From a virus, in IMG/VR virus record IMGVR_UViG_3300042923_000119, positions 1 through 50,912 of that record: a stretch of DNA of 50,912 bases. One strand, given 5' to 3'. Both the position numbers and the translations under genes were made by a program. The notes under the pieces were generated by a model. The model made no database searches. It was given only the letters and a program-made list of their open reading frames with translations, and was not told where the DNA came from. Position 1 is the first letter of the stretch, and each line of letters starts with the position of its first letter. This document shows positions 1 through 50,912 of this stretch, piece by piece.

Positions 1-68
1 GCTACGTAATTAGACCGGAAGACTTACGAGAGTTTGAAGAAGCTAGAAGAACAAAAGTGAAGGGATGA
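1..68 (+). CDS. C-terminal end of a small DNA-binding-like protein (partial)
   Basis: The window opens inside a reading frame (codons from base 3) that encodes 21 residues ending RTKVKG before TGA at 66-68. The stretch VIRPEDLREFEEARR resembles the last strand and helix of excisionase-type winged-helix proteins, but too little is present for a firm call. The stop overlaps the ATG of the antirepressor (ATGA), so the two are probably translationally coupled. Confidence 0.6.
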   Translation, partial: YVIRPEDLREFEEARRTKVKG

Positions 69-820
69 TTGCATTGAACGATTTAATCAAAGTTAATGAA
101 TCAGGAAAAGTAACAGCTAGGGATTTATATGAATTTTTAAGTTTAACTAAAGGACAATTTGCCAGATGGGCCTATCAACATATTACTAGCAATAAATTTG
201 CCGAAGAAAATATAGATTATGAAGGGTTCGACATAATTGTCGAGGGTAATGTAGTTAGAAATTTTTATCTGTCGATTGACTTTGCAAAGAAACTTTGCAT
301 GATATCTAAGTCTCAAAAAGGTGAACAGGCTCGTAACTATTTTATAGAAATTGAAAAACGATACAAACAACAAGTACCTCAATTATCACAACTTGAAATT
401 TTAGCTCAATCAGCACAAATACTTTTAGAACAAGAAAAAGCAATTAAACAAATCTCAGCTACACAAACGAAGCAAGCCGAAGAATTACAAAGTATGCGTG
501 ATGTGGTTGCTCTAAGTTCTACAAGCTGGCGCGGTGATTCTTCAATGTTAATTAGCAAGATGGCTAGAAAACTTGGAGGTAACGAGCATATCCAAGATTT
601 ACGCAATGAAAGTTATAAATTATTAAATGATCGTATGGGCGTAGATTTGAAATGTCGCTTAACAAATAAGCGTAGACGTATGGCGGATGAAGGTGTTTGT
701 AAGTCAAAGAGGGACAACCTTAATCACTTAGATGTTATTAGCGAGGACAAAAAGCTTATTGAGGGTTATGTAGCTATCGTTAAAGAAATGGCTATCAAAT
801 ATGGGATAGGGGTTAACTAG
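65..820 (+). CDS. Phage antirepressor, AntA/AntB-type N-terminus
   Basis: A 251-residue protein. Residues about 5-75 (VNESGKVTARDLYEFL, then an RNFYLSIDFAKKLCMIS block) match the AntA/AntB antirepressor domain pattern. A glutamine-rich helical linker follows (about 100-145), then a C-terminal region with a conserved-looking WRGDSSMLISKMARKLGG stretch similar to the ORF6C-type domain of phage antirepressors. Such proteins inactivate or titrate a lysogeny repressor, which suggests a temperate phage, although no integrase or CI-type repressor is visible here. The start overlaps the upstream stop. Confidence 0.85.
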   Translation: MIALNDLIKVNESGKVTARDLYEFLSLTKGQFARWAYQHITSNKFAEENIDYEGFDIIVEGNVVRNFYLSIDFAKKLCMISKSQKGEQARNYFIEIEKRYKQQVPQLSQLEILAQSAQILLEQEKAIKQISATQTKQAEELQSMRDVVALSSTSWRGDSSMLISKMARKLGGNEHIQDLRNESYKLLNDRMGVDLKCRLTNKRRRMADEGVCKSKRDNLNHLDVISEDKKLIEGYVAIVKEMAIKYGIGVN

Positions 821-821
821 C

Positions 822-1001
822 ATGGCACAAAACATATCGATCAAAGAAGCCGCTCAAACAATGGGTAAATGCCATCAATTTGTACGTGAAGGACTTAAAA
901 GCGGTAATCTTCCATTTGGTACCGCAATAAAAATAAAAAATAGATACAACTACTACATTTCGCCAAAATTGTTTTATGAATATGTTGGACAACCATCATG
1001 A
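822..1001 (+). CDS. Small HTH/excisionase-like DNA-binding protein
   Basis: A 59-residue protein. It begins with ISIKEAAQTMGKCHQFVREGLKSG, a MerR/excisionase-type helix-turn-helix in which KEAA starts helix 1 and QFVREGL is the recognition helix. A wing-like segment ending in YYISPKLFYEYVG follows. It starts one base after the antirepressor stop and its TGA overlaps the next ATG, so it belongs to the same operon. It may be an excisionase, a small regulator, or simply a lysogeny-region DNA-binding protein. Confidence 0.7.
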   Translation: MAQNISIKEAAQTMGKCHQFVREGLKSGNLPFGTAIKIKNRYNYYISPKLFYEYVGQPS

Positions 1002-1147
1002 TACCCAAAATACAGCCAATCAACCGAATAATCAATATCCACGATACCAAGCAATATCAAAATAAAAAGAGTGAGTTTGAGAAAGTTTTAGAAGCTGAGA
1101 AAAGGAAGTGTAATTATGGACAATGTAAAATTGCAAGAAATAATTGA
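998..1147 (+). CDS. Small basic hypothetical protein
   Basis: A 49-residue frame starting in the ATGA overlap with the preceding gene and running 32 bases into the pentapeptide-repeat gene. It is rich in Ile, Asn and Lys, with a central charged helix ([15 protein letters not shown]) and no recognised domain. The overlap is long for this genome and the internal SD (AAGGAAG) serves the next gene, so it could be a leader frame rather than a functional protein. Confidence 0.5.
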
Positions 1148-1649
1148 ATCTCATGGTAAATGGTTAATTAATAGAGATAATGGTAGTCGTGCTAACCTTC
1201 GTGGTGCTGACCTTCGTGGTGCTAACCTTCGTGGTGCTGACCTTTGTGGTGCTAACCTTTGTGATGCTGACCTTTGTGATGCTGACCTTTGTGGTGCTAA
1301 CCTTTGTGGTGCTAACCTTCGTGGTGCTAACCTTTGTGATGCTGACCTTTGTGGTGCTAACCTTTGTGGTGCTAACCTTCGTGGTGCTAACCTTCGTGGT
1401 GCTGACCTTCCAAACAAAATAATCCAAGTAGGCCCAATCGGGAGCCGCAAATCATATACAATCTACAATATTGATAATGATGTTGTACAATGCGGTTGCT
1501 GGAATGATTATAAAGGCGGCAGTTTAGAAGATTTTATAAAGCGTATTGATAACGTCTATGAACCAGATACGCAATATGGTAAAGAATACAGGGCGGTAAT
1601 TGAGTACTTTAAGTTAATGCAGGCTATGCAAAGTGAGACTAAGCCATGA
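1116..1649 (+). CDS. Pentapeptide-repeat protein with a phage-type C-terminal domain
   Basis: A 177-residue protein. Residues 26-100 are fifteen consecutive A(D/N)L(R/C)(G/D) pentapeptides, which in this family fold into a right-handed quadrilateral beta-helix. The remainder (about 101-177, with a [14 protein letters not shown] segment) is a compact domain often attached to short pentapeptide arrays in phages. The residue after the central Leu is only Arg or Cys, giving an Arg/Cys ladder along one face. AAGGAAG stands ahead of the ATG. Family members mimic DNA or act as structural adaptors; the function here is unknown. Confidence 0.85.
1191..1415 (+). repeat. 15-bp coding tandem repeat (15 units)
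   Basis: Fifteen head-to-tail 15-bp units with consensus GCTAACCTTCGTGGT. Units differ mainly at three single positions: A/G (Asn/Asp codon), C/T (CGT Arg or TGT Cys) and G/A (GGT Gly or GAT Asp). Synonymous positions are essentially fixed, so the array looks recently expanded by slippage or unequal recombination rather than old and selected only at protein level. Confidence 0.9.
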
Positions 1650-1831
1650 AACAAATTGACCGAATAAAAAGTATGACTACTAGCGAAATGGCTGAGTATT
1701 TAGATAACCATGGCAGATATAGAAAATGTGTAGGATGTTGCGCTTATCAGTATTGTCATAAGGTGATTAACGATTCTAAAACCTGCAAACAAACAATCAA
1801 TGACTACTTGGAAAGCGAGGTAACACCATGA
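1646..1831 (+). CDS. Small cysteine-rich hypothetical protein
   Basis: A 61-residue protein with a helical N-terminus ([16 protein letters not shown]) and a Cys cluster ([13 protein letters not shown], then a later TCKQ) that could bind a metal ion. It starts in an ATGA overlap with the pentapeptide gene. The next gene has the same layout (short helix, CACCTYNY cluster), so the two look like diverged duplicates. No function recognised. Confidence 0.65.
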
Positions 1832-2049
1832 CACTAGGCGATAGAATACGTCAAATGAATGATGAAGAATTGATCAACTTTTTAAAATTAGTAGAAGTTA
1901 AAACAATTAGATTAAACGAAGCATGCGCTTGTTGCACATATAATTACAATCATGAATATTGTATGATGTTTTGTTTAGAAGGTCGTAAAAAATATCTAGA
2001 AAGAGAGGAAGAGGTGCCAACATGCGAATCCAACAACACGCAAACCTAA
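1828..2049 (+). CDS. Small cysteine-rich hypothetical protein (paralogue of the preceding gene)
   Basis: A 73-residue protein beginning LGDRIRQMNDEELINFL, followed by a CACCTYNYNHEYCMMFC cluster with five Cys and a His. The arrangement parallels the upstream gene. It overlaps that gene by ATGA and the LysM gene by 28 bases. Metal binding is inferred from the cluster only. Confidence 0.65.
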   Translation: MTLGDRIRQMNDEELINFLKLVEVKTIRLNEACACCTYNYNHEYCMMFCLEGRKKYLEREEEVPTCESNNTQT

Positions 2050-2369
2050 TAAACGCATGCTTAAAAGTAGGACTAGCTATCGTAGTAGTTTTGATAGCAT
2101 TGTCGCTTACTGGCTTTGCTGATAATCCAAAAGATTACGAGCTAAAAACTGAAACTTACATAGTTCAAGATGGCGATACACTTTGGGGAATAGCTGAAAC
2201 ATATATACATAAAAATTCATACGGTACTCGTGATATTCGCGAATTTAAAACTGGTATACAGCAACTTAATTATGATAGATATCCAGATATCAAAAGTGGC
2301 TTAATCCATCCGAATGATGAGCTGAAAATAAAATATTGGGTTAGAAAGGAAGTGCCTAATAATGAATAA
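2022..2369 (+). CDS. Membrane-anchored LysM-domain protein
   Basis: A 115-residue protein. Residues about 13-33 (VGLAIVVVLIALSLTGFA) form one transmembrane helix or uncleaved signal. A LysM-like domain follows, with the hallmark VQDGDTLWGIAE at about 49-60 and LIHPNDELKI near the end. LysM domains bind peptidoglycan, so the protein probably sits in the cytoplasmic membrane facing the cell wall. A strong SD (GAGGTG) lies just before the ATG inside the upstream gene. A role in superinfection or envelope modification is possible but unproven. Confidence 0.75.
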   Translation: MRIQQHANLINACLKVGLAIVVVLIALSLTGFADNPKDYELKTETYIVQDGDTLWGIAETYIHKNSYGTRDIREFKTGIQQLNYDRYPDIKSGLIHPNDELKIKYWVRKEVPNNE

Positions 2370-2553
2370 ACTTGACTTACAAGAGACTACAAATGGTTGG
2401 GACTATCAATTATATGTGTTAGGCGGAGAACTGTTTACTAGCGGTCACGTAGACATCAAAGATTTAGAGTTGGCTAAAGATGAAATAGAATCAAGAGTTT
2501 ACGGCAACTTTGAACTTGGACAAGTTGTATTTTTACAGGAAAGGGATGTTTAG
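2362..2553 (+). CDS. Hypothetical protein
   Basis: A 63-residue acidic protein (NGWDYQLYVLGGELFTSGHVDIKDLELAKDEIES) with an alternating strand/helix look and no domain I recognise. AAGGAAG precedes the ATG, and it overlaps the LysM gene by 8 bases. Confidence 0.6.
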   Translation: MNKLDLQETTNGWDYQLYVLGGELFTSGHVDIKDLELAKDEIESRVYGNFELGQVVFLQERDV

Positions 2554-2554
2554 A

Positions 2555-2923
2555 ATGGGACAATGTGGATTAAGGATAATGGCTAATTGGTTTGGCTTTA
2601 CAAAAGTGAAAAACATCGAAAGTAAATGCACATTAAAAAAACTACGCATTGAAAAAGGATTTGAAACAGTAACGGCATTCGCAAAGGCAACAGGTATCCA
2701 TCCGGCAACTTACAGCGCAATCGAAAATCACCAATATGAAGCTAATGCAAAATTTAAACAAGCAATTGCTACAAAGTTAGGTATGACTATCGAAGAAGTT
2801 TTTCCCGAGCGCAAATCAAAGGTGAACATTACTATCATTCATGAGACACCTAATAATATTGAAACGATGCTACAGAAACAGTATGGCAACAAGTTAATGC
2901 CAAGAAAGGTCGTAATGCAATGA
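2555..2923 (+). CDS. XRE-family helix-turn-helix protein
   Basis: A 122-residue protein. Residues about 23-82 hold an XRE/Cro-type HTH (LKKLRIEKG, AFAKATGIHPATYSAIE, then an A.KLGMTIEEVFPE tail). The chosen ATG follows the upstream stop and an AAAGGG SD; a longer frame from 2510 would overlap the previous gene by 44 bases and lacks a good SD. It is probably an early transcription regulator. Confidence 0.75.
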   Translation: MGQCGLRIMANWFGFTKVKNIESKCTLKKLRIEKGFETVTAFAKATGIHPATYSAIENHQYEANAKFKQAIATKLGMTIEEVFPERKSKVNITIIHETPNNIETMLQKQYGNKLMPRKVVMQ

Positions 2924-3147
2924 AGAAATTAACTTTAGCTAGATATGGTAAAAACAAATTAGTTTTAGCAATCGCAGGCAAACCAACCTACATAATTAAA
3001 AGCGAATTTGGCGAACTTGACCAAGAAGATGAAAAGCTTTTGGCAATAATGAGAGATTTGTTTAACGATGAATTAAACAAAATAGAATTACGGAGTTGTC
3101 TTTTACATCACTTGCCAAACATAGCTAAAATGCTAGAAATTGTTTGA
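2920..3147 (+). CDS. Hypothetical protein
   Basis: A 75-residue protein with a beta-like N-terminus (LTLARYGKNKLVLAIAGKPTYIIK) and a helical acidic C-terminus. It starts in an ATGA overlap with the HTH gene, so it may be co-translated with it. No recognisable domain. Confidence 0.6.
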   Translation: MKKLTLARYGKNKLVLAIAGKPTYIIKSEFGELDQEDEKLLAIMRDLFNDELNKIELRSCLLHHLPNIAKMLEIV

Positions 3148-3159
3148 GGTGATTATGAT

Positions 3160-3345
3160 ATGTGGTGCGCTAGATGTGGTAGGGATGATACTGAATTAGT
3201 TTGGGTAATGACATCAAGTAGAAAAACAGTATTGCCAATGTGTGCTGATGATCGTTCGTGTTATCCGAAAAAAGAACAAAAAAATACCAGCTTTTGCAGA
3301 GCTGGCGTTCAAAGTATTTATAAAAACAAATTACAAGTAGTTTAA
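3160..3345 (+). CDS. Small zinc-finger-like hypothetical protein
   Basis: A 61-residue protein beginning MWCARCGRDD, a CxxC zinc knuckle, with a second Cys pair further on (MCADDRSCYP). A GAGGTGAT SD lies 8-15 bases upstream. An upstream ATG in another frame dies after 14 codons. Probably a small metal-binding protein. Confidence 0.6.
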   Translation: MWCARCGRDDTELVWVMTSSRKTVLPMCADDRSCYPKKEQKNTSFCRAGVQSIYKNKLQVV

Positions 3346-3378
3346 CAATTAAATTTAAAAAAGTCAAGGAGATTAGTT

Positions 3379-3705
3379 ATGAAGGAACATATAGATTGTA
3401 AACAATGGACTTGCCTTTCGGAAGAACAACGGCAAAGACTTATTCCTTGGTTATTAGGAACAGGTAATCTAAAAATATTACATTATTCAAGATATTTTAC
3501 TATTAAAAGATGTATTGATTTTATACGCCATTATCACCAAATTGATATTTATACAGTTAATGAATTATGGTGTATTCAGCTTTTTGATTTATGTGATTGT
3601 GCCAATGATCAAGTCCCATGTGTTTACGAGACTGATAGTACTGAGCTAATAGATTCGCTATATCAGTCTATGTTATGGATTTTAGACTGTTTAATGGATT
3701 CGTAA
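3379..3705 (+). CDS. Hypothetical protein
   Basis: A 108-residue protein with several Trp and Cys residues (CKQWTCLSEEQRQRLIPWL, ELWCIQLFDLCDCAND), mostly helical. The SD AAGGAG precedes the ATG. I do not recognise the family. Confidence 0.6.
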   Translation: MKEHIDCKQWTCLSEEQRQRLIPWLLGTGNLKILHYSRYFTIKRCIDFIRHYHQIDIYTVNELWCIQLFDLCDCANDQVPCVYETDSTELIDSLYQSMLWILDCLMDS

Positions 3706-3727
3706 GAATAATAAGGAGTGGTAAACC

Positions 3728-4084
3728 ATGAAAACGCCTTGGACTAAAGAACAACTTCAAATATTGCATAATAATGCAGGAAAAATAAAAACAGATGAAC
3801 TTGCCAAGATGATAGGTAAAAGTGTCTTGTCTGTACAGTAACGTGCTTGTAGGGATGGGATAAGTTTAAAAACGACAATTAATCTTAAACGTAAGAAAGT
3901 TATTAAAAATACTGGTTGTAGCTATGAAAAAGTATTGCCACGTGAGCAATGGAATAAAGCAAAAGCATTTTTAGGGATGATGGACAAGTTAAAAAGCGTG
4001 ATACCTAGTAATGTTAAACCTGTCTTGGATTTAGAACAATTACAAAAAGCGTTTGCAATAAGGGAACGTGTTATACATGGATGA
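3728..4084 (+). pseudogene. HTH/Myb-like DNA-binding gene interrupted by an in-frame TAA
   Basis: The frame encodes 118 codons with one internal stop, TAA at 3839-3841. The N-terminal 37 residues (MKTPWTKEQLQILHNNAGKI, then ELAKMIGKSVLSVQ) and the residues after the stop (RACRDGISL) together form a continuous Myb/HTH-like DNA-binding motif, with a further 70 residues in frame. The stop falls inside the putative recognition helix. A CAA-to-TAA change would explain it. There is a good SD (AAGGAG) and the original start is intact, so a 37-residue peptide may still be made. Confidence 0.7.
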
Positions 4085-4175
4085 TTTAAATACAGCGCGT
4101 GGCATAGTTAATGGGGTTTTGCTGTCAGTTTTGTTTTGGGTAGTAGAATTATTAATTTTAATTTATGTGTGGTGA
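4077..4175 (+). CDS. Tiny membrane protein
   Basis: A 32-residue protein, MDDLNTARGIVNGVLLSVLF and onward to LILIYVW, consisting of a short polar head and one transmembrane helix. It overlaps the end of the interrupted HTH gene by 8 bases and ends just before the sigma-factor gene. Function unknown. Confidence 0.55.
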   Translation: MDDLNTARGIVNGVLLSVLFWVVELLILIYVW

Positions 4176-4180
4176 TATAG

Positions 4181-4849
4181 ATGGTTCTTAGTGATGTAGA
4201 AAGGGAAAAGTTCATTGAAGATAATTTAAACCTAGTTTACTTTGTTGTACATAAAAGTTTTGAAAAAGTAGAGTATCCTGGTATTGATTTTGATGATCTT
4301 GCTAGTGTTGGCTCGATTGGATTAATTAAGGCGATTGATTGTTTTGATGAAAAGTTTGGTGTTAAATTCGCAACCTACGCCGTACCAACAATTCATGGGT
4401 ATATTGCTAGATGGTTACGTGATACAACTTGCCAAGTTAAATTCCCGAGAGAAGTTAAAGATTTATGGTATCAAGTCAATAAAAACAACATGCAAGATTG
4501 TACCGTAGATGAAATAGTTGAAAAACTTGGTGCAACAAAGAAGCGAGCAATGCAAGTGATGGATTTTGGTAAAGCAAAGATTATAGCTTCTCTTGATTTT
4601 CAAATAGATGAAAGCGGAACTGATGCATACGAAACGATGGTTGCATATGAACCGGATTTTGATAGCGGTTTATTGATTTATGACATTAGAAAACGATTAA
4701 GTTTTAAAGAAAGGCAGGCTTTTGAACTTGCAGTACAAGGAAAAACTCAGAAAGAAATAGCAAATATTTTTAATTGTTCGCAAGCGTATGTAAGCCGAAT
4801 GTTAATAAAGATCAAAGGTAAAGTTAGAAAATATTTAAATGAAAACTAG
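4181..4849 (+). CDS. Phage-encoded RNA polymerase sigma factor (sigma-70 family, SigB/F/G-like)
   Basis: A 222-residue protein. Region 2 is clear at about 12-80 (FDDLASVGSIGLIKAID, FATYAVPTIHGYIARWLRD), which binds the beta-prime clamp and the -10 element. A region-3-like segment follows (FPREVKDLWYQV, then VDEIVEKLGAT). Region 4 ends the protein (FKERQAFELA, then KEIANIFNCSQAYVSRMLIKIK) and would contact the -35. It therefore looks like a complete alternative sigma rather than a truncated ECF type. It likely redirects host polymerase to a subset of phage promoters; which ones cannot be told from sequence. Confidence 0.88.
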   Translation: MVLSDVEREKFIEDNLNLVYFVVHKSFEKVEYPGIDFDDLASVGSIGLIKAIDCFDEKFGVKFATYAVPTIHGYIARWLRDTTCQVKFPREVKDLWYQVNKNNMQDCTVDEIVEKLGATKKRAMQVMDFGKAKIIASLDFQIDESGTDAYETMVAYEPDFDSGLLIYDIRKRLSFKERQAFELAVQGKTQKEIANIFNCSQAYVSRMLIKIKGKVRKYLNEN

Positions 4850-4860
4850 GGGGTATTTAA

Positions 4861-5016
4861 ATGGTTGTTGACAATCAAAAACTTTTAGATGCTGCAATCG
4901 AACTAGTAACACACAAAGATAGTTTTGAGCTAATAAAGTCAATTGAAAAAATCGCAAAAATAATCGGTATGGATGGCGACTATCACGATAGAGCCAAAAG
5001 ACCGCAAATTGATTAG
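4861..5016 (+). CDS. Small helical hypothetical protein
   Basis: A 51-residue protein (VDNQKLLDAAIELVTHKDSF, ending HDRAKRPQID). A strong SD (AGGGGG) lies upstream and it stands alone between sigma and the ATPase. No family recognised. Confidence 0.6.
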   Translation: MVVDNQKLLDAAIELVTHKDSFELIKSIEKIAKIIGMDGDYHDRAKRPQID

Positions 5017-5041
5017 ACAATAAAAATTAGGAGGATATGTT

Positions 5042-6682
5042 ATGAAAATAAAGACAATCAAAATTAGTAACTTTTTAGGTATTGACGAATTCAATCTAAA
5101 TCCTAGCAATTTGACAGTATTAGAGGGCGTTAAAGGCTCTGGCAAATCAAGCGTACTAGAAGGTATTGAAACCGCTATAAGCAACACCAAACGCCGTACA
5201 GAGGTAATTAAACATGGCGAGGGCGAGTCTACGTTATTCATTGAAACTGATACAGGGTTAGAAATTGATCGCCGTATTCGTGAAGGTAAGTCGGATTACT
5301 TAAAACTTCGTCAACAGGGTACTGGCATTAAGTCCACTGAATCTGAACTTCGAAAATTGATATCCGGCGATATTTTTAGACCACTTGATTTTATTAATAT
5401 GCAAGCTATCAAACAAACTGAAATTATCTTAGGCATGATTAAAATGCAGTACACAGATAAAGAAATCAAAGGATGGTTCGGACAAGATGTTTTAAGCGGA
5501 ATTAATACGGACAAGCATTTATTACAGGTGCTTAAAGATATTGAAATGGCTAATTACAAACAGCGTGAAGAAACAAACCGCGAAATTAAATTATTAGAAG
5601 GTCAAGTTAAGGGAATTGAATCTGAATTACCGCCAAACTATGACGGTGAAGAGTGGAAAGCCCTAAAAGTACAAGATTACTATAATAAAGTTTCCGAAGC
5701 TCAAAAAACCAACAATTTTATTGATGAAGCTGAAAGATTGACCGCTGGTATTACTGAAAAAGTTGAATCAATTGAAACGGCAGCCGAAAATAATAAATCT
5801 CAAATTAAAATCAAATTCACAGAGCAACGGCAAGACTTGAAAGATATCATCGAATTGTCAAAAGGTAAGATCGTAACAGCTAATAATATTATCAATTCTG
5901 CATCCGATAAATTAAATCTTGAATATGCCGAATTAGATAAGCAAATGGCGCAGGAAATAGCTGAAATTAAAACCAAATACGAAGATTTTAAAAAGCACAA
6001 AAAACAAGTTAACGATAGCGATGTTGATGCACAAAAAGAAATTATTGATGTTCAAAATCAAAAAATCGCCGCAAAAGATCAGGAAATAACTTCATTGGCT
6101 GATCTTGAAAAACAAGAGTTGAAAGCCGAAGATACCAAAACGGAATCCGATATTGAAAAAGAAAAATTAAGAGCTGGCAAAGCTACTGAATATCTTAAAT
6201 CTCATGAAAAAACTGATACTCAGCCATTACAAACCGAAGCTGATAAGGTGGCAGAAATGCAGAGCTATCTTCGTGAATGGGATAGAATGCTTGATATTCG
6301 TGACGGTAAACTGGCTACCAAGAAATCCTATTCCGATAGCTTAACCAACATCATTACGACCGCAAGAAATAAACCTGCTGAACTTTTAAAACAGCATAAA
6401 TTACCGATTGACGGTATTAGTGTAGATGAAAATTCAATGATTCGGATTAATGGCACTTTATTGGATGGCTTATCTGATGGTGAAAAATTAGAAGCAGCTT
6501 TCAAAATTGCGTTACAACGTATTGGGGAACTTCGCATCATCTGTTTAGATGGTATGGAAAAATTAAATGAATCCGAGCAAAATAAGATTGTCAAACTTTG
6601 CGAAGATAATGACTTGCAAGCATTTGTGACAATTACAAAAGATACCGAAAATGGAAATTTTGAAGTTAAGGGGTGCTTATGA
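5042..6682 (+). CDS. SMC/RecN-like AAA ATPase of the phage recombination module
   Basis: A 546-residue protein. Walker A GVKGSGKSS is at about 30-38, a long charged coiled coil spans about 170-400, an ABC-type signature LSDGEK is near 477, and a Walker B-like IICLDG is near 499. This is the SMC/Rad50 layout (head-coil-head). It directly precedes RecT and a PD-(D/E)XK nuclease, so it probably acts with them in DNA end processing or annealing. The SD AGGAGG precedes the ATG and the stop overlaps the next start. Confidence 0.85.
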   Translation: MKIKTIKISNFLGIDEFNLNPSNLTVLEGVKGSGKSSVLEGIETAISNTKRRTEVIKHGEGESTLFIETDTGLEIDRRIREGKSDYLKLRQQGTGIKSTESELRKLISGDIFRPLDFINMQAIKQTEIILGMIKMQYTDKEIKGWFGQDVLSGINTDKHLLQVLKDIEMANYKQREETNREIKLLEGQVKGIESELPPNYDGEEWKALKVQDYYNKVSEAQKTNNFIDEAERLTAGITEKVESIETAAENNKSQIKIKFTEQRQDLKDIIELSKGKIVTANNIINSASDKLNLEYAELDKQMAQEIAEIKTKYEDFKKHKKQVNDSDVDAQKEIIDVQNQKIAAKDQEITSLADLEKQELKAEDTKTESDIEKEKLRAGKATEYLKSHEKTDTQPLQTEADKVAEMQSYLREWDRMLDIRDGKLATKKSYSDSLTNIITTARNKPAELLKQHKLPIDGISVDENSMIRINGTLLDGLSDGEKLEAAFKIALQRIGELRIICLDGMEKLNESEQNKIVKLCEDNDLQAFVTITKDTENGNFEVKGCL

Positions 6683-6873
6683 TAATGCCTAATAATTTTC
6701 AAATTTTAGCTTATATACAGGCTATGAAAGATGAAATAGATTGCAAAATTGATACTGTGTTTGAAAACAAAAAGATAGTTGATAGAGATAATGTTTTTCG
6801 TGGGCTTAAAACATATAAAAAGCAACTTGCTAATCTTGAAAAGTTTATAAAAGGTGGTAATCATAATGGCTAA
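6679..6873 (+). CDS. Small helical hypothetical protein
   Basis: A 64-residue lysine-rich helical protein (YIQAMKDEIDCKIDTVFENK). The ATG at 6679 overlaps the ATPase stop (ATGA) and is preceded by AAGGGGTG; a GTG at 6673 is possible but worse placed. It lies between the ATPase and RecT and overlaps RecT by 8 bases, so it is likely part of that operon. Confidence 0.6.
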   Translation: MIMPNNFQILAYIQAMKDEIDCKIDTVFENKKIVDRDNVFRGLKTYKKQLANLEKFIKGGNHNG

Positions 6874-7696
6874 TGAATTAACGACAGTACAAAACTTACA
6901 AGGAATGCTTGCAAATGTAAATGTAAAAAAACGTTTTGAAGATATGTTAGGTAGTAAATCAGCAGGGTTTATGTCTAGTATTATGTCGCTAACAACGGCT
7001 AATAAACAATTACAGACTTGCGACCCTAAAACAATTCTTTCAGCGGCTGGTATTGCTGCTACATTAGATTTACCGATTAATCCAAACTTAGGTTTTGCTT
7101 ACGTTATTCCTTATGGCAAAGAAGCTCAATTCCAAATGGGTTATAAGGGATTTATTCAACTGGCAATGCGTTCTGGTCAATATAAATTAATGAATGCTTC
7201 TGAGGTATATGAGGGTGAATTGGTTACAAGGAATCGTATTACTGGCGAATTTACATTTGATTTTGAAGCTAAAGTTTCAGATAAAATTATTGGTTATTGC
7301 GCCTACATTCAGCTTGTAAATGGATTTGAAAAGTATTTATATATGACGGTCGAAGATGTCGAAAAACATGCAAAAAAATACAGCCAAACGTATAAAAGTG
7401 CAAAAGAATACATTCGTGAAAAAAGTAAATGGACAACAGATTTTAATGCTATGGCACTGAAAACCGTAATTAAATTATTAATCAGTAAATACGGTATTTT
7501 GTCTATTGATATGCAGACTGCAATACAAGCCGATCAAGCTGTAATCCACGAAAATGAAAACGGTGATGTTGATTTTGATTATACCGATAACCATACTATT
7601 GATGCTGAATTTGAAACGGCAAATGGCAGAGGAGTACCAGATTTAAAACTAAGCAATGAACAATCACCTTTTGACGTAAAGGATGGTGAAAAATAA
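6866..7696 (+). CDS. recT: RecT-family single-strand annealing protein
   Basis: A 276-residue protein with the RecT pattern: an N-terminal LTTVQNLQGML, then DPKTILSAAGIAATLDLPIN, FAYVIPYGKEAQFQMGYKG and QLAMRSGQY blocks, and a variable acidic tail. It anneals complementary single strands during phage recombination and replication. The ATG at 6866 lies 8 bases upstream of the previous stop's last base and follows AAAGGTGG. The next gene, a nuclease, starts immediately after the stop. Confidence 0.93.
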   Translation: MANELTTVQNLQGMLANVNVKKRFEDMLGSKSAGFMSSIMSLTTANKQLQTCDPKTILSAAGIAATLDLPINPNLGFAYVIPYGKEAQFQMGYKGFIQLAMRSGQYKLMNASEVYEGELVTRNRITGEFTFDFEAKVSDKIIGYCAYIQLVNGFEKYLYMTVEDVEKHAKKYSQTYKSAKEYIREKSKWTTDFNAMALKTVIKLLISKYGILSIDMQTAIQADQAVIHENENGDVDFDYTDNHTIDAEFETANGRGVPDLKLSNEQSPFDVKDGEK

Positions 7697-8581
7697 ATGG
7701 AATTGACAAGAGAAAATTACTTTTCACCAGAAGCAGAAGCACTTTATCTAGGGTCATCATCATTCAAAGCGTGGGATAGATGCCACGATGGAGGTTGCGA
7801 AGCGCGAGAGGTTGCTAAAAGAAAAGGGGAATGGGTTGATAAACCTAACCCCGCCTTTCTTCTTGGACAATATGTACATAGCTGGAATTCTAATGATTTA
7901 CCAGAGTTTATAGCTGAACATCCAGAATTATTTAAAAAGGGCGGTTATGAATTACTTGCTAAGTACGCTTTAGGCGATACCATGATAGAAATTTTTAAAA
8001 ACGACCCTGCAATGATGAAAATGCGCGAAGGTGTCAAAGAATCTATTTTCACAGGAGAAATTAACGGAGTTCCTTTTAAAATTCAAGTTGATATTTTAAA
8101 TATATTAGAAGGTTACTTCGCTGACATTAAAACCACTAAAGGCATTTATGATAAGTACTGGAATAATGAAAACCGTGAATATGAGTCGTTTATCCAACAT
8201 TATGATTATCCGCTCCAATTCTCAATTTACGCTGAGATTTTACGGCAAAATTACAATCAAATTTTAGAAGATGCATTGAATATTTATACAGAAAAACAGT
8301 TAGATAAATTCATTAAATTAATTGAAAATAATCGTTATCTTGATTGCTATATTTTAGCTGTTGATAAGCAAGAAACGCCAGATCATGAAGTAATATTTAT
8401 GGATTTGGACGGATTTATTAAAGAAAAACTACAAGAAATTGAATTAAAATTACCAAACATTATGGCGGTAAGAAACGGAGAAGTTGAGCCGGAGCGTTGT
8501 GGTAAATGCGAATTTTGTAGATCAACTAAAAAGATTACTAAGCCTATTCACTGGCTTGACTTGGGGAGTGATTTAAGATGA
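7697..8581 (+). CDS. PD-(D/E)XK nuclease (DUF3799/RecE-like partner of RecT)
   Basis: A 294-residue protein. The active-site core is FKIQVDILN at about 127-135 with FADIKTTK at about 141-148 (D plus DxK), followed by the QFSIYAEIL helix at about 175, the usual QxxxY motif of RecB-type nucleases. A CGKCEFC cluster near 268-274 may bind zinc or an iron-sulfur cluster. Its place directly after recT suggests a 5'-3' exonuclease that makes single strands for RecT. Confidence 0.87.
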   Translation: MELTRENYFSPEAEALYLGSSSFKAWDRCHDGGCEAREVAKRKGEWVDKPNPAFLLGQYVHSWNSNDLPEFIAEHPELFKKGGYELLAKYALGDTMIEIFKNDPAMMKMREGVKESIFTGEINGVPFKIQVDILNILEGYFADIKTTKGIYDKYWNNENREYESFIQHYDYPLQFSIYAEILRQNYNQILEDALNIYTEKQLDKFIKLIENNRYLDCYILAVDKQETPDHEVIFMDLDGFIKEKLQEIELKLPNIMAVRNGEVEPERCGKCEFCRSTKKITKPIHWLDLGSDLR

Positions 8582-9141
8582 AGAAACGATTTTTAGAACT
8601 TCTGATATCGGTTGATCGTCGCGGTATTTCAAGACTACCAGAATACATAATAGGCGAAACTGATTTTTTAACCGCACCAGCAAGCAGTAATTATCACGGT
8701 AATCATGAAGGTGGTTTAGTTGAACATAGTTTAGCGGTTTATGAAAATTTACTTAATGTCTGCAATACTTTTAAGTTTGATATTGACAAAGAATCACTTG
8801 TTATTTGCGGATTACTTCACGACCTTTGCAAAGCTAACTTTTATAAGGTTGATTGCCGAAATAAGAAAAATGAAGCTGGCGTATGGGAAAAAGTTCCGTA
8901 CTATGCAATCGACGACCAACTACCATTTGGTCACGGTGAAAAATCCGTAATAATTATTCAAAAGTTTATTCAATTATCAGATGAAGAAATAGCCGCTATC
9001 CGTTGGCATATGGGCGGTTTTGATGATGCTGGCAGGAGTTATGGTGGAGGACAATCATTAAGCGCAGCAATGGGCAAATGGAAACTTGTCTTAGCGTTGC
9101 AAATGGCAGATATGGCAGCTTGCTATTTTGACAATAAGTAA
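8578..9141 (+). CDS. HD-domain phosphohydrolase-like protein
   Basis: A 187-residue protein with NYHGNHEGGLVEHS at about 38-51, LLHDLCKANFY at about 80 and IRWHMGG at about 141, i.e. the H...HD...H metal-ligand spacing of the HD superfamily. Substrate unknown; nucleotides or nucleic acid are plausible given its place at the end of the recombination module. It starts in an ATGA overlap with the nuclease gene. Confidence 0.8.
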   Translation: MKKRFLELLISVDRRGISRLPEYIIGETDFLTAPASSNYHGNHEGGLVEHSLAVYENLLNVCNTFKFDIDKESLVICGLLHDLCKANFYKVDCRNKKNEAGVWEKVPYYAIDDQLPFGHGEKSVIIIQKFIQLSDEEIAAIRWHMGGFDDAGRSYGGGQSLSAAMGKWKLVLALQMADMAACYFDNK

Positions 9142-9148
9142 TTTAATA

Positions 9149-9166
9149 GGCTAGTTAACTCTAGCC
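9149..9166 (+). terminator. Hairpin with TTAACT loop after the HD gene
   Basis: GGCTAG and CTAGCC form a 6-bp stem around the hexaloop TTAACT. Only TTCCC follows, not a T-run, so it is a weak intrinsic terminator at best. The same loop recurs in two strong terminators at 20.9 and 22.3 kb. Confidence 0.45.
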
Positions 9167-9196
9167 TTCCCACAAAAATAAAATTTATACAGAGTG

Positions 9197-9252
9197 AAAG
9201 GAGTAAGAGGTTTGGTCGACCGATAAACAGCTGTTTACTCTGAGTAACAAAA
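9197..9252 (+). promoter_or_regulatory. Palindrome-rich leader upstream of the methyltransferase-like gene
   Basis: Three palindromes stand back to back: GGTCGACC (9214-9221), AAACAGCTGTTT (9225-9236) and TTACTC-T-GAGTAA (9235-9247). A further GAGTAA at 9201 can pair with TTACTC at 9235. The only good SD (AAAGGAG, 9197-9203) is about 50 bases before the ATG, and the frame is closed just upstream, so the structure probably controls translation, or the palindromes are operator sites. Confidence 0.5.
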
Positions 9253-9924
9253 ATGAAAATATTAGTAGCTTGCGAAGAAAGCCAAGCGGTAACAATAGAA
9301 CTTAGAAAACTAGGTCACGATGCATATAGTTGTGATATTGAACCGTGTAGCGGTGGACATCCAGAATGGCACATAAGAAAAGATGTGTTAAAAATAATTA
9401 ACGGTAAAACAGAATTTTTTACAGATGATTATATTATGCATGCAATATTTACTCAGTGGGATATGATTATTGCTTTTCCGCCTTGCACTTACTTAAGCAA
9501 CGCAGGTGCATGCCGGCTATATCCAAGAAAAGGCGAATTGAATTTAGAAAGATACGAAAAAGGATTAGCCGCTAGAAAGTTCTTTATGTCGATTCTTTTT
9601 GCAAATTGTGAACGAATTGCGGTAGAAAATCCTGTATCATCCAAGATTTACGAAATGCCTACACACACACAGGAAATTCAACCTTGGCAATTTGGACATC
9701 CCTATACAAAAAAGACAAGGTTATGGTTGCGAGGCCTTCCATTATTAGTACCAACTGAAATTATGCAAGAACGACAACCATTTATTCCGGCAGGTACTGG
9801 ACGAAAAGACAAAAGTAAATACGGAGCAAAGGGTTGCGCTCACGAATCTAAACCAAGAAGTAAAACGTTTTCTGGCATAGCAAAAGCTATCGCCAACCAA
9901 TGGGCAGGTGAATGCAATGACTAA
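9253..9924 (+). CDS. C5 DNA methyltransferase-like phage protein
   Basis: A 223-residue protein. It begins KILVACEESQAVTIELRKLG (motif I region of the phage C5-MTase-like family), has the catalytic-type FPPCTYLSNAG with Pro-Cys at about 76 and an ENP block at about 126, and ends in a basic region. It is shorter than classical C5 methyltransferases and the target-recognition domain is not obvious. It may methylate cytosine in phage DNA; activity is inferred from the PC and ENP motifs only. No SD lies directly upstream. Confidence 0.75.
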   Translation: MKILVACEESQAVTIELRKLGHDAYSCDIEPCSGGHPEWHIRKDVLKIINGKTEFFTDDYIMHAIFTQWDMIIAFPPCTYLSNAGACRLYPRKGELNLERYEKGLAARKFFMSILFANCERIAVENPVSSKIYEMPTHTQEIQPWQFGHPYTKKTRLWLRGLPLLVPTEIMQERQPFIPAGTGRKDKSKYGAKGCAHESKPRSKTFSGIAKAIANQWAGECND

Positions 9925-10117
9925 AACAGTTGTAAAATACAACAACTCACTCAAAAAGATGGACAATTTTACAGCGTATACAATCGCACGAAACGCATTG
10001 ATCGAAAGCGGCAATCAGAAACAGCTAGAAAAAATGATTGAGCACATGAAAACATCGAAGAGTCAAGCGGAAACGTTGAAGATAATACAGATGTATGTAA
10101 CTTTTGAAAGGGAATAA
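9917..10117 (+). CDS. Small hypothetical protein
   Basis: A 66-residue helical protein (MTKTVVKYNNSLKKMDNFTA and onward). ATG 9917 overlaps the preceding gene by 8 bases with GGCAGGTG upstream. It lies just before the replication genes. Family not recognised. Confidence 0.6.
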   Translation: MTKTVVKYNNSLKKMDNFTAYTIARNALIESGNQKQLEKMIEHMKTSKSQAETLKIIQMYVTFERE

Positions 10118-10147
10118 GGAATGTGGTAGTGAAAGCGAGGTGATAAT

Positions 10148-10915
10148 TTGGCTAAAGATGCATATTATTTCAGCCATGATAGCAATGCAAAAGATGATCC
10201 AAAATGCGTATTAATGATCGAACAATTGGGGCTTGAAGGATACGGGATATTTTGGGTTTTGATTGAGACGTTAAGAGATCAGCCTAATTACAAGTATCCA
10301 TTGATACTAATTTCAGCACTTGCTAGAAGATATAACACAACTGCTGAAAAAATGAAAACAGTAATAAATTCATATGGATTATTTGAAATTGATGAGAATG
10401 ATTTTTTTAGCATGTCACTAATGGAGCGTATGGAAAAGTACGACGAACGTAGAGAAAATGCAAGGATTGCTGGTAAAAAATCAGCGGAAAAACGATTACT
10501 TAACAGTGGTTCAACCAACGCTCAACCAACGTTCAACGACGGTTCAACTAAGAAAGTAAAAGAAAGTAAAGTAAATAAGAGTAAATTAAAAGAAAATATA
10601 TTAAATAATTATACTGATAATGAAACTTTGCTTTTGGCTATAAATGAATTTATTCAAATGAGAAAGTCAATGAAAAAAATAATGACTGATAGGGCTATAG
10701 AGTTAATGCTTAGTAAATTAGATAAATTAGCAAACGATGATGATACAAAGATTGCAATATTGAATCAAAGCATTATGAATAGCTATCAAGGAGTATTTGA
10801 ACTAAAAAATGGTGGTGATAAATTTGGAACATATAACAAACCCTTTAGAATCACTCAAACAGAAGTTACAGCAAAACAAAGGAATCCCCGTATTAGATCG
10901 AGTAGTGGCGAATAA
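10148..10915 (+). CDS. Replication initiator-like protein (DUF4373/Lin1244-type N-terminus)
   Basis: A 255-residue protein. The N-terminus (AKDAYYFSHDSNAKDDPKCV, LGLEGYGIFWVLIETLRDQP) is typical of the Lin1244/Lin1753 (DUF4373) domain, a winged-helix fold of phage replication proteins. A basic linker at about 95-150 and a helical C-terminal part follow. It starts at TTG behind GAGGTGAT. The DnaC-like gene follows, giving the usual initiator/helicase-loader pair. Confidence 0.83.
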   Translation: MAKDAYYFSHDSNAKDDPKCVLMIEQLGLEGYGIFWVLIETLRDQPNYKYPLILISALARRYNTTAEKMKTVINSYGLFEIDENDFFSMSLMERMEKYDERRENARIAGKKSAEKRLLNSGSTNAQPTFNDGSTKKVKESKVNKSKLKENILNNYTDNETLLLAINEFIQMRKSMKKIMTDRAIELMLSKLDKLANDDDTKIAILNQSIMNSYQGVFELKNGGDKFGTYNKPFRITQTEVTAKQRNPRIRSSSGE

Positions 10916-11609
10916 ATCACAATGTCCTTTTGCTTATCAAGTTTGCCTTGATTGTTCAGATATGGTTTTAACACAAGACAACAAGCGTTATAGATACCTA
11001 ACAGAGCAATGCAGACAGCAACAAATTAAATCAATAATGCTTTTGAAAAGCGGATTGTTCGGTAAAGATTTTGAAGAAACATTTCAAAACGCAAAAATTG
11101 ATAAATACAACAAACATATGTACCAGTATTTACAAGATCAATGGAATAGAGTTGATTGGCAGTACATATTTTCCGAAAATAACGGTACAGGCAAAAGCTA
11201 TACAGCAAATGCAATAGCCAATATGTTTATAGATTACGGCATACAGCCATTGGTTGAACGCGAAATTGATATGGCTAATGCACTAAAAAATACATTCAGC
11301 GATAAAACGGGTGAATCAGAATATGCATTGATGGGTAAATGGAAATGTATACCTGTGTTGATAATTCAAGATTTAGGCAAAAACGCTAATAATTCAGAAT
11401 GGTTTCCACAGCAACTATATGACATTATAGATGCTCGATTAATCAAAAAATATGTAACTGTTTTTACTAGCAATATTGAGTTAAACAGAGAGACTTTTAA
11501 TAAAAAATTTGGATATGAACATGGCGGGGCGATATTTTCACGATTGAACGGACAATGTGAAGTTTGGGAAATGAAAGGTGTAGATCGGAGGAAAATAAAT
11601 GATAGATAG
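10824..11609 (+). CDS. DnaC/IstB-like helicase-loader ATPase
   Basis: About 261 residues. The P-loop region is FSENNGTGKSYTANAIANMF at about 116-135, with Walker B-like PVLIIQDLG near 175 and a conserved VTFTSN-like segment (VTVFTSNIEL) for sensor 1. The first Gly of the G-x4-GK(S/T) motif is Glu here. The N-terminal CPFAYQVCLDC is Cys-rich. I chose TTG 10824 because GGTGGTGAT stands 5 bases ahead; an in-frame ATG at 10809 has no SD. It overlaps the initiator gene by about 90 bases. Confidence 0.8.
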   Translation: MEHITNPLESLKQKLQQNKGIPVLDRVVANKSQCPFAYQVCLDCSDMVLTQDNKRYRYLTEQCRQQQIKSIMLLKSGLFGKDFEETFQNAKIDKYNKHMYQYLQDQWNRVDWQYIFSENNGTGKSYTANAIANMFIDYGIQPLVEREIDMANALKNTFSDKTGESEYALMGKWKCIPVLIIQDLGKNANNSEWFPQQLYDIIDARLIKKYVTVFTSNIELNRETFNKKFGYEHGGAIFSRLNGQCEVWEMKGVDRRKINDR

Positions 11610-11880
11610 CAACCTAAAAACAATAGCAGACACATTCGGTTCTAAACAGGTCATGAAACTAGTCGAAGAAATGGCAGAGCTAACACAAGCGATTGCAAGA
11701 GTACACAATAATGATAACGAAGAAAACTCGTTGCACATAATCGAAGAAATGGCTGACGTAGAAATAGTACTAGAACAATTAAAATATTTGCTTAGAAGTC
11801 AAGATGATTTTGAAATAATCAAGCAACAAAAAATACAACGAACGTTAGAACGAATAGAAAGCGGATACTACAAGGAATGA
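11599..11880 (+). CDS. MazG-like NTP pyrophosphohydrolase
   Basis: A 93-residue protein with KLVEEMAELTQAI at about 21-33 and EEMADVEIVLEQL at about 48-60, the paired EExxE and ExxD helices that bind magnesium in all-alpha NTP-PPases. It is a short single-domain form common in phages and would hydrolyse NTPs or (p)ppGpp-type nucleotides. GGAGG precedes the ATG, which overlaps the ATPase gene by 11 bases. Confidence 0.82.
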   Translation: MIDSNLKTIADTFGSKQVMKLVEEMAELTQAIARVHNNDNEENSLHIIEEMADVEIVLEQLKYLLRSQDDFEIIKQQKIQRTLERIESGYYKE

Positions 11881-11889
11881 GGTAGTTGA

Positions 11890-12783
11890 ATGCATGTAGG
11901 ATTAATTGACATTGATAGCCACAACTTTCCAAATCTATGCCTTATGAAACTATCAGCATATTTTAAAAGCCAAGGACATACGACAAGCATTTTAAGTCCA
12001 GACGATGTTTTGAAAGGTCAAGATTTGTTTAATAAGCCAGATAAGCTATACGGTGCTGTGGTGTTTGAAGAAAATAAAGATGTTGCTACACAACTTGCTA
12101 GGATGGGCGTAATTGTAGGCGGTACAGGAATATTGAAAGAAACAAAATTAGCACCAGAAGTAGAAAGTATGTATCCAGATTATGAGTTGTACGGAATCAA
12201 AGATACAGCATATGGATTTTTAACTAGAGGGTGTCCGCGGGGTTGTAAATTTTGCATCGTGGGAAAAAAGGAAGGTTTAAAATCAATAAAAGTTGCTGAC
12301 TTATTACAATTTTGGAACGGACAAAAATACATAAAACTACTTGACCCTAATTTGTTGGCTTGTAACGAATGGGAAAACATACTACAACAACTTATTGATA
12401 GCAAAGCATGGATTGACTTTACACAAGGATTAGATATAAGGCTAATGACAAAAGAAAAAGCCGATATGATAAATCAGTTAAAAATAAAAATGATACATTT
12501 CGCATGGGATAATTACGAATTTGATACTTTTAAAAAGTTAACTGATTTTAGAAAACAATTTAAATTTGATGATCGAAAACTAAGAGTCTATGTATTAACC
12601 AATTTTAATACAACTCATGAGCAGGATTTAGAAAGAGTATATAAATTAAAAGATGCTGGCTACGACCCATTTGTAATGATTTTTAATAAATTACACGCAC
12701 CCAAAATAACAAAGCGGTTGGCACGATGGGTAGATAATAAATTCATATTTAGGAGTTGCGAACAATTTAGCGACTATAAATAA
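11890..12783 (+). CDS. Radical SAM protein of unknown substrate
   Basis: A 297-residue protein. The N-terminal about 100 residues resemble a Rossmann-like, B12-binding-type domain (HVGLIDIDSHNFPNLCLMKL). The radical SAM cluster motif is TRGCPRGCKFCIV (CxxxCxxC, about 114-126), followed by TIM-barrel-like strand/helix repeats (FTQGLDIRLMTKEKADMI, HFAWDNYEFDTFKKL). It would bind a 4Fe-4S cluster and SAM. The substrate is not evident, and no partner gene such as a QueC/E-type set is adjacent. The ATG has AATGAGGTAG upstream. Confidence 0.85.
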   Translation: MHVGLIDIDSHNFPNLCLMKLSAYFKSQGHTTSILSPDDVLKGQDLFNKPDKLYGAVVFEENKDVATQLARMGVIVGGTGILKETKLAPEVESMYPDYELYGIKDTAYGFLTRGCPRGCKFCIVGKKEGLKSIKVADLLQFWNGQKYIKLLDPNLLACNEWENILQQLIDSKAWIDFTQGLDIRLMTKEKADMINQLKIKMIHFAWDNYEFDTFKKLTDFRKQFKFDDRKLRVYVLTNFNTTHEQDLERVYKLKDAGYDPFVMIFNKLHAPKITKRLARWVDNKFIFRSCEQFSDYK

Positions 12784-12848
12784 TGCCTATAAAATAAAAC
12801 ATACACCACCTAGTTTCCCCAACATTAAACAAAATATACATGACCAGC

Positions 12849-12868
12849 ATACTTGTATAGGCAAGTAT
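12849..12868 (+). promoter_or_regulatory. Inverted repeat in the gap after the radical SAM gene
   Basis: ATACTTG and CAAGTAT form a perfect 7-bp stem around TATAGG. No T-run follows, so it reads more like an operator dyad or RNA stem than an intrinsic terminator. The rest of the 120-base gap (12784-12904) shows nothing else clear. Confidence 0.4.
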
Positions 12869-12904
12869 AAAATTATGAGCTTAAAACTAAAATGAGGTGA
12901 AAAT

Positions 12905-13044
12905 ATGGAAACAAATTACGAACACTTTTTCAGTAAAGATATGGTGCTGGACAAGGCAATGATCGTACAAGGGCACGTGATACATTTGCAGAGTCGTTAA
13001 AAGATAAAGGGTATGACATACTGCATTTTGACCAAATGGAATGA
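12905..13044 (+). pseudogene. Frameshifted or deleted small gene
   Basis: A good SD (AATGAGGTGA) leads an ATG reading METNYEHFFSKDMVLDKAM and stopping at 12998-13000. A second frame across the same DNA reads GAGQGNDRTRARDTFAESLK and on to DILHFDQME, stopping at 13042-13044, with protein-like composition but no start of its own. The simplest reading is that two gene pieces were joined out of frame by a deletion, or that one gene was frameshifted near 12945. The 31-residue product may still be made. Confidence 0.5.
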
Positions 13045-13059
13045 ATAGGAGCTGATTAA

Positions 13060-13344
13060 ATGACTAATCAAGCTGAAATACAAACAGCGATTAATTACAT
13101 GAAAATACAAGTTGAAAATAATAAGAATAAGTTAATTGATAACAGTATTAAAAATGCTTATAAAACCGCAATCGAAGCATTAGAAAAGCAAGTGCCGATA
13201 AAACCACGCGAACATCACAATTTTAATGATATTTGTAATGATACTGATTATGCAGATGAATGTTGGTTATGCAAATGTAATAACTTTGTTGATGAATCAG
13301 ACAATTATTGCCCTAATTGCGGTCAAAAGTTGGATTGGAGCTGA
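13060..13344 (+). CDS. Phage zinc-ribbon protein
   Basis: A 94-residue protein with a helical N-terminal half (AINYMKIQVENNKNKLID) and a C-terminal zinc ribbon: CWLCKCNNFV, then YCPNCGQKLDW. This helix-plus-ribbon layout is very common among small phage early proteins. SD TAGGAG stands upstream. Confidence 0.72.
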   Translation: MTNQAEIQTAINYMKIQVENNKNKLIDNSIKNAYKTAIEALEKQVPIKPREHHNFNDICNDTDYADECWLCKCNNFVDESDNYCPNCGQKLDWS

Positions 13345-13348
13345 TTAA

Positions 13349-13504
13349 ATGAAATACAGTGATGAAAAGGTAGAGAAAATAATTAAATCAATATTAATAT
13401 CATATTGCCCTAGGGAAATAGAATGTTTACAAGACACACTTGATAACGATGATAATAAATGCATTGAATGTTGGCAACAAGCATTGGTAGGTGATGATAA
13501 ATGA
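13349..13504 (+). CDS. Small Cys-containing hypothetical protein
   Basis: A 51-residue protein (KYSDEKVEKIIKSILISYCP, ending CIECWQQALVGDDK). The C-terminal C..CW..AL.GDD pattern recurs in the gene at 14363, so the two are probably paralogues. SD TGGAGCTGAT upstream; the stop overlaps the next ATG. Confidence 0.6.
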   Translation: MKYSDEKVEKIIKSILISYCPREIECLQDTLDNDDNKCIECWQQALVGDDK

Positions 13505-13671
13505 GCGAAATTAGCAAATGCGATTATTGTGGAGATAAAAACATAAAAACAAGACCAACCCCATACATGGCAGATATACCAGCTAAAATGTGTAAAACAT
13601 GTTGGGATATGGCTAAAGAACAAGGTTTAAAAACAGAAGAAGTATGGATAGGTGAATTCGAAAATGAGTGA
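13501..13671 (+). CDS. Small zinc-binding-like protein
   Basis: A 56-residue protein with CDYCGDKN and MCKTCWDMA CxxC pairs about 22 residues apart, a likely treble-clef or ribbon zinc site. GGTGATGATAA before the ATG acts as the SD and is shared in near-identical form with the start at 14590. Confidence 0.6.
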   Translation: MSEISKCDYCGDKNIKTRPTPYMADIPAKMCKTCWDMAKEQGLKTEEVWIGEFENE

Positions 13672-13831
13672 AATAGTAACAGCAATAACATACGCATTAG
13701 CAATACTCACAACAGTAATATTACTAGCGTACATATATTGCAAGTTTGGCGAGTATCAAGAGCGTAAAAAGTATAAAAAGTTTGGCAGTGAAACGAAAGA
13801 TAGAATTATGAGAACGATTGTTAAGAGGTGA
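13664..13831 (+). CDS. Small single-pass membrane protein
   Basis: A 55-residue protein with one transmembrane helix (VTAITYALAILTTVILLAYI, about 5-24) and a basic, charged tail (YQERKKYKKFGSETKDRIMR). It overlaps the upstream gene by 8 bases. Function unknown. Confidence 0.6.
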   Translation: MSEIVTAITYALAILTTVILLAYIYCKFGEYQERKKYKKFGSETKDRIMRTIVKR

Positions 13832-13836
13832 AAGAA

Positions 13837-14133
13837 ATGAACGTTGAAATAGAACTATATGAATTTTTACGAGAAAGAGAGTGCCATTTATATAAAGAAA
13901 AAGGTGAAATACATTCATGGGTAGTAGCTGATTTTGATGATTTAGAAGACTTCGCTAAAATTGTTGACACTAATGATGGCGATGGTGGATTAGACGTAAA
14001 AATGTTTAATAATTATATTGCTATTGAATTAAATGATACTTTTGAATCGTTAGATCAGACAATACATGATTATAGAAATTGTTTCCCAGAAGATGAATAT
14101 GAAGATTATTTTTCAGAAGGTGATAACAAATGA
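13837..14133 (+). CDS. Acidic hypothetical protein
   Basis: A 98-residue strongly acidic protein (Asp/Glu throughout, ending EDEYEDYFSEGDNK). SD AAGAGGTG stands 8 bases before ATG 13837; a GTG at 13828 is less likely. Small acidic proteins of this type can be DNA mimics, but nothing specific shows that here. Confidence 0.6.
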   Translation: MNVEIELYEFLRERECHLYKEKGEIHSWVVADFDDLEDFAKIVDTNDGDGGLDVKMFNNYIAIELNDTFESLDQTIHDYRNCFPEDEYEDYFSEGDNK

Positions 14134-14366
14134 TTAGGGATCACAGCTTAGGTAATATGATTTTTAATCTTAAAGAACGAAAAAATTTGCATAAAATAGA
14201 ATGTACTAAAAGCGCAGTAATGGAAATTTTATCGTATTTGGAAGAATTGCAAAATTGCAGAGATTTGCAAAAGTTTGCAGATTACCTAATTGAAAATGCA
14301 AGTGAAGCATTCGAACATCAAGATAGAACGTTATTGATTGAAGCTTTAAGGCGGTGGAATAAATGA
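14130..14366 (+). CDS. Small helical hypothetical protein
   Basis: A 78-residue protein, mainly helical (AVMEILSYLEELQNCRDLQK). It starts in an ATGA overlap with the preceding gene. No recognised family. Confidence 0.55.
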   Translation: MIRDHSLGNMIFNLKERKNLHKIECTKSAVMEILSYLEELQNCRDLQKFADYLIENASEAFEHQDRTLLIEALRRWNK

Positions 14367-14593
14367 TTAATCAACCAAAACTAACTATCAAAGATGAACT
14401 TAAAATAATTAAAGAGAAATGCCCGATCATATGGGAAAAGCATTTTGCTTGCGAATGCCCTAGCGATATTGATGATAGTTTAGTTAATTCTTATGAAATA
14501 AACGATTATGATGATACTTATTGTGATATTGGTTCGAAAGATGGATATTGTGAAAAATGTTGGGATAAAGCGTTAGGTGATGATAATAAATGA
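14363..14593 (+). CDS. Small Cys-rich hypothetical protein
   Basis: A 76-residue protein with FACECP and YCEKCWDKALGDDNK. The end resembles that of the 13349 gene and the N-terminus (MINQ) that of the 14590 gene, suggesting exchange of short cassettes. ATGA overlaps on both sides. Confidence 0.6.
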   Translation: MINQPKLTIKDELKIIKEKCPIIWEKHFACECPSDIDDSLVNSYEINDYDDTYCDIGSKDGYCEKCWDKALGDDNK

Positions 14594-14778
14594 TTAACCA
14601 ATCAGCAATAGAAGCACAAGCAGAAAAATTAAAGTTAGAAACAAACATGGAAATAATCGCAGTATACACAGAGTTTGGCAGTGTTCAATATTTTCCGGCA
14701 AGCACGAAGTTAGCGGAAGGATTTGAATTGCTGTATGAGACGAAAGAAAGCGAGGAAAAAACAATTGCCAATAGTTAA
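14590..14778 (+). CDS. Small hypothetical protein
   Basis: A 62-residue protein: helical N-terminus (INQSAIEAQAEKLKLETNME), then a beta-like segment (IIAVYTEFGSVQYFPAS). SD GGTGATGATAA upstream. It overlaps the start of the homing endonuclease gene. Confidence 0.55.
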   Translation: MINQSAIEAQAEKLKLETNMEIIAVYTEFGSVQYFPASTKLAEGFELLYETKESEEKTIANS

Positions 14779-15376
14779 TATAGTCGGAAATAAATACCAT
14801 AGGTTAACAGTTATTAGTTTTTCTCATTCTAAAAACGGTACATTTTGGAACGTAAAATGTGATTGTGGAAAAGAGTTAAAAGTAAATGGTGCTATGTTGA
14901 AAAACGGTCACACAAAATCATGTGGATGTTTAAATAAAGAATTGATCAGTAAGAGGACAAGCAAACATAAATTGTGTAATACGCCAACATATACAACATG
15001 GGATAGTATGATTCAAAGATGTTCTAATGAACACAACCAAAATTATCATCGTTACGGTGAAAGAGGTATAAAAGTTTGCGATAAATGGTTGACATTTGAA
15101 GGTTTTATCGAAGAAATGGGATTAAGACCACCAAGTTTTACGTTAGATAGAATTGATAACGATAAAGGGTATTACAAAGAAAATTGCAGATGGGTAAACC
15201 CAAAAAGACAAGCTAACAACACTTCTGCAAATGTAAATATTACATATAACGGTGAAACTCATACCGTATCTGAATGGGCAGAAAAATTAAATATTAGCAG
15301 AAGTACATTAAATAATAGGTTATTTAGAAGTAAATGGACTATAGAAAAATCATTAACAAGGAGCGTAAACAAATGA
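14735..15376 (+). CDS. HNH homing endonuclease with zinc-binding N-terminus and AP2-like DNA-binding parts
   Basis: About 213 residues. The N-terminus has WNVKCDCGKELKV then SCGCL, a zinc-binding module usual in freestanding phage homing endonucleases. The centre carries YHRYGERGIKVCDKW and TLDRIDNDKGY, then ENCRWVNPKRQANN, the degenerate HNH/AP2-type core. The end (SEWAEKLNISRSTLNNRLF) is a HTH (NUMOD-like) segment. It sits between small genes and ssb and overlaps both, like an inserted mobile gene. ATG 14735 and a TTG at 14765 behind GCGAGG are both possible starts. Confidence 0.8.
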   Translation: MRRKKARKKQLPIVNIVGNKYHRLTVISFSHSKNGTFWNVKCDCGKELKVNGAMLKNGHTKSCGCLNKELISKRTSKHKLCNTPTYTTWDSMIQRCSNEHNQNYHRYGERGIKVCDKWLTFEGFIEEMGLRPPSFTLDRIDNDKGYYKENCRWVNPKRQANNTSANVNITYNGETHTVSEWAEKLNISRSTLNNRLFRSKWTIEKSLTRSVNK

Positions 15377-15774
15377 ATAAATTTATAGGTGTTGGAAGAT
15401 TAGCAAAGGATCCTGAAATTCATTATTCTCAAACCGGTACAGCGGTAGCAAATTTTAATGTAGCAATATCGAGCGGATATGGAGAGCATAAACAAACTGA
15501 CTTTATTCCAGTGGTAGCATTTCAAAAACTAGCTGAAATTTGCGGTAACAACTTAACCAAAGGCAGCCAAATCTTAGTCGAAGGACGCATCCAAGTTCGC
15601 AATTACGAAACACAAGACGGTCAAAAACGTTATGTGACTGAGGTGATTGCACAGAATATTGAGTTTATGGGTAGCAAACAGTCGAAGCCAAGCGAAGGAC
15701 AAGCAGATAATAGCAGTACTGGTGCGAATTCGTTTGGTAGTGAAGTAGATATAGACCAAGAAATACCATTTTAG
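15373..15774 (+). CDS. ssb: Single-stranded DNA-binding protein
   Basis: A 133-residue protein with an OB-fold (NKFIGVGRLAKDPEIHYSQT, VANFNVAISSGY, VEGRIQVRNYETQDG), a flexible linker and the canonical acidic tip DIDQEIPF that recruits partner proteins. It coats single strands during phage replication and recombination. ATG 15373 overlaps the homing-endonuclease stop, with AAGGAG upstream. Confidence 0.95.
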   Translation: MNKFIGVGRLAKDPEIHYSQTGTAVANFNVAISSGYGEHKQTDFIPVVAFQKLAEICGNNLTKGSQILVEGRIQVRNYETQDGQKRYVTEVIAQNIEFMGSKQSKPSEGQADNSSTGANSFGSEVDIDQEIPF

Positions 15775-15786
15775 GAGTGATTAAAA

Positions 15787-16041
15787 ATGATTAAAACAGA
15801 AGAAGAATACTGGAATGAACGGTACAATCAAGAAGAGTTTCAAATGAAAATTTATTATGAAGATATTGGTATTCAAGCAACACGACCATGCACAATTTAT
15901 AAGCCAAGCCTAACAATTGACGGCAATATGTGGTGTGCGTTGTATGGCGATAATTTGCAAGAAGGTGTCACAGGATTTGGCAAATCACCGAGTAAAGCAT
16001 ACGAAGACTTTGATAAGAATTGGGAAGAAGAATTGAAATAA
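15787..16041 (+). CDS. Hypothetical phage protein
   Basis: An 84-residue protein (EEYWNERYNQEEFQMKIYYE, GFGKSPSKAYEDFDKNWEEE). The GxGxSPxxAxxDFxxxW ending is common in small phage proteins found near ssb. SD TAGGAGTGAT upstream. Function unknown. Confidence 0.7.
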   Translation: MIKTEEEYWNERYNQEEFQMKIYYEDIGIQATRPCTIYKPSLTIDGNMWCALYGDNLQEGVTGFGKSPSKAYEDFDKNWEEELK

Positions 16042-16049
16042 ATAAAAAC

Positions 16050-16069
16050 GCAGGGAGTAATTTCCCTGC
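16050..16069. terminator. Hairpin whose T-run lies on the minus strand
   Basis: GCAGGGA and TCCCTGC form a perfect 7-bp stem around GTAATT. On the + strand it is followed by AAAGGTGGG, the SD of the next gene. On the minus strand it is followed by GTTTTTATT, so by shape it is an intrinsic terminator for antisense transcription. It could instead be an RNA-processing or translation-control stem before 16086. Confidence 0.5.
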
Positions 16070-16085
16070 AAAGGTGGGATAAAAT

Positions 16086-16457
16086 TTGATTAATTCAAAA
16101 GCAAAAGGAAGTAAAGGCGAACGTGAATTAGCTAGTAAACTTAGAAAATATGGTTTTACCGATGCCAAAAGATCGCAACAGTATTGCGGATTAGGTGAAA
16201 GTGCTGCCGATATTGTAGATGCACTACCAAATATACATATCGAGTGCAAAAGAGTCGAACGACTTAACATCTCGGATGCAATCGCACAAGCAAAACGTGA
16301 TGCCAAAAACGGTAATATGCCTACTGTATTTCATCGTAGGAATAATGAAAAGTGGCTTGTAACAATGAGCTTAAGCGACTGGATAGAGTTGTATCGTGAG
16401 TATCATAGCGGATTGTTACTGAGTAATAAGACAACGCAAAAAGCGGTTGAATTTTAA
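16086..16457 (+). CDS. Holliday-junction-resolvase-like PD-(D/E)XK nuclease
   Basis: A 123-residue protein with GSKGERELASKLRKYGF at about 7-23, then GLGESAADIVDALPNIHIECKRVE, giving the E...D...ExK catalytic set of the Hjc-like family. It probably resolves branched DNA before packaging. It begins at TTG behind AAGGTGGG and just after the 16050 hairpin. Confidence 0.8.
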   Translation: MINSKAKGSKGERELASKLRKYGFTDAKRSQQYCGLGESAADIVDALPNIHIECKRVERLNISDAIAQAKRDAKNGNMPTVFHRRNNEKWLVTMSLSDWIELYREYHSGLLLSNKTTQKAVEF

Positions 16458-16477
16458 ACAATAAGGTGGTGTAAATA

Positions 16478-16762
16478 ATGGGAGAACATTATAACGGGAT
16501 AATTCCAGAAGGTAGCATTATAAAAATAATCATAAATGACGATAAGTTTGCAACGGAAGAAGTAAAAACAACTAATGATATGAAAATAGAGAAAAATAGT
16601 CTAATGCTATTTGGCGGTAAATATGGAGTTAATAGCCCTATATGTATTGATTATGTAGAGAAAGTTACGCCAAAAAAAATTATACTTAATACTACTTGGC
16701 AAGATTGTTTAGTTGCCAAAAATGGAGTCTTATTTAGTAATTATTCAGATGCGGCAGATTAA
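16478..16762 (+). CDS. Hypothetical protein
   Basis: A 94-residue, mostly beta-rich protein (GIIPEGSIIKIIINDDKFA, SLMLFGGKYGVNSPICIDYV). SD AAGGTGGTG upstream. No recognised domain. Confidence 0.55.
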   Translation: MGEHYNGIIPEGSIIKIIINDDKFATEEVKTTNDMKIEKNSLMLFGGKYGVNSPICIDYVEKVTPKKIILNTTWQDCLVAKNGVLFSNYSDAAD

Positions 16763-16784
16763 ATAATATAAGGCGGTGTAAACA

Positions 16785-17018
16785 ATGAAAACTTTTGGAG
16801 AAGTAATAAACGGAATGATTAAAAACGAAAATGTTAAATTAATACCTGTTTGTGATAACTTAATTAAAGTTAATCGCGGCAATGGCAATAAAAAACCATC
16901 TACAATTACGGTTAGAGTTCCAGACAATATGATTGATATGTTTTTTGATAACGATAAAACAACAGCTTTCATGGTTTGCTTAGATAGAGAATCGACAAAT
17001 AAGATCGCTAGGGGATGA
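16785..17018 (+). CDS. Hypothetical protein
   Basis: A 77-residue protein (TFGEVINGMIKNENVKLIPV, TITVRVPDNMIDMFFDNDK). SD AAGGCGGTG upstream. The region before ATG repeats the layout before 16478, so the two genes may be cassette neighbours. Function unknown. Confidence 0.55.
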   Translation: MKTFGEVINGMIKNENVKLIPVCDNLIKVNRGNGNKKPSTITVRVPDNMIDMFFDNDKTTAFMVCLDRESTNKIARG

Positions 17019-17024
17019 ATAAAA

Positions 17025-17777
17025 ATGGACAACAAACTGCTAGAACAATTTAAAAAAGGTGAAGTAATATTATATACGCCAACGTTCGAAGATTTTAAGA
17101 CATTAATGGAATGGTGTGAAAAAGAAAATATTATTTGGTGTACTGGGACAAAACCGACTGAACAAATGCAAGTTATATTTGGAGAATTTAATAGCGAAAA
17201 TAAAGGGCTTAAAATAAAAGAGCTAAAAGTTTTAAGTTATATTAAATTCAATAGTGATGACTTAACAATATATCCATTAACAACAAGCGACCTACAACCA
17301 GACCAACCAACATTCACAAAATCTGATTTAAAAATCGGAATGATTGTTGAGCTGCGGAATGAAACAAAATGCCTTGTTAAGCAAGGTTGTTATGCGACAA
17401 TAGAACCGGGTAATAATTATATGCCACAATATTATTGTGACGATTTAACTAGGATAGACAACAAAAGAGAATTAGCTTTAGACGTCGTAAAAGTCTACAC
17501 AACAAGTAGCTTAATCGAAGTGCTGAACGGCAATTATGATTCACTAGAGTTGGTGTGGGAGCGTGAACAAGAGGTTGACTGGTCTGCGGTTGCTGTCGAT
17601 ACGAAAGTTACTATAACTACTGAATCCGGTAAAACATTTAATAGATATTTTGCCAAATACGAAGATGGGAAAGTATTTGTTTTTGATGCTGGCAGAACAT
17701 CATTTACTAATGAAAATTATGCATTAGCTTGGTGGAACAAAGTAGCATTATACAAAGAGGACAAATCTAGCATATGA
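17025..17777 (+). CDS. Hypothetical phage protein with a TKSDLKIGM-type domain
   Basis: A 250-residue protein. The middle (TKSDLKIGMIVELRNETKCL, about 98-117) and the later VWEREQEVDWSAV segment recur in many Bacillota phage proteins of unknown function. The C-terminal part (TKVTITTESGKTFNRYFAKY) looks like a small beta barrel. SD AGGGGATGAA upstream; the stop overlaps the next ATG. Confidence 0.6.
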   Translation: MDNKLLEQFKKGEVILYTPTFEDFKTLMEWCEKENIIWCTGTKPTEQMQVIFGEFNSENKGLKIKELKVLSYIKFNSDDLTIYPLTTSDLQPDQPTFTKSDLKIGMIVELRNETKCLVKQGCYATIEPGNNYMPQYYCDDLTRIDNKRELALDVVKVYTTSSLIEVLNGNYDSLELVWEREQEVDWSAVAVDTKVTITTESGKTFNRYFAKYEDGKVFVFDAGRTSFTNENYALAWWNKVALYKEDKSSI

Positions 17778-17932
17778 AAAATAAACTAATATTATGCAAG
17801 GCTTGCGGTAACTGCAAACATCAAAATATATGTGCGGAAGAAAAGACAAATAGCGGTCAAACTTATAATAAGTTTGAATATTGTGATAAATTTGCGGCTA
17901 AACGTGGTGAAATTGGTAAATTTGATTATTGA
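17774..17932 (+). CDS. Small Cys-rich hypothetical protein
   Basis: A 52-residue protein with LCKACGNCKHQNIC and a later YCDKFAAK, four to five Cys in a ferredoxin- or zinc-knuckle-like spacing. It starts in an ATGA overlap. Metal binding is inferred. Confidence 0.6.
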   Translation: MKNKLILCKACGNCKHQNICAEEKTNSGQTYNKFEYCDKFAAKRGEIGKFDY

Positions 17933-17945
17933 TTGGGGTGAGTAG

Positions 17946-18128
17946 ATGGACAGAATAGAAATTTTAGAATTATCAGCAAGAACATACAATCATTTAAAAA
18001 GAAATGGAATTAATTTTATTGAACAAATAGACTGCATGACAGATGAAGATATTTTAAAAATAAAAAGAGTTGGCAAAAATGCATTGATTGAAATAAGAGA
18101 ATCATTAAAAGAATACAAAACAATGTAA
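17946..18128 (+). CDS. Free-standing RNA polymerase alpha C-terminal-domain-like protein
   Basis: A 60-residue protein that is essentially one alpha-CTD helix-hairpin-helix unit. LELSARTYNHLKRNGINFIE lines up with the E. coli LELTVRSANCLK helix, and IKRVGKNALIEIRESL with the NLGKKSLTEIKDVL motif. The residues equivalent to the UP-element contacts R265, N268, G296 and K298 are present; S299 is Ala. It lacks the N-terminal assembly domain, so it cannot join polymerase as alpha but could bind UP-type DNA or activators. SD TGGGGTGAG upstream. Confidence 0.8.
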   Translation: MDRIEILELSARTYNHLKRNGINFIEQIDCMTDEDILKIKRVGKNALIEIRESLKEYKTM

Positions 18129-18156
18129 AGGAATTTAAATTAATTGGGGTGATTGA

Positions 18157-18609
18157 ATGGCAATAAAAAAAGAGATCAAAGCATATGTTGAATGTGAATT
18201 GCGTGATTATTTGCAGACAATCCGTGAACTAGGCGAAGAGCGAGAACAAATTATACATAACTCACCTTCATTTGATGATAGTGGTATTCGCAGTACAGGC
18301 ATTAGCAGGACATGCGAAAATAAAGCCATACAACTTATTACAAGCAAACGATTAATACAAATAGGCAGGACGATAGAGGGTATACAGATGGTATTAGATT
18401 CATTACAAGAGGATAAATACAAACTTGTGCAATTAAAGTATTGGACTAATCCCCAAACTAGGACGGATGAAGGGATAGCTAGAGAGTTAAATATTGGCAA
18501 GACTACATATTATAAGTGGGTCGACGGCATAGTTTTAGCTGTTGCTATCGAATTAGGTCTAGTAAATGGAGTAAGTGCGGAAAAAGTGCGGAGTTTTAGG
18601 GGTGCTTAA
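18157..18609 (+). CDS. ArpU/RinA-like late transcription regulator
   Basis: A 150-residue protein with SFDDSGIRSTGISRTCENKA at about 39-58, a variant of the ArpU/RinA-family signature, and a C-terminal sigma-region-4-like HTH (DEGIARELNIGKTTYYKWVD). These regulators switch on phage packaging and late genes. A TGnTATAAT promoter lies within 10 bases of its stop and drives the structured RNA. SD GGGGTGATTG upstream. Confidence 0.75.
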   Translation: MAIKKEIKAYVECELRDYLQTIRELGEEREQIIHNSPSFDDSGIRSTGISRTCENKAIQLITSKRLIQIGRTIEGIQMVLDSLQEDKYKLVQLKYWTNPQTRTDEGIARELNIGKTTYYKWVDGIVLAVAIELGLVNGVSAEKVRSFRGA

Positions 18610-18611
18610 AG

Positions 18612-18620
18612 TGATATAAT
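18612..18620 (+). promoter_or_regulatory. Extended -10 promoter for the structured RNA
   Basis: TGATATAAT is a perfect extended -10 (TGnTATAAT) in the context AAAGTGATATAAT. No convincing -35 is visible (TTTTAG at 18594 is weak), which fits an activator-dependent promoter. Predicted initiation is near 18627. The promoter at 22256 shares the AAAGTGRTATAAT core. Confidence 0.75.
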
Positions 18621-19207
18621 GGGAGTGTGAAGAGTTGTAGAAATACACTTTTAATACATTTGGACATGCCAAGATCAAGTCGAAACTTATCAAAATCGGA
18701 TTGGGCATGACAACGTTTTGCGAGTGTGGGGCAAACGTAATACAATACATTTATATTATAAGACTTAAGGGGTAAGAGACAACCGAAGGTAACGAGCGCG
18801 TGGCTCACGATTACCGCCGAAATGATATGGTTGTCTGCCGTGTACCATGGAGACGGGAGCGCAATACCAATAAGTCGCAATTAAAAATCCGTTGAAAGGG
18901 AAGGGAAACGGCGCAAAGAGAGACTTAGCAATAAGGTGACTCAATTGAGGGGCTGGCTTGCGGGTGGCTCAATTATAGACAGACCGAAATGTCTTACTGT
19001 AGTAATACTACGATGTGTGAAACTAAAGCGAAAGCGAGTCTTAAGGGGCGAAACGTAGCTAGATTGATCGCTAGTGAGGGCGTGGCGGTAGTCACAAATA
19101 CGTGGAAGCGTGGATGGGGCAATCACGGATTTAGAAAAACTTCAATGATAACCAGAGTTTTGTAAGGGGATATGATTTATATCGCTTAATTTTTAAATGG
19201 CTATCAA

Positions 19208-19415
19208 TGGGGTGTGGCGTGAATAGGTAGACGCTAAATAATGGTCAAGGGATGGCTAACGCTTAAGCCTATGTTGGAAGACAAGTCGGGTAAATAGCCG
19301 GAAGATAGGGTTAGCTAATAAATTGCGTGAAAATCATAAAACCATTTATCCTCGTAAAGAGTGCCGACTAACACGCAAATAATCCCATGTGAGGTGCAAA
19401 TCCTCACCGCCCCAA
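19208..19415 (+). ncRNA. tRNA-Leu-like module with an expanded centre
   Basis: TGGGGTG (19208-19214) pairs over 7 bp with CGCCCCA (19408-19414). A Leu-type D arm follows (GCG, TGAATAGGTAGA, CGC at 19217-19234). The 3' side has a T-arm-like hairpin, GTGAGG-TGCAAAT-CCTCAC. Between them lie about 154 bases instead of about 35, with their own helices: GCTAAC/GTTAGC, AGTCGG/CCGACT and TTGCGTG/CACGCAA (19322-19328/19372-19378). No normal anticodon arm or encoded CCA is seen, and the T-stem is one pair too long, so this is tRNA-like rather than a proven tRNA. Confidence 0.55.
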
Positions 19416-19426
19416 TAAAACAAAAT

Positions 19427-19521
19427 GCAAGTGGCTGCACTGTGGGAAGTGCCAGGAACAAATTCCGAATTTAAACTATTCGGTGGAAACAGGAAAAATG
19501 GTTCGATTCCAACCGCTTGCT
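19427..19521 (+). ncRNA. Second tRNA-like module
   Basis: GCAAGTG (19427-19433) pairs over 7 bp with CGCTTGC (19514-19520). A D-arm-like GCAC-TGTGGGAA-GTGC follows, then a GGAA-CAAA-TTCC hairpin, a CCGAAT-TTAAACT-ATTCGG stem with a 7-base loop, and the universal-looking T-loop GGTTCGATTCC. The T-stem pairs only three bases and an extra hairpin is present. If the 7-base loop were an anticodon loop it would read AAA. It is either a decayed tRNA or a structural tRNA mimic ending the large RNA. Confidence 0.5.
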
Positions 19522-19546
19522 TTAAATAATTAATGAAGGTGATTAA

Positions 19547-19810
19547 ATGGAATGGTCAGATGTTGAAAGTAATTTACTATCAAAAGATGAATTAAAGGAT
19601 ATTGACCAAATAGCCAATTTAATATCTACGCTTATACAAAGAAGATTAGACCTTAATTTAACGCAACAAGCATTGGCGGATAAAACAGGTTTAAAACAAT
19701 CAGACATAGCTAGGTTTGAAAGGCTAGGAGCTATACCTCGTATTGATAAATTTACAAGAATAGCAAAAACGTTAGGATATAATGTTAAATTAGAACCTAT
19801 AGAAAATTAG
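19547..19810 (+). CDS. XRE-family HTH protein (HigA-like)
   Basis: An 87-residue protein with an XRE HTH (QRRLDLNLTQQALADKTGLK, SDIARFERLGAIPRIDKFTR) ending in KTLGYNVKLEPIE, the layout of HigA-type antitoxins. No HigB-like toxin is adjacent on either side, so it is an orphan or serves another regulatory role. SD AAGGTGATTAA upstream, directly after the structured RNA. Confidence 0.75.
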   Translation: MEWSDVESNLLSKDELKDIDQIANLISTLIQRRLDLNLTQQALADKTGLKQSDIARFERLGAIPRIDKFTRIAKTLGYNVKLEPIEN

Positions 19811-19877
19811 ATTATAAAACAAAAACATGTATGTTTAGATACATATAAATATAAATAAATTAAAGGATGTACTTAAC

Positions 19878-20048
19878 ATGAATACAGAAGAATACAAACA
19901 AAAAGCAGAAGAACTGCAAAAAGCGTCTTTGCCGTTATTGGAGTTTTTAAATAAGCATTATGATCCGCATTGTAGCGAGATCGTAACAGAGGGTAGAGTT
20001 GAAATTGTTAGCGGTGAAATGTCGGTTAGTTTGCCGGTTCGTGATTAA
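19878..20048 (+). CDS. Small hypothetical protein
   Basis: A 56-residue protein: helical N-terminus (MNTEEYKQKAEELQKASLPL) and beta-like C-terminus (GRVEIVSGEMSVSLPVRD). AAAGGATG precedes it. An inverted repeat ATGTAT/ATACAT (19827-19844) sits in the upstream gap. Family not recognised. Confidence 0.6.
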   Translation: MNTEEYKQKAEELQKASLPLLEFLNKHYDPHCSEIVTEGRVEIVSGEMSVSLPVRD

Positions 20049-20066
20049 ATAAGGAAGGTGATTAAA

Positions 20067-20168
20067 ATAGATAAATTGTTAATGTTGATAGGTAGTCTTA
20101 TTGGCGATTTTTTAAAGGGATTTTGCATTGCTGCCGGTATCATTATGGCGATTAAAATTTTAATCTAA
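20067..20168 (+). CDS. Tiny membrane protein with a probable ATA start
   Basis: A 33-codon frame beginning ATA, with AAGGAAGGTGAT ending 4 bases upstream. In-frame TTG (20076) and ATG (20082) lie 13 and 19 bases from the SD, which is too far. The product is one transmembrane helix (GSLIGDFLKGFCIAAGIIMA). Either ATA is used at low efficiency or an ATG was mutated to ATA. Confidence 0.5.
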   Translation: MDKLLMLIGSLIGDFLKGFCIAAGIIMAIKILI

Positions 20169-20184
20169 TAATAAATATATAAAC

Positions 20185-20214
20185 AAAAAAGCACTCTATT
20201 ATAGGGTGCTTTTT
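20185..20214 (+). terminator. Intrinsic terminator
   Basis: GCACTC (20191-20196) pairs with GGGTGC (20204-20209) around TATTATA and is followed by TTTTT. A run of A precedes the stem, so it can work in both directions. It closes the transcript after the 19.5-20.2 kb genes. Confidence 0.85.
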
Positions 20215-20237
20215 AACGTTAAGAAAGGAGACAAGTA

Positions 20238-20399
20238 ATGCAACACAGACAATGCAACGAATGCTTTCATTATGACAGCAAAAACGATAGATGTAAAAGC
20301 CAGTCGCCATGCTTAAGATGCTCAGGATTTGACCCAATTAATGTATGCTATAGCGAGTTTAACAAGCATGGGAAAAAAGAGATTATAGGGAAGGTATAA
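20238..20399 (+). CDS. Small Cys-rich protein
   Basis: A 53-residue protein with CNECFHYDSKNDRC, PCLRCSGFDP and a later VCYSE: six to seven Cys resembling a compact zinc-binding module. SD AAAGGAG upstream, just after a terminator, so it probably depends on read-through or a local promoter that I cannot see. Confidence 0.65.
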   Translation: MQHRQCNECFHYDSKNDRCKSQSPCLRCSGFDPINVCYSEFNKHGKKEIIGKV

Positions 20400-20403
20400 A
20401 ATT

Positions 20404-20676
20404 ATGGATATTGAGCGATGGAAAGAAGCTACAGTCGAAGACATAGTAAGTGATTTAAAAGAATTTATAAATAACATACAGAATTATGTTCCACCGAAAG
20501 ACGAATCAATAGGTTATTCTGTTGAAGATTATAAATTACTAAAAATGATGGAAGAAAAAGAAACACAAGAAGCAGAATTTAAAAGTAACTGTAAGAAAAT
20601 AAGTAAAAATAACGCTTATAGAAAACACGTTTTAAGAATGATAGGAATGAGTAGTTATGGATACAAAAACATGTAA
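20404..20676 (+). CDS. Hypothetical protein
   Basis: A 90-residue, charged, helical protein (DIERWKEATVEDIVSDLKEF, EEKETQEAEFKSNCKKISKN). GGGAAGG upstream. It overlaps the next gene by 20 bases. No recognised family. Confidence 0.55.
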   Translation: MDIERWKEATVEDIVSDLKEFINNIQNYVPPKDESIGYSVEDYKLLKMMEEKETQEAEFKSNCKKISKNNAYRKHVLRMIGMSSYGYKNM

Positions 20677-20863
20677 AATAAATACCTTAAAGTTTGTAGA
20701 TACAATAGAATTTCATAAAAAGCTAACTAAAATATTAAAGTATTGTTGTGAAAATAATATTAAATATTGTATGGATATTATTTGTAACGGGAGATTTAAT
20801 CAATATTATTTGTGGGTTACAGATGATGAAGAAAAAGAAATTAATAAAATTATTGCAAAATAA
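20657..20863 (+). CDS. Hypothetical protein
   Basis: A 68-residue basic protein (DTKTCKINTLKFVDTIEFHK, YYLWVTDDEEKEINKIIAK). Its ATG lies inside the previous gene behind AGGAATGAGTAG. It is followed closely by a terminator. Function unknown. Confidence 0.55.
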   Translation: MDTKTCKINTLKFVDTIEFHKKLTKILKYCCENNIKYCMDIICNGRFNQYYLWVTDDEEKEINKIIAK

Positions 20864-20872
20864 TAACTAATC

Positions 20873-20898
20873 AAGTCACCTTAACTGGTGGCTTTTTT
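20873..20898 (+). terminator. Intrinsic terminator with TTAACT loop
   Basis: AAGTCACC (20873-20880) pairs with GGTGGCTT (20887-20894) around the hexaloop TTAACT and runs into six T. The loop is identical to those at 9155 and 22331 although the stems differ. Confidence 0.88.
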
Positions 20899-20918
20899 AT
20901 TTAAAAGAAGGTGAATAT

Positions 20919-21128
20919 ATGCGTATAGGAACTAAAAGGTTTGCACTTAATATAGATTTACGCAAACATCCTGTTAAATGGCATGATGGCAAATATACGG
21001 TAATGATATGGATAGATAGGTCAAACTGTATGCAATGGTGGGCGTTTATACCGAGTGGCAAGCCACATATGGGGTGGGTGAGGTTTATTCGGAGAGAGTG
21101 GAGAAATTTGAGGTTGTTGTTTAGATAA
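20919..21128 (+). CDS. Small basic Trp-rich protein
   Basis: A 69-residue protein with many Arg, Lys and Trp residues (DLRKHPVKWHDGKYTVMIWI, RREWRNLRLLFR). SD AGAAGGTGA upstream. It could bind nucleic acid or membranes; the sequence alone does not say. Confidence 0.55.
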   Translation: MRIGTKRFALNIDLRKHPVKWHDGKYTVMIWIDRSNCMQWWAFIPSGKPHMGWVRFIRREWRNLRLLFR

Positions 21129-21158
21129 AGGAGATAAAAATATGCAATTAATGACGGA

Positions 21159-21278
21159 ATGATATTTGTTTCTCTAATAATATGTATCTTATTGATTCCA
21201 ATGTTTTATGGATTTGCGTTAAAAAGATTATTATATCCTGATATTAGTTTTATAGATTATTTAAATTTTTGGAGATGA
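21159..21278 (+). CDS. Tiny membrane protein
   Basis: A 39-residue protein: one transmembrane helix (MIFVSLIICILLIPMFYGFA) and a basic/aromatic tail. The strong SD (AAAGGAG) serves an upstream 6-codon frame starting at 21142 whose stop overlaps this ATG (ATGA), so translation is probably coupled through a leader peptide. Confidence 0.5.
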   Translation: MIFVSLIICILLIPMFYGFALKRLLYPDISFIDYLNFWR

Positions 21279-21282
21279 TATT

Positions 21283-21426
21283 GTGAATGATTTTTATTGT
21301 GGGATGATAGCTACATTACTTGCTGTATTTGCAGGAATGATAACTGGAGCATGGGTGGCAGGATTACTAATAGTAAAAGAAATAAAGAAATTAGAACAAA
21401 AATACTTTAATAGTAAAATAAATTGA
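21283..21426 (+). CDS. Tiny membrane protein
   Basis: A 47-residue protein with one transmembrane helix (MIATLLAVFAGMITGAWVAG) and a basic cytoplasmic-looking tail (KEIKKLEQKYFNSKIN). GTG start behind GGAGATGAT. Part of a run of three small membrane genes. Confidence 0.6.
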   Translation: MNDFYCGMIATLLAVFAGMITGAWVAGLLIVKEIKKLEQKYFNSKIN

Positions 21427-21435
21427 GGTGGGAAT

Positions 21436-21663
21436 ATGTTTGCAATAGATATTATACCAATAAGTGATTTTATGTTTGCTACATGGATGATTGATAGAAT
21501 AAATTTAACCTTTGGACAGTTTGCTATTAAGTATTTGTATTTTAATTTAGAGATTGTATTACCAATAGGATTAGGTGTCATTGGAATTTATCTGTATTTT
21601 GCAATGTATAGACAAAAACGAATTAAAAATAAAAATATGATCGAAATTAAATCATTAAGATAA
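21436..21663 (+). CDS. Small membrane protein
   Basis: A 75-residue protein with a hydrophobic helix at about 40-60 (IVLPIGLGVIGIYLYFAMYR), a less certain one near the N-terminus and a basic tail. SD GAGGTGGG upstream; a terminator follows. Function unknown. Confidence 0.6.
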   Translation: MFAIDIIPISDFMFATWMIDRINLTFGQFAIKYLYFNLEIVLPIGLGVIGIYLYFAMYRQKRIKNKNMIEIKSLR

Positions 21664-21677
21664 ATAATAAATTTTAG

Positions 21678-21705
21678 CTGATATTTTTTAATATCAGTAT
21701 TTTTT
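21678..21705 (+). terminator. Intrinsic terminator
   Basis: CTGATATT (21678-21685) pairs perfectly with AATATCAG (21690-21697) around TTTT, followed by TATTTTTT. It isolates the second ArpU-like gene from upstream transcription. Confidence 0.85.
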
Positions 21706-21738
21706 ATGCCTAAAATTATAAGTGGAGCGTGATTTTGT

Positions 21739-22224
21739 ATGATAATTGATATTGATAAACAAAATAAAACGGCTATGAAATGGATACTTAATTATTGTGA
21801 GTTAAAAAGAGCATATATTGACCGATCAGCAAACTTTAGCACGTTAGGGGCAACACAATATGACGCTATGCCGCATGGAACTAGTGTAGGAAATCCTTGT
21901 GCGAATAAGACAATGACATTGCTTGACCTTGAATATCACAAAAAATGGATCATGGTTATTGAAAAGATGGAGCAGACTTTATCCGAGAAAAGCAGAAAAT
22001 ATCTTGAATTACGCCGTGATGCTGTGAACCAGTTTTCAAATATAAATAATACAGGCAGACCGGGTTGGGTTAATTATGTACAACCACGATACGCTGAATG
22101 GATGAATTATAGATATGGCATAGAGATTGATCCACCTACAAAAAATACGATGCTGAAATGGATGGATAAAATATTAGACGTTACTATTAGAATTGCATTT
22201 AATGATAAAGTTTTAGAAATTTAG
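21739..22224 (+). CDS. ArpU-like late regulator (second copy)
   Basis: A 161-residue protein. The MPHGTSVGNPCANKT segment at about 43-57 matches the ArpU-type pattern (a polar P.G.....N signature ahead of helical repeats), followed by LEYHKKWIMVIEKMEQTLSE and a C-terminal HTH-like region. It is the last gene before the packaging genes and is followed by a promoter of the same type as the one behind the 18157 regulator. Assignment to ArpU is by pattern only. SD GGAGCGTGAT upstream. Confidence 0.6.
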   Translation: MIIDIDKQNKTAMKWILNYCELKRAYIDRSANFSTLGATQYDAMPHGTSVGNPCANKTMTLLDLEYHKKWIMVIEKMEQTLSEKSRKYLELRRDAVNQFSNINNTGRPGWVNYVQPRYAEWMNYRYGIEIDPPTKNTMLKWMDKILDVTIRIAFNDKVLEI

Positions 22225-22241
22225 TTTAGCCAATGGCTAAA
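22225..22241 (+). promoter_or_regulatory. Stem-loop between the regulator gene and the late promoter
   Basis: TTTAGCC and GGCTAAA form a perfect 7-bp dyad around AAT, ending 14 bases before the extended -10. It lies where a -35 would be, so it is a plausible activator-binding site, perhaps for the ArpU-like protein. No T-run follows it. Confidence 0.5.
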
Positions 22242-22255
22242 GTCAATAAAAGTGG

Positions 22256-22264
22256 TGGTATAAT
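22256..22264 (+). promoter_or_regulatory. Extended -10 late promoter
   Basis: TGGTATAAT (TGnTATAAT), in the context AAAAGTGGTATAAT, with no obvious -35. Predicted start is near 22271. It lies 32 bases after the second ArpU-like gene and mirrors the promoter at 18612. Confidence 0.75.
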
Positions 22265-22320
22265 TACATTATCGAGAGTATGCGAAACGGGACTTATATT
22301 TTTATAAGCATAATATTAAG

Positions 22321-22352
22321 CACTTACATCTTAACTGGTGTAGGTGTTTTTT
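22321..22352 (+). terminator. Strong intrinsic terminator just downstream of the late promoter (TTAACT loop)
   Basis: CACTTACATC (22321-22330) pairs over 10 bp (G-T included) with GGTGTAGGTG (22337-22346) around TTAACT, followed by six T. It ends a transcript from the promoter at 22256 after about 80 bases, so late genes would need read-through or antitermination. A further stem, CTTATA/TATAAG (22293-22308), lies between. Confidence 0.87.
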
Positions 22353-22373
22353 AATTTGCGAAAGAGGTTAGGC

Positions 22374-22619
22374 ATGCTACAAAAATTAAAACGAATAAAA
22401 GACCAAAAATGTATAGATAAGATAAGAAAAATAGGATACTGTGAAATATGTGGTAGTAACTATGCATTAGAAGTTCATCACATTAAATCAAAAGGATCAG
22501 GCGGTAACGATACAGAAGATAACTTGATTTGTTTATGCTATGTACATCATAGAGAAACCCATGACGGGAATATAAGCAGAGATAAATTAAGAGAAATTGT
22601 GAGGAATAGAAATGGATAA
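22374..22619 (+). CDS. HNH endonuclease of the packaging region
   Basis: An 81-residue protein with CEICGSNYALEVHHIKSKGS, then DNLICLCYVHHRETH: the HNH core with CxxC and CxxxHH zinc ligands. HNH proteins next to terminase are widespread packaging components that act with TerL/portal in DNA cleavage. The ATG at 22374 follows AAAGAGGT; a longer frame would begin inside the terminator. Confidence 0.85.
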   Translation: MLQKLKRIKDQKCIDKIRKIGYCEICGSNYALEVHHIKSKGSGGNDTEDNLICLCYVHHRETHDGNISRDKLREIVRNRNG

Positions 22620-23001
22620 ATTCGAAATACCAGAAAACCCTACACAATTACAATTAAATCAATCATTGTCAACATGCGCTAATAATATTTCAAGGATAAT
22701 AGATTTAGTAGCTAAATATAAAGCTAATGCATCAATAGCACAGACGAAATATAAAAGATCGTTAGCAAGAGCTAAAATAAAGAATGCAAGCGCAAAGACA
22801 GCAACAATGCAAAATGCTTTAGCCGAGGTAGAGGAAGACGTAATAGCAGCACAAGACGAGCTAGAGCAAGCAAATGCGATATTCTTAATAGCGGAAGCAG
22901 AATTGGAAGGATGGCAAGCACAGTTTGTAGCAGTAAGAAAAATGTGTTCGCTAAAAGAAACAGAAGTTAAGAACGGATTAGATAGATATACAGGTGGATA
23001 A
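22612..23001 (+). CDS. Coiled-coil hypothetical protein
   Basis: A 129-residue protein, largely helical and heptad-like (AEVEEDVIAAQDELEQANAI, then EAELEGWQAQFVAVRKM). It overlaps the HNH gene by 8 bases and may be an assembly or packaging helper, but nothing identifies it. Confidence 0.65.
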   Translation: MDKFEIPENPTQLQLNQSLSTCANNISRIIDLVAKYKANASIAQTKYKRSLARAKIKNASAKTATMQNALAEVEEDVIAAQDELEQANAIFLIAEAELEGWQAQFVAVRKMCSLKETEVKNGLDRYTGG

Positions 23002-23078
23002 TGGACATAGATAATATAATTGGATTTATAATAGTACTAGTATTTACAACGATAACGATTAGTTTTAATACAAAGTAA
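23001..23078 (+). CDS. Very small membrane peptide
   Basis: A 25-residue frame, mostly one hydrophobic helix (IIGFIIVLVFTTITISF). The ATG shares a base with the previous stop and has AGGTGGA upstream. Short, so only moderately supported. Confidence 0.4.
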   Translation: MDIDNIIGFIIVLVFTTITISFNTK

Positions 23079-23104
23079 CATAGGAGTAAAGTAGGTGAGG
23101 TGGT

Positions 23105-23689
23105 GTGGTAAGAGATGAGTTTTGTGACAAATGCGAATTAATCGAAGATTGCAATCAATTAAAAATAGAATGCAATGCTATGAACGCTTTATGTAAAATA
23201 GGAATAACAGAAGACAGGCAACGCAAAAGAGAATTAATTATTGAATATGCTAAACAGCTAGACATTATAGAATGTGAACCGTCTAAAGAACTACAAGAAC
23301 TAGGGGAAAAAGTTATTTCACATGTTCAGGAATTAAACTTTATAGATGAATTTGAAATAAGAGTTGGATATGTCATTAGCTATGAAGCCAAAAAGAAAGA
23401 TGGTAGAACGGTAGCGGCAGATTGTAGAAAAGTAACAAGTTCTTATCTAGCATATTTACCATTTGATTTTATAGTAACTTTTTATGAGCCTAATATGTCT
23501 TACATGACTGATAACCAAAAGAAGATTTTAATGATGCATGAATTAAAACATATAGAAATTGGTTATAGGGGATTAAAGATAAAGCCACATGATGTAGAAG
23601 ACTTCGAGATAATATTAAAAGAATATGGTATAAATTGGAACGGAATAGATAGTGATGTACCGGATATATTCGAGTTAAAGAGTGAGTAG
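23105..23689 (+). CDS. Putative phage metallopeptidase
   Basis: A 194-residue protein. MMHELKHIEIG at about 143-153 is an HExxH-like zinc site (HELKH), with a further PHDVEDFE near 162 that could give the third ligand. The N-terminus is Cys-rich (CDKCELIEDCNQL). It matches the phage metallopeptidase-domain family found near terminase genes. Target unknown. GTG start behind GAGGTGG. Confidence 0.78.
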   Translation: MVRDEFCDKCELIEDCNQLKIECNAMNALCKIGITEDRQRKRELIIEYAKQLDIIECEPSKELQELGEKVISHVQELNFIDEFEIRVGYVISYEAKKKDGRTVAADCRKVTSSYLAYLPFDFIVTFYEPNMSYMTDNQKKILMMHELKHIEIGYRGLKIKPHDVEDFEIILKEYGINWNGIDSDVPDIFELKSE

Positions 23690-23697
23690 GTGGTGTT

Positions 23698-24258
23698 ATG
23701 GAAAAGAAAAAGAAAACCACTAAAAGGAAAATAAAAAAGAATACACAAACCGTCAGAGAATGGATACCTAACGCACAATTAATGGCAATGGCAGAAATGC
23801 TTGCCGATCCTGCTGATAGAAGAACCAAAGGCGAAAAGATTAAAGATGCAGGACTGACGGAGAGAAATTTTTATCGTTGGATGAAAGATGAACGCTATAT
23901 AAATTATATAAACAACATAGTTGATAAATATACCAATTCAGATTTGCCTGATGTATGGAAAGCATTAATGCGCAAATGCAAGATGGGCGACACTACGGCA
24001 ATTAAGTTACTATTTGATATGAAGGGTATGTTCCCTGAATTCCAAAATAAGAAATGGTATCAAGAACAATGCTTAGATATTGAACGTAAAAAACTTGCTA
24101 TCACAGAAGCTAAAAACGGTAATGGAGTTAACGTAATAGAAGAATCAAACAACAGAATTATTACATTAGCTGATCGAATAAATAATCCTTCCGAAGATAG
24201 ACCAATAGACAGTTTTGAAAGTGAGGATGATATAGATGAAGATAGTCGAGTTTACTAA
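23698..24258 (+). CDS. terS: Terminase small subunit
   Basis: A 186-residue protein with a lysine-rich start and an HTH of the phBC6A51 type (EKIKDAGLTERNFYRWMKDE). The central helices (DVWKALMRKCKMGDTTAIKL, FDMKGMF) match small terminases, followed by an acidic tail. It would recognise the packaging site and stimulate TerL. Separated from terL by a GIY-YIG gene. SD GTAGGTGGTG upstream. Confidence 0.83.
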   Translation: MEKKKKTTKRKIKKNTQTVREWIPNAQLMAMAEMLADPADRRTKGEKIKDAGLTERNFYRWMKDERYINYINNIVDKYTNSDLPDVWKALMRKCKMGDTTAIKLLFDMKGMFPEFQNKKWYQEQCLDIERKKLAITEAKNGNGVNVIEESNNRIITLADRINNPSEDRPIDSFESEDDIDEDSRVY

Positions 24259-24409
24259 TGCAGATAATAATAGATCGTTGTATTTAAACGCAGAAAAAAT
24301 AATTAGTTTTGTAGAAAATGATGGAAATGGAACAACGATACTTACTGTAGATAAAATAGAATATAGAGTCGAACAAACCACACAAGAAGTATTATTTATA
24401 TTGGGATAA
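24236..24409 (+). CDS. Small FlbD-like hypothetical protein
   Basis: A 57-residue beta-rich protein (MKIVEFTNADNNRSLYLNAE, KIISFVENDGNGTTILTVDK) resembling short FlbD/YlzI-like proteins. It overlaps the terS end by 23 bases with GAGGATGATAT as SD. Function unknown. Confidence 0.6.
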   Translation: MKIVEFTNADNNRSLYLNAEKIISFVENDGNGTTILTVDKIEYRVEQTTQEVLFILG

Positions 24410-24420
24410 TGGATAAAAAT

Positions 24421-24496
24421 ACATAAATAATGAATAATATACATAAATATGCTTAAATAAGCGTGTTTTAATATAAATATGTGAATAAATATTTAT
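24421..24496 (+). repeat. AT-rich repeat and palindrome cluster behind terS
   Basis: ACATAAATA occurs at 24421 and 24441, exactly 20 bp apart. GCTTA-AA-TAAGC is at 24451-24462, and ATAAATATTTAT (24485-24496) is a perfect 12-bp palindrome. Spacing and place next to terS make it a candidate terminase-binding (pac/cos) or replication site; it may also be only an AT-rich promoter region. Confidence 0.4.
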
Positions 24497-24509
24497 AAGG
24501 TGATAATAT

Positions 24510-24623
24510 ATGAGTATAGAAACTGCGAATAATATAATATTTTATAGCAATTTAATTACAATTTGTTGCAGTACGGCAACCGTTTTCTTTCTAATTAAAA
24601 TTATTAACAACATGCATAAATAA
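24510..24623 (+). CDS. Tiny membrane protein
   Basis: A 37-residue protein with one hydrophobic segment (IFYSNLITICCSTATVFFLI). SD AAGGTGAT upstream. The following 150 bases (24624-24776) hold two more short palindromes, ATACAA-T-TTGTAT and ACTAC-A-GTAGT, but no gene. Confidence 0.5.
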   Translation: MSIETANNIIFYSNLITICCSTATVFFLIKIINNMHK

Positions 24624-24776
24624 CGTATAACACCTCTAAATATACAATTTGTATTTAAAATATAATACAAAAACTACAGTAGTCCTCTAAAACCTTATAA
24701 ACTCTACATAAATGAGTTCCGATAAGTATAAATTATCAAACCTAATAATAGTTATCAATTACTTGGAGAAAATTTA

Positions 24777-25301
24777 ATGAAAGATAAAAGAAAAAGAATA
24801 AAACAATCGTATTATGATGAATTGAGACTTAATAATAAAAAGCATTGCCCTATTTGTGATCAGATTAAAAGCTTAAATGAATTTAGAGATGGCTTTTGTA
24901 TAGAATGCAGCAGGGAGTATAAGCGCAAAGAATATGCTGCTAATAAAGAAAAATATCACGATAGATACATGACCCGATATAGTAAAAAAGAGTATTTTGT
25001 TTATGAATTTTTTAATAAATATAACCAAATCATATACATAGGTAAAACTAAGGCGTTAAAAGCTAGAATGATATCTCACTTTAGAACAGATGGACATTTG
25101 CCGAGCGAGTGCTACGACAATGTAACATCTGTTTTTTATTGCCCGTTACCAACTCAAATAGATATGGATATATATGAGATATATTTAATAGATAAAATTA
25201 GACCACGGTTTAATACGATGTATATCCATGAGAAAAACGAAATATCAAACATTACATTGCCTGATTTACAATGGCAAGAATACAAGAAGTTATTCTTATA
25301 G
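24777..25301 (+). CDS. GIY-YIG homing endonuclease
   Basis: A 174-residue protein. The N-terminal HCPICDQIKSLNEFRDGFCI and CSREY form a zinc-binding region. FVYEFFNKYNQIIYIGKTKA is the GIY-YIG core, followed by an Arg in LKARMISHF and the metal-binding Glu region (YEIYLIDKIRPRFN). It sits alone between terS and terL with its own SD (TTGGAG) and AT-rich flank, as expected of a mobile freestanding endonuclease. Confidence 0.85.
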   Translation: MKDKRKRIKQSYYDELRLNNKKHCPICDQIKSLNEFRDGFCIECSREYKRKEYAANKEKYHDRYMTRYSKKEYFVYEFFNKYNQIIYIGKTKALKARMISHFRTDGHLPSECYDNVTSVFYCPLPTQIDMDIYEIYLIDKIRPRFNTMYIHEKNEISNITLPDLQWQEYKKLFL

Positions 25302-25356
25302 TTATCCTGAACATATCGTTTGATAGATAAGATGAAGTTTTAAAGGCAGTGATACC

Positions 25357-26658
25357 TTGACACAATACGCAGCATTTTGTAAGAAACAAGCTAACTACAT
25401 AAAGCGATGTTTAAACCCCATAAACTGGTTAAATGTTGCTGAGGGCGGTAAGCGTGCTTCAAAAAACGTAATCAATATTGTTGCATGGTGTGCAATACTA
25501 GAAAACCATCCTGATAAACTTCACCTAGCAGCTGGCGTATCGGTAGCAACTGCCAAACTTAATATTATAGATAGTAATGGGTTTGGAGTACTTAACTACT
25601 TTAAAGGTCGTTGTAGGCAAGGTAAGTATCAAGATAAAGATGCGTTGATCATTCAAACTGCCACAGGCGAAAAAGTAGTTCTTATTTCTGGTGGCGGTAA
25701 AAACGGTGATGAGAAACTTATCAAAGGGTTAACATTGGGTAGCGTTTATATCTCAGAAGCAAACGAATGCGCTCAATCGTTTATTAAAGAAATATTTGAC
25801 CGTACCATATCAAGTTCGCTACGCAAGATATTATTTGACCTAAATCCTAAAGCTGAATTACATTATTTTTATACTGAAATATTAAATATACATGAAACTA
25901 ATAATAAAAAATATCCTAGTTATGGTTACAACTACGCACATTTTACCATACATGATAATCTTAGTTTATCAGATGATAAAATACGTGAAATTCTTCGTAC
26001 ATACAATAAAAAATCAATATGGTATCAACGTGATATACTTGGCCTTCGCAAAAATGCAGAAGGTCTTATTTATGATATGTTTGGTGCTGATAACCAATAC
26101 GAAGATGGTCAAGGTGGACCTGATTACAATCTATTACATAAACGATATTATTCAATAGATTATGGTACTGTTAACCCTTTTTCTTGCCATGAATATATTG
26201 AGCAGACAATTGAACGCAACACTCTCTATTATGTTGAAAATGAATTCTATTATGATTCCAAAAAGGAAAAGAAGCAAAAGGCCGACAGAGAATATGCCGA
26301 TGATTTATATGGTTTTATTGATAATAAAAGATATCTAGGGATAATCATTGATCCAAGTGCATCAAGTTTTAAAGCTGAATTAAGAAAACGAAGTTTAAAG
26401 CCACGTGAAGCCAATGACCTTATTAATGCAGATAACGAAGTATTAAACGGCATTAGGCTCGTTGCTACAATGTTTCAAGCAGGAAAGTTGTTTATAAATA
26501 AAACAAAATGCCCTAACTTAGTTAGAGAACTAAACTCCTACCTTTGGGATTCAAAAGCATCTGAGCGCGGAGTTGAAAAACCAATAAAGGAAAATGACCA
26601 TGGGCCAGATGAGTTACGTTACTTTACAAAAACAGTTGTTAAGTCATACAGAATATAG
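25357..26658 (+). CDS. terL: Terminase large subunit
   Basis: A 433-residue protein. ATPase domain: a P-loop region AEGGKRASKNVINI at about 28-41 (the lysine-shifted form usual in PBSX-type TerL) and Walker B-like SVYISEANE near 130. Nuclease domain: YYSIDYGTVNP near 266, GIIIDPSASSFKAEL near 328 and HGPDELRYF near 415 supply the acidic residues. It pumps and cuts DNA at the portal. TTG start behind AAGGCAGTGA. Confidence 0.92.
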   Translation: MTQYAAFCKKQANYIKRCLNPINWLNVAEGGKRASKNVINIVAWCAILENHPDKLHLAAGVSVATAKLNIIDSNGFGVLNYFKGRCRQGKYQDKDALIIQTATGEKVVLISGGGKNGDEKLIKGLTLGSVYISEANECAQSFIKEIFDRTISSSLRKILFDLNPKAELHYFYTEILNIHETNNKKYPSYGYNYAHFTIHDNLSLSDDKIREILRTYNKKSIWYQRDILGLRKNAEGLIYDMFGADNQYEDGQGGPDYNLLHKRYYSIDYGTVNPFSCHEYIEQTIERNTLYYVENEFYYDSKKEKKQKADREYADDLYGFIDNKRYLGIIIDPSASSFKAELRKRSLKPREANDLINADNEVLNGIRLVATMFQAGKLFINKTKCPNLVRELNSYLWDSKASERGVEKPIKENDHGPDELRYFTKTVVKSYRI

Positions 26659-26670
26659 GAGGACTGCCCA

Positions 26671-28143
26671 ATGAGCAAGAAAAAACAAGCTGTCAAAAGG
26701 CAGCCTACTACAAAAGATACAATTAAAAGAAAATCCACACAAGATTCGTTTTCTAACGCATTAGGACGTTTAGGCATGGATCAACCCGGAATGATGGGTG
26801 CTACTGATTATACTTTAACAAGACTTACAAGAAATTATAATTTACTTAATACACTCTATCGTAATTCATGGATAGCTAAAAAAGTTATTGAAACAATCCC
26901 CGGTGATATGGTTAAGAATTGGTTTTCAATTACGGCAGACTTGAAACCTGAGATTACTGACCGCTATAATGACTTAGAACAACGCACATGTACTAAAGAT
27001 AAAATAAATGAGGGTTTGTGTTGGGGAGATTTATATGGTGGTGCTGCCGCAATTATGATGATTGCAGGCGAAGAAGATTTGCTAGACCAACCGCTTGAAA
27101 TTGACAATATAATGCCAAATAGTTATTGTGGATTATTAATCGTTGATAGATGGTCGGGAATATATCCGGGGATTGAACGTATTGAGGATATCCGTGATCC
27201 AGAGTTTGGATTACCTATCTGGTATGAAGTCCGAGATGTTACTAAAGACAATGCGATGGTTAAAGTACATCATAGCCGTGTGTTACGGTTTTGTGGTCGC
27301 AGATTACCATATTGGGAAAACATGGCTGAAATTGGTTGGGGAGCATCACAGCTAGAACATGTATTTGATGAACTTGCAAAACGTGATAATACATCGTGGA
27401 ATATTGCAAGTTTAGTATTTCAAGCTAATTTAATCGTTAATAAAGTTACTGACTTTGACCAAATAACAGCAGCAACTGATCCAGACGTACAACGAGATTT
27501 TTATGCTGTTAAATCAGCACAGAACCAAATGAGAAATAATAATGGCATGATGATTATAGGTGATAAAGACGAAGTGTCTGCAATGAATTATACTTTTGCT
27601 GGACTTAATGATATATATGAAAGTCAGATGTTAGATATTGCAGGAGCATCAGATATTCCAGTAACTAAACTGTTTGGACGAGCACCTGCTGGAATGAATG
27701 CAACTGGCGAATCAGATCTACAAAACTATTACGATATGGTATCACAACGCCAAGAATCACAATTAAAGCCTATTATAAATAAATTACTACCAGTTATGTT
27801 CATGAGCGAGTTTGGACAAGTGCCTGATGATTTAGGAATAAGATTTAATGCAATCCAAACACCTACAGAGGACAAAATGGCTGATATTGTCGCAAAGAAA
27901 ACAACTTGTATATATGGAGCATATGACAATGGTATTATAAGCCAGCAAATGGCATTGAAAGAACTGCAAGAGTTGTCGTATACTACTAATATGTTTAGCA
28001 GTATAACTAATGAAATAGTTGAAGCTGCAAGTGATGACATTACTCCTAAAGGAGAAACTGACCTAGTAGGTGAAAATTATGGACTGGAAACCCCAACGCA
28101 GAATAGAAACGGATTACCAGAAGCTACTAACGAACCTATTTAA
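26671..28143 (+). CDS. Portal protein (DUF1073 family)
   Basis: A 490-residue protein. YNLLNTLYRNSWIAKKVIET and DMVKNWFSIT open the portal core, and DIAGASDIPVTKLFGRAPAG with ATGESDLQNYYDMVSQRQES is the DUF1073 signature. It forms the dodecameric ring at the capsid vertex. SD TAGGAGG upstream. Confidence 0.92.
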   Translation: MSKKKQAVKRQPTTKDTIKRKSTQDSFSNALGRLGMDQPGMMGATDYTLTRLTRNYNLLNTLYRNSWIAKKVIETIPGDMVKNWFSITADLKPEITDRYNDLEQRTCTKDKINEGLCWGDLYGGAAAIMMIAGEEDLLDQPLEIDNIMPNSYCGLLIVDRWSGIYPGIERIEDIRDPEFGLPIWYEVRDVTKDNAMVKVHHSRVLRFCGRRLPYWENMAEIGWGASQLEHVFDELAKRDNTSWNIASLVFQANLIVNKVTDFDQITAATDPDVQRDFYAVKSAQNQMRNNNGMMIIGDKDEVSAMNYTFAGLNDIYESQMLDIAGASDIPVTKLFGRAPAGMNATGESDLQNYYDMVSQRQESQLKPIINKLLPVMFMSEFGQVPDDLGIRFNAIQTPTEDKMADIVAKKTTCIYGAYDNGIISQQMALKELQELSYTTNMFSSITNEIVEAASDDITPKGETDLVGENYGLETPTQNRNGLPEATNEPI

Positions 28144-28891
28144 TAGATTTAGTACGCAGGTTATAACATCGCGTAAACGTGATGCAATTATGAATATGGC
28201 AAATAAAATGATTAAATCAAAATGGTTTAATCATTATGCTACAACAGCAGCTTATAGAATGATAACAATGACTAGAAAAGATACTGGCAAGTCGTGGCGA
28301 CAAGCTGCACGAAATTCAACGCATGGCAGAAAAGTATTCGAATTACTTCGCAATGAGACAGATAACGATAAGACATTTCAAGAACTATTATCAAGAAACG
28401 TACACTATATTAAGTCAGCACCAATTGATATGGCTGAAAGAATGGTTACCCATATATCAGAAGCACAAATTGCAGGTAGACGACCAGAACAGATTGCTAG
28501 TGAATTAAAAGAGCTATTCCCACACATGACTAAGGGTAAGGCTCAATTAATTGCTAGAACAGAATCTGCTAAAGCATCATCTGAATTAGTGCAGTCTAGA
28601 GCTGAACGATTAGGTTTTAACTGGTATATATGGTATAGTGTTCAAGATCAACGTGTACGCTCATCACACAAGCATATGCAAGGGGTATTAGTTAATTATA
28701 ACGATCCACCTTCGCCAGAAGCGTTAGCAGACGAAAAGTCATATGGTCATTACAATGCAGGCGAAATATTTAATTGTAGATGCTTTGCAAGTGTGGTATT
28801 TGATATTAATGAAATTAGTTTTCCCCATAAAGTTTATCATGCAGGTAGCATTCAGATGATGACTAAAGCTAAATTCAAGGAGATAATGTAG
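28079..28891 (+). CDS. Minor head protein (SPP1 gp7/Mu F-like)
   Basis: A 270-residue protein. The C-terminal half has HMTKGKAQLIARTESAKASS, RVRSSHKHMQGVLVNYNDPP and AGEIFNCRCFASVV, the H/C pattern of the SPP1 gp7/Mu F head-morphogenesis domain. ATG 28079 has AGTAGGTGA upstream and lies 65 bases inside the portal gene. Confidence 0.9.
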   Translation: MDWKPQRRIETDYQKLLTNLFNRFSTQVITSRKRDAIMNMANKMIKSKWFNHYATTAAYRMITMTRKDTGKSWRQAARNSTHGRKVFELLRNETDNDKTFQELLSRNVHYIKSAPIDMAERMVTHISEAQIAGRRPEQIASELKELFPHMTKGKAQLIARTESAKASSELVQSRAERLGFNWYIWYSVQDQRVRSSHKHMQGVLVNYNDPPSPEALADEKSYGHYNAGEIFNCRCFASVVFDINEISFPHKVYHAGSIQMMTKAKFKEIM

Positions 28892-28893
28892 TT

Positions 28894-29238
28894 ATGAAAG
28901 TCGTTAGGATACTAGATGAATTCAGAGTAATTGTTGATTATGGATATAAACATGGTGCTAGAAAAGATGATATTTTAACAATAAAATCTAAAATAGGGAT
29001 ACCGATACATGATTGCGATACTCACGAATATTTAGGAACGTATTTTAATGAAAAGGCAACAATATCCCCGTCGATTATTTATGATAATATGTCGATTTGC
29101 GTAAATGAAAAAACAAACACATATTACGAACGATTAAACGTTAGCCATACACAGATTAGTTGTTGCGATAATGATAAAATAATTAATTTATGTGATCCAG
29201 TTTATTTAATTGATAAAAATAGGAAATATATAGTATAA
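28894..29238 (+). CDS. Hypothetical beta-rich protein
   Basis: A 114-residue protein (VVRILDEFRVIVDYGYKHGA, EYLGTYFNEKATISPSIIYD) with an SH3-like strand pattern seen in several uncharacterised Bacillota proteins. AAGGAG upstream. A promoter for the following small RNA overlaps its last codons. Confidence 0.6.
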   Translation: MKVVRILDEFRVIVDYGYKHGARKDDILTIKSKIGIPIHDCDTHEYLGTYFNEKATISPSIIYDNMSICVNEKTNTYYERLNVSHTQISCCDNDKIINLCDPVYLIDKNRKYIV

Positions 29239-29239
29239 T
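29210..29239 (+). promoter_or_regulatory. Consensus-like sigma-70 promoter
   Basis: TTGATA (29210-29215) and a perfect TATAAT (29234-29239) with an 18-bp spacer. Predicted start near 29246, at the base of a stable three-way RNA structure. It is the best -35/-10 pair I find in the window and lies inside the head-gene region. Confidence 0.75.
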
Positions 29240-29241
29240 AC

Positions 29242-29296
29242 ATATGTGGCTAGGTTATGCAGACCGAACGGAGATAGCCTGTCTCCTGCCACGTAT
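29242..29296 (+). ncRNA. Small structured RNA element (three-way junction)
   Basis: ATATGTGGC (29242-29250) pairs with GCCACGTAT (29288-29296) over 9 bp. Inside are GGT-TATGCAG-ACC (29253-29265) and GGAGA-TAGCCTG-TCTCC (29270-29286). GGCTA (29248-29252) can alternatively pair with TAGCC (29275-29279), which would break the closing stem. No T-run follows, so it is probably a 5' leader element of the next genes or a processed RNA. Confidence 0.6.
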
Positions 29297-29327
29297 ATAA
29301 GGCAAATAATACTAAGGCGGTGTTATG

Positions 29328-29828
29328 ATGTTTAATCTATTTAAAAGTAATGTGCCAAGTGAAGAAACTAAACAAATGGTTCAAGGGATTAGTGATGGTT
29401 TTAATCGCATAAAAGAAAATGAAATAAAAAGAGCACAAGAACCAATTATTGATAGTTGTTGTGAATCATTTGGTTTCGCTAACAATTTAATTATTGAATT
29501 ACGTAATCATAGTTTGAATGTTAAGAGATATGCACTAACCCAAAAAGAAGAAATGACAATGCGAGTTGATGAATTATTTGTGTTGAAACGTTTTTTAGAT
29601 AGAAACATGAATTCTAAAAACAATATTAATAAACAACAAGTTAATGCATTATTTTATGATTTACTTAATAAATTTGAAACTACTTGCAAAATGGTAATAG
29701 ATCAAAATGATATGATGCATCCAGACAGTATTAAAGGTAATCCAGAAATAATAGAAAAGAATATTGAAGAATGGAAGAGAAAATTTTCTATCGCTATGGG
29801 TGAGGTGCATCATAATGGAATGGATTAG
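29328..29828 (+). CDS. Helical hypothetical protein
   Basis: A 166-residue protein (MFNLFKSNVPSEETKQMVQG, then long amphipathic helices). Two adjacent ATG codons (29325 and 29328) follow AAGGCGGTG. First gene behind the 29210 promoter. Function unknown. Confidence 0.6.
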   Translation: MFNLFKSNVPSEETKQMVQGISDGFNRIKENEIKRAQEPIIDSCCESFGFANNLIIELRNHSLNVKRYALTQKEEMTMRVDELFVLKRFLDRNMNSKNNINKQQVNALFYDLLNKFETTCKMVIDQNDMMHPDSIKGNPEIIEKNIEEWKRKFSIAMGEVHHNGMD

Positions 29829-30036
29829 CATAAAAGATAGATTGCCAGAAGTGGGAGTAAAATTATTATTAGCTTGGCGTTATGCATGGTATTCTTCTTC
29901 AAAAGAGCCAAGTTTTCATTTTGGTATATGGGATGGAAAATGTTTTCATGGTTTAAATAGTAATCAGCCTTTTGCAACACCAGATTATTGGAGTATCATA
30001 GAACCACTACCAGAACCGCCAAAGGATGTGATATGA
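29815..30036 (+). CDS. DUF551-domain protein
   Basis: A 73-residue protein: MEWISIKDRLPEVGVKLLLA, then a Trp-rich middle and SIIEPLPEPPKDVI, the start and end signatures of DUF551. These proteins are common in phages of enteric bacteria and have no known activity. SD GTGAGGTG upstream; the stop overlaps the next ATG. Confidence 0.82.
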   Translation: MEWISIKDRLPEVGVKLLLAWRYAWYSSSKEPSFHFGIWDGKCFHGLNSNQPFATPDYWSIIEPLPEPPKDVI

Positions 30037-30239
30037 TGGAATGGATAGATATAAAAGATAGATTGCCTGAATCATTTACACATGTTTTAGCGTATATTCA
30101 ACCTTGTTTTTATTACGTGGTTTATTTAGATACAAATAAAAACAGATGGCGAGAAGGTGGAGTTGGTGGTATGGAATTTGAATTAAATAAATTATCTCAT
30201 TGGATGCCGCTACCAGAACCGCCAAAGGAGAATAGTTAA
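30033..30239 (+). CDS. DUF551-domain protein (tandem copy)
   Basis: A 68-residue protein: MMEWIDIKDRLPESFTHVLA to HWMPLPEPPKENS. A tandem duplicate of the preceding gene; the 3' ends share CTACCAGAACCGCCAAAGGA exactly, which gives the next gene an SD in both cases. The middle has diverged. Confidence 0.82.
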   Translation: MMEWIDIKDRLPESFTHVLAYIQPCFYYVVYLDTNKNRWREGGVGGMEFELNKLSHWMPLPEPPKENS

Positions 30240-30240
30240 T

Positions 30241-30432
30241 ATGAGTAAATTAGTTATATTACATGATCAACAAGATAATGGTAATATAGCATTAAACCCA
30301 GAATTAGTTATGTATATATTAGATTATGGTAGGTATAGATTAATTAAACTTGATAAATGTAATGATATGAGTTTAAAAATTTCAGAATCAGTAGAACAAG
30401 CAACTATGCTTATAAATAAGGCGTTAGAGTAA
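30241..30432 (+). CDS. Hypothetical protein
   Basis: A 63-residue protein (SKLVILHDQQDNGNIALNPE, ESVEQATMLINKALE). SD AAGGAGAATAG upstream. No recognised family. Confidence 0.55.
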   Translation: MSKLVILHDQQDNGNIALNPELVMYILDYGRYRLIKLDKCNDMSLKISESVEQATMLINKALE

Positions 30433-30629
30433 TGAAATACTGTAAATATTGCAATAGACAAGTTAGACCTATATCAAATCGCAAAGGTGTAAACTGGCTA
30501 CTAGTAATAGCATTGACATTGCTAAGTTGTGGCATATTCCTTGCTATCTATTTAGCCTATAAACTATTATGTGGCATGTTTAGAAGTAGCGAAGATTGTG
30601 TTTGTCCAATATGTAACGCTAAGTTATGA
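30432..30629 (+). CDS. Membrane protein with a split zinc ribbon
   Basis: A 65-residue protein: CKYCNRQ at the N-terminus, a transmembrane segment (WLLVIALTLLSCGIFLAIYL) and a C-terminal CPICNAKL. The two CxxC pairs probably close one zinc site across the hydrophobic hairpin, a LITAF-like arrangement. The gene at 32017 has the same layout. Confidence 0.65.
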   Translation: MKYCKYCNRQVRPISNRKGVNWLLVIALTLLSCGIFLAIYLAYKLLCGMFRSSEDCVCPICNAKL

Positions 30630-30638
30630 GGTGATATT

Positions 30639-31280
30639 ATGATTGATGCTGTTAAATTAATAAATGAAATTGATGAATTCAATAAAAAATCATTAAATAA
30701 AATACAATTATCAATTGAAAGAGAAATTAATGAATATCGTGCATTTGGACATACTTTTCCTTTTATGATACCGCCACCAGAAAACTATAAGTTTGTTTTT
30801 GAAATATTTAACCATAAAGGGAATAAAGAAAGTTCAACTACAGTTTATGAAGATTATGCTAATGAAGCGTTACAAATGGATAAACTTATTTGTAATAATG
30901 CAGATTTAATGTTAAAAATACATAATCATATTATAGACAATTGTTATTCAATCATAGAACAACATAAAAAATCATGTATAGAATGGGAAAATTATTTATT
31001 TAATTGGGACAAACGTTGTTATTTAAGCATTTATAAGACATATGAAGATGCTGTTAGTGCAAAAGAGAAATTCCAAAATAGTTTATTATCAAAAATAAAA
31101 GATAGTTTAAAAACATATAATCCTGTAGTTTTAGAAGAAATAAATTCATTAAATAAATCAATAAAAAATAATCGTGAACAAATAAAAAAGTTTTCCGAAT
31201 TATTGTTTGACAAAGGGATTAGATTAAAATGCTTTCAATCGTTTAATGATGAAATATTATATAACTTTGATTTAAACTAA
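30639..31280 (+). CDS. Helical hypothetical protein
   Basis: A 213-residue protein with long charged helices (FNKKSLNKIQLSIEREINEY; SLNKSIKNNREQIKKFSEL). SD GAGGTGAT upstream; followed by a terminator. Family not recognised. Confidence 0.6.
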   Translation: MIDAVKLINEIDEFNKKSLNKIQLSIEREINEYRAFGHTFPFMIPPPENYKFVFEIFNHKGNKESSTTVYEDYANEALQMDKLICNNADLMLKIHNHIIDNCYSIIEQHKKSCIEWENYLFNWDKRCYLSIYKTYEDAVSAKEKFQNSLLSKIKDSLKTYNPVVLEEINSLNKSIKNNREQIKKFSELLFDKGIRLKCFQSFNDEILYNFDLN

Positions 31281-31296
31281 TTTAATATGATTAACA

Positions 31297-31325
31297 AAGA
31301 ACACTTATGTTTAGGTGTTCTTTTT
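31297..31325 (+). terminator. Intrinsic terminator
   Basis: AAGAACACTTA (31297-31307) pairs over 11 bp (G-T included) with TAGGTGTTCTT (31312-31322) around TGTT, continuing into T. It closes the accessory transcript begun at 29.2 kb. Confidence 0.88.
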
Positions 31326-31350
31326 ATTTTGCCCAAAAGGAGATAATACA

Positions 31351-31776
31351 ATGACACGATATACACAAGCAATAACAGTTGATAGTAATTATATGTATAC
31401 ATTATTGATTAAACGCAATAATGAACCAAGTAAAGGGTTATTGTCTGGCGTTGGCGGACACATTGAAGAAAATGAATCTCCTGAGAATTGTATGATTCGC
31501 GAATGGGCCGAAGAAGTTGGTTCACCATTGCCGGAAGATGCACACATGGTTAAATTAATGACGCAGATCCTTCCAGATTGTGAAAATCATATATTTGGAA
31601 TCATATTGCCACAAGTTGATATTTATTTTATGCACGAAGACGATACCGACAATGAAGGTTTAATACGATGGCATCATATATCGGGTGAAAATATCATGGA
31701 TATTAATAATAAAAATGTTGCATGGGATGGAATTATCCCGCTATGTTTAAATTTACTACGCAAGGAGATGATGTGA
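31351..31776 (+). CDS. Nudix hydrolase
   Basis: A 141-residue protein. GVGGHIEENESPENCMIREW and AEEVGS (about 34-59) fit the Nudix box Gx5Ex7REUxEExGU. It would hydrolyse a nucleoside diphosphate-linked compound. Its place among head genes is unusual and suggests an accessory (moron) gene. ATG 31351 follows AAAAGGAGATAATAC. Confidence 0.87.
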   Translation: MTRYTQAITVDSNYMYTLLIKRNNEPSKGLLSGVGGHIEENESPENCMIREWAEEVGSPLPEDAHMVKLMTQILPDCENHIFGIILPQVDIYFMHEDDTDNEGLIRWHHISGENIMDINNKNVAWDGIIPLCLNLLRKEMM

Positions 31777-31777
31777 A

Positions 31778-32020
31778 ATGGATAATGAATTGTATTGCCC
31801 TTATTACAATGCAGGCACAGGGAAATATGCAAATAGAGATACATTGACTAACACGATTATAGAATGTCCTGAATGTGGATTTAAAAGTATATCGATAGCA
31901 TTTAGTTTGCAAAAGATAAAGCCACTTTCGATAAATATTGAAATTAATGATGAAAAATTAAAAGAAATTAAAGAAATGTTAGATAATCAAAGAAATGATA
32001 TGCGAGGTGCTATGGTATGA
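31778..32020 (+). CDS. Small zinc-ribbon-like protein
   Basis: An 80-residue protein with YCPYYNAGTG and IIECPECGFKS; the first half of the ribbon has lost one Cys. The second half is a charged helix. SD AAGGAGATGATG upstream. Function unknown. Confidence 0.58.
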   Translation: MDNELYCPYYNAGTGKYANRDTLTNTIIECPECGFKSISIAFSLQKIKPLSINIEINDEKLKEIKEMLDNQRNDMRGAMV

Positions 32021-32250
32021 AATGCCCACAATGCGAAACAGACATAACCCCATTATATAAGTCATCAATACAACTTAGTTACATAGCATTATTTATTATC
32101 TCTGCAATCACGCAGGGATATTTTTTAATCCCTTATGGTTTGTTTAGGCTATATTCAATATTTTTCACAGGAGAACATCATTGCCCGTTATGCAATCATA
32201 ATTTTGGGAGGGCAACTAAGTACTTTGATAGACAAATTATGAGGAGGTGA
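32017..32250 (+). CDS. Membrane protein with a split zinc ribbon (paralogue of 30432)
   Basis: A 77-residue protein: MKCPQCETDI, a hydrophobic segment (LSYIALFIISAITQGYFLIP), then HHCPLCNHNFG and a basic tail. Same order (CxxC, membrane, CPxCN) as the gene at 30432. It starts in an ATGA overlap. Confidence 0.65.
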   Translation: MKCPQCETDITPLYKSSIQLSYIALFIISAITQGYFLIPYGLFRLYSIFFTGEHHCPLCNHNFGRATKYFDRQIMRR

Positions 32251-32261
32251 TCATCTCTATA

Positions 32262-32278
32262 CAGGGACAAGCCCCCTG
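32262..32278 (+). promoter_or_regulatory. Stem-loop in the leader of the 32364 gene
   Basis: CAGGG and CCCTG pair around ACAAGCC just after a strong orphan SD (GAGGAGGTGATC). The SD leads only into a 10-codon frame without a normal start. The 113-base gap otherwise shows an AAAGGAG at 32289 with no gene. Confidence 0.35.
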
Positions 32279-32363
32279 ATGTTAATGAAAGGAGCATTCG
32301 GTACATATTTATATTTTACAATAGGAACTACACGAAGCGTAGTAATTTAAGGGAGGAAACAAA

Positions 32364-32906
32364 ATGGCATTAGATTTAAACGTAATAACTTCGGCTGGTA
32401 GTAAAACTAGTACAGAAGGTATTTATTCAACTTACGGGATCACAGGAGTAGCAAATACACCGGCCGCAACACCAACCGATGTATTTATCTTAAATGGGTC
32501 CGCAACAAAAACAATTAAAATTAAAAGAGTAACAGTATCAGGTCTTGCAACAACAGCAGGTAGCATGAATGTATCGCTTGTTAAACGTACAGTAGTTAAT
32601 ACAGCAGGAACCTCAACAGCTCCTAGTATTGCACAATTTGATAGTTTAGACGCATCCGCAACAGCAGTTCCTAAATTATATACTGCAAATCCATCCGCAT
32701 TAGGTGCAGGAGTTTCATTATCTTCTCAAACATTAAATTTTGGTGTAGCTGGTGCAGCTGGTACAGTTATTTTTGATTTTGCTAATCGCAACGATAAAGC
32801 AATTTATTTACATGGAGTTGCAGAAGGCTTGGCAATTAATTTAAATGGTGGAGCAGTTCCATCTGGCGGTACATTTGGTTATACGATCGAATTTGAAGAA
32901 ATCTAA
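32364..32906 (+). CDS. Putative virion structural protein
   Basis: A 180-residue Thr/Ala/Ser-rich beta protein (ITSAGSKTSTEGIYSTYGIT, then KTIKIKRVTVSGLATTAGSM), lacking charge clusters and Cys. Composition and strong SD (GGGAGG) suit an abundant structural protein, perhaps a head decoration. Not recognised by family. Confidence 0.55.
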   Translation: MALDLNVITSAGSKTSTEGIYSTYGITGVANTPAATPTDVFILNGSATKTIKIKRVTVSGLATTAGSMNVSLVKRTVVNTAGTSTAPSIAQFDSLDASATAVPKLYTANPSALGAGVSLSSQTLNFGVAGAAGTVIFDFANRNDKAIYLHGVAEGLAINLNGGAVPSGGTFGYTIEFEEI

Positions 32907-32919
32907 CAGGGGTGATTAA

Positions 32920-34179
32920 ATGCTATATTATGGCGATAAGATATCCCCTAACATGGTCAAAACTCCAGAAGGATATTTAATATGTAAGAATGTAAATCTT
33001 GGGCGTACGGGAACAATGGATTATTTAGGCAGTGAATTACCACAAGAATTTAACTTACCATCAAACGAAATATTTCATGTGTCTAGAACAGCCGATAATT
33101 TATTTTCTAAAGAGACTATTGCAAGTTTTGAAGGTAAACCAATTACGGATAATCATCCAACTAACAATTTAACAGTTGATACAGCGTCAGTTATAGGACG
33201 TGGGCATGTACAAAATGTTCATCCTGCTGGCGTTTTTTTAGTTGGAGATTTATATATAACCGATAACGGACTAATTAATCAGATTGAAAATAACAACAAA
33301 AGAGAAGTTTCGTGTGGATATGACGCAGGTTGGCGTATGAACGAAGACGGTAAGATTGAACAAATTGATATTGTCGGGAATCATGTTGCTGTCGTAAATT
33401 CAGGACGAGCAGGTCACTCAGTTGCGATTAAAGATTCTAGTCCAGAAATTAAAAAAAATATTGGAGGAAATAAAATGACAATTACAAAGAAAATGTTAAC
33501 GGCATTAGGGTTTAAACATTTTGCCGCTGATGCTGAACCAGAAGAAATTGCTAAAGCAATGGACGCTATAGGCGATGAAGAAGCACCTCAAAAAACTACA
33601 GTTACAAAAGATGATGATGTGGCTATTCAAAAACAAGAACCAGAACAAAAAGTTGATCCAATGATAGAAGTTAACGCTAAAATTGATAAATTAGCATCTA
33701 TTATTAGTGCTCTTGTAGAGTCTGATAAAAAAGTACATGAAGAAGCTGGAGCTAAAGAAGCTTTTGATGACCTTGAAGGAGAACTTGGAAAGCCGGAAGA
33801 TGAAGAAACTTTAGAAGATGAACAAAAAGAAACACCTGATGTGCAAGAAGAAGAAGAAAATACAGGTGAAGAAGAACATGAATTTGCCAATGACGAAGAA
33901 GCAGTTAAAAAGATCGTCAAAGATATGAAACCTATTATTATGAATATTAAAGATAAAATTGTACGTGACGCGGTTGCTAAAGAATTCGTTAAAACAGTAC
34001 GTGATAGCCGCCCTACCGGCAAGAATGGGTATTCACAAATTGCTAAAAATGTATCCGCAACTCGTAAAGTAGCACTTGACAAAGCAACGACTCCTACAAC
34101 AGGAAATCTATACAAAGCCGTAGACGCAGCTAGTGCATGGGCAAATTACGGTAAAACATTATCAAAGGGGGATAAATAA
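32920..34179 (+). CDS. DUF2213 prohead-protease-like protein fused to scaffold
   Basis: A 419-residue protein. The N-terminal domain (about 1-170; GYLICKNVNLGRTGTMDYLG, FEGKPITDNHPTNNLTVDTA, VGNHVAVVNSGRAG) is the DUF2213 protease-like domain. The rest is a glutamate-rich scaffold with a basic C-terminus. Codon 186 is an ATG with its own GGAGG, see the nested feature. It sits before cement and capsid genes as expected. Confidence 0.82.
   Translation: MLYYGDKISPNMVKTPEGYLICKNVNLGRTGTMDYLGSELPQEFNLPSNEIFHVSRTADNLFSKETIASFEGKPITDNHPTNNLTVDTASVIGRGHVQNVHPAGVFLVGDLYITDNGLINQIENNNKREVSCGYDAGWRMNEDGKIEQIDIVGNHVAVVNSGRAGHSVAIKDSSPEIKKNIGGNKMTITKKMLTALGFKHFAADAEPEEIAKAMDAIGDEEAPQKTTVTKDDDVAIQKQEPEQKVDPMIEVNAKIDKLASIISALVESDKKVHEEAGAKEAFDDLEGELGKPEDEETLEDEQKETPDVQEEEENTGEEEHEFANDEEAVKKIVKDMKPIIMNIKDKIVRDAVAKEFVKTVRDSRPTGKNGYSQIAKNVSATRKVALDKATTPTTGNLYKAVDAASAWANYGKTLSKGDK
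33475..34179 (+). CDS. Nested in-frame scaffold protein
   Basis: An in-frame ATG at 33475 follows TTGGAGGAAATAAA (GGAGG at 33463-33467), an ideal translation start. It would give a 234-residue protein (MTITKKMLTALGFKHFAADA and the Glu-rich remainder) without the protease domain. The arrangement parallels lambda C/Nu3, in which scaffold is made from inside the protease gene. Confidence 0.65.
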   Translation: MTITKKMLTALGFKHFAADAEPEEIAKAMDAIGDEEAPQKTTVTKDDDVAIQKQEPEQKVDPMIEVNAKIDKLASIISALVESDKKVHEEAGAKEAFDDLEGELGKPEDEETLEDEQKETPDVQEEEENTGEEEHEFANDEEAVKKIVKDMKPIIMNIKDKIVRDAVAKEFVKTVRDSRPTGKNGYSQIAKNVSATRKVALDKATTPTTGNLYKAVDAASAWANYGKTLSKGDK

Positions 34180-34181
34180 TT

Positions 34182-34757
34182 ATGCCAGTATCAGTAATTG
34201 GAAGAAATTTAGGATTAGGTTATGCAGGTAAGGTATCTCGTAATCCGTACAATAAAATTAATGCTCGTATGGTAAAAAGTATTCTTGATGGCAATAGTGC
34301 TGAAACACAACCAGTGATTCCTTTTGGAGCTGCAGTGTTAACAAATACCGATAATACATATTCGAAATTTGGCGCATCTGGATCAGGCGTATCTGCATCA
34401 ACAATGGCAAACTTCGCAGGGATTGCAGTATCAGAAGTTAAACAGGGTATGACATATAGCTATGGAGCAAATACAACGGCTGGTAGTTACGAACCGGGTC
34501 GCCCTTGCGATGTATTACAAATGGGGACAACTACAATTATTATCCAGTCTGGTACACCTGTAGCAAATGGTCAACTAGGCATTGTTACGGTTGCAGGTTC
34601 TACGCTTTCAGCAGGCGATTTTACAGCAGAAGCAGCAGGCACAGCAACTGATGGATCAACCGTTATTGCTGTAACTGGTGCTAAATTCACAAGTGGCAAA
34701 ATTGATTCCGCGACAGGGATTGCCGAAGTAGTATTGTTAACGCAATTGAACGCGTAA
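34182..34757 (+). CDS. Capsid cement protein (Gp24-like)
   Basis: A 191-residue protein with an N-terminal arm (VIGRNLGLGYAGKVSRNPYN), VIPFGAAVLTNTDN and GIAVSEVKQGMTYSYG, and a beta-rich C-terminus with internal repeats. This matches structural cement proteins that sit beside major capsid genes. SD AAAGGGGG upstream. Confidence 0.75.
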   Translation: MPVSVIGRNLGLGYAGKVSRNPYNKINARMVKSILDGNSAETQPVIPFGAAVLTNTDNTYSKFGASGSGVSASTMANFAGIAVSEVKQGMTYSYGANTTAGSYEPGRPCDVLQMGTTTIIIQSGTPVANGQLGIVTVAGSTLSAGDFTAEAAGTATDGSTVIAVTGAKFTSGKIDSATGIAEVVLLTQLNA

Positions 34758-34772
34758 GAGGAGGATAAATAA

Positions 34773-35840
34773 ATGGGTAAAGTTACACAATCACAAGTAA
34801 TGGATGCAATCGCAGCAGCAAAAAGTCAAGGAATCATCGTCCCTTCAATGGGCGCATATAGTCAAGTACATGATGCTAGTGGTGGCACTGGAACAGGCAT
34901 GGCATTCTTAGTAGGCGAACTTGAAAAACAAGATCCTAAATTGCTAGAACCAATGACAAGTATTACAGCACCGCGCGATATTGATATGATCCCCGGCGGT
35001 GGTTGGGTTGATATTACATCAAATGTATTTGTTCATTATGCAACTAGTGGATCAGATGAAGATTCTATCGGCGCAGGCGAAACAAATAACATTCCAGTTT
35101 CTACTGCAAATATCAGTAAAGATGTATTTAAAGTGCATACATTCATGGAAAACCTTAAAATTCCAATTTATGATGACTTAAAACTACAACAAATCGGTAA
35201 ATCATTAAGTCAAATTCTTGATGATGGTTTACGTTTAAATTTCAATAAATTACTTGATCGTAATGTATATGTCGGTATTTCTAAAACAGGTACATATGGC
35301 CTTGTAAATAATCCATTAGTAATAGCTACAAACGCAGCTTTAAACCAAGCTGGTACGTCTCGCCTATGGACGCAGAAAACTCCACTTGAAATTATGGCAG
35401 ATGTAAATACAGCTATTAATACTACGTGGGCACAGAGTGAATATGACTTAGATGGTATGGCAAATCACATTTTGATTGATCCTGCAAACTTTGCATATAT
35501 CACAAATACTCCTGTTACTGTCGCAGGTACACAAAGTATTTTAAATTATTTACTTGAAAATAATATCGCAACTTCACAAGGCAGAAAAATGGATATTTTC
35601 CCTTCGAGATGGTGCGGTGATAATTCAGGAGCGACTAAACCGGGTGTTGGTGGTACAAATCGTATGGTTGCATATGTAAAATTACCTAAACGTGTTAATA
35701 TTGATTTACCTGTACCACTTAGCAGAGTTATGCAAGGCCCTAACACTTCACAAGGAAGTTATGAAACATTGTATGCTGGACAGTTCTCGCAAACCAAAAT
35801 TCTTGCACCTACAGCATGTGCTTACTATGATGGGATTTAA
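34773..35840 (+). CDS. Major capsid protein (DUF2184 family)
   Basis: A 355-residue protein. LVGELEKQDPKLLEPMTSIT, IDMIPGGGWVDITSN and FMENLKIPIYDDLKLQQIGK follow the DUF2184 capsid pattern (HK97-like fold), and its place after scaffold and cement agrees. SD AGAGGAGG upstream, and a strong terminator follows. Confidence 0.88.
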   Translation: MGKVTQSQVMDAIAAAKSQGIIVPSMGAYSQVHDASGGTGTGMAFLVGELEKQDPKLLEPMTSITAPRDIDMIPGGGWVDITSNVFVHYATSGSDEDSIGAGETNNIPVSTANISKDVFKVHTFMENLKIPIYDDLKLQQIGKSLSQILDDGLRLNFNKLLDRNVYVGISKTGTYGLVNNPLVIATNAALNQAGTSRLWTQKTPLEIMADVNTAINTTWAQSEYDLDGMANHILIDPANFAYITNTPVTVAGTQSILNYLLENNIATSQGRKMDIFPSRWCGDNSGATKPGVGGTNRMVAYVKLPKRVNIDLPVPLSRVMQGPNTSQGSYETLYAGQFSQTKILAPTACAYYDGI

Positions 35841-35874
35841 GGTAAACAATTAAAATAGAATAAATGATTGTTAT

Positions 35875-35906
35875 AAGGATGACTTAATTGTCATCCTTAA
35901 ATTTTT
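35875..35906 (+). terminator. Intrinsic terminator after the capsid gene
   Basis: AAGGATGAC (35875-35883) pairs perfectly with GTCATCCTT (35890-35898) around TTAATT, then AAATTTTT. It would enrich head transcripts relative to tail genes downstream. Confidence 0.88.
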
Positions 35907-35919
35907 AGGGGGAAAATAA

Positions 35920-36240
35920 ATGATTAGTGTTTTAGCAGATAGATGTTTAGCGTTTGACCGTGGTGAAAAAGATAGCCATGGCGTATTACAAAAAATTCAT
36001 GTGAATATTGGTTTTAATGATGTTCCTGACTGGGTTGAAAAAACAGATTATTTTCAAGCAGCATTAAAAGATAAAATTATTCATGTTGCTAGTAAACATA
36101 AAGATGAAGATGCTGTAAAAGCATTAGAAGAAAATCAAAAATTACAATTAAGAGTAAAAGAACTTGAAGAAAAACTAGAAAAGCAAGAAACAGTTGATGA
36201 AATTACTCGTAAAGCAGGCCGCCCTAAAAAAGGAGAATAA
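35920..36240 (+). CDS. Hypothetical head-region protein
   Basis: A 106-residue protein with a compact N-terminal part (ISVLADRCLAFDRGEKDSHG, DVPDWVEKTDYFQAALKDKI), then a heptad-like helix (LQLRVKELEEKLEKQETVDE) and a basic KAGRPKKGE tail. It lies between capsid and connector genes. SD AGGGGG upstream. Confidence 0.6.
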   Translation: MISVLADRCLAFDRGEKDSHGVLQKIHVNIGFNDVPDWVEKTDYFQAALKDKIIHVASKHKDEDAVKALEENQKLQLRVKELEEKLEKQETVDEITRKAGRPKKGE

Positions 36241-36243
36241 ACC

Positions 36244-36759
36244 ATGGCTTCATATTATGGAACGACAGATGATGCACAAAACCAAAATATTATTACAACA
36301 GCATCAAATATCATTGACGGTACTAATCCAACTTATACATTGTCAGATTTCTACGCTAGTTATCCGGCATTTGCTCCAAGAACAGTAAATACTACAACAA
36401 CATATTTAGTTGATCCTACAATTATACAAATGTATATTGACCTAGCAACAGCTTGCGTAAAACAAGCAAGATACCATAGTTATTGGAAAAACTGCATGGG
36501 TTGGTTTGTAGCTCATTTTATTACATTATATTTGCAATCGACAACTAACGCCAATAGCACAGCCGCGCAAGTTATAGCCGCAGGAAAAGCAAAAGGTCTT
36601 GCTACAAGTAAAAGCGTTGGTGATGTATCGGCTGGATATGACTATAGTTTGATAGGAAATGATTTAGATGGATGGGCGCAATGGAAATTAACGATATTTG
36701 GTACTCAATTTGCTTCAATTAGTAAATTATTAGGTCGTGGTGGAATGTATATATGGTAA
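36244..36759 (+). CDS. Head-tail connector (DUF4054-like)
   Basis: A 171-residue protein. LSDFYASYPAFAPRTVNTTT, IIQMYIDLATACVKQARYHS and GWFVAHFITLYLQS follow the gp6-like/DUF4054 connector pattern. It would attach to the portal. SD AAAGGAG upstream; overlaps the next gene by 7 bases. Confidence 0.8.
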   Translation: MASYYGTTDDAQNQNIITTASNIIDGTNPTYTLSDFYASYPAFAPRTVNTTTTYLVDPTIIQMYIDLATACVKQARYHSYWKNCMGWFVAHFITLYLQSTTNANSTAAQVIAAGKAKGLATSKSVGDVSAGYDYSLIGNDLDGWAQWKLTIFGTQFASISKLLGRGGMYIW

Positions 36760-37319
36760 CGCTTACTTCATCTGGTCAAGGATTAGATAAAATAAAATCA
36801 GATATGGCTAAATTAATGAAAACAGACGTATATGTTGGTATTCCACAAGAAAAATCTTCACGTCAAGGTGATCCAATAACTAATGCTGAATTGGCTTTTA
36901 TACATACAAACGGTGCTAGATCAGTTAGTATGCGTAACGAAATGCAACCTAATTTAAATGGTGGTATGGCATATTCACAAGCACATCAAATGTATGTTCA
37001 GGAACATGGTTCTGAATTATGGCAAGTTCCACCAAGACCAATCATTGAGCCAGTAATCAATAAAAATAAAGATTTAATCGGTAAATATATGAAAGAAGCT
37101 GGACAATTAATATTAAGTGGTGATCCTGAAAGCGGAAAATCAAAACTTGAAGAAATAGGCTTGCGAATAGCGACAAAAGTTAAAGAAAACTTTGTTAGTC
37201 CTGAAAATGGCTGGGCGACCAATGCACCATCGACAATTGCAGCTAAAGGCTCAGATAAACCATTGATTGATACTGGATCGTTAATGAATTCCATAACAAG
37301 TGTGGTGGCTGATAAATGA
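36753..37319 (+). CDS. Neck/virion morphogenesis protein
   Basis: A 188-residue protein with DVYVGIPQEKS, PPRPIIEPVINKNKDLIGKY and GSDKPLIDTGSLMNSITSVV. The last block is typical of phage virion-morphogenesis and HK97 gp10-like neck proteins. Starts inside the connector gene. Confidence 0.72.
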   Translation: MVTLTSSGQGLDKIKSDMAKLMKTDVYVGIPQEKSSRQGDPITNAELAFIHTNGARSVSMRNEMQPNLNGGMAYSQAHQMYVQEHGSELWQVPPRPIIEPVINKNKDLIGKYMKEAGQLILSGDPESGKSKLEEIGLRIATKVKENFVSPENGWATNAPSTIAAKGSDKPLIDTGSLMNSITSVVADK

Positions 37320-37705
37320 TAAATGTTGAAGAATTAATTTATGATGAAGATTTTGCACAAGAATATACGGTTTATCGTGAAACATGTACATGGTCAGGCG
37401 GTCGTCCTGTTACAACAGAAGCAACACTCAATTATACAGGCGTAGTTACAGCTGCAATGCCAAAAGAACTAATTATATTGCCAGAAGCTGACCGCGTTAG
37501 TGGCATGATGACGTTTTACAGTGGATCAGAATATCCGCTATATGAAACACGGTTATCATCAACCACGAACACGGATTCAGATGGCAATGATGGTACAAGC
37601 GATCAACTAGAATGGCATGGAATGAGATATAAAATTATTAAAGTATGGCCTTATGTGGATTATGGATACTGGAAAGCACTTGCAACACGGATGGAGGGGG
37701 CTTAA
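37316..37705 (+). CDS. Head-closure-type protein
   Basis: A 129-residue protein, beta-rich (EYTVYRETCTWSGGRPVTTE, MTFYSGSEYPLYETRLS, YKIIKVWPYVDYGYWKA). Position and look suit a head-closure/stopper protein; the identity is inferred from gene order. ATGA overlap upstream. Confidence 0.6.
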   Translation: MINVEELIYDEDFAQEYTVYRETCTWSGGRPVTTEATLNYTGVVTAAMPKELIILPEADRVSGMMTFYSGSEYPLYETRLSSTTNTDSDGNDGTSDQLEWHGMRYKIIKVWPYVDYGYWKALATRMEGA

Positions 37706-38257
37706 TTGGCTAATATATTTCTAAAACGAACCGATTTGGAAGATGTGTTTTGGAATGTAACTGAAAAATTAATTGGACTTGACCCAACACTCCAAGCGAA
37801 TGCAAATAAGGTTCGTATTGCATGGCCCACTGGTGGTTCTCCGGCATGGAAAATTAATGATGATGTTACGTTTATTCGAATTGGTGACGCTGACGATCCT
37901 CTTAATATTCCTAGAGATACAACATCTACACCAATTGATAATTTAACAACAACGTTGTCTATGACGTATACAAGAGTATTAACAGTCCATTGGTCGCTAT
38001 ATGGCCCTAATTCATATGATAATGCGTTTCTAATACGAAACAATTTATATAACCAAGCCATCCACGACCAATTAGCTAATAGCAACATATATATTGTAAC
38101 TGAAATTTCTATACCTATTCGTTCGCCTGAACTATTTGCTGATCAGTGGTGGGAACATACTTCCATGCAAGCAACATTTAACGAATATATTAAAATTGAT
38201 AATACGGCTAATTTAATTACAACGCCTGTTATTATAACTAAAACTACAACAATTTAG
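37706..38257 (+). CDS. Tail/neck terminator protein (LIC_12616-like)
   Basis: A 183-residue protein with VRIAWPTGGSPAWKINDDVT, VLTVHWSLYGPNSYDNAFLI and a strand-rich end, resembling neck terminators of contractile phages. Starts at TTG behind GGAGGGGGC, immediately after the previous stop. Confidence 0.7.
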   Translation: MANIFLKRTDLEDVFWNVTEKLIGLDPTLQANANKVRIAWPTGGSPAWKINDDVTFIRIGDADDPLNIPRDTTSTPIDNLTTTLSMTYTRVLTVHWSLYGPNSYDNAFLIRNNLYNQAIHDQLANSNIYIVTEISIPIRSPELFADQWWEHTSMQATFNEYIKIDNTANLITTPVIITKTTTI

Positions 38258-38271
38258 AAAGAGGTGATACC

Positions 38272-39759
38272 TTGTCTACTTTAAGTTTAAATGAAATCGT
38301 CAAAGTAACGATTAACTTATCTCCATTATCAGCTGTTCGAAACGCTTTTAATCTTGGATTAATTATCGGAACATCAACAGTTATTCCAGCTTTAGAAAGA
38401 GTACGAAAATACACAAGTACAACAGATATGATATCAGATGGTTTTTCATTATCAAGCCCTGAATATATCGCAGCAAGCATATTTTTATCACAAAGTTTAG
38501 TACCAACTTATGTATATATAGGTCGTCAAGATTTAACAGCGACTGAAACACCATTACAAGCAGTAGAAGCATGCAGATTAGCAAATTCTGATTGGTACAC
38601 AGTAACATTTGCTAATGTAATTCCAAAAGCAGATATTTTAGCAGTCGCTGGATATCTTGAACCAGCAACACCAGCAAGCGCATATTTTTACACAACTCAT
38701 GATACTGATGCACTTAGCGGAGCGGCTGGCAATGTGTTTACTTCATTAAAAGCTCTTAGCTATAAACGTTCTATTGGACAATATTCTACATACGCAAATA
38801 CTACAGCGGGTTTTGAAACTGGTGCAATTAATGCAGCTATTGATATTCACAGCGGTACAGCTTCAACGTTTAAAATTGCGGTTGATGGTGATGCAACTCC
38901 AAAATCAATCGTATTAACATTAGCAAATTGTACAAGTGGTGTAAATATTGCTACAGAAATGCAATATCAAATTCGTAGTATTGGTGGGGCATACGCAAAC
39001 GTTAGCGTAGTGTTTAACCCAACTACAGTAAACTATATTATTACATCTGGAACGACTGGATCATTATCGACTGTGGTTGTTACGGCAGGAGCTACTAACG
39101 ATGTATCTACAACACTTAAAATTGGTGTAGCAAATGGAGCAACTGATACAACAGGGACTACAACTTATGTACCTTCCGTTGTCGCTATCATGGGTTATGC
39201 GATGGGCGCAAACGATGGTACTGCAAACAGTACATATACATTAGCATACAAACAAGAAGTTGGAGTAACTACCGAAAATCTTACAACTACGCAAGTATCT
39301 ACAATTAAAGGTAATAACGGTAATGTATATATAAATCGTGGTAGTCAATATAACTTATTCGAACAGGGTCATATGGCAAATGGCACTAGTTTTGACGAAT
39401 TAATTAATTTAGATAAATTACAAAACGATATCCAACTTACTGTTATGGATCTATTGTATCAAAACCGCAAGATTGCACAAACAGATGCAGGTGTAAACCA
39501 AATCGTACATGCATTAAATGTTGTATGTGAAAGCAATGTGACGATTGGATTTATTGCACCGGGTATTTGGAATGCAGCAGCAGTCAAAAATTTAGCAACA
39601 GGTGATACTTTGCCAAAAGGCTATTTAATTCAAGCTGACACGGTAGCTAGTCAATCGCAAGCCGATAGAGATGCAAGAAAATCACCAAACATTTATATTG
39701 CTGTAAAACTTGCGGGTGCTATAGAGTATGTGCTTATTACGGTAGATGTAAATCGTTAA
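38272..39759 (+). CDS. Tail sheath protein (DUF3383 family)
   Basis: A 495-residue protein. LSLNEIVKVTINLSPLSAVR and FNLGLIIGTSTVI open the DUF3383 sheath domain, and DLLYQNRKIAQTDAGVNQIV with GYLIQADTVASQSQADRDAR is the conserved C-terminal polymerisation region. Residues about 193-296 are an inserted Thr/Ser/Val-rich Ig- or flagellin-IN-like domain. The sheath makes this a contractile (myovirus) tail. TTG start behind AGAGGTGATACC. Confidence 0.9.
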   Translation: MSTLSLNEIVKVTINLSPLSAVRNAFNLGLIIGTSTVIPALERVRKYTSTTDMISDGFSLSSPEYIAASIFLSQSLVPTYVYIGRQDLTATETPLQAVEACRLANSDWYTVTFANVIPKADILAVAGYLEPATPASAYFYTTHDTDALSGAAGNVFTSLKALSYKRSIGQYSTYANTTAGFETGAINAAIDIHSGTASTFKIAVDGDATPKSIVLTLANCTSGVNIATEMQYQIRSIGGAYANVSVVFNPTTVNYIITSGTTGSLSTVVVTAGATNDVSTTLKIGVANGATDTTGTTTYVPSVVAIMGYAMGANDGTANSTYTLAYKQEVGVTTENLTTTQVSTIKGNNGNVYINRGSQYNLFEQGHMANGTSFDELINLDKLQNDIQLTVMDLLYQNRKIAQTDAGVNQIVHALNVVCESNVTIGFIAPGIWNAAAVKNLATGDTLPKGYLIQADTVASQSQADRDARKSPNIYIAVKLAGAIEYVLITVDVNR

Positions 39760-39786
39760 TTAAAAATTTTATAATTATTGCAAAGT

Positions 39787-39813
39787 AAAGACGTTAAAAT
39801 ACGTTCTTTTTTT
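39787..39813 (+). terminator. Intrinsic terminator after the sheath gene
   Basis: AAAGACGT (39787-39794) pairs with ACGTTCTTT (39801-39809, one bulged T) around TAAAAT, then TTTT. An outer TTATTGCA/TGCAATAA pairing adds stability. Confidence 0.8.
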
Positions 39814-39839
39814 ATGCAATAAATTAAGGAGGTAAATAA

Positions 39840-40277
39840 ATGGCAAACTCTACTTATTCGTTTAGCGATATTATAGGAACAATGTCTAACCCATCGATAG
39901 GATCATATACGTTCACTGGTCAAGGTATTGGTGAAATGTCAATTACTTATGCAGCAGAACGTACCGTACATGATGTGGCAGCCGATGGGTCAGTTATGGC
40001 TTCAAAAATAGCTAATAACACAGGTACATGTACAATCCAAGTACAACAAACATCTGATTTACAGAAATATTTGATTGATTGGTTTAATTATTTAATATCA
40101 GCTAGTACTGCTGAATGGGTAAATACATCAATTACGATTCGCTCATTAACGATGAATCGAACTCATATTTTAACAGGTGTTTCCCCTCAAAAAATTGGCG
40201 ATCAACCATACCAGGCGCAAGGACAAAGATGCACATGGGTGCTTATGGCATGCTCAGTTGATACGTTATCATCATAA
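39840..40277 (+). CDS. Tail tube protein (DUF3277 family)
   Basis: A 145-residue protein with YSFSDIIGTMSNPSIGSYTF, ERTVHDVAADGSVMASKIAN and TGTCTIQVQQTSDLQKYLID, the DUF3277 tube signature. It follows the sheath as in other contractile phages. SD AAGGAGG upstream. A paralogue lies at 40929. Confidence 0.87.
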   Translation: MANSTYSFSDIIGTMSNPSIGSYTFTGQGIGEMSITYAAERTVHDVAADGSVMASKIANNTGTCTIQVQQTSDLQKYLIDWFNYLISASTAEWVNTSITIRSLTMNRTHILTGVSPQKIGDQPYQAQGQRCTWVLMACSVDTLSS

Positions 40278-40280
40278 TTT

Positions 40281-40307
40281 AAAGGTGGCTTATGCTGCCT
40301 TTATTTT
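40281..40307 (+). terminator. Intrinsic terminator after the tube gene
   Basis: AAAGGTGGC (40281-40289) pairs with GCTGCCTTT (40294-40302) around TTAT (9 bp with G-T), followed by ATTTT. Confidence 0.8.
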
Positions 40308-40326
40308 AATATAAGGAGAATACAAA

Positions 40327-40788
40327 ATGATTCGTGAAGAATGTAAAGAATTAACACTTTCTGATAGAAAATTTTTAATTGAAAAATTTGACGCAATGAC
40401 AGCTCTATATATAGCTTATCAAATTATGAGTCAAATGCTACCGGGTGGGCTTGATAAACAAGTTTCTGGGATGTTACCAAGTGGCACGCAGGACAGTAGA
40501 AAAATGATGACAGAAGAAGAATTTAAATCATTAATGAAAAAATGTCTTAGTGTTTGCTATGAAGATTTACCAGCAGGGCCAGCGCAAGTAATTCGTGCTA
40601 ATGGTGGCTGGGGTGTTATGAATATTGAAAAAAATCTAAGCATTGTTTTACCTTTAGTAATTAATGCAATTATGTTTAATGTACAAGGTTTTTTCGAAGG
40701 AGGGGCATTGACGGAATTGAAAACGAGCCTTGCGGATATCAACCTGCCCGGTGTGTCAATGTCAACGAATTCCTCTACGCCCCTGTAA
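40327..40788 (+). CDS. Tail assembly chaperone, short form (gpG-like)
   Basis: A 153-residue protein (REECKELTLSDRKFLIEKFD, GPAQVIRANGGWGVMNIEKN) between tube and tape-measure genes, the usual place of the chaperone. The slippery heptamer T TTT TTC lies at codons 121-123. The short form ends TNSSTPL at TAA 40786-40788. SD AAGGAG upstream. Confidence 0.78.
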   Translation: MIREECKELTLSDRKFLIEKFDAMTALYIAYQIMSQMLPGGLDKQVSGMLPSGTQDSRKMMTEEEFKSLMKKCLSVCYEDLPAGPAQVIRANGGWGVMNIEKNLSIVLPLVINAIMFNVQGFFEGGALTELKTSLADINLPGVSMSTNSSTPL

Positions 40789-40925
40789 TGTCTAAGGATT
40801 GGTCACAGCACGAAGTCTGGGATAGAACATATAGCTTAGATGATTTGTTAGATTGGCATGAAATGGCGACAGTTAAAGCGGAAAATCAAAAACGCTTTAA
40901 TGCAAGTCAGCAACAGGGGGTGTAA
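40695..40925 (+). CDS. Tail assembly chaperone, frameshift extension (gpGT-like)
   Basis: The -1 frame is open from 40665 to 40922 and reads ENEPCGYQPARCVNVNEFLY, then APVMSKDWSQHEVWDRTYSL and DDLLDWHEMA. A -1 slip on T TTT TTC (40689-40695) joins it to the short form to give about 199 residues. The segment also contains ATG 40788, which could start a 45-residue product, but the protein-like sequence before it favours frameshifting. Confidence 0.72.
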   Translation, partial: RRRGIDGIENEPCGYQPARCVNVNEFLYAPVMSKDWSQHEVWDRTYSLDDLLDWHEMATVKAENQKRFNASQQQGV

Positions 40926-40928
40926 TAA

Positions 40929-41486
40929 TTGAGTTTTACCTCCATCTTAGGTGGACTATATTCCACTTTAAAAACAGCTGGATTGATTGGTAATAATCCA
41001 ACCGTATATAGTTTTTCTAATATAACAGCTTCAATTTCACATCCGAGCACTGGTGCAATATCTACTAATAATAATGGTATAGGTTCTCTTGGCATATCAA
41101 TGCTTACTGAACGAACTACACACGATATATCAGCAGATGGCGGTATATTTATTTTAAAAGTAGATGGAAACAACGGAATAGTTAATCTGCAAGTACAGCA
41201 AACATCTGAATTACATAGATGGCTGTTACAACTTGCAGGTTTTTTAATGACACCAACTATTGATCATAGTACTTGGGCTGAAATTAATATGTCAATTCAA
41301 GATAATAATATGACTACTTTATACAACTGCACTGGTGGTAGTTTATTAAAAATACCTGATTTAACATTTTCGGCACAAGGGCAATCCGTAACATGGATTA
41401 TTTATTTTGCTGATATTACCCTAACAACAACATCTGCATCAACAGATTTATCAAATATCCAAGGAGTTATACGCTCTATCTTATAG
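40929..41486 (+). CDS. Second DUF3277 tube-like protein
   Basis: A 185-residue protein. After an extra N-terminus (MSFTSILGGLYSTLKTAGLI), it reads YSFSNITASISHPSTGAIST, ERTTHDISADGGIFILKVDG and NLQVQQTSELHRWLLQLAGF, clearly homologous to the tube protein at 39840. It lies next to the tape measure, so a tube-initiator role is plausible. TTG start behind AGGGGG. Confidence 0.8.
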   Translation: MSFTSILGGLYSTLKTAGLIGNNPTVYSFSNITASISHPSTGAISTNNNGIGSLGISMLTERTTHDISADGGIFILKVDGNNGIVNLQVQQTSELHRWLLQLAGFLMTPTIDHSTWAEINMSIQDNNMTTLYNCTGGSLLKIPDLTFSAQGQSVTWIIYFADITLTTTSASTDLSNIQGVIRSIL

Positions 41487-41500
41487 GAAGGAGGTAAATT

Positions 41501-43582
41501 ATGTTAGATGTCATAAAAAGTTATTTAGTATCATTAGGATTTTCGGTTAATGACGCTGAATTTAATAAAGCTACTCAATCAATGAATGATTTAAATAAAA
41601 CTATAACATCCGTAACGGCAGGAATGGCGAAACAATTTGCAGTTGCAGGAACGGAAGTTGTTGGAGTTTTAGCAACAATAACAGGAGCTACAGGAGCACT
41701 CATAAAAGAGACTGCTGAACTTGATATGCAGTATCAGAAATTTGCACTTCGCATGTGGATGGCGAAAGACTCTGCTAAAGATTTACAAGTTACATTAAAG
41801 GCTATGGGTGAATCTGTAGAAGACGTTGCATGGATCCCAGAACTTAGACAACAGTATTTCCAACTGATAAATCAGGGAAATGAAATGAAAACCCCTGGTG
41901 ATGCCGGAGAACAGCTTAAATATATTAGAAGTATATTGTTTGAGTTTACGCGACTAAAATTAGAAGTTAGTTATGCAGCCGAATGGATTAGTTATTATTT
42001 AATTAAATATTTGTCAGGGCCACTTGCTAAAATAAAAGAATCTATGCAAGGACTCAATGGTTGGATTGTGCAAAAAATGCCAGAATGGACAAATAAAGTC
42101 GCAAAAGTATTATCAATGATTGTCACTTTATTTATTAACGTCGGAAGATTTATTTACGATGCATTTATGAGCGTAGAAAGGTTCTTTATGGCATTCCCAA
42201 AAGGGTTACGACTTGCATTAGGAGCAATTGCAGCATTAACACTAGCATTTAAAATGAATCCAATATTATTAGCTTTAACAACAGCTATATTGCTGATTGA
42301 CGATTTTTATGCCTATCTTGATGGTCGCAAAAGTTTAAAAATGTTACAACCAGTTTGGGCTAAAATTATAGAATGGTCAAAAGATTTTAATAAATTAATT
42401 ATTGATAATAAAGAAAATTTAAGTGATTTATGGAATGAATTTTTAAAATCAGCAACTTATAAAAATATGATTGATGCGCTTAAGAATTCATTTGAAGCTT
42501 TAAAAGAAGGATTATTAGCACTAAAAGAAATTTTTGACGAATTTATGATTGATTTAGGGAAAAGCATAGAGAAAAAAGGCTTAATACCTGAATTTAAAAT
42601 GTTTATGCAAACAACATCTCAAGCCGTTGATGATGTTGCTGAATCAATAAAAAAATTAATGATACAATTACATCTTTTATCGAACGATACTCAAACTAAA
42701 AGTTTTATGCAATGGTTTTCAGATGAGATTGCTAAAATAGCTAAAAATACAATGATTTTAGGCGAAGTTTTAAGTCATGTATTTTCTGCCGTAGCGAAAG
42801 CTGCCGTTGGCGATGTTAAAGGCGCAACTAAAGAAATGACTCAAGCAATGGTAGGAGTAGTTAGATACACTGGTGAAAATAAAGATTCTATGTTTTTGAT
42901 TAATACCGATAATGGCGGAATAACAAACGATGCTGCCGGGCGTGATTTACTTCGAAGAAAAATTGCTCAACAAGAATCGCATGGTGATCCACAAGCATTA
43001 AGTTATGATGAAGCTCATTTCGGCAAATATCAATTTGGACAAAGTACATGGGATAGTGCCGCTAGTGATGCTAATAGACCAGACTTAGTGGGAATTGACC
43101 CAAGAAACGTAAGTGAATCCGATCAAGATTTAGTTGCTCAAACATATATAAATGAATTAATGGATAAGTTTGGCGGTGATGCTGCACGAGTTGCAGGATC
43201 TTGGTATGCCGGTGAAGGTTCTGGGGAATGGTCAGAAGCAGCTAGAAATAGAAAGCAAGTAAGTGACAATGGTTTAGTCGGTCCTAGTGTAAATGAATAT
43301 GCAATGGGCGTTCTTAAACAGCAACCAACTATGATGTCATATACAGGCATGGCACAAAATGGCATGAGCACTCTAGCTGGTTCATATGCCCAACCAATGC
43401 AAAATATATATAATACTTCTGCTGGCGAAGGTAATGTAATAATTGAAAGCATTAACTTATCATTTGGCGGAACAAATGCTACAGTCGCAGAAATTCAACA
43501 GGCAACAATTGCAGGTGTCCAACAAGCAACTGGTAAACAAGTAGCACGTCAAACACGTGACATGCAAGGGGTGTTTGCATGA
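41501..43582 (+). CDS. Tape-measure protein with a lysozyme-like domain
   Basis: A 693-residue protein. The helical N-terminal part starts SYLVSLGFSVNDAEFNKATQ, and hydrophobic segments lie at about 205-275 (GLRLALGAIAALTLAFKMNP). Near 482-600 is a transglycosylase/lysozyme-like domain (RRKIAQQESHGDPQALSYDE, then GKYQFGQSTWDSAA) with a candidate catalytic Glu in QQESHG. It sets tail length and probably opens peptidoglycan during DNA entry. SD GGAGG upstream. Confidence 0.87.
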   Translation: MLDVIKSYLVSLGFSVNDAEFNKATQSMNDLNKTITSVTAGMAKQFAVAGTEVVGVLATITGATGALIKETAELDMQYQKFALRMWMAKDSAKDLQVTLKAMGESVEDVAWIPELRQQYFQLINQGNEMKTPGDAGEQLKYIRSILFEFTRLKLEVSYAAEWISYYLIKYLSGPLAKIKESMQGLNGWIVQKMPEWTNKVAKVLSMIVTLFINVGRFIYDAFMSVERFFMAFPKGLRLALGAIAALTLAFKMNPILLALTTAILLIDDFYAYLDGRKSLKMLQPVWAKIIEWSKDFNKLIIDNKENLSDLWNEFLKSATYKNMIDALKNSFEALKEGLLALKEIFDEFMIDLGKSIEKKGLIPEFKMFMQTTSQAVDDVAESIKKLMIQLHLLSNDTQTKSFMQWFSDEIAKIAKNTMILGEVLSHVFSAVAKAAVGDVKGATKEMTQAMVGVVRYTGENKDSMFLINTDNGGITNDAAGRDLLRRKIAQQESHGDPQALSYDEAHFGKYQFGQSTWDSAASDANRPDLVGIDPRNVSESDQDLVAQTYINELMDKFGGDAARVAGSWYAGEGSGEWSEAARNRKQVSDNGLVGPSVNEYAMGVLKQQPTMMSYTGMAQNGMSTLAGSYAQPMQNIYNTSAGEGNVIIESINLSFGGTNATVAEIQQATIAGVQQATGKQVARQTRDMQGVFA

Positions 43583-44241
43583 ATTTAGCTAATGTATGGA
43601 CGTTATACAATAACATTCGCAGTATTACATCATCTACTAGTCTAGTTGCAGGCGCAACACAACCTTGGACACCTACACAATGGGCGCAATTATCATCTAA
43701 AGACCTTGTCTATTTAAAAACCAACAAATCTAATATTGGCGGTTTATTTTTTGATGCGGTTTTTCACGAAGAAACAGTCAATAGTATTAAAATTACAGAT
43801 CATCCAGTCCAAAACGGTAGCAATATTGTTGACCATTCATATGTACAACCAACTACATTAACAATGGATATTGGTGTTTCTGATTCTATGGGTAGTATCC
43901 TTGATGGACAATTTGCAGGAAGTTATACTAAGTCTGTTTCAGCTTATCAGATGTTACTTGCTTTACAACAATCACGAATACCTATCGAAGTTCATACACG
44001 ATTAAATCATTATTATAATATGCTAATTGAGCAAATTACTGCACCTGATGATTATAAGACTTTGCATGGATTAAAATGCTCTGTACAGATGAAAGAAATT
44101 TTTGTAGTTGAAGTTAGTACAACAACCGTTTCAGCAAGAGCACAGACTAGTGGCGGCTCGTCAGGTGGTACAGCTCAACCAGTACAAGCAACTGGTTCTA
44201 TATTGGCAGAAGCAAGCGAAGCGGCAACGGGGAGTAATTAA
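43579..44241 (+). CDS. Dit-like baseplate/tail protein
   Basis: A 220-residue protein. GGLFFDAVFHEETVNSIKIT, DHPVQNGSNIVDHSYVQPTT and LTMDIGVSDSM follow the Dit-like N-terminal pattern of contractile tails. A low-complexity Gly/Ser/Ala tail follows. ATGA overlap with the tape-measure gene. Confidence 0.78.
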   Translation: MNLANVWTLYNNIRSITSSTSLVAGATQPWTPTQWAQLSSKDLVYLKTNKSNIGGLFFDAVFHEETVNSIKITDHPVQNGSNIVDHSYVQPTTLTMDIGVSDSMGSILDGQFAGSYTKSVSAYQMLLALQQSRIPIEVHTRLNHYYNMLIEQITAPDDYKTLHGLKCSVQMKEIFVVEVSTTTVSARAQTSGGSSGGTAQPVQATGSILAEASEAATGSN

Positions 44242-44243
44242 TT

Positions 44244-44573
44244 ATGTATCAAATTATACCATTAACAAACGATCCAAACAAAACAATACAGACAACAGTC
44301 GAAGTTAATAATGCAAATATTACATTAAAATTATTCTTTCATTATAATGAAATGGCGAATTATTGGTGTATGAGTATAACGAATTCAAACAATACATTGT
44401 TAATTGATTCATTGCCACTTGTAACTGGTGTTTATCCATCTGCAAACATTTTAGGGCAATATAGTTACCTTGGCATTGGTAGCGCATATCTGATAAAAAT
44501 AACTCAAAGCACTCTTGATTATCCAGACGATAACACTTTAGGAACTACTTTTCAATTAGTGTGGTCGTCATGA
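44244..44573 (+). CDS. Baseplate plug protein (Pam3 gp18-like)
   Basis: A 109-residue beta protein (YQIIPLTNDPNKTIQTTVEV, MANYWCMSITNSNNTLLIDS, LPLVTGVYPSANILGQYSYL). This matches the small plug proteins between Dit-like and hub genes in simple contractile phages. Confidence 0.75.
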   Translation: MYQIIPLTNDPNKTIQTTVEVNNANITLKLFFHYNEMANYWCMSITNSNNTLLIDSLPLVTGVYPSANILGQYSYLGIGSAYLIKITQSTLDYPDDNTLGTTFQLVWSS

Positions 44574-45505
44574 GCAATTTTCTATATGGACGTAAATATC
44601 AAATATTAGTTGCTAAATCAGATGGTACTGCTTTAGATGTTTCCAATTTAAGATGCACATTTAGAATTGAAAAAACATATCATTCAGTTGCAAATTATTC
44701 CGAAATAACTATTTATAATCTATCAGCAGAAACCGAAGGAACAATTATCAATGAATACAATCGTGTAATCGTAAATGCAGGATATCGAGGTACTGATGCA
44801 AATGATAATCCAAAACAATATGGGAAAATATTTGATGGAAATATAATTCAAGTTCTAAGAGATAAGGACGATAATAATGTTGATTACAGATTAACGTTAC
44901 ATTGTGGTGATGGCGATAATTTTCTTAATAGCAATTTTATAAAAATGACAATGAATGCAGGAGCTACACATAGACAAGCAATTGAAAACATTGCAACTGT
45001 AGCAACTGTACCAACTAATATTGCTAAAATTACACCGGATTTAAATCCTATATCTCTTCCACGTGGCAAGGTATTTTTTGGAGCACCTAAGAAATATTTA
45101 CGTGAAATAGCATCTGATAACAACGCAAGTTTCTGGGTTGATAATGGTGAAATTCACGTTGAAAAAACTACAGATACAGCAGGTGAAGCTGTTGTAGTTA
45201 CTCCAACAACAGGCCTAATTGGCACTCCTCAAATGGTGCAAGATGGTATAACAATTAAGATGTTGTTAAATGCAAATATAGGCTTAATGAGTATGATTAA
45301 ACTTGATAATTCAAATATTCGTCAAATGAAACAACAGATAGGTCAAGTGCCTGTTATGTTAGATCAAGACGGACAATATCAAGCCTATAAAATCGTGCAT
45401 GAAGGTGATACTAGAGGTCAAAACTGGTACACAGAAATAACAGGTGTTTCAAGATATGGGAAAATACCAATTATGCTTGCGGCAGGTAATCAAAATGCAC
45501 ATTAA
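44570..45505 (+). CDS. Baseplate hub protein
   Basis: A 311-residue protein with SNFLYGRKYQILVAKSDGTA, NYSEITIYNLSAETEGTI, YRLTLHCGDGDNFLNSNFIK and a late-protein TPTTGLIGTPQMVQDGITIK region, a gp27/gpD-type hub pattern. ATG 44570 overlaps the plug stop; the longer frame from 44561 is less likely. Confidence 0.75.
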   Translation: MSNFLYGRKYQILVAKSDGTALDVSNLRCTFRIEKTYHSVANYSEITIYNLSAETEGTIINEYNRVIVNAGYRGTDANDNPKQYGKIFDGNIIQVLRDKDDNNVDYRLTLHCGDGDNFLNSNFIKMTMNAGATHRQAIENIATVATVPTNIAKITPDLNPISLPRGKVFFGAPKKYLREIASDNNASFWVDNGEIHVEKTTDTAGEAVVVTPTTGLIGTPQMVQDGITIKMLLNANIGLMSMIKLDNSNIRQMKQQIGQVPVMLDQDGQYQAYKIVHEGDTRGQNWYTEITGVSRYGKIPIMLAAGNQNAH

Positions 45506-45517
45506 GAAGGTGTTTGA

Positions 45518-46120
45518 ATGCTAACAATAGCACAGCGATTAGAGAATGAAAATGAAATGCAACGGCTATCTATTGAGGATTATTTAAAAAATCTTCGTGT
45601 TGCATGTCCTGGAATTATACAAAGTTATGATGAATCAGCGCAAACAGTTACAGTGTTACCAGCAATTAAAGATAAAATAAAAATCAATGGCAATGTTTCA
45701 GACGAAGCATTGCCGTTATTAGTTGATGTACCTGTTTACTTTCCTTCTGGTGGTGGTTATTCGTTAACATTTCCGATTGTTGCAGGTGATGAATGCTTGG
45801 TAGTATTTGCTGATTCGTGCATTGATGCATGGTGGCAATCCAGCGGTGTTCAAAACCAACTTGATAAGAGAAGACATGACTTGTCAGATGGATTTGCATT
45901 TGTAGGCTTTAAAAGTAAACCTAACGCAGTACCAGCAGGGGCAGGAACAACTTTACAAGGATCATCTGGAAGTATAAATTTCAACGGTGGAACAATCACA
46001 ATAACGGATGCAAATGTAATTATAAATTCAAGTAATGTAACAATAGCTGGTAAAGATTTTTTGTCACATACACATGGTGGAGTACAGCCGGGCGGCGGTA
46101 ATACTGGTGGCGTATCATGA
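45518..46120 (+). CDS. Baseplate spike (Gp138/gpV-like)
   Basis: A 200-residue protein with an N-terminal OB-fold part (YLKNLRVACPGIIQSYDESA, TVLPAIKDKIKING, VDVPVYFPSGGGYSLTFPIV). A beta-helical repeat region follows, ending in SHTHGGVQPGGGNTGG, whose histidines can bind a metal at the tip. SD AAGGTGTTTG upstream. Confidence 0.83.
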   Translation: MLTIAQRLENENEMQRLSIEDYLKNLRVACPGIIQSYDESAQTVTVLPAIKDKIKINGNVSDEALPLLVDVPVYFPSGGGYSLTFPIVAGDECLVVFADSCIDAWWQSSGVQNQLDKRRHDLSDGFAFVGFKSKPNAVPAGAGTTLQGSSGSINFNGGTITITDANVIINSSNVTIAGKDFLSHTHGGVQPGGGNTGGVS

Positions 46121-46497
46121 GTATGAAATATAGAATGCTATCACCCACAACAAATGGAGCAGGTTCAGGAGATTATAGTTTTGGTAATGGATTAAGTAAT
46201 TTTGTTACAGAAGTAAACGCAGTAGCACAAGCCGTATATACTCGTTTATATCTACTCTACGGTGAATGGTGGGAAAATGCAGAGGATGGTTTACCGTTTT
46301 GGCAAAAAATTATTGGTGTGTCTGGTAAACCACAAAATATTGCAGCAATTGATTTGATTTTTCAAACTAGAATATCAGAAACAAAAGGCGTTAAAAGCAT
46401 TGTGAATTATAGTAGTACATGGGATTCTCAAACAAGAAAATATAGTTTTACATGCACTATTGACACAGATTACGGAACTACTACATTAACAATTTAA
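46117..46497 (+). CDS. Baseplate wedge protein (gp25/gpW-like)
   Basis: A 126-residue protein: NFVTEVNAVAQAVYTRLYLL, YGEWWENAEDGLPFWQKIIG, then KGVKSIVNYSSTWDSQTRKY, the gp25/W-like wedge pattern. ATGA overlap with the spike gene; a terminator follows. Confidence 0.75.
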   Translation: MSMKYRMLSPTTNGAGSGDYSFGNGLSNFVTEVNAVAQAVYTRLYLLYGEWWENAEDGLPFWQKIIGVSGKPQNIAAIDLIFQTRISETKGVKSIVNYSSTWDSQTRKYSFTCTIDTDYGTTTLTI

Positions 46498-46512
46498 TTT
46501 ATAACATTTTTA

Positions 46513-46541
46513 AAACTGATCAATTAGATCAGTTTATTTTT
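46513..46541 (+). terminator. Intrinsic terminator
   Basis: AAACTGATC (46513-46521) pairs perfectly with GATCAGTTT (46527-46535) around AATTA, then ATTTTT. Confidence 0.87.
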
Positions 46542-46563
46542 ATGCCCTAAGGAGGTGTAAATT

Positions 46564-47742
46564 TTGTCATATACAGCACCTACAATAACATCCGCAGGAT
46601 TAACAATACCGTTATATAGTGACGTATTAGCAGATTTAATTGAACTTGCAAAATCCATTTATGGTGATGATATCTATTTAGGACAAGATAGCTTAGATTA
46701 TCAATTTATTAGTATCTTTGCGCTTAAACTAACAGATGCATATAATACAGCTCAATTAATTTATAACAACAGAAGTCCATCTACTGCAATTGGTAGCGCA
46801 CTTGATGGAATAGTAAAAATAAATGGACTAGAACGCAAATCAGCTTCATATTCAACTTGTCAAGTAACCTTAACAGGGACTTATGGGACTACTATAACAG
46901 GCGGTATAGTTGCTGACGTTGCAGGTAATTCATGGTCATTACCAACCCCAATAACAATTCCGATTGGCGGAACATTAACAGTATCGGCTACATGTCAAAC
47001 GCTCGGTGCAATTACGGCAACGATTGGGCAAATATCAACGATATCAACACCGACGCAGGGATGGACTTCTGTTACTAATTCAATTCCGGCAGTTGCAGGA
47101 CAGGCGGCAGAAGTTGACTCGCAATTACGATCAAGACAAGCAATTAGCACACAATTACCATCACAATCATTGCTAGGCGGAACAATCGCAGGAATCGCAG
47201 GTATAGCTGATGTAGTAAGATATAAAGTTTATGAAAACGATACAGATGCAACAGATTCAAATGGCATACCTTCACATTCGATATGCGTCGTAGTTGAAGG
47301 TGGAACTGACTCAGATATTGCAAGCGAAATATATTATCGTAAAAATGGCGGTTGTGGTGTGTATGGAACAACTTCTATAAATGTTGCCGATCCAACTTAT
47401 GATACTACAACAACGATAAAATTCTATCGCCCAACATATGTTCCAATATTTGCGACATTAGGCGTACATCCATTAGCAGGTTACACAACAGCAAATACAA
47501 CAGCAATTCAAACGGCAATTACAAATTATTTAAATAGTTTAGCTATTGGCGAAGAACTAACAATTTCCGCATTATGGGGTGTGGCTATGGCGACAATGCC
47601 AGATATGACTAATCCAGTATTTTCATTAAAAACAGTAGTCGCAGGTACTGCAATAGGAAGTCAGACAACATCTGATATAGTAATTGCTTTTAATGCTGTG
47701 ACGCAAGGAGTAACGGCAAATGTCGTTATTAATTTAGTATGA
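46564..47742 (+). CDS. Baseplate J-like protein
   Basis: A 392-residue protein. SDVLADLIELAKSIYGDDIY, SPSTAIGSALDGIVKINGLE, VAGQAAEVDSQLRSRQAIST and ISALWGVAMATMPDMTNPVF follow the gpJ wedge pattern. TTG start behind AAGGAGGTG. Confidence 0.9.
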   Translation: MSYTAPTITSAGLTIPLYSDVLADLIELAKSIYGDDIYLGQDSLDYQFISIFALKLTDAYNTAQLIYNNRSPSTAIGSALDGIVKINGLERKSASYSTCQVTLTGTYGTTITGGIVADVAGNSWSLPTPITIPIGGTLTVSATCQTLGAITATIGQISTISTPTQGWTSVTNSIPAVAGQAAEVDSQLRSRQAISTQLPSQSLLGGTIAGIAGIADVVRYKVYENDTDATDSNGIPSHSICVVVEGGTDSDIASEIYYRKNGGCGVYGTTSINVADPTYDTTTTIKFYRPTYVPIFATLGVHPLAGYTTANTTAIQTAITNYLNSLAIGEELTISALWGVAMATMPDMTNPVFSLKTVVAGTAIGSQTTSDIVIAFNAVTQGVTANVVINLV

Positions 47743-48389
47743 GTAAACCATTAGATTATTATTTAGGATTAGTCACTTCTGAATATCAAAATTCGCCAAA
47801 ATTCTTAGCGTGGCTACAAGGATTTATAGAACATATATCTGATGCAACAACTGTTTTGGATAGCATGGATGCTTGCTTTGATATTGATATAGCTGTAGGC
47901 AATCAACTCGACATATTAGGAGTTATTACCGGACAAGATCGACAAGTAAACTTTCAACCAACAAATGGCGGTTCGCCTATTCTTGATGATGATAATTATA
48001 GGATTTTATTGAAAGCAAAAATTTTAAAAAATCAATGGAATGGTTTAAATCAATCTATCGCTGAGTTGTGGAAAATATTATTACCACAAACTACAATTTT
48101 AGTACAAGACAATTTAGATATGACAGAAAATGTTTATATTGGCGGTGATTTAAATCAAACTATACGCGATTTAATTCGGAATGGATATATCGTTCCAAAG
48201 CCACAGGGAGTTAGAATAAATTATTTTTATTTTGGTGGTGCTCCATTCTTTGGCTTTGATTTAGATAATGGTTATATAGCTGGTTTTGATAAAGGTTCAT
48301 GGGTTCACGATAACGATCCTAAAGCGTTCGGTTTTGATTTAGATAATAGTATTATTTCAGGACTTGACACAGGGGCATGGGCAGATTAA
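47739..48389 (+). CDS. Baseplate/tail protein I-like (DUF2612-like)
   Basis: A 216-residue protein. LDYYLGLVTSEYQNSPKFLA, DIDIAVGNQLDILGVITGQD and LKAKILKNQWNGLNQSIAEL are typical of the DUF2612/gpI family. The C-terminus repeats FGFDLDNGYIAGFDKGSWV and FGFDLDNSIISGLDTGAWA, probably the fibre-attachment part. It overlaps the J gene. Confidence 0.82.
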   Translation: MSKPLDYYLGLVTSEYQNSPKFLAWLQGFIEHISDATTVLDSMDACFDIDIAVGNQLDILGVITGQDRQVNFQPTNGGSPILDDDNYRILLKAKILKNQWNGLNQSIAELWKILLPQTTILVQDNLDMTENVYIGGDLNQTIRDLIRNGYIVPKPQGVRINYFYFGGAPFFGFDLDNGYIAGFDKGSWVHDNDPKAFGFDLDNSIISGLDTGAWAD

Positions 48390-48404
48390 CTAAGGAGGGA
48401 TATT

Positions 48405-49484
48405 ATGGCAGGTAGTAATAATTTTTTACAATGGAATCCAGCTGAAAATAATATGCAAACAGATGCACAGTATTTGGCAGATTCCATGAGATTAAACGGT
48501 GCAACGGCACAAATTTATCCTAGTAATTTACATAATAAATTTGCATATCAAGCAACTTCATTTATTTATGCATTGGCACAAATGTTAGCAAATAAAGGAT
48601 ATACTGTAAGCGATACAAGTTTATCTTCGTTAATAAGTGTATTTAATTCAGCATTAAATAACAAAGAGTGGTTAAAAAGTACAGCTTATGCGGTTGGTGA
48701 TGTAGTTGATAGCGTAAACTTGCCACAATGGGCGCAAGCAGTTTGTACTACAGCAGGTACAACAGGTTCTAGCGAACCAACTTGGGGGACAACGGTTGGT
48801 GCTAGTATTACGGATGGTACAGTAGTATGGTTGATTGTTAATAAGGTAAATAGTATTCCGTATGGTCAGCAAATTTATAGTACAGCAGGAACTTATACAT
48901 TTGTTGCGCCAATAGATGCACGTTATAAAGTTATTGCAGTCGGCGGTGGTGGCGGTGGTGGTGGTGCACTTGGTTCATCTAGTATTTCGGCTGCTGGCGG
49001 TGGCGGTGGTGGCGGTGGTGTATCAATTAAATATATATACATTACTAAAGGAACTAGCATTTCTGTAACAACAGGCATAGGAGGCACTGGTGGAACTGGT
49101 GAAGTTAGCGGAAATACTGGTGGAACAACATCGTTTGGTTCATATTGTTCCGCTACTGGTGGCGGTGGTGGCAGTTTTGGCGGAACAACAGCTAATAGAT
49201 TTGGTGGAGGTTCGCCTGGAGGTGTTGGTTCGAACGGTGATATTAATGGTTATGGCGGATCTGGTACAGGGCCAGTAGTAGCTAATCCATTACTAGCAAA
49301 CACTGGCGGCAATGGAGGTAATGGTGGAAGCTCTTATTTTTCTGGAAGTTCTGGCGTATCCAATAATGGAACTATTATAAATGGTATTTTGGGATCTGGA
49401 GGTTCTGGAGCTGATGCAACTAATCTAACTGGATCATACACTGGCGGTGTTGGTGGTGCTGGAGTTGTAGTTATCGAATGGTAA
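48405..49484 (+). CDS. Tail fibre with glycine-rich adhesin tip
   Basis: A 359-residue protein. The N-terminus (NFLQWNPAENNMQTDAQYLA) is the baseplate-binding part. A small domain follows (WLKSTAYAVGDVVDSVNLPQ to DGTVVWLIVN). From about 180 the protein is Gly-rich, with GGGGGGGG runs near 186 and 202, and ends in a VVVIEW strand. Such repeats fold as polyglycine-II sheets with variable loops, as in gp38-type adhesins. SD AAGGAGGG upstream. Confidence 0.8.
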   Translation: MAGSNNFLQWNPAENNMQTDAQYLADSMRLNGATAQIYPSNLHNKFAYQATSFIYALAQMLANKGYTVSDTSLSSLISVFNSALNNKEWLKSTAYAVGDVVDSVNLPQWAQAVCTTAGTTGSSEPTWGTTVGASITDGTVVWLIVNKVNSIPYGQQIYSTAGTYTFVAPIDARYKVIAVGGGGGGGGALGSSSISAAGGGGGGGGVSIKYIYITKGTSISVTTGIGGTGGTGEVSGNTGGTTSFGSYCSATGGGGGSFGGTTANRFGGGSPGGVGSNGDINGYGGSGTGPVVANPLLANTGGNGGNGGSSYFSGSSGVSNNGTIINGILGSGGSGADATNLTGSYTGGVGGAGVVVIEW

Positions 49485-49496
49485 GGAGTGATATAA

Positions 49497-50318
49497 ATGA
49501 GTAAATGGGCTAGAGTTGTAGATGGTATAGTAGTTGAAACTACAAATATTGATCCTATGGGAAGATTTACTGATGAATTAGTTGCGCAATTTAAAGAATG
49601 TCCAGAAGAAGTAGAACAGGGATGGCAATATGTAAATGGAGTATTTTCAATTCGGACACAATCATATGTAATTCGTAACGGTATATATATGTATGATTAT
49701 TACCAGTCGGGCGATACAGTAGTTACAGAGCGACCAACAGCGACAAATACATATACATCATACGAATGGGGTACTATCCCAGCAATCGCAGGTAAACGTA
49801 GTTACGCAATAACAACTAATTTTGTTGCAGGCGATACATTAACTTTATGTGGAGTAACATTAACTCTAGGAACTGATGTAATTGGTCAAGATACAGCAAC
49901 TACAGCAACAAATCTACAAACTGTATTGTCTGCAAATACAACAATTAACGCATTATATGCAGTTACGGTGGCAGATACAACAATTACACTAACCGAAATA
50001 ACGGCAGGTGGCGAGAATGCTCCTAGCGAAGCAACAACGACAGGGACAGGCGTTATTGCAAACGGTACTGCAACAACTAGTACACCACAAACTACAGGGT
50101 GGAAAATTGACTTAGCAACTTCGTTAGATGCATTAAATTCATCTTACGATACTGGTAAGAAAAGAATGCATGAAGCGCATTCAACCGTTTTAATAGCATT
50201 AGCACTTGGTAAAATAACGCAAGAACAGTCGGTAGAACGAATAAATGTCGTCGCAAGTGAGTACGGAGTAATGTGGAATGATATTTTAGCAAAACAGGAG
50301 GTACTTAAAAATGGATAG
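49497..50318 (+). CDS. Tail fibre assembly/accessory protein
   Basis: A 273-residue protein. The N-terminus (WARVVDGIVVETTNIDPMGR, FKECPEEVEQGWQYVNGVFS) and the helical C-terminus (ALALGKITQEQSVERINVVA) resemble XkdW-like or fibre-assembly proteins. A Thr/Ala-rich Ig-like domain sits at about 100-188 (ITTNFVAGDTLTLCGVTLTL). SD AAGGAGTGAT upstream. Confidence 0.65.
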   Translation: MSKWARVVDGIVVETTNIDPMGRFTDELVAQFKECPEEVEQGWQYVNGVFSIRTQSYVIRNGIYMYDYYQSGDTVVTERPTATNTYTSYEWGTIPAIAGKRSYAITTNFVAGDTLTLCGVTLTLGTDVIGQDTATTATNLQTVLSANTTINALYAVTVADTTITLTEITAGGENAPSEATTTGTGVIANGTATTSTPQTTGWKIDLATSLDALNSSYDTGKKRMHEAHSTVLIALALGKITQEQSVERINVVASEYGVMWNDILAKQEVLKNG

Positions 50319-50460
50319 ACAATGCCCAATGGATAGAAAAACTATGATAACTACTATTATTGATGGTCAAGAATACCATCAATGTCCTGAGTGTGGATAT
50401 ATGGAGTATAATGAAGTTTTATCATGTAATACAAATGTAACAGATATAACGGAAAACTAA
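50311..50460 (+). CDS. Small zinc-ribbon protein
   Basis: A 49-residue protein with QCPMDRKTM and YHQCPECGYMEYN; two of the Cys are in CPECG, the other side has only one. SD AGGAGGTA upstream. It lies at the junction of fibre and membrane genes. Confidence 0.6.
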   Translation: MDRQCPMDRKTMITTIIDGQEYHQCPECGYMEYNEVLSCNTNVTDITEN

Positions 50461-50464
50461 GCTT

Positions 50465-50731
50465 ATGTATACTGCAAAATATTTAATATATGCTTATATA
50501 CTTATTACGTTTTCATTATTAATGTTAAGTTTTATATTGACTTTAATCATAATTAGTATGAAATCAAAAATTAAAAGTAAAGTACCAATTATAAATATAA
50601 TATCCGATAATATATCTAAGGAAATATACAGCTCATTGAAAATAGTTGGCGTTACACTAACTATAGAGCAACAAAGAGCCTTTGAATTAAATGTAAGACA
50701 AAAACATAAGGAAATGGGGTTTAAGCTGTGA
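50465..50731 (+). CDS. Membrane protein of the putative lysis region
   Basis: An 88-residue protein with one N-terminal hydrophobic stretch (YILITFSLLMLSFILTLIII, about 11-30) and a charged helical domain. Its location after the fibre genes fits a lysis-cassette protein, but no holin family signature is visible. Confidence 0.55.
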   Translation: MYTAKYLIYAYILITFSLLMLSFILTLIIISMKSKIKSKVPIINIISDNISKEIYSSLKIVGVTLTIEQQRAFELNVRQKHKEMGFKL

Positions 50732-50912
50732 ATCAAGGGATAACAAGTATGATAACGGCATTAGCAGAAGCACCACCAAGCGTTGTAACAATAATTTGTG
50801 TTGTTATTGTGATACTTCCAATTATCGCATTGATTGCATATTGGGGCAGAGAGATGCCAAAGGCATTTATGGCAATAAGTAAGTCAATGAATTCATTAGA
50901 AATGTTAGCAAC
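50728..50912 (+). CDS. Membrane protein, cut by the window end (partial)
   Basis: A GTG-started frame overlapping the previous stop. It has a hydrophobic helix (VVTIICVVIVILPIIALIAY) followed by a helical segment that runs off the window. Position and layout suit a holin-associated protein, but it is incomplete. Confidence 0.5.
   Translation, partial: MNQGITSMITALAEAPPSVVTIICVVIVILPIIALIAYWGREMPKAFMAISKSMNSLEMLA

Follow-up and report, generated by a model that had tools for sequence, protein, structure and literature searches.

Two tRNA-like modules lie side by side at positions 19208-19521 of a viral sequence (IMG/VR record IMGVR_UViG_3300042923_000119; the whole stretch of 50,912 nucleotides that was analysed is called the window here). 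The first module has the acceptor, D arm and T arm of a tRNA, and a long insert takes the place of its centre. Is such an RNA a structural tRNA mimic, a processing signal for RNase P and RNase Z, or a decayed tRNA built into a larger RNA? In this study, we examined the question by comparing the locus with related viral loci.

Predicted fold of module 1

In the first-pass annotation, module 1 was described as a 7-bp acceptor, a Leu-type D arm and a T-arm-like hairpin, with about 154 bases where an anticodon arm and a variable arm should be. The acceptor strands (19208-19214 and 19408-19414) pair over 7 bp, including one G-U, the Leu-type D-arm lies at 19217-19234, and an insert of about 152 nt replaces both missing arms, as had been claimed. 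The T-arm-like hairpin is also present at 19389-19407, but it has a 6-bp stem and the loop TGCAAAT, not TTCRANY. The module 1 body covers 19208-19414 and is followed by discriminator A73 at 19415. U8 and G9 (19215-19216) lie just 5' of the D-arm, which has one base more than the family consensus. CCA is encoded in neither module, as first noticed.

19208-19415, plus strand: module 1, assigned to the phage tRNA-Leu-like chassis RNAs by its CM match and 219 distinct relatives
19208-19214, plus strand: acceptor 5' strand TGGGGTG, pairing with 19408-19414
19217-19234, plus strand: Leu-type D-arm GCGTGAATAGGTAGACGC; the near-invariant family consensus is TGGCGGAATAGGTAGACGC
19235-19386, plus strand: cargo insert replacing the anticodon and variable arms; 157 clusters among 219 members, with swaps in related phages
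19389-19407, plus strand: T-arm, stem 19389-19394/19402-19407 (6 bp), loop TGCAAAT at 19395-19401; the 6-bp stem and the TG-type loop are coupled
19408-19414, plus strand: acceptor 3' strand CGCCCCA, followed by the discriminator A

ARAGORN, which had been proposed as a check, called neither a tRNA nor a tmRNA in the window. At gathering thresholds, Rfam 15 gave no match to the RNA, including RF00005 for either module. Relaxed Rfam matches to rli48 and AdoCbl-II were below the cutoff and at chance level, and they were rejected. A CM built from 29 other members (R1), with the window and its close relatives left out of the training set, matched 19208-19414 at 51.8 bits (E=3.8e-13). Across the window R1 gave no second match up to E=10, and module 1 was its sole match.

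Related RNAs and covariation of the chassis

A blastn search of phages with the full-length RNA gave only three short matches, which corresponded to D-arms and T-arms in further members of the family; the element was present at those loci, in Enterococcus phage VEsP-1, Weissella phage WC29P3 and Dulem virus 33. The three matches of a GGAATACGTAGACACG search were not family members. At least 119 viral stretches contained a 17-nt D-arm pattern, and at least 120 contained an independent pattern for the T-arm. In most D-arm-seeded loci, a matching T-arm and the other half of a paired acceptor followed at a distance of 80-300 nt, and most T-arm-seeded loci had a Leu-type D-arm and a perfect acceptor upstream. 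A combined test for the element gave 282 matches (265 loci, 225 distinct), and a closely similar test on 4.2 Mb of reversed sequence gave none. The set of distinct members that we assembled numbers 219. Most come from Bacillota phages, SPP1, phi3T, Enterococcus EFDG1 and Listeria B025 among them. The CM also matched SPP1 (75.5 bits), phi3T, Leuconostoc LN34, Listeria B025, Lactobacillus phiJL-1 and others, and the bacterial hosts of the matching contigs were almost all Bacillota. Four phage contigs (L033, L059, L075 and L330) each carried two of the tRNA-like RNAs, which differed in both acceptor and cargo.

The pairing of the chassis was then compared among 63 non-redundant cores. The acceptor was 97% paired, compared with 52% when strands were shuffled, and Watson-Crick types varied at six of its seven positions, that is, its sequence is free but covarying. 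T-stem cells were 99.7% paired in these cores, and the loop was TGCAAAT in 58 of the 63 (267 of the 282 matches), with a 6-bp T-stem in 277 of the 282. The D-arm was near-invariant, and its 11-24 pair covaried between C-G and U-A. The covariation score of 29 aligned short members was 0.711, compared with 0.178 for shuffled alignments and at most 0.153 for slid structures. Stem cells were paired at 98.6%, and double-sided changes numbered 127 against 32 in shuffles. Between module 1 and its relative L093, acceptor pair 2 and a T-stem pair each changed from G-C to A-U, and both changes were compensatory. Loss of the acceptor and T-loop pairings in homologues had been named as the result that would speak against a tRNA-like RNA; the homologues kept these pairings. 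The term structural tRNA mimic thus turned out to suit module 1, in which the acceptor, the D-stem, the T-stem and one elbow contact covary family-wide. The suggestion of a decayed tRNA was rejected for this module, because the stems are kept by compensatory change.

No prior description of the RNA family was found in the open-access literature (preprints and subscription journals were outside this scope), and annotation of it was absent from the records looked at. The SPP1 re-annotation paper nowhere mentions a tRNA (PMC6316719). The RNA family of module 1 is new in that it has no Rfam 15 match, annotation or open-access description. What many viruses of Gram-positive-type bacteria carry here is a predicted tRNA-Leu-like fold that would not read codons and that gene-annotation programs have missed.

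Departures from tRNA and ancestry

A canonical tRNA has a 5-bp T-stem and a TTCRANY loop, whereas module 1 has 6 bp and TGCAAAT. The family also lacks the relaxed stem constraint of tRNA pseudogenes, as its percentage of paired stem cells shows. In 276 of 282 matches, a sixth T-stem pair was coupled with G at position 55 of the T-loop, and canonical TTC loops at these loci mostly had 5-bp stems. A conserved anticodon arm was absent from the family, discriminator A was present in about half to 60% of members, and CCA was encoded in 2 of the 282 matches.

The usual elbow pair of a tRNA is G19-C56. In the family, a T-loop change of C56 to G was accompanied by a D-loop change of G18 to C in L001, L321/L322, L324/L327 and L328, and of G18 to U in L326; in two more G56 members (L325; L329/L330) the D-arm sequences were unparsed. 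The contact is therefore one position off the usual pair. These results indicate that the elbow forms, because a base pair between the D-loop and the T-loop covaries. Host tRNA-Leu-sized loci scored 35-44 bits with the family model. Genome-sample matches of about 80 nt in this range mostly resemble ordinary host tRNA-Leu and were excluded from the members. These scores suggest that the RNA family is probably descended from tRNA-Leu.

Exchange and structure of the cargo

The 219 distinct members carried inserts of 157 clusters. Both 120-nt flanks were homologous in 33 pairs of members, and in these pairs the inserts were unrelated in 15, the same in 16 and intermediate in 2. An insert was taken as unrelated at an identity of 0.54 or less, the 95th percentile of shuffled inserts (shuffled background 0.45); pairs of the L165/L176 type, with cargo identity of 0.57-0.59, were ambiguous against shuffled inserts and were excluded from the swaps. 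Explicit swaps were found in L160/L169, L042/L121, L140/L260, L124/L189 and L134/L221. Their boundaries were sharp, at the D-arm end and at the AUG preceding the T-stem, and in the flank-homologous pairs the chassis was near-identical around unrelated cargos. The converse, the same cargo in different surroundings, was found in L160/L180 and L136/L192. Nearly identical RNA and cargo also occurred in two unrelated Enterococcus phages (L002 1496-1699 and L240 2498-2701), one of 39 kb and the other a Herelleviridae phage of 148 kb, which points to horizontal transfer.

The insert of the window contains the following elements.

19249-19253, plus strand: 5' strand of cargo helix H1, pairing with 19382-19386; kept in L093 through a G-U change
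19254-19260, plus strand: 5' strand of cargo helix H2, pairing with 19310-19316
19284-19289, plus strand: 5' strand AGTCGG of a kissing pseudoknot, in the H2 loop, pairing with CCGACT at 19364-19369 in the H4 loop
19323-19329, plus strand: 5' strand of cargo helix H4, pairing with 19372-19378; one U-A pair is U-G in L093

These helices were named by inspection and checked afterwards, and the evidence for them is weaker than the chassis covariation. The architecture of H2, H4 and a 6-bp loop-loop pseudoknot was common to the window, L093, L002, L240, L018, L053 and L055, and a helix equivalent to H2 but of other sequence stood at a like position in L002/L240, L018, L053 and L055. The pseudoknot occurred in four complementary versions at equivalent positions (AGTCGG/CCGACT, ACACGG/CCGTGT, ACGTGG/CCACGT and ACGTCG/CGACGT). 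This cargo class is also found in Enterococcus phages. The inserts of the window and L093 were 95% identical, whereas their 200-nt flanks were 49% and 70% identical, which suggests that the cargo of the window is under selection.

Across the family, inserts folded modestly better than shuffled sequences (mean z -0.76), and some cargos could be loosely structured passengers. An internal canonical T-arm was found within the insert in 17 of 219 members. In L277 (RNA at 5812-6012, minus strand), a complete tRNA-Lys at 5876-5948 is nested in the cargo, and the L063 insert has a similar RF00005 match inside. Because a tRNA T-arm or an entire tRNA lies within certain cargos, one single kind of cargo is unlikely.

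Module 2 and the genomic surroundings

Module 2 was described earlier as having a perfect 7-bp acceptor, a TTCGATT T-loop, a weak T-stem and an extra hairpin (19465-19483), and all of these were confirmed.

19427-19521, plus strand: module 2, a separate tRNA-like unit; conservation in L093 is 96%, and L353 has it but lacks module 1
19427-19433/19514-19520, plus strand: acceptor GCAAGTG/CGCTTGC, 7 bp
19437-19441/19448-19452, plus strand: D-like hairpin
19465-19470/19478-19483, plus strand: extra hairpin; pairing kept and loop changed in L353
19502-19508, plus strand: T-loop TTCGATT; the T-stem is weak, with 3-4 bp

Module 2 falls outside the chassis family, as it has the canonical TTCGATT and no Leu-type D-arm, and it resembles no family in Rfam. 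The candidate assignment to tRNA-Sec (RF01852) was rejected, its 22.9 bits falling short of the gathering cutoff of 47. In L353, an acceptor U-G pair of module 2 is U-A, and the extra hairpin has compensatory changes with a loop that differs in length and sequence. Given these loop changes, the extra hairpin does not seem to serve as an anticodon arm. The earlier view that the two modules end one structured RNA was only partly right. Module 2 stands without module 1 in L353, a terminator-like hairpin lies between the modules in L093, and in relatives most of the RNA upstream has been rearranged. From this comparison, modules 1 and 2 appear to be separate units in tandem, much like the genes of a tRNA operon. 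A contig from a Massilibacillus MAG (L304) has the same two-module arrangement as the window, which suggests a Negativicutes host for the phage of the window.

Upstream of module 1, a GC-rich structured region (18625-19200) had neither an Rfam match nor a credible phage match; 18739-18852 was about 90% conserved in L093, and the region as a whole was largely rearranged in L093 and L353. A small helix-turn-helix gene (19547-19807) comes right after module 2 and is missing there in L093. Module 1 itself lies about 600 nt past an ArpU-type gene, with the terminase and portal genes downstream.

18157-18609, plus strand: late transcription activator (ArpU-like) gene; phrog_36 (E=1.3e-16) and phrog_248

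In a sample taken across the family, the neighbouring gene upstream was also most often a late activator (phrog_36 in 32 and phrog_248 in 25 of 120, as overlapping sets), and downstream neighbours were frequently HNH or terminase small-subunit genes. The SPP1 member lies among head genes in the gap between genes 9 and 11, the phi3T member in the yonN region and the EFDG1 member within a tRNA array, and some members lie at genome ends. A tRNA or tmRNA was found within 300 nt of 39 of 218 members, always on the same strand, compared with 6% for random placement, and within 15 nt of 11 of the 218. In EFDG1, the tRNA-like RNA starts 2 nt past the end of a tmRNA. As members abut same-strand tRNAs or a tmRNA by 0-15 nt, the suggested role as an RNase P/Z processing signal is plausible from their placement.

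Other small RNAs were observed at these loci. The EFDG1 tmRNA (L240 2148-2498; RF00023, 140.6 bits) is unannotated, and its predicted tag is AKNEELLAVA. Mini tRNA-like elements of 45-46 nt, made of an acceptor and a canonical T-arm without an anticodon arm, lie shortly downstream of the main RNA in SPP1 (L238 2616-2661), L305 and L259. Two further phage RNAs already known, mcrA RNA and skipping-rope RNA, lie just downstream in Listeria B025 (L241 3275-3325) and Dulem virus 33 (L001 1640-1709).

Discussion

Module 1 is a member of a widespread phage RNA family, and the sequences show its constant tRNA-Leu-like chassis and exchangeable cargo. For the working of such an RNA, we give about even chances to a model in which the chassis carries an active cargo. 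RNase P and RNase Z would cut the RNA from the primary transcript as they do a tRNA, and the chassis would then shield the RNA and bar it from decoding. G55 in the T-loop and a 13-bp acceptor/T stack would be ill-suited to normal modification and EF-Tu binding, and the chassis would be kept from decoding for this reason. The cargo at the anticodon site would be the active part that bears specificity; in the window, the cargo is a predicted kissing-loop pseudoknot domain. It would most likely act in trans against a fast-changing partner, for example host defence or a competing phage, and a rapidly changing partner would explain the cassette-like swapping of cargos. Such RNAs are often found where the late region begins, at the junction of activator and terminase, or next to tRNAs. 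More tentatively, we propose that the non-decoding chassis is a cassette holder of Bacillota phages, in which recombination in the conserved D- and T-arms swaps RNA cargos. The phages would thereby have a mobile repertoire of structured trans-acting RNAs, probably effectors of counter-defence or of competition among phages.

The chassis could instead be the active part, as a tRNA-Leu mimic or decoy for a host tRNA-handling factor (LeuRS, RNase P/Z, a modification enzyme, the ribosome or a tRNA-cutting defence nuclease), with the insert as a variable blocker of decoding. The near-invariant D-arm and T-loop beside a free acceptor sequence, the members in tRNA arrays or beside a tmRNA, and the cross-matches of the model to tRNA-Leu-sized loci are consistent with this. 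The conservation of the D-arm and T-loop exceeds what a scaffold needs, and the chassis itself may be recognised. However, discriminator A occurs in too few members for obligatory charging by LeuRS to be likely, and the wholesale replacement of cargos together with their conservation within a lineage (window and L093) points to a functional cargo. We regard the decoy as a less probable explanation, at about one chance in four.

It is rather improbable that the RNA acts in cis, either as RNase P/Z punctuation or, at the head of a late operon, as a leader controlling readthrough or the ends of the mRNA. The frequent site between late activator and terminase genes, the SPP1 copy between genes 9 and 11 and the terminator-like hairpin after module 1 in L093 would fit such a role. 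However, the surroundings are diverse (tRNA arrays, the phi3T yonN region, genome ends), and plain punctuation needs neither exchangeable cargo nor a non-canonical T-loop. A link to packaging or cos, as an RNA or a DNA element, is very unlikely: members are often close to genome ends, HNH and terminase small-subunit genes, but the SPP1 copy is among head genes, the EFDG1 copy is in a tRNA array, and one phage can have two copies (L033, L059, L075). The clear tRNA-Leu ancestry and the weak T-stem of module 2 might point to remnants of phage tRNA arrays, in the form of decayed genes or pseudo-tRNA genes. This reading is hardly credible against compensatory changes that keep all stems across hundreds of phages and a constant non-canonical T-loop with its extra T-stem pair.

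The model phages SPP1 and phi3T and many other Bacillota phages thus carry a tRNA-like RNA gene that is unannotated in the records looked at. If the cargos of the chassis are effectors of counter-defence or competition, protein-centred annotation has overlooked a phage RNA arsenal. SPP1 in B. subtilis offers a direct route to testing the role of the cargo.

Comparison with known systems

The family resembles tmRNA (RF00023) in having the acceptor/T-arm fold of a tRNA and a long pseudoknot-bearing insert in place of the anticodon arm. It differs in being tRNA-Leu-like and not tRNA-Ala-like, with a full D-stem, the TGCAAAT loop, a 6-bp T-stem and a hypervariable, exchangeable insert. At the gathering cutoff, RF00023 matched neither module 1 nor module 2, whereas it found the EFDG1 tmRNA. 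The G3-U70 alanine identity pair of tmRNA is absent, the third acceptor pair of module 1 being G-C, and inspection of the inserts by eye revealed no consistent tag reading frame. With bacterial tRNA-Leu (class II), the family shares the 7-bp acceptor, U8-G9, a near-identical D-arm and the AU before the T-stem. It differs from tRNA-Leu in the 6-bp T-stem and in the change of U55 to G, and it has neither a conserved anticodon arm nor a long variable arm; ARAGORN rejects the family RNA.

GOLLD and ROOL are likewise structured phage or prophage RNAs found close to tRNAs, and GOLLD has a variable linker able to hold tRNAs (PMC12286853). The present RNAs are about 80-300 nt long, compared with more than 800 nt for many GOLLD RNAs, and are built on a tRNA fold; the GOLLD and ROOL models of Rfam gave no match to the RNA. 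The tRNA-like structures of plant RNA viruses are also a case of viral tRNA mimicry. They lie at the 3' end of RNA genomes, whereas the family members are encoded inside the genomes of DNA phages, have both strands of the acceptor and carry a replacement for the tRNA centre. In its constant fold and exchangeable centre, the family is like the engineered tRNA scaffolds used for RNA expression, but it is natural.
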